Virus record (IMG/VR): IMGVR_UViG_3300037587_000515
Span: 1 to 41,704 of that record
Reading direction: 5' to 3' (one strand)
From: a virus
DNA: 41,704 nucleotides
Positions 1 through 41,704 of this stretch are shown here, in pieces. The position numbers and the translations under genes are program-made. Every line of letters starts with the position of its first letter. The stretch's first letter is position 1. A model generated the notes under the pieces. It had not been told where the DNA came from, made no database searches, and saw nothing but the letters and a program-made list of their open reading frames with translations.

Positions 1-126
1 GCGGCCGCGATGGTGGCTCAGAATGACGCGAAGCGCCGTGCCCCAGTTCTGACAGGCACGCTGCGCCGGTCGATCCATATCGAAGACAAAGGCAGCCATG
101 TCGTCGCTGTCGGCACGAATGTGCCC
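1..126. repeat. Terminal direct repeat (circle overlap), copy 1
   Basis: Bases 1-126 are identical to 41575-41700. The repeat lies inside one reading frame: the gene that starts at 41467 continues without a break into the frame ending at 294. A 126-bp overlap that is neutral to the reading frame is what a circular or circularly permuted genome gives when an assembler opens it at an arbitrary point. A true short direct terminal repeat cannot be excluded. The last four bases of the window do not match bases 127-130. Confidence 0.9.
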
Positions 127-294
127 TACGCTCGGCGTATGGAGTTTGGTTTCGCTGCAACGGACAGCCGGGGCCGGCGCTTCAACCAACCCGCGCGGCC
201 CTACCTGCGCCCGGCGCTCGACGAGAACAGAAGCCAGATGGAGCGCGAGTTCTCGGATGCGCTCAATGATCTCCTGAGGGCGTCGCTGCGATGA
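1..294 (+). CDS. HK97 gp10-like neck/tail protein, C-terminal part (gene split by contig ends)
   Basis: This is the 3' part of a gene that starts at ATG 41467. Joined across the circle the product is 133 residues, the usual size for HK97 gp10-like proteins, which act at the head-tail joint or in tail assembly. The core 'RRAPVLTGTLRRSI' followed by a 'V.VGTNVPYA...EFG' segment is the family hallmark. It follows two connector genes and precedes a DUF3168 gene, the standard order of this module. Its stop overlaps the next start by four bases (ATGA). The function rests on motif and synteny. Confidence 0.85.
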   Translation, partial: AAAMVAQNDAKRRAPVLTGTLRRSIHIEDKGSHVVAVGTNVPYARRMEFGFAATDSRGRRFNQPARPYLRPALDENRSQMEREFSDALNDLLRASLR

Positions 295-665
295 CGATAG
301 AGCAGGATGTGTACGACGGCCTGGCCGCCCACGGCGGCCTTGCGGCGCTGGTCGGGACGCGCATCTACCAGATGGCCTTCCCGAGCGGCACGACATTCCC
401 CTGCGTCACGTTCCAGATGATCTTCGAGCCGACGATGCAGGTAGTGCCCGGCGCTATCGTCGCCAGCAGCCCGCGCTTCCAGCTCACCGCCTGGGCTGAG
501 GACAGAGACGATGCGGCGAGCGTGGGCGAGCAACTGAAGCTCGCGGCCGTCTCGATGATCGGCGCGTTCAAGGACGCGACGGTACAGGGCGGGCCGGCTA
601 TGTATGAAGCGGACGCCAGCCTCTTCCGGCGCGACGTTGACGTGATCCTGCTGGTGGTCGCATGA
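291..665 (+). CDS. DUF3168-like tail completion/terminator protein
   Basis: This 124-residue protein resembles DUF3168 (gpU / gp17-like) proteins, which cap the tail tube at the head-proximal end. Visible features are the N-terminal 'YDGLAAHGGLAALVGTRIYQ' helix and strand, a central 'FPCVTFQMI' strand, and the 'RFQLTAWAEDRDDA' strand-helix that is typical of the family. It overlaps the gp10-like gene by four bases and lies one step before the tail tube genes, as expected for a tail terminator. Membership is judged by eye. Confidence 0.75.
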   Translation: MTIEQDVYDGLAAHGGLAALVGTRIYQMAFPSGTTFPCVTFQMIFEPTMQVVPGAIVASSPRFQLTAWAEDRDDAASVGEQLKLAAVSMIGAFKDATVQGGPAMYEADASLFRRDVDVILLVVA

Positions 666-859
666 GCATGTTGGAGAAGTTAGCAGGTGCGAAGGCGCTG
701 ATCGAGGCGGCCATCGAAGAGGAGATCGCCCGGAGCGAGCCGCCGCCCAACAAACAGGGCGATTGCAAGCACCAGAACCGCAGCGAGATCACCGGCGCCG
801 GACAGGGAACGAAGCGCATCGCCTGTGCGGACTGTGGCGAGGAATGGGAGGCGGACTGA
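662..859 (+). CDS. Small zinc-ribbon-like protein of unknown function
   Basis: This 65-residue protein has a predicted N-terminal helix and a C-terminal pair of cysteines ('CADCGEEWE') with an upstream 'CKHQ', which could form one zinc site. It is ATGA-coupled to the DUF3168 gene and TGATG-coupled to the next gene. Sitting between tail terminator and tail tube genes it may be an assembly factor, but nothing in the sequence fixes a function. Confidence 0.6.
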   Translation: MSMLEKLAGAKALIEAAIEEEIARSEPPPNKQGDCKHQNRSEITGAGQGTKRIACADCGEEWEAD

Positions 860-1110
860 TGCCAACTAAGAAAGCAGCGAAGGCCTACCGCTGCCTGCGC
901 AGCTTCAGCTACCCGGAGTCGTTGGCGATCCGCAACCGCATCCGCGACGGAGACCACATGGAAGAGCGGGGCGAATGGGTGAGGTATGCGGAGCGCGACA
1001 AGATCACGAATCCGCCCAGCGACCTGATCAAGGGTTGGCTGAGACGCGGCTTCGTGGAGCCGATCAAGGCAGCTAAGAAGAAGGAGGTGTCCAGTGACAC
1101 TCCGAAGTAG
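859..1110 (+). CDS. Hypothetical basic protein in the tail module
   Basis: This 83-residue product is rich in Lys and Arg at both ends ('MPTKKAAKAYRCLRSFSYP' and a Lys-rich C-terminus). The pattern 'Y.C...F.Y...L..R......H......V.Y..GD'-like, with 'ITNPPSDLIKGWLRRGFVEP', resembles small phage proteins found near tail genes, but I cannot name a family. The start at ATG 859 overlaps the previous stop (TGATG). The end overlaps the next GTG start. Confidence 0.6.
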   Translation: MPTKKAAKAYRCLRSFSYPESLAIRNRIRDGDHMEERGEWVRYAERDKITNPPSDLIKGWLRRGFVEPIKAAKKKEVSSDTPK

Positions 1111-2050
1111 CGCCGATGTCGGCTTCGTGTTGTGGGCGGGCCATGACCTTCTGGGCCTGATCACCGACCTCGACGAAAAGAACGAGGCGATACTGGAGCA
1201 GAGCGATGGCCTGGGCGATGCTACCGACGAATGGAGCGCTGTCGGCATCTCGAAGTTCGACCTCTCATTCGATGGCTTCTACGATGACACGCTGATTCGG
1301 CTGATCGAAGCGTTGGTCGGCGATCAGCCGATGCTCTACTCCCTGATTGGCAACACCATCGGAGACAGGTGCGTCGGCGTCAACGCTGCCCGATCAACTA
1401 TCAACCGCGGACCGAGCCGGGACGAACTGACGAAGGCACAGATCGCCTTCAAGTCAGACGAAGGCCCCGATGTCGGCCAGATCAGCGCGCCGCACGTAGC
1501 GCGAACGGCAGTCGGGCCCGCCCAGACCGCGACCGATGACTGGGGCACGCAGGCGGACGCCGTAAACATCCAGTCAAGCTCTGCTGACAACCCTGCTCAA
1601 ATCACAACGGCGGCCGTCCACCTCCTGGTGACGGGCGATACGGTGGTGATCGCTGGACACGATAACGGTGATCTCAACGGAATCCATGCCGTCACCGTCA
1701 TAAATACCACGGTGTTCAGCGTGCCCATCGACGGTGGTGTGTCGGGGCCTGGTGGTGCCGCTGGCACGGTGACGCGCACCAACTCGCGCGACGGCGCGGT
1801 CGGGTACATGCAGTGCGATGCGCTGACGCTCGATGGCGCTACCAACGTGCTGATCGAGATCAAGGACAGTGACGATGATATCACCTTCGCCAACCTGATC
1901 GCGTTCGCAGCGGTGACAGCCGCCCCGGATTCAGAGCGGGCCATCGCAGCGGGCAATGTTCAGCGGTACACCCAGACAGAGCATGAGTTCGTGGGCGGTG
2001 CCCCTGCTGTTCAGACTGTCACATTCGCAACCGGACTAATGCGGCTGTAA
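1094..2050 (+). CDS. Tail tube-like protein with a large internal insertion
   Basis: This 318-residue protein starts at GTG 1094 behind a strong AAGGAGGTG site. The beginning ('MTLRSSADVGFVLWAGHDLL', 'ATDEWSAVGISKFDLSFDGFYDD') resembles the tail-tube fold seen again in the next gene, whose matching segment is 'ASDRWGVVGFEQKSEIVLTG'. The C-terminal part ('ALTLDGATNVLIEIKDSDDD', 'ERAIAAGNVQRYTQTEHEF') is also typical of phage tube proteins. A Gly/Thr/Asp-rich segment at about residues 150-235 looks like an inserted surface domain. It could be the main tube protein, with the next gene supplying a second tube subunit. Confidence 0.7.
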   Translation: MTLRSSADVGFVLWAGHDLLGLITDLDEKNEAILEQSDGLGDATDEWSAVGISKFDLSFDGFYDDTLIRLIEALVGDQPMLYSLIGNTIGDRCVGVNAARSTINRGPSRDELTKAQIAFKSDEGPDVGQISAPHVARTAVGPAQTATDDWGTQADAVNIQSSSADNPAQITTAAVHLLVTGDTVVIAGHDNGDLNGIHAVTVINTTVFSVPIDGGVSGPGGAAGTVTRTNSRDGAVGYMQCDALTLDGATNVLIEIKDSDDDITFANLIAFAAVTAAPDSERAIAAGNVQRYTQTEHEFVGGAPAVQTVTFATGLMRL

Positions 2051-2065
2051 GGAAAGGATTGGACG

Positions 2066-2476
2066 ATGGCACTACAAGGATTCCCCGCACTGAAGATCGA
2101 GATCGATGCCTCAGTAGGCGGCGCGCTGACGGACATCTCCGCCTACGTGACGGAGATCAACGGCTACACCGTCGAGCAGGTGCTTGAGGAGCTAACGGCA
2201 GCCGGCGATGCCAGCGACCGCTGGGGCGTGGTCGGCTTCGAGCAGAAGAGCGAGATCGTGCTCACCGGTCCGTATGACGATCAGGCCAACAGCCTGGTGA
2301 ACCTCACGCTGAACAAAGAGGGCGAGCTGCGGTCGTTCAAGCTCACGTTCGATGATCCCGGCGCCTCGGATACCCGCGAGGTGGAGTGCCTGATCCGCAC
2401 GACGGAACGCGCACCCAGCCGGGGCGCATTGCACAAGTACACGGTGACCCTCAGGCCCACAGGCGCGGTCACGTAA
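2066..2476 (+). CDS. Second tail tube-like protein
   Basis: This 136-residue protein has the alternating beta pattern of tail tube subunits: 'IEIDASVGGALTDISAYVTE', 'WGVVGFEQKSEIVLTGPYDD' and a final 'LHKYTVTLRPTGAV' strand. It has a good AAGGATTGGACG leader. It is related in its middle to the longer protein just upstream, so the phage may build its tube from two subunits or use one as a cap. The position directly before the tail chaperone genes supports the call. Confidence 0.7.
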   Translation: MALQGFPALKIEIDASVGGALTDISAYVTEINGYTVEQVLEELTAAGDASDRWGVVGFEQKSEIVLTGPYDDQANSLVNLTLNKEGELRSFKLTFDDPGASDTREVECLIRTTERAPSRGALHKYTVTLRPTGAVT

Positions 2477-2506
2477 GCCGCCGGGCCGTAGCAAAGGAGT
2501 AGCGCG

Positions 2507-2938
2507 ATGCTGACCATCGGGATCACCGACCGACGCGACATCCCCCATGAGCCGGGGGAGTGGATTGAGATCCGCAAGCTCTCATGGAAGCAGCTTGCCG
2601 ATGCCCGCAAGGTGCGGCAGGAGGTGGTGTTCAGCAGCGTGCGGGCAATGGGTGGCGAGGTCATCAATGCCCTGCCGAAGCGCTGTGGGCAGTGTGGCGA
2701 GGAGAAGCATGAAGGTGCCTGTCCGCCCCCGGAGCAGCGCACAGACGCCAGCGCCGCCGACCCGACAAACGAGTACGACCGGGGCACGCTGCTACACACG
2801 GGCATCGTCGCATGGAGCTACGACAAGCCCGCTAATGTGGGCAACATCGATGAGCTAGACGACGTGACTGCGGCGTGGGCCACGGCGGAGATTGTCGCTT
2901 ACAACACAGTGCCATCGGAGGAGGAGCGAAAAAACTAG
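2507..2938 (+). CDS. Tail assembly chaperone, short form (gpG-like)
   Basis: This 143-residue protein lies between tube and tape measure genes, the fixed place of lambda gpG-like chaperones, which keep the tape measure soluble until the tube polymerises. It starts behind AAAGGAG. It contains a four-cysteine cluster ('CGQCGEEKHEGAC') not usual for the family, so it may bind zinc. Its stop (2936-2938) lies immediately after the heptamer A AAA AAC in the correct phase for -1 slippage. The extended product is given as a separate entry. Confidence 0.8.
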   Translation: MLTIGITDRRDIPHEPGEWIEIRKLSWKQLADARKVRQEVVFSSVRAMGGEVINALPKRCGQCGEEKHEGACPPPEQRTDASAADPTNEYDRGTLLHTGIVAWSYDKPANVGNIDELDDVTAAWATAEIVAYNTVPSEEERKN

Positions 2939-3255
2939 ACAAGGCTCTTCTCCTCTTTCTAGAGGAAGAGGAGGGGGCCACGCCCCCATCGCCGTTCGCC
3001 TGGATCGTCAATCGGTACTGCGAGGAGTTCCAATGCGGCATCACACAGGCCATGCACGATCTGGAGAATGCGCCCCACGGCCTCATCGCCGAGATACTCG
3101 ATCTGCGCGGCTTCGTGCGGACCAAGGCCGAGCTCGACCGCGCCAAGTCTGCCAAGGACGGTCCCACGGGGAAGATGGCGGATCGCGTCTGGGCGGCCTA
3201 CAAAGCTGTGCACGACGAACGCAAGGAGCAGAGACGTGGCGCTGACGGCGGGTGA
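2507..3255 (+). CDS. Tail assembly chaperone, -1 frameshift fusion (gpGT-like)
   Basis: Slippage of one base at 2929-2935 takes ribosomes from the gpG-like frame into the frame open to 3255. The fusion is about 249 residues: 143 residues of the short form plus about 106. The added part reads 'LDKALLLFLEEEEG', then 'FAWIVNRYCEEFQCGITQAM', then a C-terminal basic region. This T-like extension has no sensible start codon or ribosome site of its own at its observed beginning. In lambda and many other siphophages the gpGT fusion recruits the tape measure and the tube. The amount made in vivo is unknown. Confidence 0.85.
2929..2935 (+). promoter_or_regulatory. Programmed -1 ribosomal frameshift site, A AAA AAC
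   Basis: The heptamer AAAAAAC matches the X XXY YYZ consensus, with codons AAA (2930-2932) and AAC (2933-2935) in the zero frame. A TAG follows directly. After slippage the next codon is CTA at 2935. The pyrimidine/purine-rich stretch downstream (2941-2985, CTCTTC...GAAGAGGAGG) can fold back on itself as a stimulatory stem. Confidence 0.85.
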
Positions 3256-5413
3256 GATCAATATCCTCGTGAAAGCCCGCGACGACGCGAGCCGGACGCT
3301 GGGCCGCATCGGGCGGGCGGGTGGCGCGATGGGCGGCGCTGTGCGCGCCGGCGCGATGATCGGTGTGGCGGGCGTCGCGGCCCTGGGTGTCGCAGCCATC
3401 AGATTCGCCAGCGACTTCGACAACGCCTACAACACCATCAGGCGCGGCACGGGCGCGACCGGCGACGCGCTGGAGGCGCTGAAGGAGGACTTTCGCGAGA
3501 CCTTCCGGGGCGTCCCTGACAGCATGGCGGATGTCGCCACCGCGACAGCAGACCTCAATACTCGCCTCGGGTTGACCGGCCCACCCCTCCAGGCGATGAC
3601 CCGCCAGTTCCTTGACCTGGCCCGCGTCGCTGAGGTGGACGTTGCCACCGCAATCGCCGCCGGCACACGCGTCTTCGGCGACTGGGCAATCGCTACAGAG
3701 GATCAGACTGACGCCCTGGATCATATGTGGCGCGTCTCGCAGACGACGGGTATTGGCGTAGATTCCCTCGCGCAGAAGGTCGTGCAGTTCGGCGCTCCGC
3801 TCCGGCAGTTCGGCTTCGGCTTTGAGGAAGCGACTGTGCTGCTGGGTGCGTGGGAACGCGAGGGCGTCAACACTGAGGCCATCCTGGGGGCTCTCAAGAT
3901 CGGAGTCGCCAACTTCGCCAGAGAGAACATAGACGCCGTGACTGGCCTGGAGGACTTCATAGCAGAACTGACTGAGCTCGGTCCCGGCGCTGAGGCGACA
4001 GCCCGCGCCATCGAAATCTTCGGCTCCCGCGCTGGCCCTGACATGGCCGCTGCTGTCACCGAAGGCCGCTTCGCCATCGAGGACCTGATGGGGATCATTG
4101 AAAGCTCCCCCGAGACGATCGCGGCCGCCGCCGAAGAGACACTGACCTGGCAGGACAAGCTGGGGAGATTGCGCAACGAGATACTCGTGCGCGTCGAACC
4201 GGCGCTGATAGCGATGACCGACAAGGCGGAGGAGTTCAGCGATTGGCTTGCTGACGAGGGACTGCCGAAGGCTGAGGCGTTCATTGAAAGTCTGCAACCC
4301 TTCGTGCCGGTCCTGGAAGGCATCTGGGACTCATTCAGGCTGGGCATCGAGACGATCCGCCCGCCCGTGGAGTGGCTCTTCAACTTCGTGATCGACAACA
4401 AGCCGATGATGGTGGCCGCCATCCTTGCTATCGGAGCGGCTATTGCCCTGGCCTTCGGGCCTTACGCAATCGCTATTGTTGCACTCCTGGGCCTGATCCT
4501 GGTCATCGGCTGGGTGCGCGACAACTGGGAGATGCTCAAGGAAGAGACCATGCGCATCCTGGGCATCGTCACCGACTTCATCGACGAGAAGATGGGCATC
4601 TGGGATGAGATTATCGTCGGTGCCATCACCACCATCGTGAGCTTCATCCGCGAGAACTGGGAGACCATTCAGAGCATCATCCAGGGCGCTCTCGACCTCA
4701 TCGTCCTGAATATCACAGACCAGCTCACCTTCATCCGCGACCTGTTCCGTCTCGTGTTCGCCATCTTCCAGGGCGACTGGGGCCTGGCCTGGGACATCCT
4801 GAAGGGCATCGTCACCGACCGGCTGGAGTTCATGCGGCAGCGGATAGCGATTATCCTGGGCATCTACAAAGACCTGTTCCGGCTTGCCTGGGCCGCCATT
4901 CGTGATATCGCTACCTTCGCATGGGCCGCCATCGTTGGAGTCGTAACGGGTGCCCTGGGACGGATGCGCGATGTCTTCGTCTTCAGCCTTGCCACCTTCG
5001 TAGGCTTCTGGGCTGACCTGCCGGACCGCATCCTCAATGCGCTGGGCGATCTGGGGAATCTCCTGTTCGATGCGGGGAGACAGATCATTCAGGGGCTCAT
5101 CGACGGGATCAATGCGATGCTTCCGAGCATCCCCGACCTGACGCCGGGGTTTGATGTTCCGGGTATCCCCCTCTTTCACCAGGGCGGCATCGTGCCAGGG
5201 CATCCCGGCCAGCAGATGCTCTCCGTTCTTGAGGCGGGGGAGAGGATCATCCCGGCCAACCGAGTAGCGGCTAGCGCAGGGGATGGGGTTGGCGGCGGTA
5301 TCGTGCAGAACATCTACGTGACGGTCGAGGATCGTTCCCCTGCCGCCATCGCCCACGCGGTCGAGATGGCCGGGATGGAGCTGGGCGAACGCTTGGCGAT
5401 GGAGGGCGTATAG
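3236..5413 (+). CDS. Tail tape measure protein
   Basis: This is the longest gene, at 725 residues from GTG 3236, chosen because AAGGAG lies at the right distance and the residues before it are not protein-like. The N-terminus ('ALTAGEINILVKARDDASRT') is typical of phage tape measures. A Gly/Ala-rich hydrophobic segment follows, then long amphipathic helices. Strongly hydrophobic segments sit near residues 390-425, and the C-terminus has a Gly-rich 'FHQGGIVPGHPGQQ' motif common in these proteins. Using the usual ratio of about 0.15 nm per residue, it predicts a tail near 110 nm. It overlaps the gpGT-like frame by 20 bases. Confidence 0.95.
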   Translation: MALTAGEINILVKARDDASRTLGRIGRAGGAMGGAVRAGAMIGVAGVAALGVAAIRFASDFDNAYNTIRRGTGATGDALEALKEDFRETFRGVPDSMADVATATADLNTRLGLTGPPLQAMTRQFLDLARVAEVDVATAIAAGTRVFGDWAIATEDQTDALDHMWRVSQTTGIGVDSLAQKVVQFGAPLRQFGFGFEEATVLLGAWEREGVNTEAILGALKIGVANFARENIDAVTGLEDFIAELTELGPGAEATARAIEIFGSRAGPDMAAAVTEGRFAIEDLMGIIESSPETIAAAAEETLTWQDKLGRLRNEILVRVEPALIAMTDKAEEFSDWLADEGLPKAEAFIESLQPFVPVLEGIWDSFRLGIETIRPPVEWLFNFVIDNKPMMVAAILAIGAAIALAFGPYAIAIVALLGLILVIGWVRDNWEMLKEETMRILGIVTDFIDEKMGIWDEIIVGAITTIVSFIRENWETIQSIIQGALDLIVLNITDQLTFIRDLFRLVFAIFQGDWGLAWDILKGIVTDRLEFMRQRIAIILGIYKDLFRLAWAAIRDIATFAWAAIVGVVTGALGRMRDVFVFSLATFVGFWADLPDRILNALGDLGNLLFDAGRQIIQGLIDGINAMLPSIPDLTPGFDVPGIPLFHQGGIVPGHPGQQMLSVLEAGERIIPANRVAASAGDGVGGGIVQNIYVTVEDRSPAAIAHAVEMAGMELGERLAMEGV

Positions 5414-5420
5414 TGACGGA

Positions 5421-5747
5421 TCAGCCGATGCGCTTGCACTCTTCCTTGACGATGGTAGCGGCACGCACTTGGTCGGCTGGGCGTGCTTCCTGGGCCGGCG
5501 TCGCACCTTCGCGTTCCTGTGCTATTCGGATAACATCAGCCGCCTCTTCGTCTGACAGACCTTCCAGGCCAGCGCAGAAACTCTCTGCGGAAAGGGAACC
5601 GACGAAGCCAGCCCGGACTTCTAGCCGGAATTCTGCCTCTGTGAAGGTGCCACCGCCTAGTACGAGTAGCCGCTCTATATCACTTCCGCCACCACAGCCA
5701 ACGAGCAACAGGGTTCCGATTACAATGCCTAATCCGATCAATCGCAT
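5421..5747 (-). CDS. Reverse-strand secreted lipoprotein (moron candidate)
   Basis: This 108-residue protein has an Arg, a hydrophobic stretch and a lipobox ending in Cys18 ('GIVIGTLLLVGCGGG'), so it should be exported, cleaved and lipid-anchored. The mature part is small and acidic, with one internal Cys and a final 'KEECKRIG'. It lies between tape measure and Dit genes but on the opposite strand, with its own AGGAGGT ribosome site 6-7 bases before ATG and its own extended -10 promoter. That is the layout of a moron expressed apart from the late operon. Known phage lipoproteins in such places block superinfection at the cell surface (T5 Llp, TP-J34 Ltp). That role here is inference. Confidence 0.8.
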   Translation of the reverse strand: MRLIGLGIVIGTLLLVGCGGGSDIERLLVLGGGTFTEAEFRLEVRAGFVGSLSAESFCAGLEGLSDEEAADVIRIAQEREGATPAQEARPADQVRAATIVKEECKRIG

Positions 5748-5753
5748 GTCGCC

Positions 5754-5778
5754 ACCTCCTACGCTTCACATCATACCA
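5754..5778 (-). promoter_or_regulatory. Extended -10 promoter and ribosome site for the lipoprotein gene
   Basis: On the reverse strand TGGTATGAT (5778-5770) matches an extended -10 element (TGn plus TATGAT). AGGAGGT (about 5759-5753) follows, then ATG at 5747. The leader would be about 16 nt. No clear -35 at normal spacing is seen. A TTGACA lies only eight bases upstream of the -10 and is too close to serve. Confidence 0.65.
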
Positions 5779-5793
5779 GAAGGTGTCAAGTAG

Positions 5794-6645
5794 ATGCCCA
5801 CCGCTCTCACCTTCACCGACCCCGACAGCAACGTCCTGAACCTGAACGACGACACGAACTTCGTGCTGCGGGCCATACGCGGCACGGGCAGCCCGCCGCT
5901 GCTACAGCAGGCGGTGAGGACACCGCTACAGGACGGCGAGACCTACATCCGCACACTACTGGAGCCGCGGTTCATCGTTCTACAGCTCAGGCTTCGTGGC
6001 AGCAGCTTGGCCAACCTACAGACCCGGCGGCGCTCGTTGCTGACGGCGTTCAATCCAAAGCTGGGCGTAGGGCTCCTGAAGTACAAGCCGGACTCAGCCG
6101 GCCAGGAGTACGCCATCGACTGCATCCTGGAGCGCGAGCTGCCGATGAACGAACGTCTCGGGACGCTCATGGACCGGGCGACGGTTAGCCTCCGCTGCCC
6201 CGACCCGACGTGGTACGACCCGACGCAGAACACACCGACGCACACCGTCACGCCGACCGCGCTGGCATTCCCGATCGAGTTCCCGATCCAGTTCGGACCG
6301 AAGTTCGACAGCACAGTAATCAACAACATCGGCGACGTGCAGACCTGGCCTGTGATCTCGAATGATGACGGGGCGTTCGATGGCGTGAAGATCGCCAACA
6401 CGACCACCGGCAAGTACCTGAACTTCCCGACGCTGTCCGTGGCCTCCGGCGAAACGCTGATCGTGGACATGGGCGCGAAGACGGCGGAGCTGGACGGCAT
6501 CAGCGTCGTGAACAAGCTGACGCCGGATAGCCAGTTCTGGTCGCTGGCCAAGGGCAACAACACAGTCGTGATCACCATGCAGCGTATGACCACCGACCCC
6601 GTGGCATGGTCTATCGACTGGTACAAACGGTTTCTAGGAGCGTGA
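5794..6645 (+). CDS. Distal tail protein (Dit-like)
   Basis: This 283-residue protein follows the tape measure (and the moron), the standard place of Dit, the hub between tail tube and tip. The N-terminal half carries the usual pattern: 'GTGSPPLLQQ', 'LLEPRFIVLQLRLRGSSLAN', then 'RRRSLLTAFNPKLGVGLLKY'. A linker with 'LRCPDPTWYDP' is the junction between the N-terminal tube-like domain and the C-terminal galectin-like domain in such proteins. The C-terminal half ('VISNDDGAFDGVKIANTTTG') is beta-rich. Confidence 0.8.
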   Translation: MPTALTFTDPDSNVLNLNDDTNFVLRAIRGTGSPPLLQQAVRTPLQDGETYIRTLLEPRFIVLQLRLRGSSLANLQTRRRSLLTAFNPKLGVGLLKYKPDSAGQEYAIDCILERELPMNERLGTLMDRATVSLRCPDPTWYDPTQNTPTHTVTPTALAFPIEFPIQFGPKFDSTVINNIGDVQTWPVISNDDGAFDGVKIANTTTGKYLNFPTLSVASGETLIVDMGAKTAELDGISVVNKLTPDSQFWSLAKGNNTVVITMQRMTTDPVAWSIDWYKRFLGA

Positions 6646-6649
6646 TCTG

Positions 6650-7501
6650 ATGGCTGAGCTTTCGATCCCTTGGGACGGCACCGCGACCGGCGATGCCGGG
6701 ACCTACACTGAGGACGAATGGCGCGACATCCTGCGCGCCCTGTCGGGGGGCGGCGGGGCGGTTGGCTCGGCCAATGTCGGCGTCATCGGCGGGCTCCTGA
6801 ACAGCCTGAAGCCGACCTCGCCCGGCGTCGACCAGATCAGGGCGGCCTCCGGCTATGCCGTGGTCGACGGCACCGTCTACAAGAACACGGCGAACGTCAC
6901 AAAGACAATGGGTACGCCGGCCGTGGGCGTGACGGGTAAGCGGCTCGTGCTCCAGAAGGATTGGACAGCGCAGGAGGTGCGGCTCGCGGTGATAGAAAGT
7001 GCCGATGGGGTTGCAGCGCTCCCGGCGCTCACCCAGAACGACGGCGTGAGGTGGGAAGACCCGATCTGCTCCTTCACCCACGCGGACGTGACGGGCGTTA
7101 TCGCGGCGGTAACAGATGAACGCGAGTTCACGAACGCGGTCGTGATCGCAATCCCGCTCGACGGTGTGGGTTCCGTCATTGCGACTGGCATCGTCAACGT
7201 GTTCTTTTCAATCCCGCGTCCGCTGCACGTCTATGGCTGGGAACTGCTGGCCGACCAGGCCGGGTCGATCAAGATCGACGTGTGGATGGACACATATGCG
7301 GCCTACCCGCCGCTCGACGCCGATTCGATCACCGGTACGGACGAACCCGAGATCGTCGCAGCACTCAAGGCGCAGAACCTCAACATCGCCACCGAGGGGG
7401 AGTGGACGACGGAGCTCGTAGCCAAGAGCAACCTCCGGTTCAACGTCGACTCCGTGGCGACCATCCAGGGCGCGACGCTGATGCTCTACGTGGCAGGGTA
7501 A
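6650..7501 (+). CDS. Baseplate/receptor-binding-type tail protein with shared C-terminal domain
   Basis: This 283-residue protein starts with a virion-anchoring-type segment: 'DGTATGDAGTYTEDEWRDI', then Gly-rich residues, 'ASGYAVVDGTVYKNTANVT' and 'GVRWEDPICSFTHADVTG', a layout common in baseplate upper proteins. About residues 165-283 form a beta domain that recurs at the C-terminus of the collagen-like protein encoded at 10442-11461: compare 'LLADQAGSIKIDVWMDTYA' with '[19 protein letters not shown]'. The shared module is probably a trimeric tip or receptor-binding domain. No enzyme motif is seen. Confidence 0.65.
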   Translation: MAELSIPWDGTATGDAGTYTEDEWRDILRALSGGGGAVGSANVGVIGGLLNSLKPTSPGVDQIRAASGYAVVDGTVYKNTANVTKTMGTPAVGVTGKRLVLQKDWTAQEVRLAVIESADGVAALPALTQNDGVRWEDPICSFTHADVTGVIAAVTDEREFTNAVVIAIPLDGVGSVIATGIVNVFFSIPRPLHVYGWELLADQAGSIKIDVWMDTYAAYPPLDADSITGTDEPEIVAALKAQNLNIATEGEWTTELVAKSNLRFNVDSVATIQGATLMLYVAG

Positions 7502-7506
7502 TCACC

Positions 7507-8400
7507 ATGAAAATAAGACTTGGTTCATATACCGGCGATGGAACCGCAAGCAACCCTATCACGGGCATCGGCTTTCAGCCGGGAGCCGTCTTCATTTTTC
7601 CTGACGCGATCGGTACTGGCGCATGGACAACGGATAAGTTCACCGCTGGCGAAGCGCAAAAGCTGACTGCGCCACTTACGGTCGAAGCTGACCTGATCAT
7701 ATCGCTCGACGCCGATGGCTTTACGGTCGGCGGAGACGCCGAAGTGAATACCAACACGGCGAAGTATCATTTTGTCGCGCTGTTCCTGGAAGCCGGCGAC
7801 AGCATGACGGGAACCTATGAAGGAACTGGATCCGATAATCGCAACATAACAGGCGTCGGCTTTCAGCCAGACCTACTGATCATCGGAGGTTCGCATGCCC
7901 AGGACGTGACGTGGAGGAATGAACTAAACGGTGGTGATAATGCACAGACGTTCGGGGCCAACGGGATCAACACGAATAGGATCAACGCACTACAACCAGA
8001 TGGCTTTCAGCTTGGCAACAGCGTGCAGGTCAACCAACTTGGCGTCACTTATCACTACCTTGCGCTGAAGAATGTGGCGGGTCGGCTAAAGACTTTCACG
8101 TACACGGGCGACGGGACCGATGACAGATCAATCACCGGAGCAGGGTTCAGACCTCAGTTTGCGATTACGGTCAACGATAGCGGAATCGGTCCCGAAAACG
8201 CCTGCTTTAGAGGCATCGACCACTCCGGCGACGAATCGACTGAACTCAATACCGCCAAGGCTGCAGACCAAATCCAGGCGTTTGAGGAGGATGGGATGCA
8301 AATCGGGACCTTGGACCCAGTCAACGAGAACACGGAGGACTTCTTCGGCTGGTGGCTGCGAAACACGGCGGCGAAAGCCACGGTCGCTCTGTTCATCTGA
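7507..8400 (+). CDS. Triple-repeat tail adhesin-like protein
   Basis: From ATG 7507 this gene encodes 297 residues made of three copies of a module of about 95 residues, at roughly 5-100, 101-195 and 196-297. Each begins with 'YTGDGT....ITG.GF.P' (first 'YTGDGTASNPITGIGFQP', second 'YEGTGSDNRNITGVGFQP', third 'YTGDGTDDRSITGAGFRP') and continues with a beta-rich part. Similar repeats occur in phage tail and environmental adhesin proteins, with no known enzyme activity. Its stop overlaps the next ATG. The tip location follows from its neighbours. Confidence 0.65.
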   Translation: MKIRLGSYTGDGTASNPITGIGFQPGAVFIFPDAIGTGAWTTDKFTAGEAQKLTAPLTVEADLIISLDADGFTVGGDAEVNTNTAKYHFVALFLEAGDSMTGTYEGTGSDNRNITGVGFQPDLLIIGGSHAQDVTWRNELNGGDNAQTFGANGINTNRINALQPDGFQLGNSVQVNQLGVTYHYLALKNVAGRLKTFTYTGDGTDDRSITGAGFRPQFAITVNDSGIGPENACFRGIDHSGDESTELNTAKAADQIQAFEEDGMQIGTLDPVNENTEDFFGWWLRNTAAKATVALFI

Positions 8401-10115
8401 TGGCCGAATATATCCTCCGGCTGCGCAACCCGAAGACGCTGAAGATCATGGGCGTGATACCCACCTTCGTGGGTGCTTCGTGGACGCGCCGGACGGTGAA
8501 GCGGGGCAAGTTCAGCGTGACCCTCCACAAGGACGCGCTCGCCGCAAATCTCATTCGGCGCAATACGATCTTCGAGGTATTGCGCGATGGCGTCTACGAA
8601 TTCGCCGGCGTCATCCGCCGACGGCCCTACGACAGCGAGAAGCAGCTATGGACGCTCTCGGGGCCGGACCTCAAGGGCTTCTGGCTATCGAGGCGCGAGG
8701 TGGATCCCGGTGCCAGTGAGTTCGATGCCCAGACCGGCGTGAGCGCAGAGGCGGCACTGAAGCATTACGTGACTGATCACCTGATCGCACCGACCGACGA
8801 CGACCGCAAGGTGACGAACGAAGTGGACGTGCCGTTCACCGTCGAGGCAGACGCGGGGCGCGGGTCCGATGTCGATTACAACGCCCGCTGGCAGAACCTA
8901 CTCGATGTACTCATAGAGGTGGCGTACGCCGGCGGGCTCATCCACGATGTCGTCCTGCGTGGTGACAACACCTACGAATACCAGGTGGCGCTGCCCCCGG
9001 ATGCCACCGCTAGCACAGGGGCTAGCCCGGTCATCTTCTCTGTCGAGGGGCTTGATAATGTGGCCGCTGCCGAGTACGTCGAAGACGCGCTCCGGCTGGT
9101 GAACGCCGTATCGGTCCTGGGCGACCGTACCAGCGCTCCCCGCCCGGTCCGCACGGTCACTGATGAGGAAAGCATCCAGGATGACTTTCGCGCTGAAGGC
9201 CATATCGATGCCCGCCAAGCCGACACGGACGCCAAGCTCGACCAGGTTGGTGCCGTCGCCATCGCCCAGAGCATCTTAGATACGCGCACGGCCACGATGG
9301 AGCCGCTGACCGTTGGGCCGACGACATACCGCGACGTTTGGGATCTCGGCTACGACGTGACAGTCGACTTCAAGGACATCGGTGAATCGGTCGACCGGCG
9401 CATCGACGAAGTGACGGTGACGCTGGATGGACAGGGAGGCGAAACGGTGCGCGTCGGGCTGAGCCAGCCGCCACAGACATTGGAGCGCATCATGAGCGAA
9501 GCCGTCAGGCGCGGTAACCCGTCGCAGGTCGAGGACTCGCGGATAGGCGCGGCAGGTTACTACGGCGAAATCTCTATCGACGATAACGCCGCCGGGCAGA
9601 GCCTAGCGGTTGCCGACACGTGGTACAAGATCGCGCAGTTCAACACGAACGGCAGCTCGGCGGGCATGACGAATGATCACGCCAACAACAAGATCACCGT
9701 CATCAATGCAGGCACATACGAGATCAGCTTTTCTTGCTCCTTCAACGGTTCGGCCAACACTACATACCACCTCGCCATCTACATAGGTGGCATCATTGAC
9801 ACAGCCATAAAGATGCAGCGTTCCCTCGGCGCCCCGAACTCTATCGGCGCGGTTGCCATGTCGGGGATTGTGGCCATCGCGGCAGGGAAGGATGTCGAGG
9901 TCTATGTCAACGCCGGCGCCAACAATAGAGACTATCTCCAGAACCATGCCAACCTCAACATCCGGTCGGTAGGCGGAGCTGGCGGTTCTCAGGGCGCCAC
10001 GGGACCCGCTGGACCTAGTGGAAGTCAGGGCACCGCCGGGGCACCTGGTGGCACCGGGCCTACGGGGCCGACGGGAGCAACGGCCAGAACCTTCGCATTC
10101 TTCGTAGGTGAATGA
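8400..10115 (+). CDS. Gp37-like tail tip protein with C1q-like and collagen-like C-terminus
   Basis: This protein has 571 residues from ATG 8400 (TGATG overlap). The first ~370 residues resemble the Siphovirus ReqiPepy6 Gp37-like family: 'MAEYILRLRNPKTLKIMGVI', 'VLRDGVYEFAGVIRRRPYD', 'LSGPDLKGFWLSRREV', and later 'DVTVDFKDIGESVDRRIDEV'. This family serves as the tail tip hub. Residues near 400-520 form a jelly-roll like C1q/TNF ('YKIAQFNTNGSS', 'KITVINAGTYEISFSCSFN', 'LAIYIGG'). A short run of Gly-X-Y triplets follows ('[12 protein letters not shown]'). The fusion puts an adhesive trimeric domain on the tip. Confidence 0.8.
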   Translation: MAEYILRLRNPKTLKIMGVIPTFVGASWTRRTVKRGKFSVTLHKDALAANLIRRNTIFEVLRDGVYEFAGVIRRRPYDSEKQLWTLSGPDLKGFWLSRREVDPGASEFDAQTGVSAEAALKHYVTDHLIAPTDDDRKVTNEVDVPFTVEADAGRGSDVDYNARWQNLLDVLIEVAYAGGLIHDVVLRGDNTYEYQVALPPDATASTGASPVIFSVEGLDNVAAAEYVEDALRLVNAVSVLGDRTSAPRPVRTVTDEESIQDDFRAEGHIDARQADTDAKLDQVGAVAIAQSILDTRTATMEPLTVGPTTYRDVWDLGYDVTVDFKDIGESVDRRIDEVTVTLDGQGGETVRVGLSQPPQTLERIMSEAVRRGNPSQVEDSRIGAAGYYGEISIDDNAAGQSLAVADTWYKIAQFNTNGSSAGMTNDHANNKITVINAGTYEISFSCSFNGSANTTYHLAIYIGGIIDTAIKMQRSLGAPNSIGAVAMSGIVAIAAGKDVEVYVNAGANNRDYLQNHANLNIRSVGGAGGSQGATGPAGPSGSQGTAGAPGGTGPTGPTGATARTFAFFVGE

Positions 10116-10441
10116 TGGCTGACGTATTTAAGACATTGGGCCAAGCAGAACTCGCGCAAGCGGCGGCGACCACGACACTCTATACCGTCCCAGGCGGCAA
10201 GTCTGCCATCGTCAAGCATATAAGCGTAGTCAACTCGACGGCTGGCAGAGTGACTTTTAGGCTCTGGCGTGGCGGCATAGCCGACGTCAACCTTATTACT
10301 CCACCGGGAGCGGGGATGCCGAAGGGTGCATTTTGGGTATGGAAGGGCACGATGTCGATGGAGGCTGGCGACACGTTGATAGGCCAGTCTGATACAGCAT
10401 CAGCGGTGACGGTGACTGTTGACGGAGACGAGGTGACATAG
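10112..10441 (+). CDS. Small tail-associated beta protein
   Basis: This 109-residue protein is ATGA-coupled to the Gp37-like gene. The sequence ('TLGQAELAQAAATTTLYTVP', 'SAIVKHISVVNSTAGRVTF', 'SMEAGDTLIGQSDTASAVTV') is a compact beta-sandwich pattern found in small tail and virion decoration proteins encoded next to tip genes. A trimer that joins the tip to the collagen-like fibre is possible. No catalytic motif is visible. Confidence 0.6.
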   Translation: MMADVFKTLGQAELAQAAATTTLYTVPGGKSAIVKHISVVNSTAGRVTFRLWRGGIADVNLITPPGAGMPKGAFWVWKGTMSMEAGDTLIGQSDTASAVTVTVDGDEVT

Positions 10442-11461
10442 ATGGCTTGGGAGTTTTACACTGCTACTACCGCCACCGGCCCAACAGGCCCCACCGGCCC
10501 CACAGGGCCACAGGGGACAGCAGGAACAGCGGGTACTGGCTCCACCGGACCCACCGGACCCACCGGACCCCAAGGTACGGCTGGAACCTCAGGAACCGCT
10601 GGAACCGGCCCTACTGGACCAACAGGCCCCACCGGCCCTACCGGCGCTCAAGGAACCGCAGGCACGGGTCCTACCGGCCCAACCGGACCGACAGGTCCTA
10701 CCGGGCCTACGGGGCCGACGGGAGCGCAGGGCACCGCCGGCACGGCAGGTACGGGTCCGACAGGTCCCACCGGCCCTACTGGACCAACCGGAGCGCAGGG
10801 GACTGCGGGTACAGCGGGGACCGGCCCAACAGGCCCCACCGGCCCTACCGGCGCTCAAGGGACTGCTGGAACCGCTGGTACTGGCCCCACGGGGCCGACG
10901 GGTCCCACGGGGCCGACGGGCTCGCAAGGAACGGCGGGTACAGCGGGTTTGACTGGCCCAACCGGCCCTACCGGGGCACAGGGTACGGCTGCTCAACAGA
11001 CTGGCCCGACAGGGCCTACCGGCCCCACAGGTCCTACAGGGCCGAGCGGGCCTACTGGCTCGACAGGAGGTACTGGCCCTACGGGGCCAACTGGCGCAGA
11101 CGGCCGCTCCATCAACTTCGTCATCGACGGTGGAGGTAGTGCCATTGCCACAGGTGCCAAGGGCGTGCTCAGGATGCCCAACGTCGCCCTTACCCTGGCG
11201 AGGGGGGCGCTCTTGGCCGACAAGATTGGCAGCATCAAAGTGGATATCTGGAAGGACGGCTACGCGAACTTCCCGCCGGACAACACCGACTCCATCTGCG
11301 CTGGCCATGAGATGGAGATCGCCAGCGCGATCAAGGACGAGGATATGACCCTTACTGGCTGGGGTACGACGCTCGCCGCTAGGGACATCTTGAAGTACAA
11401 CGTCGATTCCTGCACGACCATCACCCGTTGCACCGTGTCCCTGGAGGCTGAGGAGACCTAG
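10442..11461 (+). CDS. Collagen-like tail fibre with Gly-Pro-Thr repeats
   Basis: This 339-residue protein has a short head ('[12 protein letters not shown]'), then about 200 residues of Gly-X-Y triplets at roughly 13-219, mostly GPT with GAQ, GTA, GTG and GSQ, and one small break ('AAQQT'). The C-terminal domain of about 115 residues is shared with the protein at 6650-7501. Collagen-like phage fibres form a triple-helical stalk that ends in a tip domain. Nearly every third residue in the triplets is Thr, the residue glycosylated in GPT collagens of spores (BclA). The next gene encodes a probable glycosyltransferase. Confidence 0.85.
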
Positions 11462-13074
11462 TGAAAGACGCCGCTTACTATGACGAGGTGTACCGGGGCC
11501 AGTACCACGTAGACGAAGGCCGCGTCCAGGTCGTCGCGGATCTCTGCCGTGGAAAGGTTCTCGACATCGGCTGCGGCGATGGGGTACTGGCGGAGCACTG
11601 CGACTCCTATCTGGGGCTCGATTTCTCGCAGGCGGCTATCGACCTGGCCCGCAAGCGCAACCACGGCAGCGAGTTCCTGCTGTACGACTTCCTGGCTGAT
11701 GTCGGGGATGACTTGCCCGCCGGCCCGTGGGACACCATCGTCCTGGGCGAGCTGCTAGAGCATATCGACGGGGGTGCCCAGACGATGCTTTTCCGCAAGA
11801 TCAAGGCAGTGCTCGCGGACGCTGGCACCGTGGTTGCTACGACGCCTAACGGCTCGGCCATACCCGATGAAGCCCACATAAGGACATTCACGCTAGAGCA
11901 GATGAGGGCCAGCCTTCGCCTCTTCGGGTCAGTCTGCACACACGGCTACTCGGACAAGTACGTTATCGCCAGCGCCCACCGGGCCGGACGCCCGAAGCTC
12001 TCCGTCGTCCTCATCGTGAAGAATGAGGAGGAGTTGCTCCCGGCCTGCCTGGAGTCCCTGAAGGGCATCTGGGACGAGCTGGTCATCGTAGACACTGGCT
12101 CTACGGACAAGACGGTGGAGATCGCCCGGTCCTTCGGAGCCCGCATCGGCCACTTCCCCTGGCAGGACGACTTCGCCGCCGCCCGCAACTACGCTGAGAG
12201 CCTCTGCTTCGGGGAGTATCTTTATTGGCAGGACGGCGATGAGATTCTGCTGGAGGGCAAGGATGCCATTCGTGAGATCGTGGAGAAGGGTGAGGCCGAC
12301 GGCGTGGCGCCGATGTTGATCTTCAAGCGCGATGCAACCGGCGCCCCTCAGAGCACATTTATCCGGCAGGAACTCCTTCACAAGAACAATGGGGCCTGGC
12401 GCTGGCACGGTGCAGCCCACAACTGGCTCAACGGGCCGATCCGAACAGCGGCACCGCAGATCGTGGTCGAGCACCTGAGCCGCCCGAGCGGCGACCGGCC
12501 CAACCATACGGACATCTTCGATGCTCTTCGGGCCAACTGCGACGATCCAGCGGGGCCGATTGAGCGTAGCCTCTTCTATTTGGCCCGCGAGCATTTCTAC
12601 AAAAAGCACTACCACGAGACGATAGCCCTCATTGCCCAGATGTTGCAGACCCCAGTGTCCTGGCCGGTCCAGCGGTCGCGTGGCTGCATTATCGCCGGGG
12701 ACTGCTGGCGGGCGTTGGGGAACCAGGACGCGGCGGCGCAGGCATACCTCAGAGCGATCTCCGAGTGTCCGGTGACGGCCGAGCCTTTCTTCTGTCTGGG
12801 GAACCTCCGCTACGACCAGCAGAAGTGGGCAGAGGCCGCCGCTTGGTTCAAGGCATCTACTATGTTCGAGCCGGGCGGCTTCTTCTGCGACCTGAGCATC
12901 TACGAGTGGCGCCGTTACGATCTCCTCGCTCGCTGTCTCTACAGGGTTGGGCGGAAGGAGGAGGCGCGGCTGTATGGGGCGAAGGCCCTGATGGTGCGGC
13001 CTGACCAGGAGCACTTGAAGAAGAACATGGCGTATTACACAGGAGCGGGACAAGATGCTTCAGGCACTCACTGA
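11461..13074 (+). CDS. SAM methyltransferase - GT2 glycosyltransferase - TPR fusion
   Basis: This protein has 537 residues from GTG 11461, which overlaps the TAG of the collagen gene. Residues ~30-170 form a class I methyltransferase: motif I 'VLDIGCGDG' at 33-41, then 'YLGLDFSQ', and 'VLGELLEHIDGG'. Residues ~178-380 form a family 2 glycosyltransferase: 'LSVVLIVKNEEELLPACLES', 'VIVDTGSTDKTVEIA', and the DxD-type 'WQDGDE' near 257-261. The rest (from ~390) has paired helices like TPRs ('ALGNQDAAAQAYLRAISE', 'RYDQQKWAEAAAWFKAST'), as in OGT-like or SPINDLY-like enzymes that grip repetitive proteins. It probably glycosylates, and may methylate, the adjacent fibre, or else host surface glycans. 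Confidence 0.85.
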   Translation: MKDAAYYDEVYRGQYHVDEGRVQVVADLCRGKVLDIGCGDGVLAEHCDSYLGLDFSQAAIDLARKRNHGSEFLLYDFLADVGDDLPAGPWDTIVLGELLEHIDGGAQTMLFRKIKAVLADAGTVVATTPNGSAIPDEAHIRTFTLEQMRASLRLFGSVCTHGYSDKYVIASAHRAGRPKLSVVLIVKNEEELLPACLESLKGIWDELVIVDTGSTDKTVEIARSFGARIGHFPWQDDFAAARNYAESLCFGEYLYWQDGDEILLEGKDAIREIVEKGEADGVAPMLIFKRDATGAPQSTFIRQELLHKNNGAWRWHGAAHNWLNGPIRTAAPQIVVEHLSRPSGDRPNHTDIFDALRANCDDPAGPIERSLFYLAREHFYKKHYHETIALIAQMLQTPVSWPVQRSRGCIIAGDCWRALGNQDAAAQAYLRAISECPVTAEPFFCLGNLRYDQQKWAEAAAWFKASTMFEPGGFFCDLSIYEWRRYDLLARCLYRVGRKEEARLYGAKALMVRPDQEHLKKNMAYYTGAGQDASGTH

Positions 13075-13297
13075 TTTCAACGCTTACACTGATGATCGTC
13101 CCGGCACCGTAGCCGACAAGACCGCGATCAAAGCGGCGGGGGATACCCTAGCGCGTGCGGCCGTGCGTGAGGCGGTGGCCCACACCAATGAGCACCTGAA
13201 CGCCGCGCTGCTAGACAACCCAGCCGACACAGAGATGGCGGCGCGTGTCTCCATGATGCGGGGCTACCTGGATGCGGTGGTGCTGTCCGATGGCTAG
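13055..13297 (+). CDS. Small helical protein, first of a tandem pair
   Basis: This 80-residue helical protein starts inside the end of the glycosyltransferase gene. It is related to the next gene product: 'FNAYTDDRPGTVADKTAIKA' lines up with 'FDSYVDTRPSTSADKEALKS', and both share a central 'NP.DT..AAR' motif and C-terminal helix. The pair looks like a tandem duplication. The function is unknown; small virion or assembly proteins are common between fibre genes. Confidence 0.65.
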   Translation: MLQALTDFNAYTDDRPGTVADKTAIKAAGDTLARAAVREAVAHTNEHLNAALLDNPADTEMAARVSMMRGYLDAVVLSDG

Positions 13298-13577
13298 TCC
13301 GGGACTCGCAGCGTTCGACAGCTACGTGGATACGCGGCCTAGCACCAGCGCGGACAAGGAGGCTCTCAAGTCACGGGCCGAGCAACTCTACCTGGATGTC
13401 TACCGCGAGCTGCCCACTCTCCTAGAGAAGCTGGGCGACGCGGACGTAGCGGCGAACCCCGGAGACACCAAGCTCGCTGCCCGCCAGACATTGTTCAAGG
13501 GCTGGTGGGCCGAGATGCGCGCTGGGGACATGATGATCCATCAGGACATCATCGACCGCCTAGAGGGGACTCTCTGA
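13290..13577 (+). CDS. Small helical protein, second of a tandem pair
   Basis: This protein has 95 residues from ATG 13290, overlapping the first copy by eight bases. It shares the 'D.RP.T.ADK.A.K' N-terminus and 'NPGDTKLAARQTLFKGWW' segment with its neighbour but has a longer, Trp-containing C-terminus. Its stop overlaps the ATG of the propeller gene. The function is unknown. Confidence 0.65.
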   Translation: MASPGLAAFDSYVDTRPSTSADKEALKSRAEQLYLDVYRELPTLLEKLGDADVAANPGDTKLAARQTLFKGWWAEMRAGDMMIHQDIIDRLEGTL

Positions 13578-14785
13578 TGGCTGATGTAGCTGTAGAAACT
13601 AGTGCAATCGCCACTCTGATGACCAGAGTTACACGTCTTGGCCCTATTTGGACTGACCAGAATACAGGCTACGTCCTCTTCATAGATAGTGCACAGGATG
13701 TCCGGTATCGGAAGACCACAGATGGTGGTGCAAGCTGGGCCGCTTCTGTGCTGATAGACGCGGGTACTGTACTGGGCCTAGATGTCTGGTTCGATAAGTG
13801 GACGCCTAGTGACAGCGGTACGGTTATCCACATCTGGTGGCTGGAAACCGCAGGAGATGACGTTCATTATAGGCCCCTCGATACCTCAGACGATTCATTA
13901 GGAACTGACACAATTGTGTTTGCTGGGGCCAGCTTTTCTACCAGCGGGAGCAGAGGAGACCACGCAATCAGCGGAACAAAAGCTGTGGGTGGTTATCTGT
14001 ACGTTCAATTCTGGGGTAACACTTTTGGTGGGCGTGGTTTCTACCGCTCAGTAGATAGCGGCGCGAACTGGACAAGCCGCACTGATGGCGCGGATGGCAA
14101 CGCGGGGGATGAGGTCTTGTGTCTTCCTGACGATGACTCTGCGGACAACCAGGACATCGTGATGCCGTATTGGGACAGGTCGGCCAATGAACTCAGCTTC
14201 AAGAAATACGATGATTCTGGCAACTCTTGGGGCGAGACCTCCATCTCAGGCAGCATGAATGATGCCACTACGATTCTTCAGATGAGCGCAGTTGTCCGTC
14301 ACTCCGACGGACACATCATCATAGCGGCTTGGACTGACCTAGACCTAGCGACAGCCGACCTTAAGGTTTGGGACATTACACTGGCTACCCCAACCATCAC
14401 GGCGAAGACGGACGTGGTGACGGACTCCGATGACTGTGTGGGCGCGGCCCTCTTCATAGACCAGAACAACGATGATCTCTACTGCGCCTATATAGGTAAC
14501 GAAGACGGGAGTGGGTTCTGGCAGAGCTTTAACAAACCGTTCTACAAGAAGTCTGCTGATGGTGGGGGGAGTTGGGGCGCACAGTCGGCTTATCAAGAGG
14601 ATGTGGCGGATGACCACAGATATATCAATGCAGGCCACTCCACGCCTGGCAATGCGGCTGGGCGCTTTGAGCCTGTGTTCTTCAACGATGACCTGGATGA
14701 CCTGTTCGTCAACAAGGTCAACTCGGTAGAGATCACAGTGGCCCCTCCTGTTGGCTTTGTCTACGCACAGGGACACATCATCTAA
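13577..14785 (+). CDS. Asp-box (sialidase-like) beta-propeller tail protein
   Basis: From ATG 13577 (TGATG overlap) this gene encodes 402 residues. Asp boxes of the S/T-x-D-x-G-x-x-W type appear at about residues 46 ('TTDGGASW'), 156 ('SVDSGANW'), 209 ('YDDSGNSW') and 325 ('SADGGGSW'). These mark the blade turns of sialidase-type propellers. I do not see the arginine triad or the FRIP motif needed for true sialidases, so a carbohydrate-binding or depolymerase-like tail protein is more likely. It is the last tail gene before lysis. Confidence 0.7.
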   Translation: MADVAVETSAIATLMTRVTRLGPIWTDQNTGYVLFIDSAQDVRYRKTTDGGASWAASVLIDAGTVLGLDVWFDKWTPSDSGTVIHIWWLETAGDDVHYRPLDTSDDSLGTDTIVFAGASFSTSGSRGDHAISGTKAVGGYLYVQFWGNTFGGRGFYRSVDSGANWTSRTDGADGNAGDEVLCLPDDDSADNQDIVMPYWDRSANELSFKKYDDSGNSWGETSISGSMNDATTILQMSAVVRHSDGHIIIAAWTDLDLATADLKVWDITLATPTITAKTDVVTDSDDCVGAALFIDQNNDDLYCAYIGNEDGSGFWQSFNKPFYKKSADGGGSWGAQSAYQEDVADDHRYINAGHSTPGNAAGRFEPVFFNDDLDDLFVNKVNSVEITVAPPVGFVYAQGHII

Positions 14786-14816
14786 CGTGGTCAGCAAGGA
14801 AGCGAAGGAGTAGCGC

Positions 14817-15008
14817 ATGAACAAAGCGATGACACGGATTCTCTTCTCTGGCATCTTCGCCTTAGTGGCGCTGGGCGGAGCGCTGGGCCTAGAGTTCGTG
14901 GGCGAGGATGTGCCCTCGTGGCTGGTCGCCGTGATCGCCGCTGCGGCAGGCTACGTCTTCGGTCACGCCCAGGAGAATGGGATCAATGGAAAGAAGCCCA
15001 AGTCCTGA
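14817..15008 (+). CDS. Holin candidate
   Basis: This 63-residue protein has two hydrophobic segments ('ILFSGIFALVALGGALGL' and 'WLVAVIAAAAGYVFGHA') separated by a short acidic turn, and a basic C-terminus ending in Lys-rich residues. This two-span layout, small size and position next to an amidase gene fit a holin, which opens the membrane for the endolysin. The ribosome site is AAGGAG. Confidence 0.75.
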   Translation: MNKAMTRILFSGIFALVALGGALGLEFVGEDVPSWLVAVIAAAAGYVFGHAQENGINGKKPKS

Positions 15009-15020
15009 GGAGGTGTGGAG

Positions 15021-15680
15021 ATGAGCCTGGAATGGGCACCCTTCGCGGTGCGCCGCCCCGGCCCAGCCTGGAAGGTAGGCTATTCCTTCGTCGGCGAGGG
15101 CGGCCCGAAGCGTGGGGATGTCAAACACAGCGCTGAGGGTTATTGGAGCGGCATCTATGCAGTGCTTCAGGGCAACCGTCGAGCGAGTTGGCACTTCACT
15201 GTGGGGTTCGACCGCGTAGAGCAGCACTACCCCATCTCTGCCTACTGCTGGCACGCGGGGGACGTGGACGATGACGGCGGCGTGGCGGCCAACCTCGACC
15301 TGGTGGGCATCGAACACTTGGGCGTGGCCGGACAGCCCCTCACCCCTTACCAGATCGAGATGACGACTGAGATCACCCGCTGGTGCGCCGAGCAGAACGG
15401 CTACAAGCGCTTCGCCCGCTACCCCATCCAAGATGGCGTCTGGACGATAGCGGAGCACAACGAGGTCAGCGACGTGCCCACGAGCTGCCCCAGCGGGCGC
15501 ATCCCTCACGGCCTGATCCTGGGCGACCTATACAATGTGGAGGACGACATGGCAGACGAAGAGACACGGAAGCAGTGGGCTGAGGCCCAGGCCATCTTCG
15601 AGAGAGCTGGAGCCTATGCGGCCCAAGGGCTGCCGCTGCCCCCAGACCTCTTGGCCCAGCTACGTTACCTGACGCGCTAG
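15021..15680 (+). CDS. Endolysin: N-acetylmuramoyl-L-alanine amidase (Amidase_2-like)
   Basis: This protein has 219 residues from ATG 15021, chosen because AGGAGGTG lies at 15008-15015. The fold signature of zinc amidases is visible: 'ASWHFTVGFD' (first zinc His), 'YCWHAGD', 'LVGIEHLG' (Glu), and 'AEHNEVSDVPTSCPSGRIP' near residue 155 (second His and the CP.G loop). A C-terminal helical tail of about 45 residues ('DEETRKQWAEAQAIFERAG') follows and may bind the wall or dimerise. It cuts the amide bond between MurNAc and the stem peptide. There is no signal peptide, so it depends on the holin. Confidence 0.85.
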   Translation: MSLEWAPFAVRRPGPAWKVGYSFVGEGGPKRGDVKHSAEGYWSGIYAVLQGNRRASWHFTVGFDRVEQHYPISAYCWHAGDVDDDGGVAANLDLVGIEHLGVAGQPLTPYQIEMTTEITRWCAEQNGYKRFARYPIQDGVWTIAEHNEVSDVPTSCPSGRIPHGLILGDLYNVEDDMADEETRKQWAEAQAIFERAGAYAAQGLPLPPDLLAQLRYLTR

Positions 15681-15706
15681 GCGGCGCGGTGTGGTAGACT
15701 AGGGCC
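15678..15706 (+). promoter_or_regulatory. Repeated promoter unit, copy 1 (leaderless)
   Basis: TAGGCGGCGCGG (15678-15689), five bases, then -10 TAGACT (15695-15700) preceded by TGG, then six bases to ATG 15707. Copy 2 at 15902-15930 has the same 12-mer and the same spacings. Six bases from -10 to ATG places transcription start at or next to the A of the ATG. Confidence 0.6.
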
Positions 15707-15904
15707 ATGTTGGACGAAGAGTTCCGTCGCGAACTCCGTGCTCGACGTGGCAAGCCGTTTGCGACTTGTCGCCACGGCGTTAGATGGCGCCCTGCCCCCA
15801 CGGGCGGCGTGGAGATTCGTATCGCTGACTTCTTGGCGGATGGGGAAGAGTTCGAGGTGCACACCTGTGAAGACATGGCTCCGCTCCACGCCATGCCCGA
15901 CTAG
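15707..15904 (+). CDS. Small protein of unknown function, leaderless
   Basis: This 65-residue protein contains 'EFRRELRARRGKPFATCRHG' and a C-terminal 'GEEFEVHTCEDMAPLHAM' with scattered Cys and His. No ribosome site precedes the ATG, and a -10 sits only six bases upstream, so the mRNA is probably leaderless. It is the first gene of the early region after lysis. A family was not recognised. Confidence 0.6.
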   Translation: MLDEEFRRELRARRGKPFATCRHGVRWRPAPTGGVEIRIADFLADGEEFEVHTCEDMAPLHAMPD

Positions 15905-15930
15905 GCGGCGCGGCATAGTATACTGAGGCG
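15902..15930 (+). promoter_or_regulatory. Repeated promoter unit, copy 2 (leaderless)
   Basis: TAGGCGGCGCGG (15902-15913), five bases, -10 TATACT (15919-15924), six bases to ATG 15931. The unit begins at the stop codon of the preceding gene, as in copy 1. Conserved element and spacing in two copies support a functional promoter without a standard -35. Confidence 0.6.
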
Positions 15931-16125
15931 ATGGCAACTGCTGGTACTACGTCTCCTACTGTGTGTCCTGGCTGCGGGTATCAATGGTTCCTTGAGACGT
16001 GGCGGAAGGATGATGGCCCTTGCAAAGATGGATTGTTCTACTGTACGGAGTGCCTTTGCACGGATCAATGTGCCTGTAAATTCTCCTGGTGGGACAAGAT
16101 TAGGTACTGGCTCTTTTGTCGATAA
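15931..16125 (+). CDS. Small Cys-rich zinc-ribbon protein, leaderless
   Basis: This 64-residue protein has 'CPGCGYQWF' early and 'CTECLCTDQCACKFSW' in the middle, enough cysteines for one or two zinc sites. A Trp-rich C-terminus ('WWDKIRYWLFCR') could contact membrane or protein. It starts at ATG six bases after TATACT and has no ribosome site. The function is unknown. Confidence 0.65.
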   Translation: MATAGTTSPTVCPGCGYQWFLETWRKDDGPCKDGLFYCTECLCTDQCACKFSWWDKIRYWLFCR

Positions 16126-16147
16126 GCGTATCCTTGCTGGGGAGTTT

Positions 16148-16235
16148 CGCCGTTCTGCCTTAGTGAACGGCGTGGAGTCCAGGGTCGGAACCGGCCACGG
16201 CAGCGCAGCGCCCCTTCGGGAAACCGACTGGGGCG
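16148..16235 (+). ncRNA. Structured intergenic segment (hairpin plus possible pseudoknot)
   Basis: CGCCGTTC (16148-16155) pairs perfectly with GAACGGCG (16165-16172). CGCCCC (16209-16214) pairs with GGGGCG (16230-16235), and GTCGG (16184-16188) can pair with CCGAC (16224-16228), which would make a pseudoknot. A CCC-TTCG-GGG tetraloop hairpin (16212-16220) competes. The 278 bases between 16126 and 16403 contain no convincing gene. This could be a small RNA or the leader of the next unit. It matches no family I know. Confidence 0.4.
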
Positions 16236-16246
16236 TTGGGCTTTGT

Positions 16247-16313
16247 GGACATTCGTGTGGACATCCCGTAGCGCGATCCGTATCTGGGCCAGCTAGGACA
16301 TTCTGCTGGACAT
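16247..16313. repeat. Four GGACAT half-sites in two spaced pairs
   Basis: GGACAT occurs at 16247, 16259, 16296 and 16308. Each pair has a 12-bp period, and the two 19-bp pairs differ at three positions. They lie 55-120 bp upstream of the promoter of a small ribbon-helix-helix-like gene. Regularly phased direct repeats are typical operators for such proteins, or iterons. Confidence 0.55.
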
Positions 16314-16363
16314 CATAGGCTGGCGGCCTGGCGAGAGATTACTAAGCCAAAACCCTACTTATT

Positions 16364-16403
16364 CCCCTTGACAGGGGTTACCCATCTATGATAGCGTGGC
16401 GGT
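16364..16403 (+). promoter_or_regulatory. TTGACA promoter inside a palindrome, leaderless
   Basis: TTGACA (16368-16373), 18 bases, TAGCGT (16392-16397), six bases, ATG 16404. The -35 lies inside the inverted repeat CCCCTTGACAGGGG (16364-16377), a possible operator. The -10 to ATG distance equals that of the two promoters at 15.7 and 15.9 kb. Confidence 0.55.
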
Positions 16404-16562
16404 ATGCCCTACAAAAAGCTCATCAAGATCGCGCCTGACGTAGACCACGAACTCTGCCGCCTAAAGAGAGAGTGGGAACTTCAGTCTCACAACAAGGTGC
16501 TGCGGCGGCTGCTGAAGCTCACGCCCCAACCCGCCAAGGACGGCGCGGATGCCCACTCCTGA
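16404..16562 (+). CDS. Ribbon-helix-helix-like small DNA-binding protein (candidate)
   Basis: This 52-residue protein starts with a short basic strand 'YKKLIKIAP', then a helix 'DVDHELCRLKREWE', a turn 'LQSHN', and a helix 'KVLRRLLKL', the order seen in Arc/CopG-type repressors. The C-terminus is a short tail. The gene lies directly downstream of a palindromic -35 and phased GGACAT repeats, so self-regulation is plausible. The call rests on pattern only. Confidence 0.5.
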   Translation: MPYKKLIKIAPDVDHELCRLKREWELQSHNKVLRRLLKLTPQPAKDGADAHS

Positions 16563-16839
16563 GAGAGATGGCTGCGCCTGCCCGCCCTGGGTGGTGCGCT
16601 GCGCGCACTGGGATGGGCGGGTGTTGGTGCTTGCCCCGCTTACGATGCATCCTGGTCATCAAGTTCTATCCCCTTGGGCTGTCTGGTCGGGCACGGAATG
16701 GTTCAAACATGGCCTCGGATGTACGGAATGCATTGGCCTGTTCGGAGAAGGCGCCACATCTCAGTGGGCATCCCTCCCCGCCGCCGAGGCTGAGTTCTCG
16801 CGCCGCGAGGCGGAGCTACTAAGGAGGGAAGATGCGTAG
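16549..16839 (+). CDS. Hypothetical protein
   Basis: This 96-residue protein overlaps the previous gene by 14 bases. The sequence has an early 'DGCACPPWVVRCAHWDGR' and central 'WSGTEWFKHGLGCTECIGLF', so Cys and Trp are frequent, and it ends in a charged helix ('EAEFSRREAELLRREDA'). I prefer this frame to the overlapping frame because its composition is balanced. No family was recognised. Confidence 0.5.
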   Translation: MPTPERDGCACPPWVVRCAHWDGRVLVLAPLTMHPGHQVLSPWAVWSGTEWFKHGLGCTECIGLFGEGATSQWASLPAAEAEFSRREAELLRREDA

Positions 16840-17011
16840 CCACACAATCACCTGCGATTTCTGCCGGGAGTCCTTCCCGTGGAAGGGTGCCTACGAGCCT
16901 GGCTGGGCGATGCTAGAGGAATATGGCTTTGGCGGCCTCAAGGCACGGGGATACGAGCTATGCCCCAAGTGCCGAGTCAGGATTCTGAAGCTGCGAGTGC
17001 CTGATGCCTGA
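16832..17011 (+). CDS. Small zinc-ribbon protein
   Basis: This 59-residue protein has two CxxC pairs: 'CDFC' at residue 8 and 'CPKC' at residue 44, with aromatic residues between. This is a classic zinc ribbon. A strong AAGGAGG precedes ATG 16832. The partner, DNA or protein, is unknown. Confidence 0.7.
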   Translation: MRSHTITCDFCRESFPWKGAYEPGWAMLEEYGFGGLKARGYELCPKCRVRILKLRVPDA

Positions 17012-17219
17012 GCCCAGCCCCGTGCCCATCGGCGGTTCCTTCCTACCCGCCACCAGTATCGTCTCCCGCCGGTGGGCGCGGAATTGGGCTTCCAGCGTGG
17101 AGCGGGAGCGATGATCGAGACTCTGGACGCAGAGCAAGTGGCAGTTGTACACCCCTGCCAGCCCGACCTGGGGTATCTTCGTTCCCGCCCTGCGCTGGAC
17201 GCAGGAGAAAGGGGGATGA
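17004..17219 (+). pseudogene. Small reading frame interrupted by an in-frame TGA
   Basis: From ATG 17004 the frame encodes 36 residues ('PVPIGGSFLPATSIVSRRWA...'), then TGA (17112-17114), then 34 more protein-like residues ('WQLYTPASPTWGIFVPALRW') to TGA 17217-17219. Both halves are Trp-rich and similar in style, so a single nonsense change (CGA or TGG to TGA) or recoding is possible. A different frame from ATG 17111 is open to 17362 but looks less protein-like and crosses the hairpin at 17261-17302. Confidence 0.35.
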
Positions 17220-17260
17220 GCCTCACCAATGCATTAGGGACTTCAGTTAGGGGAATAGAT

Positions 17261-17302
17261 GTAGGGGCCGGGCTCGGAAATATGCTCCTGGCCCGGCCCT
17301 AC
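17261..17302 (+). terminator. Strong hairpin without U-tract
   Basis: GTAGGGGCCGGGC (17261-17273) pairs with GCCCGGCCCTAC (17291-17302): 12 base pairs with one bulged G and a 17-base loop. No run of T follows, so it may slow or process the transcript rather than end it. It sits in the gap between small genes. Confidence 0.5.
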
Positions 17303-17339
17303 AACCATATGAGAGCCCGACTGATAGGAGCATACCACG

Positions 17340-17672
17340 ATGGCAGAGCAGGAAGCAACTGAAGTGGACGCTGCCTTTCGTGAATGGTGGGACAGCAATG
17401 ATGTGCCGCCATGCACCAATCCAGACGCACGCCCAAGAGACTACGAGGACATAGCCCGTGCCGCCTGGGAGCGAGGGCGCCGCGCCCAGCGGGACACGCT
17501 GCTAGAGGCGCTGAAGCGGATAAAGGGCGGCTTCGATGACGACAGTGAAGGCGCAGCGGCACCTAGCGCGGATGGCTACTGGCCGCTCTGGACGAGAGTT
17601 CCCCATGATGGCTTGCCGTCTGTGCGAGACGGAATAAGCGCTGCCATCGCAGAGGCGGAGGCCCAGCCATGA
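17340..17672 (+). CDS. Hypothetical acidic protein
   Basis: This 110-residue protein is preceded by AGGAGC. It begins with 'EVDAAFREWWDSNDVPP' and has the 'AARAAWERGRRAQRD'-type helix seen in many phage small proteins ('DIARAAWERGRRAQRDTLLE'). No catalytic motif is seen. The stop overlaps the next ATG (ATGA). Confidence 0.6.
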   Translation: MAEQEATEVDAAFREWWDSNDVPPCTNPDARPRDYEDIARAAWERGRRAQRDTLLEALKRIKGGFDDDSEGAAAPSADGYWPLWTRVPHDGLPSVRDGISAAIAEAEAQP

Positions 17673-17881
17673 CCTGCCGCTGCACCGTGGCCTGCAAGGA
17701 GCACAAGCACGCGAAGGCTGCCTGGAACGTCGTAGAGGCGCTGGTAGACCTGCTGGACAAGCAGCGGCAACTGCGGCCTGGCTTCGATCCAGACATAGAA
17801 ACCATGGGCGTAACCATCCCGTGCAACTCACTGCTGGCCGCACAGTTCCGTAAGACCTGGGCGCTGATAGGGAGGGAGTGA
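17669..17881 (+). CDS. Hypothetical small protein
   Basis: This 70-residue helical protein has an N-terminal Cys/His group ('MTCRCTVACKEHKHAK') that could bind a metal. It is ATGA-coupled to the gene before and TGATG-coupled to the gene after. The function is unknown. Confidence 0.55.
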   Translation: MTCRCTVACKEHKHAKAAWNVVEALVDLLDKQRQLRPGFDPDIETMGVTIPCNSLLAAQFRKTWALIGRE

Positions 17882-18603
17882 TGGGGACGGTCAGTGTGAG
17901 CCGTGAAAGCGAAGGTGCTGTAAAGGCCGCGCAAGAATACTTTGCCCCAATCGTCGCTGCACTTCAAGCGTCGGCGACAGATGAGTGTGTCGTCTGTGAT
18001 CGGGAGTTGGGTGGGATTCTGGGCAGCTTCATGTGGGGCATCGTAAATGGGGAGGGAGAGTGTGCGGAGTGCGGCTTCCCATATCGGCTCGCTCACCGCA
18101 TCGAGGACGGTGGCGGAGTTGTCCTAAGTGCCTTCGTGCCGAACGCGCAGATTCCGTTGCAGGAGGAGCCCAATGCTGAACCCCGTGGAGGAGATGATCC
18201 TGACCTGGCCCCGAGAGTGGGTGCTGGTGGTGCTGGTGCCGGCGGCCTACCTGGTCCTGAGCCTGGGCCTGGAATGGTGGCGCAGCGTAAGGTGAACGTC
18301 TTTGACCGGCTAGCCGACAGCATGAAGGACGCTTACAAGGCCGCGGTGCCTCTCATGTTCCGCCTCTGTATACCCTGCGGCCAGGTTGGCGGCAGAGCCC
18401 AGCACGGGCTTTGCACCGACCCCGGTGGTGCGAAGGAAGAATGCTCCTGCTACATGGACAACGACTACCACCGCCGGCGCTGGGGCCAGTGGGTAAGCCC
18501 AGACGATGACATGCGCGAGGGCGTTGACGGGCTGGGCAACAGCTACGTCGGGGCTCAGTGGGAATGGAACAAGGAGAAGCACGAGCGCCTGTTCGGCGTG
18601 TAA
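17881..18603 (+). CDS. Hypothetical protein, possibly two genes fused in frame
   Basis: This protein has 240 residues from ATG 17881. An N-terminal part carries 'CVVCDRELGG' and 'CAECGFPY', a zinc-ribbon-like pair. A low-complexity Gly/Pro linker at about residues 98-137 follows, then a C-terminal part of ~103 residues with 'LCIPCGQVGGRAQHGLC' and 'YMDNDYHRRRWGQWVSPDDD'. The linker is exactly where a 40-residue membrane protein is encoded in another frame (18173-18295), and GTG 18292 overlaps that gene's stop. The C-terminal part may therefore be a separate gene from 18292. Confidence 0.5.
   Translation: MGTVSVSRESEGAVKAAQEYFAPIVAALQASATDECVVCDRELGGILGSFMWGIVNGEGECAECGFPYRLAHRIEDGGGVVLSAFVPNAQIPLQEEPNAEPRGGDDPDLAPRVGAGGAGAGGLPGPEPGPGMVAQRKVNVFDRLADSMKDAYKAAVPLMFRLCIPCGQVGGRAQHGLCTDPGGAKEECSCYMDNDYHRRRWGQWVSPDDDMREGVDGLGNSYVGAQWEWNKEKHERLFGV
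18173..18295 (+). CDS. Small single-span membrane protein in an alternative frame
   Basis: This 40-residue protein contains 'WVLVVLVPAAYLVLSLGL', a membrane segment flanked by 'PRE' and 'EWWRSVR'. AGGAGGAG lies at 18161-18168, five bases before the ATG. It overlaps the preceding frame for its full length, in which the same bases encode a Gly/Pro-rich linker. Its TGA overlaps GTG 18292. Small membrane proteins of this kind are common in phage early regions, but the function is unknown. Confidence 0.5.
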   Translation: MLNPVEEMILTWPREWVLVVLVPAAYLVLSLGLEWWRSVR

Positions 18604-18613
18604 TAGGGAGGGA

Positions 18614-18862
18614 ATGATGGCAAAGTATATCAAGCTGGAAGATTTACCACAGAGGGCACTGGCAAAGTACGACTGGCCGTGGGATGAGTGGGCTGAGATT
18701 CCGCCAGGCCAGGGGCTTGTCGTATCAATTCCTGATGGTAAGCAGCCGCGAGACATAGCCGCCGTTCTACGGATGAGCAGGACTCTCGCCCGCATGGGCC
18801 TGACGGTGACTCAGCGAAAGAACGTCGTATACGTCTGTCGGCGGCAGGAAGCGAGGGAGTAA
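18614..18862 (+). CDS. Hypothetical protein
   Basis: This 82-residue protein has a good GGGAGGG site. The sequence ('YIKLEDLPQRALAKYDWPWD', 'DIAAVLRMSRTLARMGLTVT') shows an alpha/beta pattern with a basic C-terminus. It precedes the ERF gene, so a role in recombination or its regulation is possible but not shown. Confidence 0.6.
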   Translation: MMAKYIKLEDLPQRALAKYDWPWDEWAEIPPGQGLVVSIPDGKQPRDIAAVLRMSRTLARMGLTVTQRKNVVYVCRRQEARE

Positions 18863-18873
18863 GGAGGTGCCAA

Positions 18874-19644
18874 GTGGCTGAGAACGGTGAACAGGAAGCC
18901 CCGCTAAACGGCCACAAGAGCCTGAGCATGTCGCTATCCGTGAAGGCATTGACCGGGGCGCTCATCGCAGTGCAAACCGAGCTGCCGACGCTCACAAAGG
19001 GAAAGCTCAATCCTTTCTTCAAGAGCAAGTACGCCGGACTGGAAACGGTACTACCGGCAGCCCTGAAAGTGCTGACATCTCATGGGCTCGCCTTGGTGCA
19101 GACAGTAGGAGGGGATGGCCAGGGGGGGACGACGCTCACCACGATCCTGCTGCATGAGAGCGGTGAATGGATCAGTGACACCCAGCCCTTGCTGCTAGTC
19201 AAGGTTGACCCGCAAAGTCAGGGTTCCGCCATCACGTACGGGCGACGATATGCGCTCATGGCCATGCTGGGACTTGTGGCAGAGGATGACGATGATGGCC
19301 AGGCAGCAAGTCGGCAGGTAGAACCCCGACAAACGGCAGAGGCACCGCAGCCACGAGCCCGCCGCGCCCCAGCCCAGCCGAAGCCCGAGACGGCGGCGCT
19401 AGAGGACGGCAAGAGCACCCCGGCTCAGGGCCAGGCGATTCACCGCATCCTGTCGGTGCTACATGGTGGAGACGAGCAGGCGCAGGTGGAAACGATGCAG
19501 GCCGTGTGCCCAAAGGCCGTAGTAGGGACTCAGGTTCACACTAGCGATCTCACCATGAGGGAAGCGTCAGAGGTCATCCGCGAATTGCAGCCGCGGAAGG
19601 GGCCGCCCGCCCCTCCGGCCCCGGAGGCCCGTAGCCCGCAATGA
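18874..19644 (+). CDS. erf: ERF-family single-strand annealing protein
   Basis: This protein has 256 residues from GTG 18874 behind AAGGAGGTG. The N-terminal half is the ERF core: 'LIAVQTELPTLTKGKLNPFF', 'KYAGLETVLPAALKVLTSHG', 'TTLTTILLHESGEWISD' and 'QGSAITYGRRYALMAMLGLV', which includes the family's GS..TY.RRY motif. A Pro/Ala linker and a helical C-terminus follow. ERF proteins anneal single strands during phage recombination and genome circularisation. No matching exonuclease was recognised nearby; the protein at 21944-22450 is a weak candidate. Its stop overlaps the next ATG. Confidence 0.9.
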   Translation: MAENGEQEAPLNGHKSLSMSLSVKALTGALIAVQTELPTLTKGKLNPFFKSKYAGLETVLPAALKVLTSHGLALVQTVGGDGQGGTTLTTILLHESGEWISDTQPLLLVKVDPQSQGSAITYGRRYALMAMLGLVAEDDDDGQAASRQVEPRQTAEAPQPRARRAPAQPKPETAALEDGKSTPAQGQAIHRILSVLHGGDEQAQVETMQAVCPKAVVGTQVHTSDLTMREASEVIRELQPRKGPPAPPAPEARSPQ

Positions 19645-19778
19645 AAGAACACATAAAGCGCTGCGTTCGTGGTCATTTCCTATGTTCGGTTGTCAAGTTT
19701 CGGCAACTCGAACGCAAACACGGATGGATAGCCGACTGGTTCTGCAAAGCGTGTGATGACTGGGTGCCGATTGGCTAG
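19641..19778 (+). CDS. Small Cys/His protein
   Basis: This 45-residue protein is ATGA-coupled to the ERF gene. It has 'CVRGHFLC' near the start and 'WFCKACDDWVP' near the end, giving two C..C/H pairs for one zinc site. The composition is basic. A helper for DNA or protein binding is possible. Confidence 0.55.
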   Translation: MKEHIKRCVRGHFLCSVVKFRQLERKHGWIADWFCKACDDWVPIG

Positions 19779-19820
19779 GCCCGTAGCCCAGCGCAGGGGG
19801 AATAGCGAAGGGAGTGAGAG

Positions 19821-20114
19821 ATGCCCAGAGTGAACGATGGTGGACAGCAGAGCTTCGAGGACAAGGTGCTCATGGACGAGGAACTGGCCGCCGCCTGCGA
19901 TGACCTGCTGGAAAAGAAGGAAGCGGCCTCGGACTACCGAAAGGCCAATGCCAAGATCAAGGAACGGCTGCCAGGGGTAAAGGAACCGACTCGCTTCCTG
20001 GTGAACGAGCAGTATTTCGTAGAGGTCACGCCTTACTCCGTGGAAGGGCACGAGGTAGGTGGCGGCGAACGCCAGCGGATGCGCGTCAAGGCCGCAACCT
20101 CAGCGCAGGACTGA
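19821..20114 (+). CDS. Hypothetical protein with coiled-coil region
   Basis: This 97-residue protein is behind GAAGGGAG. A long charged helix ('DEELAAACDDLLEKKEAASD' to 'KIKERLPGV') is followed by a beta segment ('FLVNEQYFVEVTPYSVEG'). The shape resembles small proteins encoded near recombinases in phages. The function is unknown. Confidence 0.6.
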   Translation: MPRVNDGGQQSFEDKVLMDEELAAACDDLLEKKEAASDYRKANAKIKERLPGVKEPTRFLVNEQYFVEVTPYSVEGHEVGGGERQRMRVKAATSAQD

Positions 20115-20210
20115 TCGCCTGCGCCCTGGCACTGCACCTGTGGGTTTTGGCCAACCTCCTCCCCACGGGCCAGTGCTGGGGCGGAAGCGGTGAGCAAAGG
20201 AGGCTGAGAG

Positions 20211-20381
20211 ATGCCGCGCCCTAGCACCTTTCTCGAAGATATGTCTGCGCGGCTTGCAACTCGGAAGCAGGAACTTCAGCGGATCGAGGTTCGCCGCGGA
20301 GAATTGCGGGCCGAAATCGAGGGTCTTGAGGGGCGTCGTGACTTTGAGAGGAGGCTGAGAGATGGACACCAGCAAGGCTGA
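20211..20381 (+). CDS. Short coiled-coil protein
   Basis: This 56-residue protein is almost wholly helical and charged ('RLATRKQELQRIEVRRGELR' and onward with heptad-like Leu/Ile). AAGGAGG precedes the ATG. The leader GGAGGCTGAGAG-ATG is repeated before the next gene at 20362, which overlaps its end. Confidence 0.55.
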   Translation: MPRPSTFLEDMSARLATRKQELQRIEVRRGELRAEIEGLEGRRDFERRLRDGHQQG

Positions 20382-20628
20382 GGAGCTGCTGAAATGGCTG
20401 AAGGAGGATGTAGATGCAGCGTTCCCAGTTCCACTATTCCAACCTCTCCTCGCCTACGCCATCGCTGCGACGAAGGCGCTACGGGTGAAACAGGTCTGTG
20501 AACATTTCGGCCCAGCCGAAGAGTGTTCCGATGTGCTTGAGATAGAGACTGCCTTGGACGAATACTGCCCGCGCTGCCTCGTCCTCGCTGCCTGGCCCAA
20601 GCTGTTCGGGGAGGAAGCCCATGAGTGA
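20362..20628 (+). CDS. Hypothetical protein
   Basis: This 88-residue helical protein has four cysteines ('VCEHFGPAEECSDV' and 'YCPRCLVL'), perhaps one zinc site. It shares its ribosome-site leader with the gene before it. The family is unknown. Confidence 0.6.
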   Translation: MDTSKAEELLKWLKEDVDAAFPVPLFQPLLAYAIAATKALRVKQVCEHFGPAEECSDVLEIETALDEYCPRCLVLAAWPKLFGEEAHE

Positions 20629-20896
20629 GCCCACGACAGCGAAGGAATGGCTGGAGGCCAACAAGCTGCCCGATATGGACATCGAGGTAGTGAGTGCTGT
20701 GTGGTCATGCGCCGTGGCTTCCCAGGCCCCGCTGGTGGGGGAGCTGGTGCGGGCGCTGGAGGAAGTGGAGCACGATCTTAAGCTGACTGGCAACCGCATC
20801 TACGTCAATACGAGTTACAGGATTCACGCCCTCCTCCTCCGCGTCCGCGAGGCCAAGGAAGGGAGCACGGATGCTACTGCTTTCAGCGGAACCTAA
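20621..20896 (+). CDS. Hypothetical protein
   Basis: This 91-residue protein starts 'MSEPTTAKEWLEANKLPDMD', with a central helix ('LVGELVRALEEVEHDLKLTG') and a beta-helix end. It overlaps both neighbours by a few bases, so it belongs to one coupled operon. No family was recognised. Confidence 0.6.
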   Translation: MSEPTTAKEWLEANKLPDMDIEVVSAVWSCAVASQAPLVGELVRALEEVEHDLKLTGNRIYVNTSYRIHALLLRVREAKEGSTDATAFSGT

Positions 20897-21059
20897 CAGA
20901 TACCCGCCTGCCTGGGTGCTAGTGCGACACGGCGGCGAGACGCTGCGCGTGGCGGTATTCCGTGATCGTCGCGGTCTTCTCAGGCACGCCTTTGATGGCC
21001 CGCAGAGCTTTGAGATTCTGCGCGAGGAGTTAGTCAAGGATGCCCAGCCAGAGTCGTAG
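20871..21059 (+). CDS. Small hypothetical protein
   Basis: This 62-residue alpha/beta protein ('YPPAWVLVRHGGETLRVAVF', 'FDGPQSFEILREELVKD') overlaps the gene before by 26 bases and the gene after by 20. The composition is balanced and the AAGGGAGCACGG leader is acceptable. Confidence 0.55.
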   Translation: MLLLSAEPNRYPPAWVLVRHGGETLRVAVFRDRRGLLRHAFDGPQSFEILREELVKDAQPES

Positions 21060-21270
21060 TGGAAGCGTCCAGACGCTTCGGCGGCGTTGCAAATACTGCC
21101 GCCGCCCCTTCGTAGCAAGACGCCTAGACCAGCTCTTTGGCAGCGGTCCTGAGCATCGGGGCTGTCGGCAGGCGTGGTGGCGCCGGCGCCACCTACGGGG
21201 CGTGCTCCACCGCTGCCCTGAATGCGGGATGTGGCACGGGTGGCTGGAGAGAGGGAAGGAGGCAACATGA
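21040..21270 (+). CDS. Basic zinc-ribbon protein
   Basis: This 76-residue, very Arg-rich protein has 'CKYCRRPFVARR' and 'HRCPECGMWHGW', two CxxC pairs forming a ribbon. Its high positive charge suggests nucleic acid binding. Its last bases overlap the J-domain gene. Confidence 0.65.
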   Translation: MPSQSRSGSVQTLRRRCKYCRRPFVARRLDQLFGSGPEHRGCRQAWWRRRHLRGVLHRCPECGMWHGWLERGKEAT

Positions 21271-21779
21271 CCTACCGGATGGACAGCACTGTCGATGTGG
21301 ATCGGACTCGCCGCCAGATCGTAGAGGAGTTCAGAAAGTGGAAGCCGGGCGGGAGCACCTACGCCGCCTCCGAGATCACAGATCATGAGTTTCCCTTGAG
21401 GATGGATCGCAAGGAGACGAAGGCGTCTGTGCGCTTCGTGCTCCGTGGGATGCCGGTCGTGGTCGAGTGCGACTCTCAGTGGGAGTTCCGCGACAACCTA
21501 CGCTGCATCTTCTACGCCGTCCAGGGGATGCGCATGAACGAGGTGCGCGGCATCGCCGACACCATGCAGAACGCCTATCTCCAGCTCGCCGCCCCCGACA
21601 CTGGCCGCGACCCCTACGAGGTACTCGGTGTCCGGCCCGACACAGAACTGGCGGACATCGAGGCGATCTATCGGAGCAAGGCGAAGCGAATGCACTCCGA
21701 TGTTGGCGGCGATGATGCCGCCATGAAGGAGCTGAATGATGCCCTTGAACGGATCAAGGTCGAGCGCGACGGTGTGTAG
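21267..21779 (+). CDS. J-domain protein with variant HSD motif
   Basis: This 170-residue protein has a C-terminal J-domain: 'DPYEVLGVRPDTELADIEAI', then 'YRSKAKRMHSDVGGDDAAM' and a last helix 'KELNDALERIK'. The canonical HPD that activates DnaK ATPase is HSD here, a change common in phage J-like proteins, so Hsp70 stimulation may be altered. The N-terminal ~110 residues include 'SVRFVLRGMPVVVECDSQW' and 'NLRCIFYAVQGMRMNEVRGI', a beta-alpha domain found with such J-like tails in other phages. It may redirect host chaperones to replication or capsid assembly. Confidence 0.8.
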   Translation: MTYRMDSTVDVDRTRRQIVEEFRKWKPGGSTYAASEITDHEFPLRMDRKETKASVRFVLRGMPVVVECDSQWEFRDNLRCIFYAVQGMRMNEVRGIADTMQNAYLQLAAPDTGRDPYEVLGVRPDTELADIEAIYRSKAKRMHSDVGGDDAAMKELNDALERIKVERDGV

Positions 21780-21951
21780 CTGCGAGAACATTGCGCATGT
21801 CCTACGGAGTCTAGCAACCTGCGTGGATGTTCTCCACGAGAAGGGCCGCAGACACGACGAAGGATACATCCTGAGCCTTGTCGAGACCGGCTTGGGCGCA
21901 GCGCGGTATGTGGCGGCACAGGAGCGAGTCCAGAGGAGCGGCCATGCCTGA
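21772..21951 (+). CDS. Small hypothetical protein
   Basis: This 59-residue helical protein starts at GTG 21772, overlapping the J-domain stop. It has an early 'CSCENIAHVLRSLATCVDVL' and ends by overlapping the next ATG. An upstream ATG at 21736 would give 71 residues. The function is unknown. Confidence 0.5.
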   Translation: MCSCENIAHVLRSLATCVDVLHEKGRRHDEGYILSLVETGLGAARYVAAQERVQRSGHA

Positions 21952-22450
21952 TCGCCCCATAGCATTCGCCGTGCATAAAAAGCCCCCCGCGCTCTGCGAG
22001 TGCGGGCACGAACTCCACGAGCACAACGAGGATGGCAGGGTCTATGGCAAATGCAGTGTTCCGGGTTGTGACTGCATCCAGTACCGCCGCAAGGGCGCTC
22101 TGCGCAAGGGCACCAAGCGCAACATCCGCAGCTACGCCATCAAGGCACAGCGCCTATGGGCCCGAATTGCAGGCTTCATCAATAGGGAAGGCCACGGCGC
22201 AGACTCGCTTTTCTACGGGCCCGACGGCGAGCCGCTGCTACTGGCCGAGCACAAGCACCGGCCGGCCCCTAGCTACTGGGAGAAGGACATGAACCAGGCC
22301 CGCAGCTACGCCAGAGGCGCAAAAGGCCGGCCCTTCCCTGTGTGCGGGTACACCAGCAAGCCGGGGACGGGGACGCCATCGCGGCGCTACATGGTAATCG
22401 ACGCTGAGGACTGGCCCAAGATCGCCGAGCGCCTGGGAGGCCAGGGCTGA
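21944..22450 (+). CDS. Zinc-ribbon plus possible PD-(D/E)xK nuclease
   Basis: This protein has 168 residues from ATG 21944. The N-terminal part has 'CECGHELHEHNEDG' and 'CSVPGCDCI', a zinc site. The middle has 'GHGADSLFYGPDGEPLLLAE' followed by 'HKHRP': an acidic residue, a beta strand and an E-x-K end, which fits the nuclease core of VRR/PD-(D/E)xK enzymes. A later helix 'DMNQARSYARG' would supply the Gln. If correct it could be a resolvase or the exonuclease partner of ERF. The evidence is motif level only. Confidence 0.45.
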   Translation: MPDRPIAFAVHKKPPALCECGHELHEHNEDGRVYGKCSVPGCDCIQYRRKGALRKGTKRNIRSYAIKAQRLWARIAGFINREGHGADSLFYGPDGEPLLLAEHKHRPAPSYWEKDMNQARSYARGAKGRPFPVCGYTSKPGTGTPSRRYMVIDAEDWPKIAERLGGQG

Positions 22451-22461
22451 GAGGAGGAGTG

Positions 22462-22815
22462 ATGGACACAGCGGACTGGCTGGAGGAGTTGTACGAGGAC
22501 TTGCGGGTACGGGAGCCCCGGCCTAAAGATTCCCTACCTATCAAGCGAATCAACAGGATGGTGACGGTTGCTGATATGCACCTGCTGCCCAACCTAGCTC
22601 ACGTCCTGGCGGCTGCGCTGCGGGCGCTGGATGGACAAGGCTGTTTCCACCAGGCGTCCTACGAAGAGAGGAGCGCCACGGGTTCTCCCATCTATCCCGA
22701 CATCATGCACGCTGGCGAGTGCGGCGCAGAGACATCCTGCGGGGCCTGTGAACGCTGTGCCGTCCTCGCCCAAGCTGAGAGGCTATGCGGGGCGGCATCG
22801 GGAGAGGAGGAGTAG
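22462..22815 (+). CDS. Hypothetical Cys-containing protein
   Basis: This 117-residue protein starts at ATG 22462 behind GAGGAGG. A helical N-terminal half ('WLEELYEDLRVREPRP', 'LPNLAHVLAAALRALDG') precedes a Cys-rich part 'CGAETSCGACERCAVL' that can bind zinc. No family was recognised. Confidence 0.6.
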   Translation: MDTADWLEELYEDLRVREPRPKDSLPIKRINRMVTVADMHLLPNLAHVLAAALRALDGQGCFHQASYEERSATGSPIYPDIMHAGECGAETSCGACERCAVLAQAERLCGAASGEEE

Positions 22816-23004
22816 ATGCCCCTACACACTACGGGGTTGGAACAGCGGGGGCCATGTGGATGCTCCTGCGATTGCCCGAATCAGGGAACGTGGCGCACGA
22901 CCATATTCATGTACCTCTGTGATACGTGCCACAGCTACAAGATGCGGAGTAGACACCAAAGGCCCAACCCTGACGCCCTGGCGGGCAGCGGAGAGGAGGG
23001 GTGA
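22816..23004 (+). CDS. Small Cys-rich protein
   Basis: This 62-residue protein has 'CGCSCDCPNQGTW' and 'YLCDTCHSYKM', six cysteines and a His, so probably one or two zinc ions. It directly abuts the gene before and overlaps the next gene by one base. Confidence 0.6.
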   Translation: MPLHTTGLEQRGPCGCSCDCPNQGTWRTTIFMYLCDTCHSYKMRSRHQRPNPDALAGSGEEG

Positions 23005-23156
23005 TGGGCAACCCACAACGTAGCCGCAAAGTCGCTTGCCCGACTTGCAGGTACGAACGCACCACGTCCAGTAGGTGGCCGTACTGCAAGCTCTGCAAGC
23101 AGAGGATGCTCGACAAGAAGGCCCCAGCGCATAGCGGAGAGACTGCCACATCGTAA
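23004..23156 (+). CDS. Small zinc-finger protein
   Basis: This 50-residue basic protein has 'CPTCRYERTTSSRWPYCKLC', two CxxC pairs 15 residues apart, a compact zinc finger. GAGGAGGGGTG precedes the ATG. The stop (23154-23156) overlaps the unusual start of the next gene. Confidence 0.6.
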   Translation: MGNPQRSRKVACPTCRYERTTSSRWPYCKLCKQRMLDKKAPAHSGETATS

Positions 23157-23752
23157 AGCAATGGCTCCTCCTGCTGGTGCTTGGCGGTGCCCTGGCGCTG
23201 GTAGCCTGGATAGGAGGGAACACTTGGCAAAGTGCGTCGAGCAACACCAAGGGGATCACGGCCCGCTTCATCGATGTGGACGATCCCTCGGCCACAGCGC
23301 CTTATGTAAATGTCACTGCGGATACGAATGGGCGGCACGTTGATGTTCTCCGCACTCAGGCGCGGGTTTGGGCGGTGGTGGCCGTGGGGGCGGAAGCCCC
23401 AGTGCCCACATCGTTGGACATTCTCGATCCAGAGGCTACAGGATGGCTACGAGACCCACGAGTGCTTCCGGTGCCACGAGTGGCTTCTGAAGCCCCCTTC
23501 CGCGACATCATCTGCGCCCCAGAGTTCACCTGGCCCTGCTCCTGGGCGGAGGCCACGGTGATGTGCGAGTCCAGCGGGAACCCGAACGCCTATGCAACCG
23601 AGACAATCAACGGCATCACCTACGAGTTCGTCGGATGGTTCCAAGTCCTAGGAGGCAGCTATGACCCGTACACCAACGCCGTCCAGGCCCACCGCCAGTA
23701 CGTCCAATGGCAGCGAGGGGAGCGAGGCAGGCCATGGCCCGGCTGCCCGTGA
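23150..23752 (+). CDS. Membrane-anchored lysozyme-like (transglycosylase) protein, AUC start
   Basis: The best N-terminus begins at ATC 23150, '(M)VKQWLLLLVLGGALALVAW', giving a basic residue then one membrane span or signal anchor. GGAG lies ten bases upstream, and no ATG/GTG/TTG is available before GTG 23177, which lacks a ribosome site. The C-terminus has 'WAEATVMCESSGNPNAY', with the catalytic Glu of SLT/lysozyme folds, then 'GWFQVLGG', 'YDPYTNAVQAHRQYVQWQRG' and 'PWPGCP', as in phage and actinobacterial lysozyme-like domains. It has about 200 residues. It may act on the wall during entry or exclusion, since it lies in the early region. Confidence 0.65.
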   Translation: MVKQWLLLLVLGGALALVAWIGGNTWQSASSNTKGITARFIDVDDPSATAPYVNVTADTNGRHVDVLRTQARVWAVVAVGAEAPVPTSLDILDPEATGWLRDPRVLPVPRVASEAPFRDIICAPEFTWPCSWAEATVMCESSGNPNAYATETINGITYEFVGWFQVLGGSYDPYTNAVQAHRQYVQWQRGERGRPWPGCP

Positions 23753-23873
23753 GTGTGGCTGGTGCAGGCACGTCCACCTGGGAGAGGTGTGCGAACAGCG
23801 CATTTGGAGGGCATTTCCTGGTGGTAGTGCCTCGTACAACTGTAACTGCTGCTGGAACATAGCTTCTGGGTGA
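23661..23873 (+). CDS. Small Cys-rich protein overlapping the lysozyme-like gene
   Basis: This 70-residue protein has AGGAGG six bases before ATG 23661, which makes the 92-base overlap with the gene before credible. A Thr/Ser-rich N-terminus precedes 'CGWCRHVHLGEVCEQRIW' and 'YNCNCCWNIASG', Cys-rich and possibly zinc-binding. Confidence 0.55.
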   Translation: MTRTPTPSRPTASTSNGSEGSEAGHGPAARECGWCRHVHLGEVCEQRIWRAFPGGSASYNCNCCWNIASG

Positions 23874-23894
23874 ATTGGCCATAGGAGGGATGGG

Positions 23895-24242
23895 ATGAAG
23901 GAGATAGTGATCAACACGCAGTACGGTGGATTTGGGCTAAGCCACAAGGCCTTCCTGCGCTTGCGTGAACTGGGCCAGGTAGAGGCCCAAGATGAGCCCG
24001 ATTGGGGAGAACATTACAGCGACGGCAGTGGGCCTAGAGAGCAGCATGGTTGGGATTCCTTTGGTCAGGATATCCCGCGCGACGATCCACTACTCATCCA
24101 GGTGATACGGGAACTCGGCAAGGCAGCCAACGGCAATTGTGCAAAACTGAAGGTTGTGAAGATTCCTAACGATGTGGACTGGGTGCTTGAGGAGTACGAC
24201 GGACGTGAATGGATCAGCGAATGCCATCGCACATGGCCCTAG
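23895..24242 (+). CDS. Conserved phage hypothetical protein
   Basis: This 115-residue protein begins 'MKEIVINTQYGGFGLSHKAF', has a central 'DIPRDDPLLIQVIRELGKAA' and an end 'LKVVKIPNDVDWVLEEYDG', then 'EWISECHRTW'. I know this arrangement from many phage genomes, where it is annotated only as a conserved protein, with no established function. GGAGGGATGGG precedes the ATG. Confidence 0.8.
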   Translation: MKEIVINTQYGGFGLSHKAFLRLRELGQVEAQDEPDWGEHYSDGSGPREQHGWDSFGQDIPRDDPLLIQVIRELGKAANGNCAKLKVVKIPNDVDWVLEEYDGREWISECHRTWP

Positions 24243-24295
24243 AGCACCAGGAGCCCATGCCGCCTCACTGCCCGACACCGGAGGAGGAAGAGTGA
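24221..24295 (+). CDS. Possible 24-residue peptide
   Basis: This short frame 'MPSHMALEHQEPMPPHCPTP' plus four Glu and a stop starts inside the end of the gene before it and overlaps the next ATG (TGATG). It bridges the gap between two coupled genes. No ribosome site is evident, so it may not be translated. Confidence 0.25.
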   Translation: MPSHMALEHQEPMPPHCPTPEEEE

Positions 24296-24455
24296 TGAGG
24301 ATGAGACCTTTCAGGCTTGCCTACTGTGAGCATTGTGCATGGAAGGGAAAACTCTACAATCGCTCCCCAATGGGTGAGGCTTCTGGCCCCTGCCCACAAT
24401 GTCAAGCGTGGGGACGACTCTACTGGAGCTTGGAGGAAGAGTGATGAGGATGAGA
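24283..24455 (+). repeat. 24-bp direct repeat flanking a small zinc gene
   Basis: Identical 24-bp segments at 24283-24306 and 24432-24455 each carry a GGAGGAAGAG ribosome site and the codons for Met-Arg-Met-Arg. The unit between them (149 bp) is one complete small gene, so the repeat could have mediated its insertion, or could delete it by recombination. Confidence 0.75.
24295..24444 (+). CDS. Small zinc-ribbon protein
   Basis: This protein has 49 residues from ATG 24295 after GGAGGAAGAG. '[15 protein letters not shown]' and '[12 protein letters not shown]' give a two-knuckle zinc ribbon. It lies exactly between the two 24-bp repeats. Confidence 0.65.
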
Positions 24456-24530
24456 ACACCCTTGCAAAGTGTGGGCTGGCTCGGTGGTGCCGCGGGTTAC
24501 ACGACAACTGTAAGGAGAGGAGCCCCAACC

Positions 24531-24932
24531 ATGAGTGAGCGGCATTACTGGCTCACGCCGCTGGAGTTCATGGACGCGCTAGACGCCGAGTTCTCTTTCG
24601 ACTTTGATCCGTGCCCACATCCGCGCCCAGATGGGTTCGATGGGCTGACGGTCCCGTGGGGCAAGTCCAACTGGGTCAACCCGCCGTTCACGGGCGGTGT
24701 CATGGCATGGGCGAAGAAGGCCATTGGGGAGCGGGAGCAGGGCAACCTGAGTGTGCTCATCCTGCCCATCTATCAGGTCCGGGTCATCGCCACATTGGGC
24801 GAAGCGGGAGCGGAGATACGTTACGCCGGTTGCCCGCAGTGGCTTGCGATTGAGGATGGTGAGCCTAATCCAGCGCCTCCCTCTAGCCGACAACCCTGCC
24901 TGCTATTGATCTTGGAGCCCCGCCATGAGTGA
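24531..24932 (+). CDS. dam: Phage N6-adenine methyltransferase, Dam type
   Basis: This protein has 133 residues from ATG 24531, which has AAGGAGAGGAG upstream. '[20 protein letters not shown]' and 'DPCPHP' at the start, '[20 protein letters not shown]' with the NPPF catalytic motif near residue 45, then 'NLSVLILP', match phage Dam-like enzymes. It methylates adenine in a short DNA site, protecting the phage from restriction or from its own nucleases. The same frame is open from ATG 24444, in the second 24-bp repeat, so a longer form is possible. Confidence 0.8.
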
Positions 24933-25125
24933 GCGCACGCTGCCCAAGGTCATTATCACGGCGGCACGGTGCCCACAATGCGGGCCGATAGAGGACTTTG
25001 CGCCCGTGGGCTATAAGCGTGGCCCGCTACCGTATCGCTGCACGGCTCGTATTCTGCGCCGCTACCCGACGGTCTGCGCCGCATGTGGCACTCCGGCGCT
25101 TCTGGAGACGGAGCCTTATGAGTGA
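24925..25125 (+). CDS. Small zinc-ribbon protein
   Basis: This 66-residue protein has '[11 protein letters not shown]' and '[14 protein letters not shown]', giving a zinc ribbon. It starts 'MSERTLP', like the next gene ('MSERTVG') and the Dam gene ('MSERHYW'). The shared ATGAGTGAGCG start may reflect repeated cassette duplication. It overlaps the Dam stop. Confidence 0.65.
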
Positions 25126-25336
25126 GCGCACGGTAGGGCAGGAGCAGGACGATGCCGCGTTCGAGGAAGTGCTCGCTAGTTGGTATCGAAGTATGAACTT
25201 GCATCCGCCTGGTTCAACGGGGCTGCCTCCACCAAGAGACAAGTGGCACCATGAACGCCTTGCGCGCCTCGCCTTCGACGCTGGGATGCGTGAGCAGCGG
25301 AGCCGCGGCTGCTGCCAAGAGGAGCGCGATGGCTAG
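25118..25336 (+). CDS. Hypothetical helical protein
   Basis: This 72-residue protein overlaps the zinc gene by eight bases. 'DDAAFEEVLASWYRSMNLHP' and 'WHHERLARLAFDAGMREQRS' are helices, the second typical of small phage proteins. No ligand motif is complete. The function is unknown. Confidence 0.55.
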   Translation: MSERTVGQEQDDAAFEEVLASWYRSMNLHPPGSTGLPPPRDKWHHERLARLAFDAGMREQRSRGCCQEERDG

Positions 25337-25535
25337 GAGCCCTGATCCACACGATCTCTGTCCTGGCTGCGGCACGGAGTTCGGCTACATCTTCGAGGAT
25401 GATCCGGTGGTACTCTGCCGCGCCTGCGACCAGGTGATGCACACAGATTGCTTCGAGCACCATAGGTGCCCAGAGACAGCGGCCGCAGACAGAAAGAAGC
25501 TGGCAGCGTGGGAGAAGGCAGCCCGTCGTGCCTAG
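25329..25535 (+). CDS. Zinc-binding RING/PHD-like small protein
   Basis: This 68-residue protein has 'CPGCGTEFGYIFEDDPVVLC' and 'RACDQVMHTDCFEHHRCP', a C2-C2-H-C-like spacing as in cross-brace zinc folds. Bacterial homologues of such folds are often unassigned. It overlaps the methyltransferase start. Confidence 0.6.
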   Translation: MARSPDPHDLCPGCGTEFGYIFEDDPVVLCRACDQVMHTDCFEHHRCPETAAADRKKLAAWEKAARRA

Positions 25536-26403
25536 CGCCCTGGTGGACACCGGCTCCTGCCCGCCATGCCGAGAGCCTGAGCGGGATCCGTGCAAGTGCG
25601 ATGAGGCTGTCGCTATCAGCAGTGTGGGACCTGAGTGCCACCCGGCCCCAAAGCCCTACTACCAGGACGAGGCGGTGACGATCTACCATGGCGATTGCCG
25701 CAGCCTATTGCCAGGATTGCGGTGGGACGTGACGATCACCGACCCGCCCTATGATGAGCAGGTTCACTCGCGGGGTGGGAGCGTTGTACGTTACGATGGC
25801 GGCCCCGATATTGCGAAGCTTCCATTTGCACCACTGGAGAATCCTAGTGCGATTGCTGCACTCATCGCCGCTGGCTGTACGCGGTGGGCTTTAGTGTTCT
25901 GCGCGGTGCGGCAGATCGAGCGGTGGGCACTCGGCTTTGAGGGCTCCTCATGGAATGTCCCGCGTGTGATGGCGTGGGTAAAGCCCGATGCCTCGCCGCA
26001 GTTTTCGGGGGATCGGCCAGGGCACGGATTCGAGTCAATTATCCTTGCCCATCCCGTAGGCAAAACGCGGTGGAATGGCGGCGGGCACAAGGGAGTCTTC
26101 ACGCACAACCGGATGGACTACGACAGCGGCTCGCTGCACCCAACACAAAAGCCGCTGAAGTTGATGCGCCAACTCGTGCAGCTATTCAGCGACGAAGGCG
26201 AGACGATCCTCGATCCCTTCATGGGCTCCGGCACTACGCTCCGCGCCGCTAAGGACTTAGGCCGCAAGGCCATCGGTATCGAGATCGAGGAACGCTGGTG
26301 TGAGGTGGCCGCGAACCGCATGGCCCAGGCTGCGCTGCCCCTAGACGTGCCGCCCGCGCCCGACCAGCGCCAGGCCGCGCTGTTCCCAGAGGAGTTGCCA
26401 TGA
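25528..26403 (+). CDS. DNA methyltransferase (N6-adenine or N4-cytosine, DPPY type)
   Basis: This protein has 291 residues from GTG 25528. Motif IV 'TITDPPYDEQVHSRGG' is near residue 70, then 'HPTQKPLKLMRQLVQLFSDE', then the AdoMet motif 'ILDPFMGSGTTLRAAKDLGR' and 'AIGIEIEERWCEVAANRM'. The order (catalytic motif first, AdoMet motif last) is the beta class. An N-terminal Cys-rich stretch ('CPPCREPERDPCKC') is unusual and may be a zinc add-on. With the Dam-type gene upstream, the phage carries two modification enzymes and no recognised cognate restriction enzyme. Confidence 0.9.
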   Translation: MPSALVDTGSCPPCREPERDPCKCDEAVAISSVGPECHPAPKPYYQDEAVTIYHGDCRSLLPGLRWDVTITDPPYDEQVHSRGGSVVRYDGGPDIAKLPFAPLENPSAIAALIAAGCTRWALVFCAVRQIERWALGFEGSSWNVPRVMAWVKPDASPQFSGDRPGHGFESIILAHPVGKTRWNGGGHKGVFTHNRMDYDSGSLHPTQKPLKLMRQLVQLFSDEGETILDPFMGSGTTLRAAKDLGRKAIGIEIEERWCEVAANRMAQAALPLDVPPAPDQRQAALFPEELP

Positions 26404-26657
26404 GCACGATTGAGGAACGCTGGCTGGCGATAGAGAAGGCCGTTGTAGTCTATGGCTGCGCTGAGGCTGACGTGATGGGCGTCGCGGATGTGATGCCCGA
26501 AGTAGCCGTTGAGGCTGCTGGGGAACTGTGGGCCGCTATCAAGGCCGGGTTCCTCGCCGTGCTGGAGGAGCTGCCGGTGAATCCCCAGCATCCACACGAT
26601 AAGGAATTGCACGCGGCTGTCCTTCGGCTCCGCCGCCGCATCCAGGCGCTAGGATGA
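26400..26657 (+). CDS. Hypothetical helical protein
   Basis: This 85-residue protein is ATGA-coupled to the methyltransferase. It is wholly helical ('MSTIEERWLAIEKAVVVYGC', 'ELHAAVLRLRRRIQALG'). No family was recognised. Its end overlaps the next ATG. Confidence 0.6.
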   Translation: MSTIEERWLAIEKAVVVYGCAEADVMGVADVMPEVAVEAAGELWAAIKAGFLAVLEELPVNPQHPHDKELHAAVLRLRRRIQALG

Positions 26658-26800
26658 CCCAGCTCACCCGCCGGCAGCAGGAAGCCTGGGAGCTGAGGCA
26701 GGAAGGGCTGCTCCACAAGGAGATCGCCCTCCGTATGGGCATCAAGACGACCACGGTATCGACGCACCTACACCGGGCGGAGGAGAAAGCAAGGAGGTAG
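26654..26800 (+). CDS. LuxR/sigma-region-4-type helix-turn-helix protein
   Basis: This 48-residue protein is almost only a DNA-binding domain: 'LTRRQQEAWELRQEGLLHKE' followed by 'IALRMGIKTTTVSTHLHRAE'. This is the helix order of GerE/LuxR and sigma-70 region 4, with the 'T.R..E...L...G...KEIA' pattern. It could be a phage transcription regulator or an anti-sigma mimic. It sits just before the regulatory RNA block, a suitable target. Confidence 0.75.
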   Translation: MTQLTRRQQEAWELRQEGLLHKEIALRMGIKTTTVSTHLHRAEEKARR

Positions 26801-26802
26801 GG

Positions 26803-27060
26803 ATGGAAGCAGAACTGACAGCTATTCTCAAGTCACAGGAACGCCAGAAAGAGCGAGTGCGCGAAGAGCTTATCAGACGAGCTACCAGCCACGGGCGAGA
26901 GCTACTCCGCTTAGCCCGGAAACTTACAGAGGAGAAGGATGCCCTTATCAACGCTCTGGGCGAGTGCCAGACACAGCCCCACACCATCGACCGGCTATGT
27001 GCTGTCTACATGGAGAAGCGCGACCTCATCAGGGAGCTGAAGGGGGAGCCTCTTATCTAG
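26803..27060 (+). CDS. Coiled-coil protein
   Basis: This 85-residue protein has long charged helices ('AILKSQERQKERVREELIRR', 'LLRLARKLTEEKDALINALG'). GGAGGTAGGG precedes the ATG. It closes the operon: the next 478 bases hold no convincing gene. Confidence 0.6.
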   Translation: MEAELTAILKSQERQKERVREELIRRATSHGRELLRLARKLTEEKDALINALGECQTQPHTIDRLCAVYMEKRDLIRELKGEPLI

Positions 27061-27090
27061 CGAGCGGCGCCAGAGACTCAGACGCCCCGC

Positions 27091-27126
27091 TTGACGCAGG
27101 GCGAAGGAGCGTGCTAGTGTTAGCAC
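27091..27126 (+). promoter_or_regulatory. Promoter with operator palindrome over the -10
   Basis: TTGACG (27091-27096), 18 bases, TAGTGT (27115-27120) preceded by TGC (an extended -10). The -10 lies in the palindrome GTGCTA-GTGT-TAGCAC (27111-27126), a likely repressor site. Transcription would start near 27127 and run into the structured block. A second perfect inverted repeat, TACAACCC / GGGTTGTA (27135-27142 / 27163-27170), lies just downstream. Confidence 0.6.
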
Positions 27127-27249
27127 AACGTGAATACAACCCTGATTATAGCACACGGTTTCGGGTTGTACCACCAGCGGAAGTCTGGGCGGTCATAAGT
27201 CCCTGCCTGTTGGTAGGCTCCACCTACCCCAGCCCGCTATGCGCCAGTT

Positions 27250-27514
27250 GACTTAGGCCCGGTGGAGCCCTGGGAAGCTTACGGAGCTAAGCCAGCGTTG
27301 CCAACAACGGCATTGGGCAGGCGTGAAGGAACGTGGTAGGGGACTTGACCCCTTCGCCCCTATCCCCGACAAGAGTGACGCTCCGCCTTTGGGGCTGGCC
27401 GGTTCCGCGGAGTAGGGCTCAGTCGGTTGACGGCGATGGACGGTTTGCCGGAGCAGAGCCAGCCACATGTGACGCGGGTTTGTGACTAAAATCGCAGACC
27501 CGTGAAGGGGGAGG
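27250..27514 (+). ncRNA. Large structured noncoding RNA upstream of HNH gene (HEARO/OMEGA-like candidate)
   Basis: The non-genic stretch 27061-27538 carries nested complementary pairs: GCCCGGT/ATTGGGC (27257-27263/27312-27318) enclosing GCTTA/TAAGC (27277-27281/27288-27292) and CGTTG/CAACG (27296-27300/27305-27309); TAGGGG/CCCCTA (27337-27342/27357-27362); CTCCGC/GCGGAG (27381-27386/27407-27412); GGCTC/GAGCC (27416-27420/27456-27460). GGCTGGC (27393-27399) with GCCAGCC (27458-27464) would be a pseudoknot competing at its edge with the last. The end is a 13-pair hairpin (27473-27485/27492-27504, loop CTAAAA). The HNH gene begins 34 bases later. HEARO RNAs (the OMEGA RNAs of IsrB) have this size and position, and the GAAGGGGGAGG end recalls them from memory only. 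Confidence 0.6.
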
Positions 27515-27538
27515 TTTGCCTCGAAGGAAAGGCGACGG

Positions 27539-27892
27539 ATGGGCACCTGTGCAGGTGAAGATTGGCAACCGGGTACCGGTGTGTGTGGGGCTTGTTCCCG
27601 TCCTACAAAGAACAAGTGGTTCTGCAGGAGTAGGAGCGCTGACGCAGATAGTTGCCGCAACGTTTGGGCGCGTAACCACTGGTGGGGGTACGCGAGGAGG
27701 GCGGCCATGGAGCGTGACGGCCAGAGCTGCGTTCGTGTCGGCTGCCAGAGTCCTGGGCGCTTGGAGGTTCATCACATTCACCCCCTTGGGGACGGCTCCC
27801 ACTCCCAGACGAGTTGCCGTCATCACCAAGAGAACCTGGAGACGCTTTGCCATGACCACCATGTCGCCGTCACTACTTCGACAAAGCGGTGA
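27539..27892 (+). CDS. Compact HNH endonuclease with N-terminal zinc finger
   Basis: This 117-residue protein has an N-terminal zinc finger: 'VCGACSRPTKNKWFC' with a later 'DSCRNVW'. The nuclease core is 'ARRAAMERDGQSCVRVGCQ', then 'LEVHHIHPLGDG' (catalytic His pair), then 'HHQENLETLCHDHH', matching the H-N-H order with the Asn in 'ENL'. It has no RuvC domain, unlike IsrB/IscB. It is encoded directly after the structured RNA. It may be a homing nicking enzyme, a packaging nuclease, or an RNA-associated nuclease. The ATG has only a weak AAGGAAAGG site; a TTG 23 bases upstream in another frame sits behind GGGGGAGG. Confidence 0.85.
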   Translation: MGTCAGEDWQPGTGVCGACSRPTKNKWFCRSRSADADSCRNVWARNHWWGYARRAAMERDGQSCVRVGCQSPGRLEVHHIHPLGDGSHSQTSCRHHQENLETLCHDHHVAVTTSTKR

Positions 27893-27941
27893 AGAATCTT
27901 TAGGCGAGGGCATAGGGGGTAGCGAAAGGAGAAGGACAGCG

Positions 27942-28217
27942 ATGGCACGGGGACATGACCTGAAGACCCAGCCCAAGTCCTTCGAGGCTGTCGTCTTTGG
28001 GGAGAAAAAGGCAGAATTACGGCGAAACGACCGCGACTTCAGGGTCGGAGACATCCTGATTTTACGGGAGTGGGACCCGGAAACGCAGGAGTATACCGGG
28101 CGGGGCACCCAGGTCGATCTACTCCATGTTTTAGATGCGGCGGCTTCCTTCGGTGCGCTTCGGGGGGGCTACGTGATGCTCTCGCTGGGTGCGGTGCCGG
28201 GGGTGTGGACTGAGTAG
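27942..28217 (+). CDS. DUF3850 / ASCH-like (PUA-fold) protein
   Basis: This protein has 91 residues from ATG 27942 behind AAAGGAGAAGG. 'HDLKTQPKSFEAVVFGEKKA' and 'ELRRNDRDFRVGDILILREW' are the signature of DUF3850, an ASCH/PUA-like fold that probably binds RNA or modified bases. The 'E.R..DRDF.VGD.L.L.E' core is complete. It follows the HNH gene and may be part of the same transcript. Confidence 0.8.
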   Translation: MARGHDLKTQPKSFEAVVFGEKKAELRRNDRDFRVGDILILREWDPETQEYTGRGTQVDLLHVLDAAASFGALRGGYVMLSLGAVPGVWTE

Positions 28218-28219
28218 CC

Positions 28220-28480
28220 GTGACCCAGCCTAAGTGCCGTAACTGTGAGACTGAGATCAAGGAACGCCCTAAGCGGGTGGGCGATCTCTTCTGGGGCGAG
28301 AAGAAGGATGGAGATCCGCTGCTCATGGTGGCGAAGCCGCATTTCCCCACCTGTTCTGGGCACCCGGAGCGGCCCAAGAAGCTGCCGGCGGACAAGGAAG
28401 CAGACTTCCTACGCGACCGGGGCTACTCGGAGGAGCTGATAGCGCAGGCCCTCAAGGAAGCCCAGGCACCGCCAGGCTAG
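28220..28480 (+). CDS. Hypothetical protein with a zinc knuckle
   Basis: This protein has 86 residues from GTG 28220. 'QPKCRNCETEIKERPKRVGD' near the start, then 'HFPTCSGHPE' and a C-terminal helix 'FLRDRGYSEELIAQALKEAQ' like a UBA or resolvase tail. Its last four bases overlap the end of a reverse-strand gene (tail to tail). Confidence 0.6.
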   Translation: MTQPKCRNCETEIKERPKRVGDLFWGEKKDGDPLLMVAKPHFPTCSGHPERPKKLPADKEADFLRDRGYSEELIAQALKEAQAPPG

Positions 28481-28692
28481 GCTTCCACCTCTGCGATAAC
28501 CTCGCGGGCCAGCGCACCCGCGCGTCCCTTCTCAGCGGAGTCGCCTGACCACATGGCCGCAACTGTCTGGTGCAGCGCCTCTAGCAGCCTCTCATTCTGG
28601 GCGCGGAGCCTCCTGTAATCGGCCTCCAATGCGGCAACTGCCCACTGCGGCGTCCTATCTGCTCCTGGCTCTCCTGGTGTCCGGTGTGCCAT
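28477..28692 (-). CDS. Coiled-coil-like hypothetical protein, end of leftward operon
   Basis: This protein has 71 residues from ATG 28692 (reverse strand), overlapping the stop of the gene upstream (TGATG). The sequence 'WAVAALEADYRRLRAQNERL' continues as a helix with heptad features and ends acidic. It is the last gene of the leftward operon. The function is unknown. Confidence 0.6.
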   Translation of the reverse strand: MAHRTPGEPGADRTPQWAVAALEADYRRLRAQNERLLEALHQTVAAMWSGDSAEKGRAGALAREVIAEVEA

Positions 28693-28865
28693 CACGCCTT
28701 CCCCTCAAACCGAACCTTGCCGTTGCTGACGAGCCTGATGATCCAGCGTCGCCACCAACTCGCCGCTACGAAATCGATAGCATCCTGCATTCTACGAAGG
28801 TCGTCCGCGTTCAACCCCACGGCGTCAGCCAACGCCCCACGAGTTTCGTCTGTGCTCTCAGCCAT
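28692..28865 (-). CDS. Small hypothetical protein
   Basis: This 57-residue protein lies on the reverse strand with a TGATG overlap at both ends and GGAGGGGTG before the ATG. It begins 'MAESTDETRGALADAVGLNA', then a helix, and has 'ASWWRRWIIRLVSNGKVRFE', amphipathic and basic, perhaps membrane-touching. The function is unknown. Confidence 0.6.
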   Translation of the reverse strand: MAESTDETRGALADAVGLNADDLRRMQDAIDFVAASWWRRWIIRLVSNGKVRFEGKA

Positions 28866-29056
28866 CACCCCTCCTTCCTCCTAACATCACGTAGCAGCCT
28901 CTCCAGGCCGGCATCCATGACGTCCTGCCGCTTGGCCCGCAGGCACCGGCGCAGCAGGTAGCAGCCCGTATCGTTCAGCTCGTGCTGGTGCTCCTTGAGC
29001 GTGGCTTGGATGTGGTCTCGGACTGCGGCCTCGGTGCCGGCATGTCTGTTGGTCAT
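28865..29056 (-). CDS. Hypothetical helical protein
   Basis: This protein has 63 residues from ATG 29056, chosen for AGGAG at the correct distance; a longer frame without a site reaches 29134. 'EAAVRDHIQATLKEHQHELN' and 'CYLLRRCLRAKRQDVMDAGL' are helices with some basic charge. The function is unknown. Confidence 0.6.
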   Translation of the reverse strand: MTNRHAGTEAAVRDHIQATLKEHQHELNDTGCYLLRRCLRAKRQDVMDAGLERLLRDVRRKEG

Positions 29057-29076
29057 GTTCAGTCTCCTACTCCTGG

Positions 29077-29253
29077 CTAGGCGTCTTTCAGGGCCGCCCG
29101 CCGTGCCGTGATCCTTTGGCTGCATTCTCCACACATGACGCTACTATCGCCTATGCGCTTGCCGCAGGAACAGCGGTTCCACACTACCTCTCCACCGCAA
29201 TCGTGCGGCCCGCGTACCGTCTGCCGGCATGTAGGGCATCCGAAGTAGGCCAT
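29077..29253 (-). CDS. Small zinc-ribbon protein
   Basis: This 58-residue protein lies on the reverse strand with GAGGAGGGAG before ATG 29253. 'FGCPTCRQTVRGPHDCGG', 'NRCSCGKRIGDSSVMCGECS' and a basic helix make a double zinc knuckle. It is probably part of the leftward early operon. Confidence 0.65.
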   Translation of the reverse strand: MAYFGCPTCRQTVRGPHDCGGEVVWNRCSCGKRIGDSSVMCGECSQRITARRAALKDA

Positions 29254-29323
29254 GTTCTCCCTCCTCTATCCAGCTCTGCCCGCCCGGAGCCCCGATAGGA
29301 ATCGGGACCCCGCACTGGTAGGG

Positions 29324-29551
29324 CTAGTAGTCTTCGTGCCAGGCGTGATACCGCTGACCCGTGCGAGCCTCAACAAGGAAGGCCTCACCCAGCGGCTCCT
29401 CACATCGGCTACATGCTTGAACTGCTTCCCCCAGTCGGGTTTCAGCGCTCAATCGGCAAGCTCTGTGGCTCTTGGATCGCCGCCCACAGGGCTGATTACA
29501 GAACTTGCAGTAGTTGAGCGGATACTTGGTGTAATTGCCTGTCCGTGCCAT
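29324..29551 (-). CDS. Zinc-ribbon protein
   Basis: This 75-residue protein on the reverse strand has AGGAGG upstream. 'YCKFCNQPCGRRSKSHRACR' and 'ACSRCEEPLGEAFLVEARTG' give two zinc sites, and the C-terminus 'YHAWHEDY' is aromatic. The function is unknown. Confidence 0.65.
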   Translation of the reverse strand: MARTGNYTKYPLNYCKFCNQPCGRRSKSHRACRLSAETRLGEAVQACSRCEEPLGEAFLVEARTGQRYHAWHEDY

Positions 29552-29610
29552 CTCTCCCTACCTCCTGAATCCAGAAGCCCCGGCAACCGCTTGGCTCTTT
29601 GGGCTAGGCG

Positions 29611-29985
29611 TCAGTCGGCATGCACTCCTGTATCTAACACAACAATTGCCAACCACGGCTGGTCAGGTATGGGGTTCTCAGCTGGGCTTGCTGGCAGGTG
29701 CAGCCGCACATGGCAGGTACGACAGAGTAATTGTAGGTTGGCCAATTCGTTGTAGCCTTCGGCCTTTGTTGTGTCTCGGTGGTGTACATGGCCTGAGTGA
29801 CCTACTAGCAGCTGGCAGCACTCGCAGCGGTAATGTGCTCGACGGATAGCAAACGCTCGCGTACGTACATGTGGCTTTAGAAGCTGCTGGGCACGTGTTA
29901 CGGATAGGCCAAGCTTTGCCGCCACCTGGGAATTACTTAGCCCTAGCGTCCGAAGCTGAATCGCCTCTTCTTGTCTCTTGCTCAT
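29611..29985 (-). CDS. HNH endonuclease with helix-turn-helix domain
   Basis: This protein has 124 residues from ATG 29985 (reverse strand). An N-terminal helix-turn-helix 'EEAIQLRTLGLSNSQVAAKL' then 'GLSVTRAQQLLK' resembles recombinase or AP2/homing linkers. The nuclease part follows: 'YRCECCQLLVGHSGHVHHRD' and 'ELANLQLLCRTCHVRLH', giving the His, Asn and His of an HNH fold with two zinc pairs. It could be a homing nuclease that recognises DNA by its helix-turn-helix. Confidence 0.8.
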   Translation of the reverse strand: MSKRQEEAIQLRTLGLSNSQVAAKLGLSVTRAQQLLKPHVRTRAFAIRRAHYRCECCQLLVGHSGHVHHRDTTKAEGYNELANLQLLCRTCHVRLHLPASPAENPIPDQPWLAIVVLDTGVHAD

Positions 29986-30100
29986 TGGTAATCTTCTCTT
30001 GCTGACCTTTCCACCGCCTGCTTTTGCACGCCGGACATTCCTGGGGCTTGACCACTCTTGGCGTCCATTCGTGGTCACACTTGTTGCACCGCAGTAGCAT
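29933..30100 (-). CDS. Small zinc-ribbon protein, first gene of leftward operon
   Basis: This protein has 55 residues from ATG 30100. 'MLLRCNKCDHEWTPRVVKPQ' followed by 'CPACKSRRW' is a zinc ribbon of the rubredoxin-like type common in phages. The C-terminal charged tail overlaps the HNH gene by 53 bases. GGAG lies upstream, and the operon promoter is 35-63 bases upstream. Confidence 0.65.
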   Translation of the reverse strand: MLLRCNKCDHEWTPRVVKPQECPACKSRRWKGQQEKITNEQETRRGDSASDARAK

Positions 30101-30134
30101 AGAGTGCTCCCTTCCTGTGGTAGTCCTCATAGTC

Positions 30135-30163
30135 ATAGTAGCATAGGGGTGGCAGGCTGTCAA
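30135..30163 (-). promoter_or_regulatory. Leftward promoter (PL-like)
   Basis: On the reverse strand TTGACA (30163-30158), 17 bases, then TACTAT (30140-30135) preceded by TGC. Both boxes and the spacer are near consensus, with an extended -10. It drives the leftward operon 30100-28477, with transcription starting near 30128. Confidence 0.75.
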
Positions 30164-30233
30164 GCAGGAACCTCCTGTGCTGTAGAAAGTAGACCCTGCC
30201 ATATGGCCCCCGGCAAAGCCCCACAGCGAACTG

Positions 30234-30242
30234 TGCTATACT
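30234..30242 (+). promoter_or_regulatory. Extended -10 promoter for a noncoding RNA
   Basis: TGCTATACT (30234-30242) is an extended -10. No good -35 is seen. Transcription would start near 30249, at the base of the closed RNA structure that follows. Confidence 0.55.
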
Positions 30243-30248
30243 GAGGCT

Positions 30249-30378
30249 GCGGCAGGAGGCCTCCACAGGTTGCCGCTGGGGAAAACCCACTCTTCGGAGT
30301 GACGGACATTAGCCAAGGTCGCGAGCACGCCGGAGTGGGGGCTTAAGAACGGGGCGTCGGCACACGCCCACTCCTGCC
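30249..30378 (+). ncRNA. Closed, multi-structure noncoding RNA upstream of the terminase-side HNH gene
   Basis: GGCAGGAG (30251-30258) pairs with CTCCTGCC (30371-30378), closing about 130 bases. Inside: CACTC-TTCG-GAGTG (30288-30301, a stable UUCG tetraloop) and GGGCGT/ACGCCC (30352-30357/30364-30369). GGAGTGGG (30332-30339) can pair with CCCACTCC (30367-30374) or with CCCACTC (30286-30292), so alternative folds compete. This suggests a regulatory leader, switch or small RNA. The 318 bases between the two divergent genes have no convincing protein gene. Confidence 0.55.
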
Positions 30379-30382
30379 ATAC

Positions 30383-30418
30383 TTGACAACAGCAGCCCGC
30401 ATGGTATCATGGGGGGTG
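30383..30418 (+). promoter_or_regulatory. Rightward promoter for HNH gene, near-leaderless
   Basis: TTGACA (30383-30388), 16 bases, TATCAT (30405-30410) preceded by TGG. ATG 30419 starts eight bases after the -10, so the mRNA begins at or within a base or two of the start codon, and no ribosome site is possible. Confidence 0.65.
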
Positions 30419-30868
30419 ATGGCTGACTGGGCAGAGCGATTCTGGACAAGGGTTGAGTTCAACGGCCCCATTCCTGAATATGCGTTCCCTCTAGGGCCGT
30501 GCTGGCTATGGACAAGTTACCAGAACAGCCGGGGGTATGGTGCCTTTCGCACCGACGGCATAAAGCGCGGTGCGCACTGCGTCTCCTATGAGTTCTGCAT
30601 TGGCTCGATCCCTGTGGGCCTAGAACTAGATCACCTCTGCCGTGTTCCGCTCTGCGTGAATCCAGACCACCTAGAACCCGTAACTAGCCGCGAGAACACG
30701 CTGCGTGGGGAGGGCTGGACTGCACAGCAGGCTCGGAAAGTGGAGTGTACTTACAGACACCCATTCACGGAGGGGAATACCTATGTCAACAAGAAAGGTC
30801 ATCGCCGTTGCCAAGACTGCCACCGTAGGCAAGAACGAGAGCGCTATCAACGCAAATTGGTCGGCTAG
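30419..30868 (+). CDS. HNH endonuclease (HNH_3-like) upstream of terminase
   Basis: This protein has 149 residues from ATG 30419. 'GPCWLWTSYQNSRGYGAFR' and 'GAHCVSYEFCIGSIPVGLEL' precede 'DHLCRVPLCVNPDHLEPVTS', the His-Asn-His core; the 'C.NP.HLE.....EN..R' pattern is typical of phage HNH_3 proteins. A C-terminal zinc motif ('CTYRHPF', 'RCQDCHRRQERERYQRK') follows. HNH proteins next to terminase genes (HK97 gp74) help DNA cutting in packaging. An intron-free homing role is an alternative. Confidence 0.85.
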   Translation: MADWAERFWTRVEFNGPIPEYAFPLGPCWLWTSYQNSRGYGAFRTDGIKRGAHCVSYEFCIGSIPVGLELDHLCRVPLCVNPDHLEPVTSRENTLRGEGWTAQQARKVECTYRHPFTEGNTYVNKKGHRRCQDCHRRQERERYQRKLVG

Positions 30869-31067
30869 AATCCCTGGGGCGTTAGCGAAGGCAGAGGCGG
30901 TGCTACGAGGTGAGCTTGAGCTTCCTGCCACAACCAAAGTTACCCTAACCCGCATCGAGGTAGCGTTGGCGAAGGCGCTGTGGGAGGAGTGGCGCGATAG
31001 ATATGAGGGGCCTCCGCCACCGCCCCCCACCCTCCGTGCGTTCGTAGAGAAGGTGGAGGCGCTGTGA
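30783..31067 (+). CDS. Hypothetical protein
   Basis: This protein has 94 residues from ATG 30783, whose GGAGGGG site lies inside the end of the HNH gene. It is helical with a Pro-rich stretch near the end ('YEGPPPPPPTLRAFVEKVEA'). The N-terminus 'MSTRKVIAVAKTATVGKNES' is basic. The function is unknown. Confidence 0.55.
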   Translation: MSTRKVIAVAKTATVGKNESAINANWSARIPGALAKAEAVLRGELELPATTKVTLTRIEVALAKALWEEWRDRYEGPPPPPPTLRAFVEKVEAL

Positions 31068-31471
31068 GCAAGCCTGTTCCCTGCCCCAACTGCCACCGCA
31101 AGAACACCTACTCAGAGAAGAACCGGCAGTGTTCCGCCTGTGGCCTTGGCTGGGAACAGCAGCCTGAACGCATCCAGGGCGTGACGCGGGGCTTGCGGCC
31201 TGTGACGCAAAACGTCACCTCGCGAACTCTTTACCCAACAGAGGTAGAGCCTGTGACGGAATCTGTCACGGATGGTGAATATGAGTACCAAGCTGTGCCG
31301 CCTAGCGTCACGGATGAGCCTATTGTTCAGGGCCGCGCGATGCCCACTGTTACACCTGGGGAGCCGTGCCCGACGTGCGGCCGCAAGGTAAGGTTGACGG
31401 GGGCGCAGAGGATGGCTGCTCTAAGGGATAAGGAGCGGCTGAAGCAGGAAGCGAGGGCAGCAGATGGCTAG
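31064..31471 (+). CDS. Zinc-ribbon protein with Val-Thr-rich linker
   Basis: This protein has 135 residues from GTG 31064. An N-terminal zinc ribbon 'CPNCHRKNTYSEKNRQCSAC' is separated from a second motif 'PCPTCGRKVRLTGAQRMAAL' by a linker with repeated 'PVT..VT' units (31200-31330). The 'C-terminal zinc plus helix' form resembles small DNA-binding phage proteins, and the location before the terminase suggests a packaging or regulatory role. Confidence 0.65.
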   Translation: MSKPVPCPNCHRKNTYSEKNRQCSACGLGWEQQPERIQGVTRGLRPVTQNVTSRTLYPTEVEPVTESVTDGEYEYQAVPPSVTDEPIVQGRAMPTVTPGEPCPTCGRKVRLTGAQRMAALRDKERLKQEARAADG

Positions 31472-31538
31472 GAAGTGGCTTTCGGCCGGCGAGCAGTGGG
31501 AGAAGCACTGCCGGGAGGCGGTGCGCGATGGCGCGTAA
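31464..31538 (+). CDS. Possible 24-residue peptide
   Basis: A short frame from ATG 31464 overlaps the gene before and the start of the small terminase gene. 'MARKWLSAGEQWEKHCREAV' is protein-like. It may be a coupling peptide that keeps ribosomes moving to the terminase gene. Support is weak. Confidence 0.3.
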   Translation: MARKWLSAGEQWEKHCREAVRDGA

Positions 31539-31974
31539 GCCCAAGCCGCCGGGCGCCCGCCGCTCGGTGGTATTCCCCGTGGTGAGGCAGAAGATCATCG
31601 ACGCTCTGCGGAACGGTGCGCAGCGCACTGACGCCGCAACCTTCGCTGGCATCACGCCGAGCCTGCTCAAGCAGTGGGTTTACCGGGGGAGGCAGGGCAT
31701 GGAGCCGTACATAACTTTCGTAACTGAGGTCGAATCTGCTGAGGCCGAGGCCGTGCTACGGATGACGCAGATCGTCTTCACCGCTGCGGCGAAGGACTGG
31801 CGGGCGGCGTTGGAATGGCTCAAGCGCAACCGCCGCGATGTCTGGGGCGATAAGGTAGAGGTACGGATAGAGGACGTGCGCGATCAGGCGCGGCGTATCG
31901 CTAGGGAGCGTGGGCTGGATGAAGCGGAGATGGTAGCGCGAGCAGAGGAGATATTGCGCGGTGCCGCCACCTAG
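31528..31974 (+). CDS. terS: Terminase small subunit candidate
   Basis: This protein has 148 residues from ATG 31528. An N-terminal helix-turn-helix ('IIDALRNGAQRTDAATFAGI', 'TPSLLKQWVYRGR') is followed by a helical oligomerisation region ('EVESAEAEAVLRMTQIVFTA') and 'ALEWLKRNRRDVWGDKVEV', a motif I know from small terminases ('WLE.R.P..W'). It binds packaging-start DNA. It overlaps the large subunit gene by 14 bases. Confidence 0.85.
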   Translation: MARKPKPPGARRSVVFPVVRQKIIDALRNGAQRTDAATFAGITPSLLKQWVYRGRQGMEPYITFVTEVESAEAEAVLRMTQIVFTAAAKDWRAALEWLKRNRRDVWGDKVEVRIEDVRDQARRIARERGLDEAEMVARAEEILRGAAT

Positions 31975-33460
31975 CGCCGTTGGCATCGCTATCGAAGCTG
32001 CCCTGGACGTGGAGACTCGCCAGGCACAGGCTAGACAGTGTTACCCCGATGATCCCGTGGGCTTCATCCGCGAACGCCTGAGCGAGTTCATGTGGAGCAA
32101 GCAGGTCGAGATCGCCGAGGCGGTCGTAGTCCATCGCCGCACGGCTGTCCAGTCCTGCCATGACATCGGAAAGTCCTGGATCGCAGCCCGTCTCGCTGCC
32201 TGGTGGCTTTCGGAGCATGAGCCTGGCGAAGCCTTCGTGGTCACGACGGCACCGAGTGGCCCCCAGGTCCGGGCCATCCTCTGGCGGGAGATTGGCCGTG
32301 CGCACGCTAAGGGGCGGCTATTTGGGCGCGTCACTCAGACCGAATGGTGGATGCAGGTAGGTGGGCCCGGCCAGGAGCATGAAGAGATCGTCGCCTTCGG
32401 GCGCAAGCCGTCTGACTACGACCCGGCTGCCTTCCAGGGCATCCACGCTCGGTATGTCTTGGTCATCATCGATGAGGCTTCAGGTGTGCCTGGGGCGCTT
32501 TTCGACGCTGCGAATTCTCTCACCACGAACGAAGAGAGCCGCATCCTCGCCATCGGGAACCCGGACGATCCAGCAAGCCACTTCTGCGCCAAGGTGCTAA
32601 AGCCCGATTCTGGGTGGCACGTCATCCACGTCGATGGCCTCAAGTCGCCGAACTTCGACAACAACGAAGAGGTCCCCGACTACCTCCGCCCCTTGCTACT
32701 CGCCCCAGTCTGGGTAGAGGAGGCTCGGCGCGACTGGGGTGAGGGTAGCCCGCTGTGGCAGTCCAAGGTGCGCGGCCTCGTGCCGGAGGATACGAGCGAC
32801 GGCGTGATCCCGCTCTCATGGCTGCGCCGCTGCCAGGAAGAGCACAGGTGGGCGCCGGAGCAACTCGTGCCTATCGAGCTGGGTGTGGACGTCGGTGCCG
32901 GCGGCGACTGGACGGTCGTTCGTGAACGCCGCGGCGTGAAGGCGGGGCGGACTTGGCGAGCCCGGACCCCGGAGCCCCAGGAAGCCAGCGGCCTCATCAT
33001 GGAGGCGATCCGCGAGACGGGCGCTGTGTCGGTGAAGGTGGACGCTATCGGTATCGGCTGGGCCATCGTCGGGATGTTGGAGGAGGCATTGACGCGTAAC
33101 GGGAGCCGGAGCGGGCCGGCGATTCACGCGGTCAATGTCGGCCAGGGTGCGCCGAATCCCGAGCGGTTTCCCAAGCTGCGCGACCAGGTGTGGTGGGAGA
33201 TCGGCCGCGAGCTGTCGCAGGCGGGCGGCTGGGATCTCGGCGACCTAGACGATACAACGCTCGCCCAGCTCATCGCGCCGCGGTACAAGGCGGATGCCAG
33301 CGGCCGCGTGAAGATCGAGCCGAAAGACGATACCCGGAAGCGCCTAGGGCGCAGCCCCGACGATGCCGACGCACTACTCTTGGCCTATTACGTGCCGCCG
33401 CCTATGCCGGTGGAGGGCACGCTGGTCTATGACGATCCGGTGGGCATCAGTCCGGTGTAG
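31961..33460 (+). CDS. terL: Terminase large subunit
   Basis: This protein has 499 residues from GTG 31961. The ATPase part has a Walker-A-like 'SCHDIGKSWIAAR' near residue 65, and a Walker B 'YVLVIIDEASGV' near residue 166, followed by 'ILAIGNPDDPASHF' (coupling motif). The nuclease part has 'LGVDVGAGGDWT', 'VKVDAIGIGW' and a final 'DDADALLLAYY', the three acidic clusters of the RNase H-like fold. It pumps and cuts the genome. The type (headful or site-specific) cannot be read from sequence alone. Confidence 0.95.
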   Translation: MPPPSAVGIAIEAALDVETRQAQARQCYPDDPVGFIRERLSEFMWSKQVEIAEAVVVHRRTAVQSCHDIGKSWIAARLAAWWLSEHEPGEAFVVTTAPSGPQVRAILWREIGRAHAKGRLFGRVTQTEWWMQVGGPGQEHEEIVAFGRKPSDYDPAAFQGIHARYVLVIIDEASGVPGALFDAANSLTTNEESRILAIGNPDDPASHFCAKVLKPDSGWHVIHVDGLKSPNFDNNEEVPDYLRPLLLAPVWVEEARRDWGEGSPLWQSKVRGLVPEDTSDGVIPLSWLRRCQEEHRWAPEQLVPIELGVDVGAGGDWTVVRERRGVKAGRTWRARTPEPQEASGLIMEAIRETGAVSVKVDAIGIGWAIVGMLEEALTRNGSRSGPAIHAVNVGQGAPNPERFPKLRDQVWWEIGRELSQAGGWDLGDLDDTTLAQLIAPRYKADASGRVKIEPKDDTRKRLGRSPDDADALLLAYYVPPPMPVEGTLVYDDPVGISPV

Positions 33461-33463
33461 GAA

Positions 33464-33472
33464 TGGTATAAT
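33464..33472 (+). promoter_or_regulatory. Extended -10 promoter before portal gene
   Basis: TGGTATAAT (33464-33472) is a perfect extended -10. No -35 was found. Transcription would start near 33479. The portal ATG (33501) follows a GAGAGGGGG ribosome site, so this could be the main late promoter for the head module. Confidence 0.7.
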
Positions 33473-33500
33473 GAACCTCATGAGAGGGGGATAGACCCTG

Positions 33501-35066
33501 ATGACCAAGCCCACCAAGGCCGCCCTCGCCGACGCCTACTACCAGGAGGCGCAGAACAATGTGCTCCTGGAAGAGCGCCTGGCGGAACTCGAACTGGCGC
33601 TGGAAGACCGTGAGTGGCTGAGGCTCAGCCTCACCGGCGAGCGCGACTTCAGCCGGGATGGGCTGGCCAAGATCGTCCGGCTCTCTCGCCTCATGGCGCT
33701 CAAGAATCCGCTCATCAATCACGCCGTCGAGGTCACGTCGCACTACGTTTTCGGCCAGGGCGTCTCGCTGAGCTACGAGGACGAACGGCTCAATGAAGTC
33801 TGGCAGGCCTTCTGGGATGACGCCAAGAACCGTGCTGAACTGACCGACAACCAATCGTTGCTCGGTAAGGAAGTCGAGTTGGCGACGACCGGCAACCTCT
33901 TCCTGGCGCTCTTCACCAACATCTCCACGGGCCGGGTCCGCGTGCGGAGCATCGCTGTGGAGGATGTGCGGGACATCATCTGCAACCCCGATGACGCTAA
34001 GGAGCCCTGGTTCTACAGGCGCGTCTGGACGCAGCGCTCGCTTGATCTGCGCTACCGGGGCTCGGTCAGAAGCGAGCAAAAGGAAGCGTTCTATCCCGAT
34101 GTGCGCTACTGGCCGTCGTCTCGACCCTCGACGCTGGGCAGCATTCCGGTGATGTGGGATAGCCCCGTCTACCACGTCAAGGTCGGCGGGACGCCGGAGA
34201 TGAAGTTCGGCGTGCCCGAGACCTACGCCGCGCTGGACTGGGCGCGGGCGGCCAAGGAAGCATTGGAGGACTATGCCACGACGCACCGGGCGCTGGCTCG
34301 CTTTGCCTGGAGCCTTACGGCGAAGGGGCGCAAGGGTGTATCTGAGGCGAAGGCGAAGCTCGGCACGACGCTCGGCCAGGCATCCTCCAGCGCCGAGACC
34401 AACCCGCCGCCCAATGTCGCCAGCGTATTCATTGGCAGCGAGGGCGCGGACATGAAGCCGATTCAGACCAAGGGCATGGCGCCAGCAGCCGACGAGGGGC
34501 GTATGCTCTGGCTTATGGTCGCGGCGGGCGTCGGCATCCCGCACACGATCCTGGCGGGCGACGCCGACGTGGGGAACCTCGCCACGGCCAAGACGCTCGA
34601 CCGGCCGACCGAGCTGAAGATGCGGGCGCGGCAGATGCTCTGGTCGTCAGTGTTCGGCAATCTAGGCGACTACGTGATGATGCAGGCTGTGTTGACGGCC
34701 AGCGGTCCGCTGCGTGGCCTAGGTAACGTCGCCGTGGATGCGGACGACAACAGCCGCCTCGTGGTCTGGGGCAAGGACGTGAACCCGCACATGGATGTCG
34801 ATTGGCCCGGGATCCTGGAGCGCGACACCGACGCGATGGTCACCGCCATCGTCAAGGCGGCAACGCTGGACGGGAAGCCGTTGGCGGAGCTGTTCGACAA
34901 GCAGACCGCCGCGCGGATGCTCCTACGGGCCTTGGGCGAGGATGAGATCGATGAGCTGCTGGCCCAGCAGGACGGGAACGCGAACGCCAGCGAGGCGCAG
35001 TTCGCCCAGGCGCTTCGGGACACCAGAGAGATGGTGGAGGCGGGGCGCAACGGAGGCTCGTCATAG
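33501..35066 (+). CDS. Portal protein
   Basis: This protein has 521 residues from ATG 33501. It has an N-terminal helical clip and wing region ('LSRLMALKNPLINHAVEVTS'), a 'VFGQGVSL' segment, and a central 'DVRDIICNPDDAKEPWFYRR' region. The stem-like 'VGIPHTILAGDADVGNLATA' then 'KTLDRPTELKMRARQML' is typical of SPP1/HK97-type portals. It forms the dodecameric vertex for packaging and tail attachment. The C-terminus ends acidic and Ala/Gln-rich. Confidence 0.9.
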   Translation: MTKPTKAALADAYYQEAQNNVLLEERLAELELALEDREWLRLSLTGERDFSRDGLAKIVRLSRLMALKNPLINHAVEVTSHYVFGQGVSLSYEDERLNEVWQAFWDDAKNRAELTDNQSLLGKEVELATTGNLFLALFTNISTGRVRVRSIAVEDVRDIICNPDDAKEPWFYRRVWTQRSLDLRYRGSVRSEQKEAFYPDVRYWPSSRPSTLGSIPVMWDSPVYHVKVGGTPEMKFGVPETYAALDWARAAKEALEDYATTHRALARFAWSLTAKGRKGVSEAKAKLGTTLGQASSSAETNPPPNVASVFIGSEGADMKPIQTKGMAPAADEGRMLWLMVAAGVGIPHTILAGDADVGNLATAKTLDRPTELKMRARQMLWSSVFGNLGDYVMMQAVLTASGPLRGLGNVAVDADDNSRLVVWGKDVNPHMDVDWPGILERDTDAMVTAIVKAATLDGKPLAELFDKQTAARMLLRALGEDEIDELLAQQDGNANASEAQFAQALRDTREMVEAGRNGGSS

Positions 35067-35266
35067 GCTGGGAAGAGGACGTAGCGAGGATCGCGCAGAG
35101 CGATCAGCAGGCGGCGGGCCAAGCGCAGATCGCACTGATGATGTCGGACTACTACAAGGAACTCTGTGCCGCTGGCTTCTCTAAGGTACAGGCCTTACAC
35201 CTGACGGCCAACTACCAGACCGCCCTAGTCATCGCTGCGACAGCGCAGAAGAAACATGACAGCTAA
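35063..35266 (+). CDS. Small head-module protein with unusual AUA start
   Basis: The 67-residue product reads '(I/M)GWEEDVARIAQSDQQAAG' then 'QIALMMSDYYKELCAAGFSK' and is clearly protein-like along its length. No ATG, GTG or TTG opens the frame before ATG 35138. ATA 35063 overlaps the portal stop (ATAG) and has GGAGG eight bases upstream, so AUA is the likely start. If only ATG 35138 is used the product is 42 residues. The position between portal and MuF genes suggests a virion or assembly role. Confidence 0.55.
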   Translation: MGWEEDVARIAQSDQQAAGQAQIALMMSDYYKELCAAGFSKVQALHLTANYQTALVIAATAQKKHDS

Positions 35267-36095
35267 CACCCTCGCCACCCTCGACCGCCTCATCGAAGCC
35301 TTCACCGCTCAGCGTAAGTGGCGTGCCCTCGCCCGCATCGAACGCAAGCTAGAGCTGGCGATGCAGAAGGCATTCCGCAAGCAGGGACGCGACTTTCTCT
35401 CTGCGCTGAACCACCGGGCAGGCGTGCTGAGCGGTAGGCTCCGTGAGGCGCCGGGCGACGTGATGCCGCCGGACTGGGAGGCGCTCTTCGATCTCATCGC
35501 CAGCGACCCCGTGCTCTTCATCTTGCCGCTCGAAGAGGCGATAGAGGCGGCGTTACTGGCCGGCGGTGAGCACGCTACAGCGGACTTTGCGGTCGAGGTC
35601 GCATTCGATCTGGCCAACCCGCGAGCCGCAGCTTACCTGGAGGCGCACGCAGCACAGGCCGTAGCGGGGATCAACGAGGTGACGCGGGCTGAGATGCAGC
35701 AGGTCATCGCGACCGGCATCCAGGAAGGCCAGAGTTACGACCAGATCGCCAGGACGATCCGCGAGCGCTTCGAAGGCTTTAGCACACCGGCGCCGCAACA
35801 GCACATCAGGAGCCGGTCGCATCTGGTGGCCGTAACGGAAACTGGCGAAGCCTATGAGGAGGGCAATCGCGCTGTTGCCGACGAGCTACAGGCGGTGGGC
35901 CTGGAGATGGAGAAGTCGTGGCTGACTGTGGGCGATGCGCGGGTGTCGGATGAGTGCCTTAGTAACGAAGGCGCGGGCTGGATACCACTCGCCGCCACGT
36001 TCCCGGCCGGCGCTGAACACCCACCCCAGCACCCGGCGTGTCGATGTACGGCGCTGATGCGGCGGGTCCATAGCGCGGTGGGGGTGGCGGCGTGA
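35256..36095 (+). CDS. MuF / SPP1 gp7-like head morphogenesis protein
   Basis: This protein has 279 residues from ATG 35256. Long N-terminal helices are followed by the family core: 'QQVIATGIQEGQSYDQIART', 'IRERFEGF', 'AVTETGEAYEEGN', and a C-terminal 'DARVSDECLSNEG', then 'AEHPPQHPACRCTALM'. The HP.CRC end is the MuF signature. It joins portal to head and may be injected. It lies where expected, after the portal gene. Confidence 0.85.
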   Translation: MTANTLATLDRLIEAFTAQRKWRALARIERKLELAMQKAFRKQGRDFLSALNHRAGVLSGRLREAPGDVMPPDWEALFDLIASDPVLFILPLEEAIEAALLAGGEHATADFAVEVAFDLANPRAAAYLEAHAAQAVAGINEVTRAEMQQVIATGIQEGQSYDQIARTIRERFEGFSTPAPQQHIRSRSHLVAVTETGEAYEEGNRAVADELQAVGLEMEKSWLTVGDARVSDECLSNEGAGWIPLAATFPAGAEHPPQHPACRCTALMRRVHSAVGVAA

Positions 36096-36292
36096 ACCCC
36101 ACCGTCACCGATCGCGTTCTCGCCCTCGTGCCAGGTGCCATCGAGCGTCAGCGCGTCGCATTGGAGGCGGTTGACGGACTCTCGCAGGTCCAGGTGATCG
36201 TCCACCTCGACCGCTATGGGCCCGGCCGCGACAAGGTAGACGTCCGCTTCGAGTCGGGGCAGCCCAGGCGGTTCACCGTAGAGGGGACATGA
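36092..36292 (+). CDS. Small hypothetical protein
   Basis: This protein has 66 residues from GTG 36092. It is alpha/beta ('VLALVPGAIERQRVALEAVD', 'VIVHLDRYGPGRDKVDVRFE'). It overlaps the MuF-like gene and is followed by a promoter-terminator leader. No family was recognised. Confidence 0.6.
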   Translation: MNPTVTDRVLALVPGAIERQRVALEAVDGLSQVQVIVHLDRYGPGRDKVDVRFESGQPRRFTVEGT

Positions 36293-36299
36293 CGCGACC

Positions 36300-36329
36300 T
36301 TGACAAGAACGGGATCGCCAGCGTAGACT
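36300..36329 (+). promoter_or_regulatory. Promoter of the head-gene leader
   Basis: TTGACA (36300-36305), 18 bases, TAGACT (36324-36329), a near-consensus pair. Transcription would start near 36336 and meet a terminator at 36380-36426. The palindrome CTAGCTAG lies directly at the start site. Confidence 0.6.
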
Positions 36330-36379
36330 AACTAGCTAGAACACAACCGAATACGCTCAGCGGCACGAGTCAAGAAGCT

Positions 36380-36426
36380 GCCGCCCATTCCTGGAGGAAG
36401 TCCGGGAGCGGGCGGCTTTTTCTTTT
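36380..36426 (+). terminator. Rho-independent terminator/attenuator
   Basis: GCCGCCC (36380-36386) pairs with GGGCGGC (36410-36416), with a small inner TTCC/GGAA hairpin, followed by TTTTTCTTTT (36417-36426). It is a textbook terminator on the plus strand, only 11 bases before the start of the protease gene at 36437, so the downstream genes need readthrough or antitermination. Confidence 0.85.
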
Positions 36427-36436
36427 GGAGGCGCGG

Positions 36437-37969
36437 ATGCCCTGGAAAACCGCAGACGTAGAGGACCACATCAAGGGTCTTTCTGACAAGCAGAAGCATG
36501 TCTGGGTGCGAGTGGCGAACACGGCGCTTACGACATGCGAGACGGCGGGGAAGTCGAACTGCGAGGCCAGCGCGATCAAACAGGCGAACGCTTTGGCGAA
36601 GGGGATGCAGGAGGGCGGCTACGTTCTCTTCGAGGCGGAGATGAGCGACAACGATGTGCGCAACGCCCTTGAGCAGGCGATCCGTGCGGCCCTTCCCAGA
36701 GGCGACAGCGATGGCTACGTGTGGGTGGCTGATGTCTACGAGGGCAACTTCGTCTACGAAGACAACCGCACCGACACGCCGGGGATGTACCGCCGGAGCT
36801 ACACGCTGGACGCTGACGGCTCCGCCCTCCTGGGCGAGCCCACGAAGGTGACGCGCCAGACGGTGTACGTGCCGGTAGAGGAGAGCGAGAGGCGCGGCCT
36901 GGTGCAGCGAGCCATCGATGTGGTGGCTGGCGTATGGCGGCGAGAGGCACAGATGGAGCCAAGCACCGAACTTCGGAGCGACCTCATCCCCCTCATCGAG
37001 AGTAGCGTGCGTGCAGATGGCACGATGCCGATCAAAATCATCGCGCCTGGTTGGGGGAACAGCGGTTACTACAGCGCCGAAGTTCTAGAGCGCGATGGCC
37101 CGAAAGTCTACAAACGGGGTACACACATGTACCTCGATCATCCAACGGCAAGCGAGGAGAACGAGCGCCCCGAGCGGTCGGTACGCGATCTCGTCGGTAC
37201 GCTGGCCTCCGATGGCCGCTGGCAGGAGAACGGTTCGGATGGTGCTGGCATCTACGCTGACGCACAGGTGGTAGACGGCTTCCGCGATGCGCTGGGCGAA
37301 CTAGCACCGCACATTGGGATCAGCCACCGGATGCTAGGTGCCCCCCCGGAGCCGGGCGAAGCAGAGGGCAAGAGTGGCCCTATCGTGCAGAACATGGTGC
37401 ACGCCAAGAGTGTCGATTTCGTGACGAAGGCCGCCGCTGGCGGCAAGGTGTTGGAACTGATGGAGTCCGTCAGAGAGCGGATTCTCAAGCCAAAGGAGGA
37501 CCCGAACATGCCAACCGAGCAGGAATTGAAGGAGGCGCAGGATCGGGCGGAGGCCGCGGAGAAGGAGCGGGACGAGCTCAAGGAAGCGCAGGCCGCACAG
37601 ACCACGGAACTGGCGCGGCTGCAGGAAGCCGCCGTGATCCGCGAGGCGCAGGAGGTGGCCACGGAGCTACTCGGTAAGGTCGAGCACCTGCCGGAGCCGA
37701 CCCGCACGCGGCTCGTGGAGTCGCTGAGCAAGGCACCGCCCACCAAGGACGGCGCGCTCGACCGCGACGCCTACGAGAGGATCATCGAAGAGGCGGCGAA
37801 GGCGGAGATCGAATACCTCGCCAAGGTCACCAAGTCTGGCAGCATCACCGGCATGGGCGAGAACGGCGGGGGTTCCTCGGAGGACCACACGGCCCTTGAG
37901 GAGAGCTGGCGCCACATGCACCCCGACTGGACCGATGCCCAAGTCAAGATCGCCGTGGAAGGGCGATAG
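36437..37969 (+). CDS. Prohead protease-scaffold fusion with ChaB-like N-terminus
   Basis: This protein has 510 residues from ATG 36437 (GGAGG eight bases upstream). Residues ~1-65 look ChaB-like ('MPWKTADVEDHIKGLSDKQK', 'VWVRVANTALTTC', 'CEASAIKQANALAKG'). Residues ~175-355 form a capsid maturation protease: 'TMPIKIIAPGWGNSGYYSAE', 'HMYLDHPTASEENERPERSV' with the likely catalytic His, 'GISHRMLGAPPEPG', and 'NMVHAKSVDFVTKAAAGGK' with the likely Ser. The C-terminal part is a charged coiled coil ('LKEAQDRAEAAEKERDELKE') that serves as scaffold. An internal start is given separately. Confidence 0.8.
   Translation: MPWKTADVEDHIKGLSDKQKHVWVRVANTALTTCETAGKSNCEASAIKQANALAKGMQEGGYVLFEAEMSDNDVRNALEQAIRAALPRGDSDGYVWVADVYEGNFVYEDNRTDTPGMYRRSYTLDADGSALLGEPTKVTRQTVYVPVEESERRGLVQRAIDVVAGVWRREAQMEPSTELRSDLIPLIESSVRADGTMPIKIIAPGWGNSGYYSAEVLERDGPKVYKRGTHMYLDHPTASEENERPERSVRDLVGTLASDGRWQENGSDGAGIYADAQVVDGFRDALGELAPHIGISHRMLGAPPEPGEAEGKSGPIVQNMVHAKSVDFVTKAAAGGKVLELMESVRERILKPKEDPNMPTEQELKEAQDRAEAAEKERDELKEAQAAQTTELARLQEAAVIREAQEVATELLGKVEHLPEPTRTRLVESLSKAPPTKDGALDRDAYERIIEEAAKAEIEYLAKVTKSGSITGMGENGGGSSEDHTALEESWRHMHPDWTDAQVKIAVEGR
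37508..37969 (+). CDS. Internal-start scaffold protein (Nu3-like)
   Basis: AAAGGAGG (37492-37499) stands eight bases before an in-frame ATG at 37508, the border between protease and coiled coil. A separate 153-residue scaffold beginning 'MPTEQELKEAQDRAEAAEKE' would be made from it, as lambda Nu3 is made from inside gene C. No other use for such a strong site inside the coding region is apparent. Confidence 0.7.
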   Translation: MPTEQELKEAQDRAEAAEKERDELKEAQAAQTTELARLQEAAVIREAQEVATELLGKVEHLPEPTRTRLVESLSKAPPTKDGALDRDAYERIIEEAAKAEIEYLAKVTKSGSITGMGENGGGSSEDHTALEESWRHMHPDWTDAQVKIAVEGR

Positions 37970-37984
37970 GGAGGACGAACAAAC

Positions 37985-38986
37985 ATGCCTGTAAACCTGT
38001 ATAACATCACCGGGCGGTCGAGCGGGGAGGAAATCTCCTCGACCGGCGAAGGGCGTCACCTCACCTTTGAGGAAAGCGTTCTCAATCACCCGACCCACAC
38101 TGATGGCTTCGTAGAGGCGGGCGATCCCGTTGTCATCGGAGAGAACATCATCGGCGTCGCCTTCGACGAGGCTGCGGCGGCTACGGACCTAATCGCCATC
38201 GATACCGAGGGCATCTGGGCTCTCACCTGTACGGCGACCGACGAGGACGGCAACAGCGCGATCGCCGTGGGTGACGAGCTGTACATCAACAAGACGACTG
38301 CCATCATCAGCAAGAACCCCAACAAGAACACCCACGCATTCTTCGGCTACGCACTGACCGCGCTTGCCACCGGCACGACCGATGTGGTTGCCGTCAAGGT
38401 TCACTGGGATCCCGATGACGCCGAAGAGCTGGTTGGCACCGCCGCTGCGCCCTACGCGCTCGCCGCGGCCAACAACGGGCGGGAGTACCGCTACCGCTCG
38501 ACCGCGACCCAAGGCGACATTCGCGGCATGTACATGGCCCTGGGCTTGAACGGTGTCGGGGGTGCAGGCGAGGCTGTGCGGGCCCGCACCATTGTGGAGG
38601 CGGTCGGCGTTGCCGGCGGCGTACACGGACTGCATGGAGGCCTTGAGTTCGATGCTGACGGCGAGCTGACTGGCCTAGGCGTTGGCGTGCGAGCCACCTT
38701 CATGGCGCCTAACCGTTCGCACGCCGGGGGCACGATCTCTGGTGGCATGTCGGAGCTGTGGGCGGAGGGAGCCAGCACGGACTACACCGCGTTCACGATG
38801 CACTCGATCCACCGTTTCGCCAACTCGGGCGAAGCGACGGGTCGCGGGACGGCAGACAACGTGTTCGAGTTCGTCGACCTGACGACGGATCAGTACGAAG
38901 GGAACACCGACACGCCGACCCAGGCGTTGCGCGTCATCATCAACGGCAACGTGCGCTACATCATGGTCTCGGAGGCGCAGGCCTAA
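37985..38986 (+). CDS. Capsid decoration protein (DUF2190-like N-terminus)
   Basis: This protein has 333 residues from ATG 37985. The N-terminal ~130 residues match DUF2190-like head proteins: 'HTDGFVEAGDPVVIGENIIG', 'AIDTEGIWALTCTATDEDGN', 'AVGDELYINKTTAIIS', 'AFFGYALTALATGTTDVVAV'. A C-terminal beta-rich domain of about 200 residues ('REYRYRSTATQGDIRGMYMA', 'SGGMSELWAEGASTDYTAFT') occurs in head fibre or decoration proteins and may be exposed on the capsid. Confidence 0.75.
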   Translation: MPVNLYNITGRSSGEEISSTGEGRHLTFEESVLNHPTHTDGFVEAGDPVVIGENIIGVAFDEAAAATDLIAIDTEGIWALTCTATDEDGNSAIAVGDELYINKTTAIISKNPNKNTHAFFGYALTALATGTTDVVAVKVHWDPDDAEELVGTAAAPYALAAANNGREYRYRSTATQGDIRGMYMALGLNGVGGAGEAVRARTIVEAVGVAGGVHGLHGGLEFDADGELTGLGVGVRATFMAPNRSHAGGTISGGMSELWAEGASTDYTAFTMHSIHRFANSGEATGRGTADNVFEFVDLTTDQYEGNTDTPTQALRVIINGNVRYIMVSEAQA

Positions 38987-39309
38987 TGGACTTCTTCGCT
39001 GAGACCGAGAAGGGCAAGCAAGACCACTTCGCAGCCATCGGCAAGATGGCGTATCGGAGGCAGGCGATCAGCGTCCAGATCGAGCGGCTTCAGGAAGAGG
39101 CCGAAGACCTGGACGGCATGATCGCCCGTCACGAGGCGGCCGTCGCGGAGCTGGAGCGGGTGCAGCGCAACTTCAACACCTACCTGGCGGTGAAAGAAGG
39201 GGCGCTGACAACCGAGCAGGTTGCGAGCGGCATACGAGCAGGCGCCAACGGTGCCGAACCGCTTCCCATCGGAGTACACACAGAACAGGAGGAGAAGACC
39301 AATGCCTGA
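38986..39309 (+). CDS. Coiled-coil head protein
   Basis: This protein has 107 residues from ATG 38986. The centre is a long coiled coil ('QAISVQIERLQEEAEDLDGM', 'IARHEAAVAELERVQRNFNT'). It ends just inside the capsid gene. Its size and place suit a capsid assembly aid. It has no known family by eye. Confidence 0.6.
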   Translation: MDFFAETEKGKQDHFAAIGKMAYRRQAISVQIERLQEEAEDLDGMIARHEAAVAELERVQRNFNTYLAVKEGALTTEQVASGIRAGANGAEPLPIGVHTEQEEKTNA

Positions 39310-40432
39310 GTTCCTGCAACTCATCGAAAATTGGAATGGCTACGCCCCGGTCAGCAAGGCTCGGTTCAGCGAATCCGATGTGGCTGGGGTCCTGGACCTG
39401 ATCAGCAACCGGGATCGGATGCCCGCGCACCGGCATGAGTTCATGCTGCGTGAGGCTATCACCACGAGCGACTTCCCGGAGCTGTTCGGCTTCACCCTGG
39501 AGCGGGAGATTTTGGCCCGTTACCGGGTTATCACTGCTGACTGGCGCGCCTACTGCGCTGTGGGCACGCTGCCCAACTTCAACGCCGCCGAGATGCACAA
39601 GGTACAGGGCAACGATACCTTGCTGCCTCTAGTGGCGCAGAAGGGCGAATATCTGGTATCGCCCGTCACGCAGGCCAAGTACAGCCGGCAGGTGTTCAAG
39701 CGAGGGCGGCAGTTTGACATCTCCTGGGAGGCGCTGATCAATGACGCCTTGAGCGCGTTCAGCTCCATCCCGGAGCGCTTCGCCGAGGCCGTGACGTACA
39801 CGCGGGCTTACAACGTGACCGATCTCCACACGTCAGTGACGGGGCCGGACACAGGGCTGTACGGCACGCCGATTGCCGATGTTGACGGTCAGAACGTCAC
39901 CAACCTAGGGGCGCTGGCGCTCACCATCGCAAACCTTGAAACGACTATGCAGTTGATGTCGGCACAGACTGACGTCAACGGTCGCCCGCTGGGCATCCGG
40001 GGCAAGCACCTCGTAGTGCCACCTGCCCTGGAGTTCGCGGCTCGGGCTATCCTGACCAGCGCCCTCAAGCAGTGGACGGAGGTTGGGGCCGGTGGTGGGA
40101 TTCCTGTGCCGACCGCCAATGTCGTGCCGCAGATGGGTCTTCAGTTGCACGTAGACCCGCTCCTGCCGGTCATCGACGCGAGCGGCGACGTGAATACGAC
40201 CTGGTATCTGTTCGCCGATCCGTCATCTGGCAAGGCGATCCAGATGGACTTCCTTCGAGGCCACGAGGACCCGGAGATCGCCATGAAGGCATCCGATAAG
40301 GTGTCAGTCGGCGGCGGGTCTATCAACCCGTTTGACGGCGACTTCGCCACCGATAACATCTTCTACCGGGTGCGAGACGTTCACGGCGGGGCGAAGCTCG
40401 ACCCGCGCTACACCTACGCGCAGATCGGCTAG
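39302..40432 (+). CDS. Major capsid protein
   Basis: This protein has 376 residues from ATG 39302 behind AGGAGGAG. An N-terminal arm ('LISNRDRMPAHRHEFMLREA') is followed by the HK97-fold E-loop and P-domain signs: 'YLVSPVTQAKYSRQVFKRGR', 'FDISWEALINDALSAFSSIP', then 'GIRGKHLVVPPALEFAARAI' and a C-terminal 'HVDPLLPVI' and 'AIQMDFLRGHEDPEIAMKAS'. This ordering is typical of Mu-like and related HK97-fold capsids. Confidence 0.9.
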   Translation: MPEFLQLIENWNGYAPVSKARFSESDVAGVLDLISNRDRMPAHRHEFMLREAITTSDFPELFGFTLEREILARYRVITADWRAYCAVGTLPNFNAAEMHKVQGNDTLLPLVAQKGEYLVSPVTQAKYSRQVFKRGRQFDISWEALINDALSAFSSIPERFAEAVTYTRAYNVTDLHTSVTGPDTGLYGTPIADVDGQNVTNLGALALTIANLETTMQLMSAQTDVNGRPLGIRGKHLVVPPALEFAARAILTSALKQWTEVGAGGGIPVPTANVVPQMGLQLHVDPLLPVIDASGDVNTTWYLFADPSSGKAIQMDFLRGHEDPEIAMKASDKVSVGGGSINPFDGDFATDNIFYRVRDVHGGAKLDPRYTYAQIG

Positions 40433-40439
40433 GTGATGC

Positions 40440-40718
40440 ATGCCTGACGGATTGCCCAATCCCGTAGGCCGGGAAGATGCCTACCTTGCCGCCATTCTGG
40501 ACGAAATCAAGGGGATGCGGGAAGACATGGCGAAGTTCGGCATCCCCCCGAGGGCTGGTCCTGGGGTAGAGGTCACGAACACCGTGGAGCTACGCGAAGG
40601 GACGAACGCCGCAGGGGCCGTAGAGACAGCGGGACAAGAACTCGGCCGGGTGCTCGCACAGGACGCCCCTACCGACCCGCCAGCGAAGAGCCTGCTACAA
40701 CGCATCAGCGGGAGGTAA
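40440..40718 (+). CDS. Hypothetical protein after capsid gene
   Basis: This 92-residue protein has a helix 'EDAYLAAILDEIKGMREDMA', then 'PGVEVTNTVELREGTNAAGA' and a final 'LLQRISGR'. Such small proteins after the capsid gene are common. It ends in GGGAGGTAA, which also forms the ribosome site of the next gene. Confidence 0.6.
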   Translation: MPDGLPNPVGREDAYLAAILDEIKGMREDMAKFGIPPRAGPGVEVTNTVELREGTNAAGAVETAGQELGRVLAQDAPTDPPAKSLLQRISGR

Positions 40719-40724
40719 CGGGCC

Positions 40725-41108
40725 ATCGTATTCACCTACGACGCCACCACCACGCGGGGTCGCGTCCGCCTGCTGATCGCCGACACGGTGAGCGCGAGCG
40801 AGATCTTCGATGACGACGCTATCGACGCCTTTCTCGCTATGGGCGACGATGAGCCATTTCTGGGCGCGGCGCTGGCCGCGGAAGCCATCGCATCGAGCGA
40901 GCTCTACATCCAGAAGGTGATCCGCATCATGGACCTGCAGACTGACGGCGCGAAGACAGCCGCAGAGTGGCGCATGAAGGCGAAGCAGTGGCGCGACCTG
41001 TACGAGAGCGCCATCGGCGAGGCGGGCGATGCCTTCGACTGGGCCGAGCTGGTCTACGACCCATTCTCCGCCCGTGAGCGTGTTATCGCGCAGGGGCTTC
41101 GGGCATGA
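40725..41108 (+). CDS. Head-tail connector protein, AUC start
   Basis: The natural N-terminus begins at ATC 40725, '(M)VFTYDATTTRGRVRLLIAD', which continues as 'DDDAIDAFLAMGDDEPFLGA' and 'LYIQKVIRIMDLQTDGAKTA', the pattern of gp6-like connectors. No ATG/GTG/TTG lies before GTG 40788, which would remove about 20 typical residues. GGGAGG lies nine bases upstream of the ATC. From ATC the protein has 127 residues. AUC starts are rare but known (see also 23150). Confidence 0.75.
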   Translation: MVFTYDATTTRGRVRLLIADTVSASEIFDDDAIDAFLAMGDDEPFLGAALAAEAIASSELYIQKVIRIMDLQTDGAKTAAEWRMKAKQWRDLYESAIGEAGDAFDWAELVYDPFSARERVIAQGLRA

Positions 41109-41467
41109 CGCTTGTGCATCCCGGCCTCACCGCCGCCCTCACCACCTCCGGCCACTTCGGGGCCACGGGCACGGTGCAGTTCAAGACAGTAACGAACACC
41201 AGGGGCAACCCGTCAGAGTCATGGGCCAACGTGGCGGGCCTGGTGGACATTCCATGCGCCATCGCGGCCGCCACGGCGGATGAGCAGCGTGCGATGCCCG
41301 CCTACGCCACGCGGACCCACAAGGCGCTGCTGGATGGCGACTACACGGCCATCGACCCGACGGTTCATCGCTTCGTCTCAGGCGGCGTCAACTACGACAT
41401 CCTGGGCGCTGAGCACGATTCGCAGAGTGCCACCACGCGGCTGCATCTGCGGGAGGTGCTGCACTAA
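41105..41467 (+). CDS. Head closure / head-tail joining protein
   Basis: This 120-residue protein is ATGA-coupled to the connector gene. It is beta-rich with 'VDIPCAIAAATADEQRAMPA' and 'HRFVSGGVNYDILGAEHDSQ', then 'TRLHLREVLH'; a 'V.Y.I..v..D..g....l.l..v' end is common to SPP1 gp16/gpFII-like stoppers. Its stop overlaps the gp10-like start. Confidence 0.7.
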   Translation: MTLVHPGLTAALTTSGHFGATGTVQFKTVTNTRGNPSESWANVAGLVDIPCAIAAATADEQRAMPAYATRTHKALLDGDYTAIDPTVHRFVSGGVNYDILGAEHDSQSATTRLHLREVLH

Positions 41468-41704
41468 TGGTTGCGGCCTTCTCGACCACCATCACTGGAG
41501 CGGACCAAGTGAGGCGGCGCTTGGGCGCGGCGGCCAGTGCCATTGATGGCCGTGGACTTCTACCAGCGCTCCGTGCGGCCGCGATGGTGGCTCAGAATGA
41601 CGCGAAGCGCCGTGCCCCAGTTCTGACAGGCACGCTGCGCCGGTCGATCCATATCGAAGACAAAGGCAGCCATGTCGTCGCTGTCGGCACGAATGTGCCC
41701 CTGC
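41467..41704 (+). CDS. HK97 gp10-like protein, N-terminal part
   Basis: The gene starts at ATG 41467 and runs off the window. The N-terminus reads 'MVAAFSTTITGADQVRRRLG', then 'GRGLLPALRAAAMVAQNDAK', the long N-terminal helix of the family. It continues at base 1 after removal of the terminal repeat, ending at 294. The final four bases of the window change the frame's last residues and should be ignored. Confidence 0.85.
   Translation, partial: MVAAFSTTITGADQVRRRLGAAASAIDGRGLLPALRAAAMVAQNDAKRRAPVLTGTLRRSIHIEDKGSHVVAVGTNVPL
41575..41700. repeat. Terminal direct repeat (circle overlap), copy 2
   Basis: This is the second copy of the 126-bp terminal repeat and matches bases 1-126 exactly. Removing one copy gives a unit of about 41,574 bp. 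The trailing bases 41701-41704 diverge from the continuation after copy 1 and are probably an assembly end error. Confidence 0.9.

Follow-up and report, generated by a model that had tools for sequence, protein, structure and literature searches.

HEARO RNAs (RF02033) are the OMEGA RNAs of IsrB and IscB, nucleases for which a RuvC domain with bridge helix is a defining criterion (PMC9581776; PMC9755519). GOLLD and ROOL are large structured non-coding RNAs of phages and prophages whose function is unknown (PMC12286853). Phage HNH endonuclease genes frequently lie within group I introns, and free-standing phage endonucleases are often under hairpin control; seg43 of Aeromonas phage 25, for example, has a very stable hairpin directly upstream of an exposed ribosome-binding site (PMC2988022).

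Here we describe a locus in a virus record from IMG/VR, 41,704 bases in length (the window, to which all coordinates refer), that shares some features with each of these systems. Like HEARO and OMEGA RNAs, the RNA that we propose is a few hundred nucleotides long and lies upstream of an HNH open reading frame, but it matches no HEARO covariance model, the reading frame lacks RuvC, bridge helix and PLMP regions, and RNA and reading frame occur independently of one another. The resemblance to GOLLD and ROOL is that of a structured non-coding RNA encoded by a phage; GOLLD, however, often exceeds 800 nt, whereas the window RNA would measure about 460 nt and is of unproven complexity, and GOLLD and ROOL often lie near tRNA islands, whereas the window RNA has no Rfam match and no tRNA genes were found in the window. 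Free-standing phage HNH homing endonucleases (the T4 mob genes and relatives) offer a third parallel, a small HNH gene set among phage genes and preceded by a hairpin, but the 13-pair hairpin of the window does not sequester the predicted ribosome-binding site, and homing and cleavage are putative here. The HNH proteins of Gordonia Jujuvirus phages (for example Frokostdame gp71) are 39 to 42% identical to that of the window and have the same Cys-rich N-terminus and HNH core, but their genes differ in that they sit in packed operons and no RNA precedes them.

The phage and its relatives

By gene content (terminase, head genes) the record belongs to an uncultured tailed phage. Its first 126 bases are repeated exactly and in direct orientation near its end (1-126 = 41575-41700); given this terminal redundancy of the assembly, the genome, of about 41.6 kb, is probably complete. 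The nearest relatives of the terminase large subunit (31961-33460) found in IMG/VR are in the records L002 (78% identity, best segment) and L003 (80%). Among cultured phages with a related terminase, those of Actinobacteria predominate (32 to 43% identity in the matches listed).

Several other features of the genome deserve mention. Two further HNH genes, of other families, lie at 29611-30078 (minus strand) and 30383-30868 (plus strand), giving three HNH genes within 3.4 kb of one another, upstream of the terminase. The strongest local fold of the genome (39001-39150; z -4 to -6, both strands) is located within a small gene (38986-39309) flanked by head genes. In the tail and lysis region, a single open reading frame (11461-13074) combines a methyltransferase-like N-terminus with a glycosyltransferase part. 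A collagen-like protein with GPTGPTG repeats, probably tail- or fibre-related, is encoded at 10442-11461. In Glutamicibacter phage BIM BV-113, an unannotated 835-base gap (positions 438-1272 of the fetched locus, L060) lies immediately upstream of the terminase gene and has no match to the RNA model described below.

Coding content and folding of the gap

The gap (27061-27538, 478 bases) runs from the stop codon of an 85-aa open reading frame to the start of the HNH gene. Codon scores are negative in all six frames and a codon-based gene chain places no gene there; the stretch is non-coding, as the original prediction, made from the sequence alone, had stated. A protein remnant was considered and rejected, there being no coding signal and no PHROG match for either a 151-aa minus-strand reading frame or a 95-aa frame. 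No close DNA relatives of the stretch were found among phages and plasmids, and searches with exact patterns in IMG/VR and GTDB contigs returned nothing or chance 16-17-mers without extended similarity. Neither an intrinsic terminator nor a sigma-70 promoter was found on the plus strand of the region.

Folding statistics of the gap as a whole are unremarkable. Its 480-nt fold is no better than chance (z -0.99 against shuffles), as is the corresponding gap of L002 (z -1.41). Within the window gap, the sole exceptions are the region of the 3' hairpin and one stretch of the minus strand. The original prediction had placed a structured RNA of about 290 nt directly upstream of the HNH gene, but the 291 nt adjoining that gene fold with a z of only -0.58, and the conserved domain described below, missed by that prediction, is about 350 bases away from the gene. 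Neither does the number of complementary stems, on which that prediction had leaned, exceed chance convincingly, as 15 pairs of 7 bases compare with 8.3 expected and are reached by 5% of shuffles. Its proposed pseudoknot survives only as a complementarity: GGCTGGC (27393-27399) can indeed pair with GCCAGCC (27458-27464), but is predicted to do so in an ordinary nested helix with a pair probability of 0.9 to 1.0.

A hairpin domain conserved in a related phage

A sensitive BLAST comparison of the spacer with the fetched loci produced one alignment worth pursuing, between 27072-27165 and L002:2211-2301 (66% identity). A covariance model (R1) was built from the window sequence alone over 27079-27188, comprising four hairpins and 24 pairs on the plus strand. 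Searched over 408 kb, its sole credible match outside the window was L002:2218-2326, at 27.3 bits (E 0.0015); a sequence-only model of the same stretch scores 14.3 bits there, so that structure adds about 13 bits. In the resulting alignment, which comprises two sequences and is fitted to the structure and hence favours covariation, 6 of the 24 pairs are changed on both sides in L002, none is changed on one side and 3 are broken; sliding the partners by 1 to 3 columns leaves 0 to 1 double-changed pairs. As a check that does not fit the folds to each other, both full spacers were folded separately, and 17 of the 24 aligned pairs were present in each, compared with a mean of 1.1 and a maximum of 9 shared pairs for 500 shuffles of the L002 segment. 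The 110-nt 5' domain is common to the two phages, and its helices have been kept through compensatory changes. It is on these changes (6 of 24 pairs, two sequences, fitted alignment) that its inclusion among structured phage non-coding RNAs in the broad sense is based, and not on the stems listed in the original prediction, whose general claim of a structured RNA is borne out by conservation in a second phage.

The hairpins contribute unequally to this signal. H1 (27084-27102; GCCC/GGGC, with a conserved CGCTTNAC loop) and H2 (27111-27126; GTGCTA/TAGCAC, in L002 GTGGT/ACCAC) each have one compensatory and one broken pair, and H1 is absent from the unconstrained minimum-energy fold of the window. 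H3 (27130-27174; GTG-AA-TACAACCC/GGGTTGTA-C-CAC) has four compensatory pairs and one broken pair and is predicted in every full-length fold; its loop of 16 to 20 nt (20 nt in the window) has UAUA..CACA..GUUU in common between the two phages. H4 (27175-27187; CAG/CTG) is invariant in both sequences and hence provides no covariation evidence. All four are on the plus strand.

Homology with L002 probably continues beyond the 5' domain, as judged from alignment scores: a global alignment of the whole spacer with L002:2212-2656 lies 5.0 sd above shuffles (0 of 300 as good), and the excess is 2.4 sd once the 5' domain is removed. Over the remaining 330 nt, a long-range helix and a loop-loop pairing or pseudoknot can be drawn at matching places in both phages, but are not significant. 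The helix, a weak candidate for closing a middle domain, would pair 27191-27203 with 27339-27350 on the plus strand and has a counterpart at a similar place in L002 (AGCCGTCTCC/GGAGACGGCT; duplex p 0.13 in the window and 0.03 in L002).

We compared the gap region and its L002 counterpart with Rfam using cmscan with lax filters, accepting E values up to 10. This returned a few weak matches, all far below gathering scores, and HEARO (RF02033), group I and group II introns, GOLLD and ROOL were not matched in either phage at this threshold; the conserved RNA is in no Rfam family. Searches of the other phage records with R1, including cultured phages with a related terminase or portal, gave no match, and a two-sequence model (R2) found nothing convincing among phage records that again included relatives by terminase or portal (best E 0.8). 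The stretch 27079-27188 is probably a conserved structured phage RNA, and probably a new one, on the modest comparative evidence of two known members.

Genomic context and the HNH gene

The L002 match opens a non-coding gap that is about 510 bases long and, like that of the window, begins just past a stop codon. A syntenic marker gene follows the RNA in both phages (28220-28480, plus strand); it has 33% identity with L002:3680-4027 over 76 aa (E 1.35e-4, from a small comparison without correction) and begins 1159 bases after the RNA start in the window and 1468 bases after it in L002. Between RNA and marker, the window has the HNH gene and a DUF3850/ASCH-type gene, and L002 has other small genes; no relative of the HNH gene was found in the L002 record, where the RNA precedes an unrelated gene. 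At the corresponding place in L003 the RNA is absent, the stretch being full of genes and without a model match. As L002 has the RNA without the HNH gene and L003 lacks the RNA, the occurrence of the RNA varies independently of that gene.

The HNH gene itself (27539-27892, plus strand) encodes 117 aa with a Cys-rich N-terminus and an HNH domain and matches PHROG HNH families (E 1e-10), in agreement with the original prediction. The catalytic His-Asn-His residues of its Gordonia relatives are kept (H79, N99 and H108). Its codon usage is atypical, and its poor score on the phage's own usage suits a foreign gene. In addition to the Gordonia phage proteins, its closest relatives are in two IMG/VR loci, L022 and L023 (46 to 47% identity over part of the protein); none was found in GTDB genome contigs. 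There is a 4-base overlap between the HNH gene and the preceding gene in the Gordonia phages Frokostdame and Guacamole, in L022 and L023 open reading frames run up to the HNH gene with no gap upstream, and R1 has no match in the Gordonia, L022 or L023 records. With the relatives inspected lying in packed genes and without the RNA, the HNH gene is evidently not dependent on it. The coupling of RNA and nuclease that had been proposed for this locus, and against which HNH homologues lacking the upstream region were to count, is refuted by these homologues, and contradicted by the L002 RNA as well: the presence of the RNA does not follow the HNH gene. Going by sequence comparison, the best reading of the HNH gene is that of a putative free-standing endonuclease gene that stands downstream of the RNA by chance.

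Alternative explanations

We considered whether the stretch might serve the HNH gene as a cis-acting 5' leader and control its translation, with the terminal hairpin acting as do those of phage homing endonuclease genes such as seg43 (PMC2988022). The 13-pair hairpin of the original prediction is present (27473-27504, plus strand, CTAAAA loop) 34 bases before the HNH ATG, so that the AAGGA-ATG start region follows closely, and because of it the 3' part of the gap (27365-27540) has a moderately unusual fold that is better than 199 of 200 shuffles (z -2.86). Hairpins of 12 or more pairs are found in 3% of shuffles, and this one competes with an alternative hairpin (27494-27519). Against a leader function, it does not cover the AAGGA and no counterpart was seen in L002. 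Moreover, some 350 nt separate the conserved domain from the HNH start, in L002 that domain stands before an unrelated gene, and because downstream genes differ between the phages, control in cis is less likely. We regard a leader function for the stretch as unlikely; the 13-pair hairpin may be a matter separate from the RNA, and could regulate the HNH gene in addition to it.

It is also improbable, in our estimate, that there is no functional RNA and that the similarity to L002 is what remains of a decayed gene, or marks a conserved short peptide, the compensatory pairs then arising from chance and fitting bias. Such a view would accommodate the small sample of two sequences and the near-chance folding energies. 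It would also fit the distribution of mismatches in the first 63 aligned bases (12, 7 and 3 by codon position), which agrees with the frame of the upstream gene, and the continuation of that frame past the stop codon (27061-27117 and L002:2212-2256), which reads as similar peptides (ETQTPRLT and ETKTPRFT) until a TAG in both phages. Against this, stops and negative codon scores occur in all frames, and four of the six double changes fall in H3, past the TAG at which the frame in question ends (window 27115). The structural model also gains 13 bits over sequence, and one-sided changes are lacking among the 24 pairs. The similar peptides may merely reflect conservation of the RNA.

The chances that the functional RNA is instead an antisense RNA, on the opposite strand over 27061-27350, appear small. 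That strand is unusually stable here (z -3.55, 0 of 200 shuffles) with a well-defined predicted ensemble, and no 290-nt grid window across the genome, on either strand, falls below -2.5. The stretch was, however, one among several local windows tested, the minus strand of the L002 gap has no such excess (z -1.53), and the surrounding genes are on the plus strand in both phages; the compensatory pairs do not distinguish the strands.

A group I or II intron carrying the HNH gene, of which a group I intron-like element had been named as an alternative from the outset, is very improbable: phage HNH genes are often found in group I introns (PMC2988022) and the element, with a copy in L002 but none found in L003, looks accessory, but intron models failed to match either phage even at an E value of 10, no split gene was recognised around the gap, whose flanking genes differ between window and L002, and the L002 counterpart has no endonuclease inside or adjoining it. 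Least credible is the HEARO/OMEGA reading of the original prediction, a guide RNA with a miniature HNH nuclease, which as an obligate RNA-HNH pair is refuted by the L002 RNA without an HNH gene and the HNH relatives without the RNA; the position before an HNH reading frame and a weak likeness to IscB (19 bits over the HNH core only, with an NCBIfam cut-off of 175) speak for it, but RF02033 is not matched and the 117-aa protein, which hits HNH families only, has no RuvC, bridge helix or PLMP region.

Proposed function and significance

Our preferred explanation, to which we assign a probability of roughly 0.6, is that the gap encodes a structured non-coding phage RNA on the plus strand, in the direction of the early genes, and that the HNH gene has merely settled downstream of it. 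The RNA would be about 460 nt long (27061-27520), as suggested by the missing coding frame and the L002 alignment, if its ends are taken to be the stop codon of the upstream gene and the final hairpin ahead of the ribosome-binding site of the HNH gene. It would be co-transcribed with the small early genes or transcribed from an unrecognised promoter, and may function as an RNA by itself, whether in trans or as a scaffold, by means of the 5' domain, where the UAUA..CACA..GUUU loop of H3 would be a likely contact site for protein or nucleic acid. The HNH gene would be a free-standing gene of the homing endonuclease type.

More tentatively, and with somewhat less than even confidence, we propose that the window and L002 RNAs are the first described members of a new class of large structured phage RNA, which would move or be lost independently of its neighbours, act in trans during infection and be unrelated to GOLLD, ROOL, HEARO and introns. 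For this locus a false lead is removed, in that the neighbouring HNH gene does not encode an RNA-guided nuclease in miniature. Large structured phage RNAs are few and mostly without known function, and the two-member candidate family suggested here is testable, as it is anchored by a covarying domain of 110 nt that can be searched for directly.
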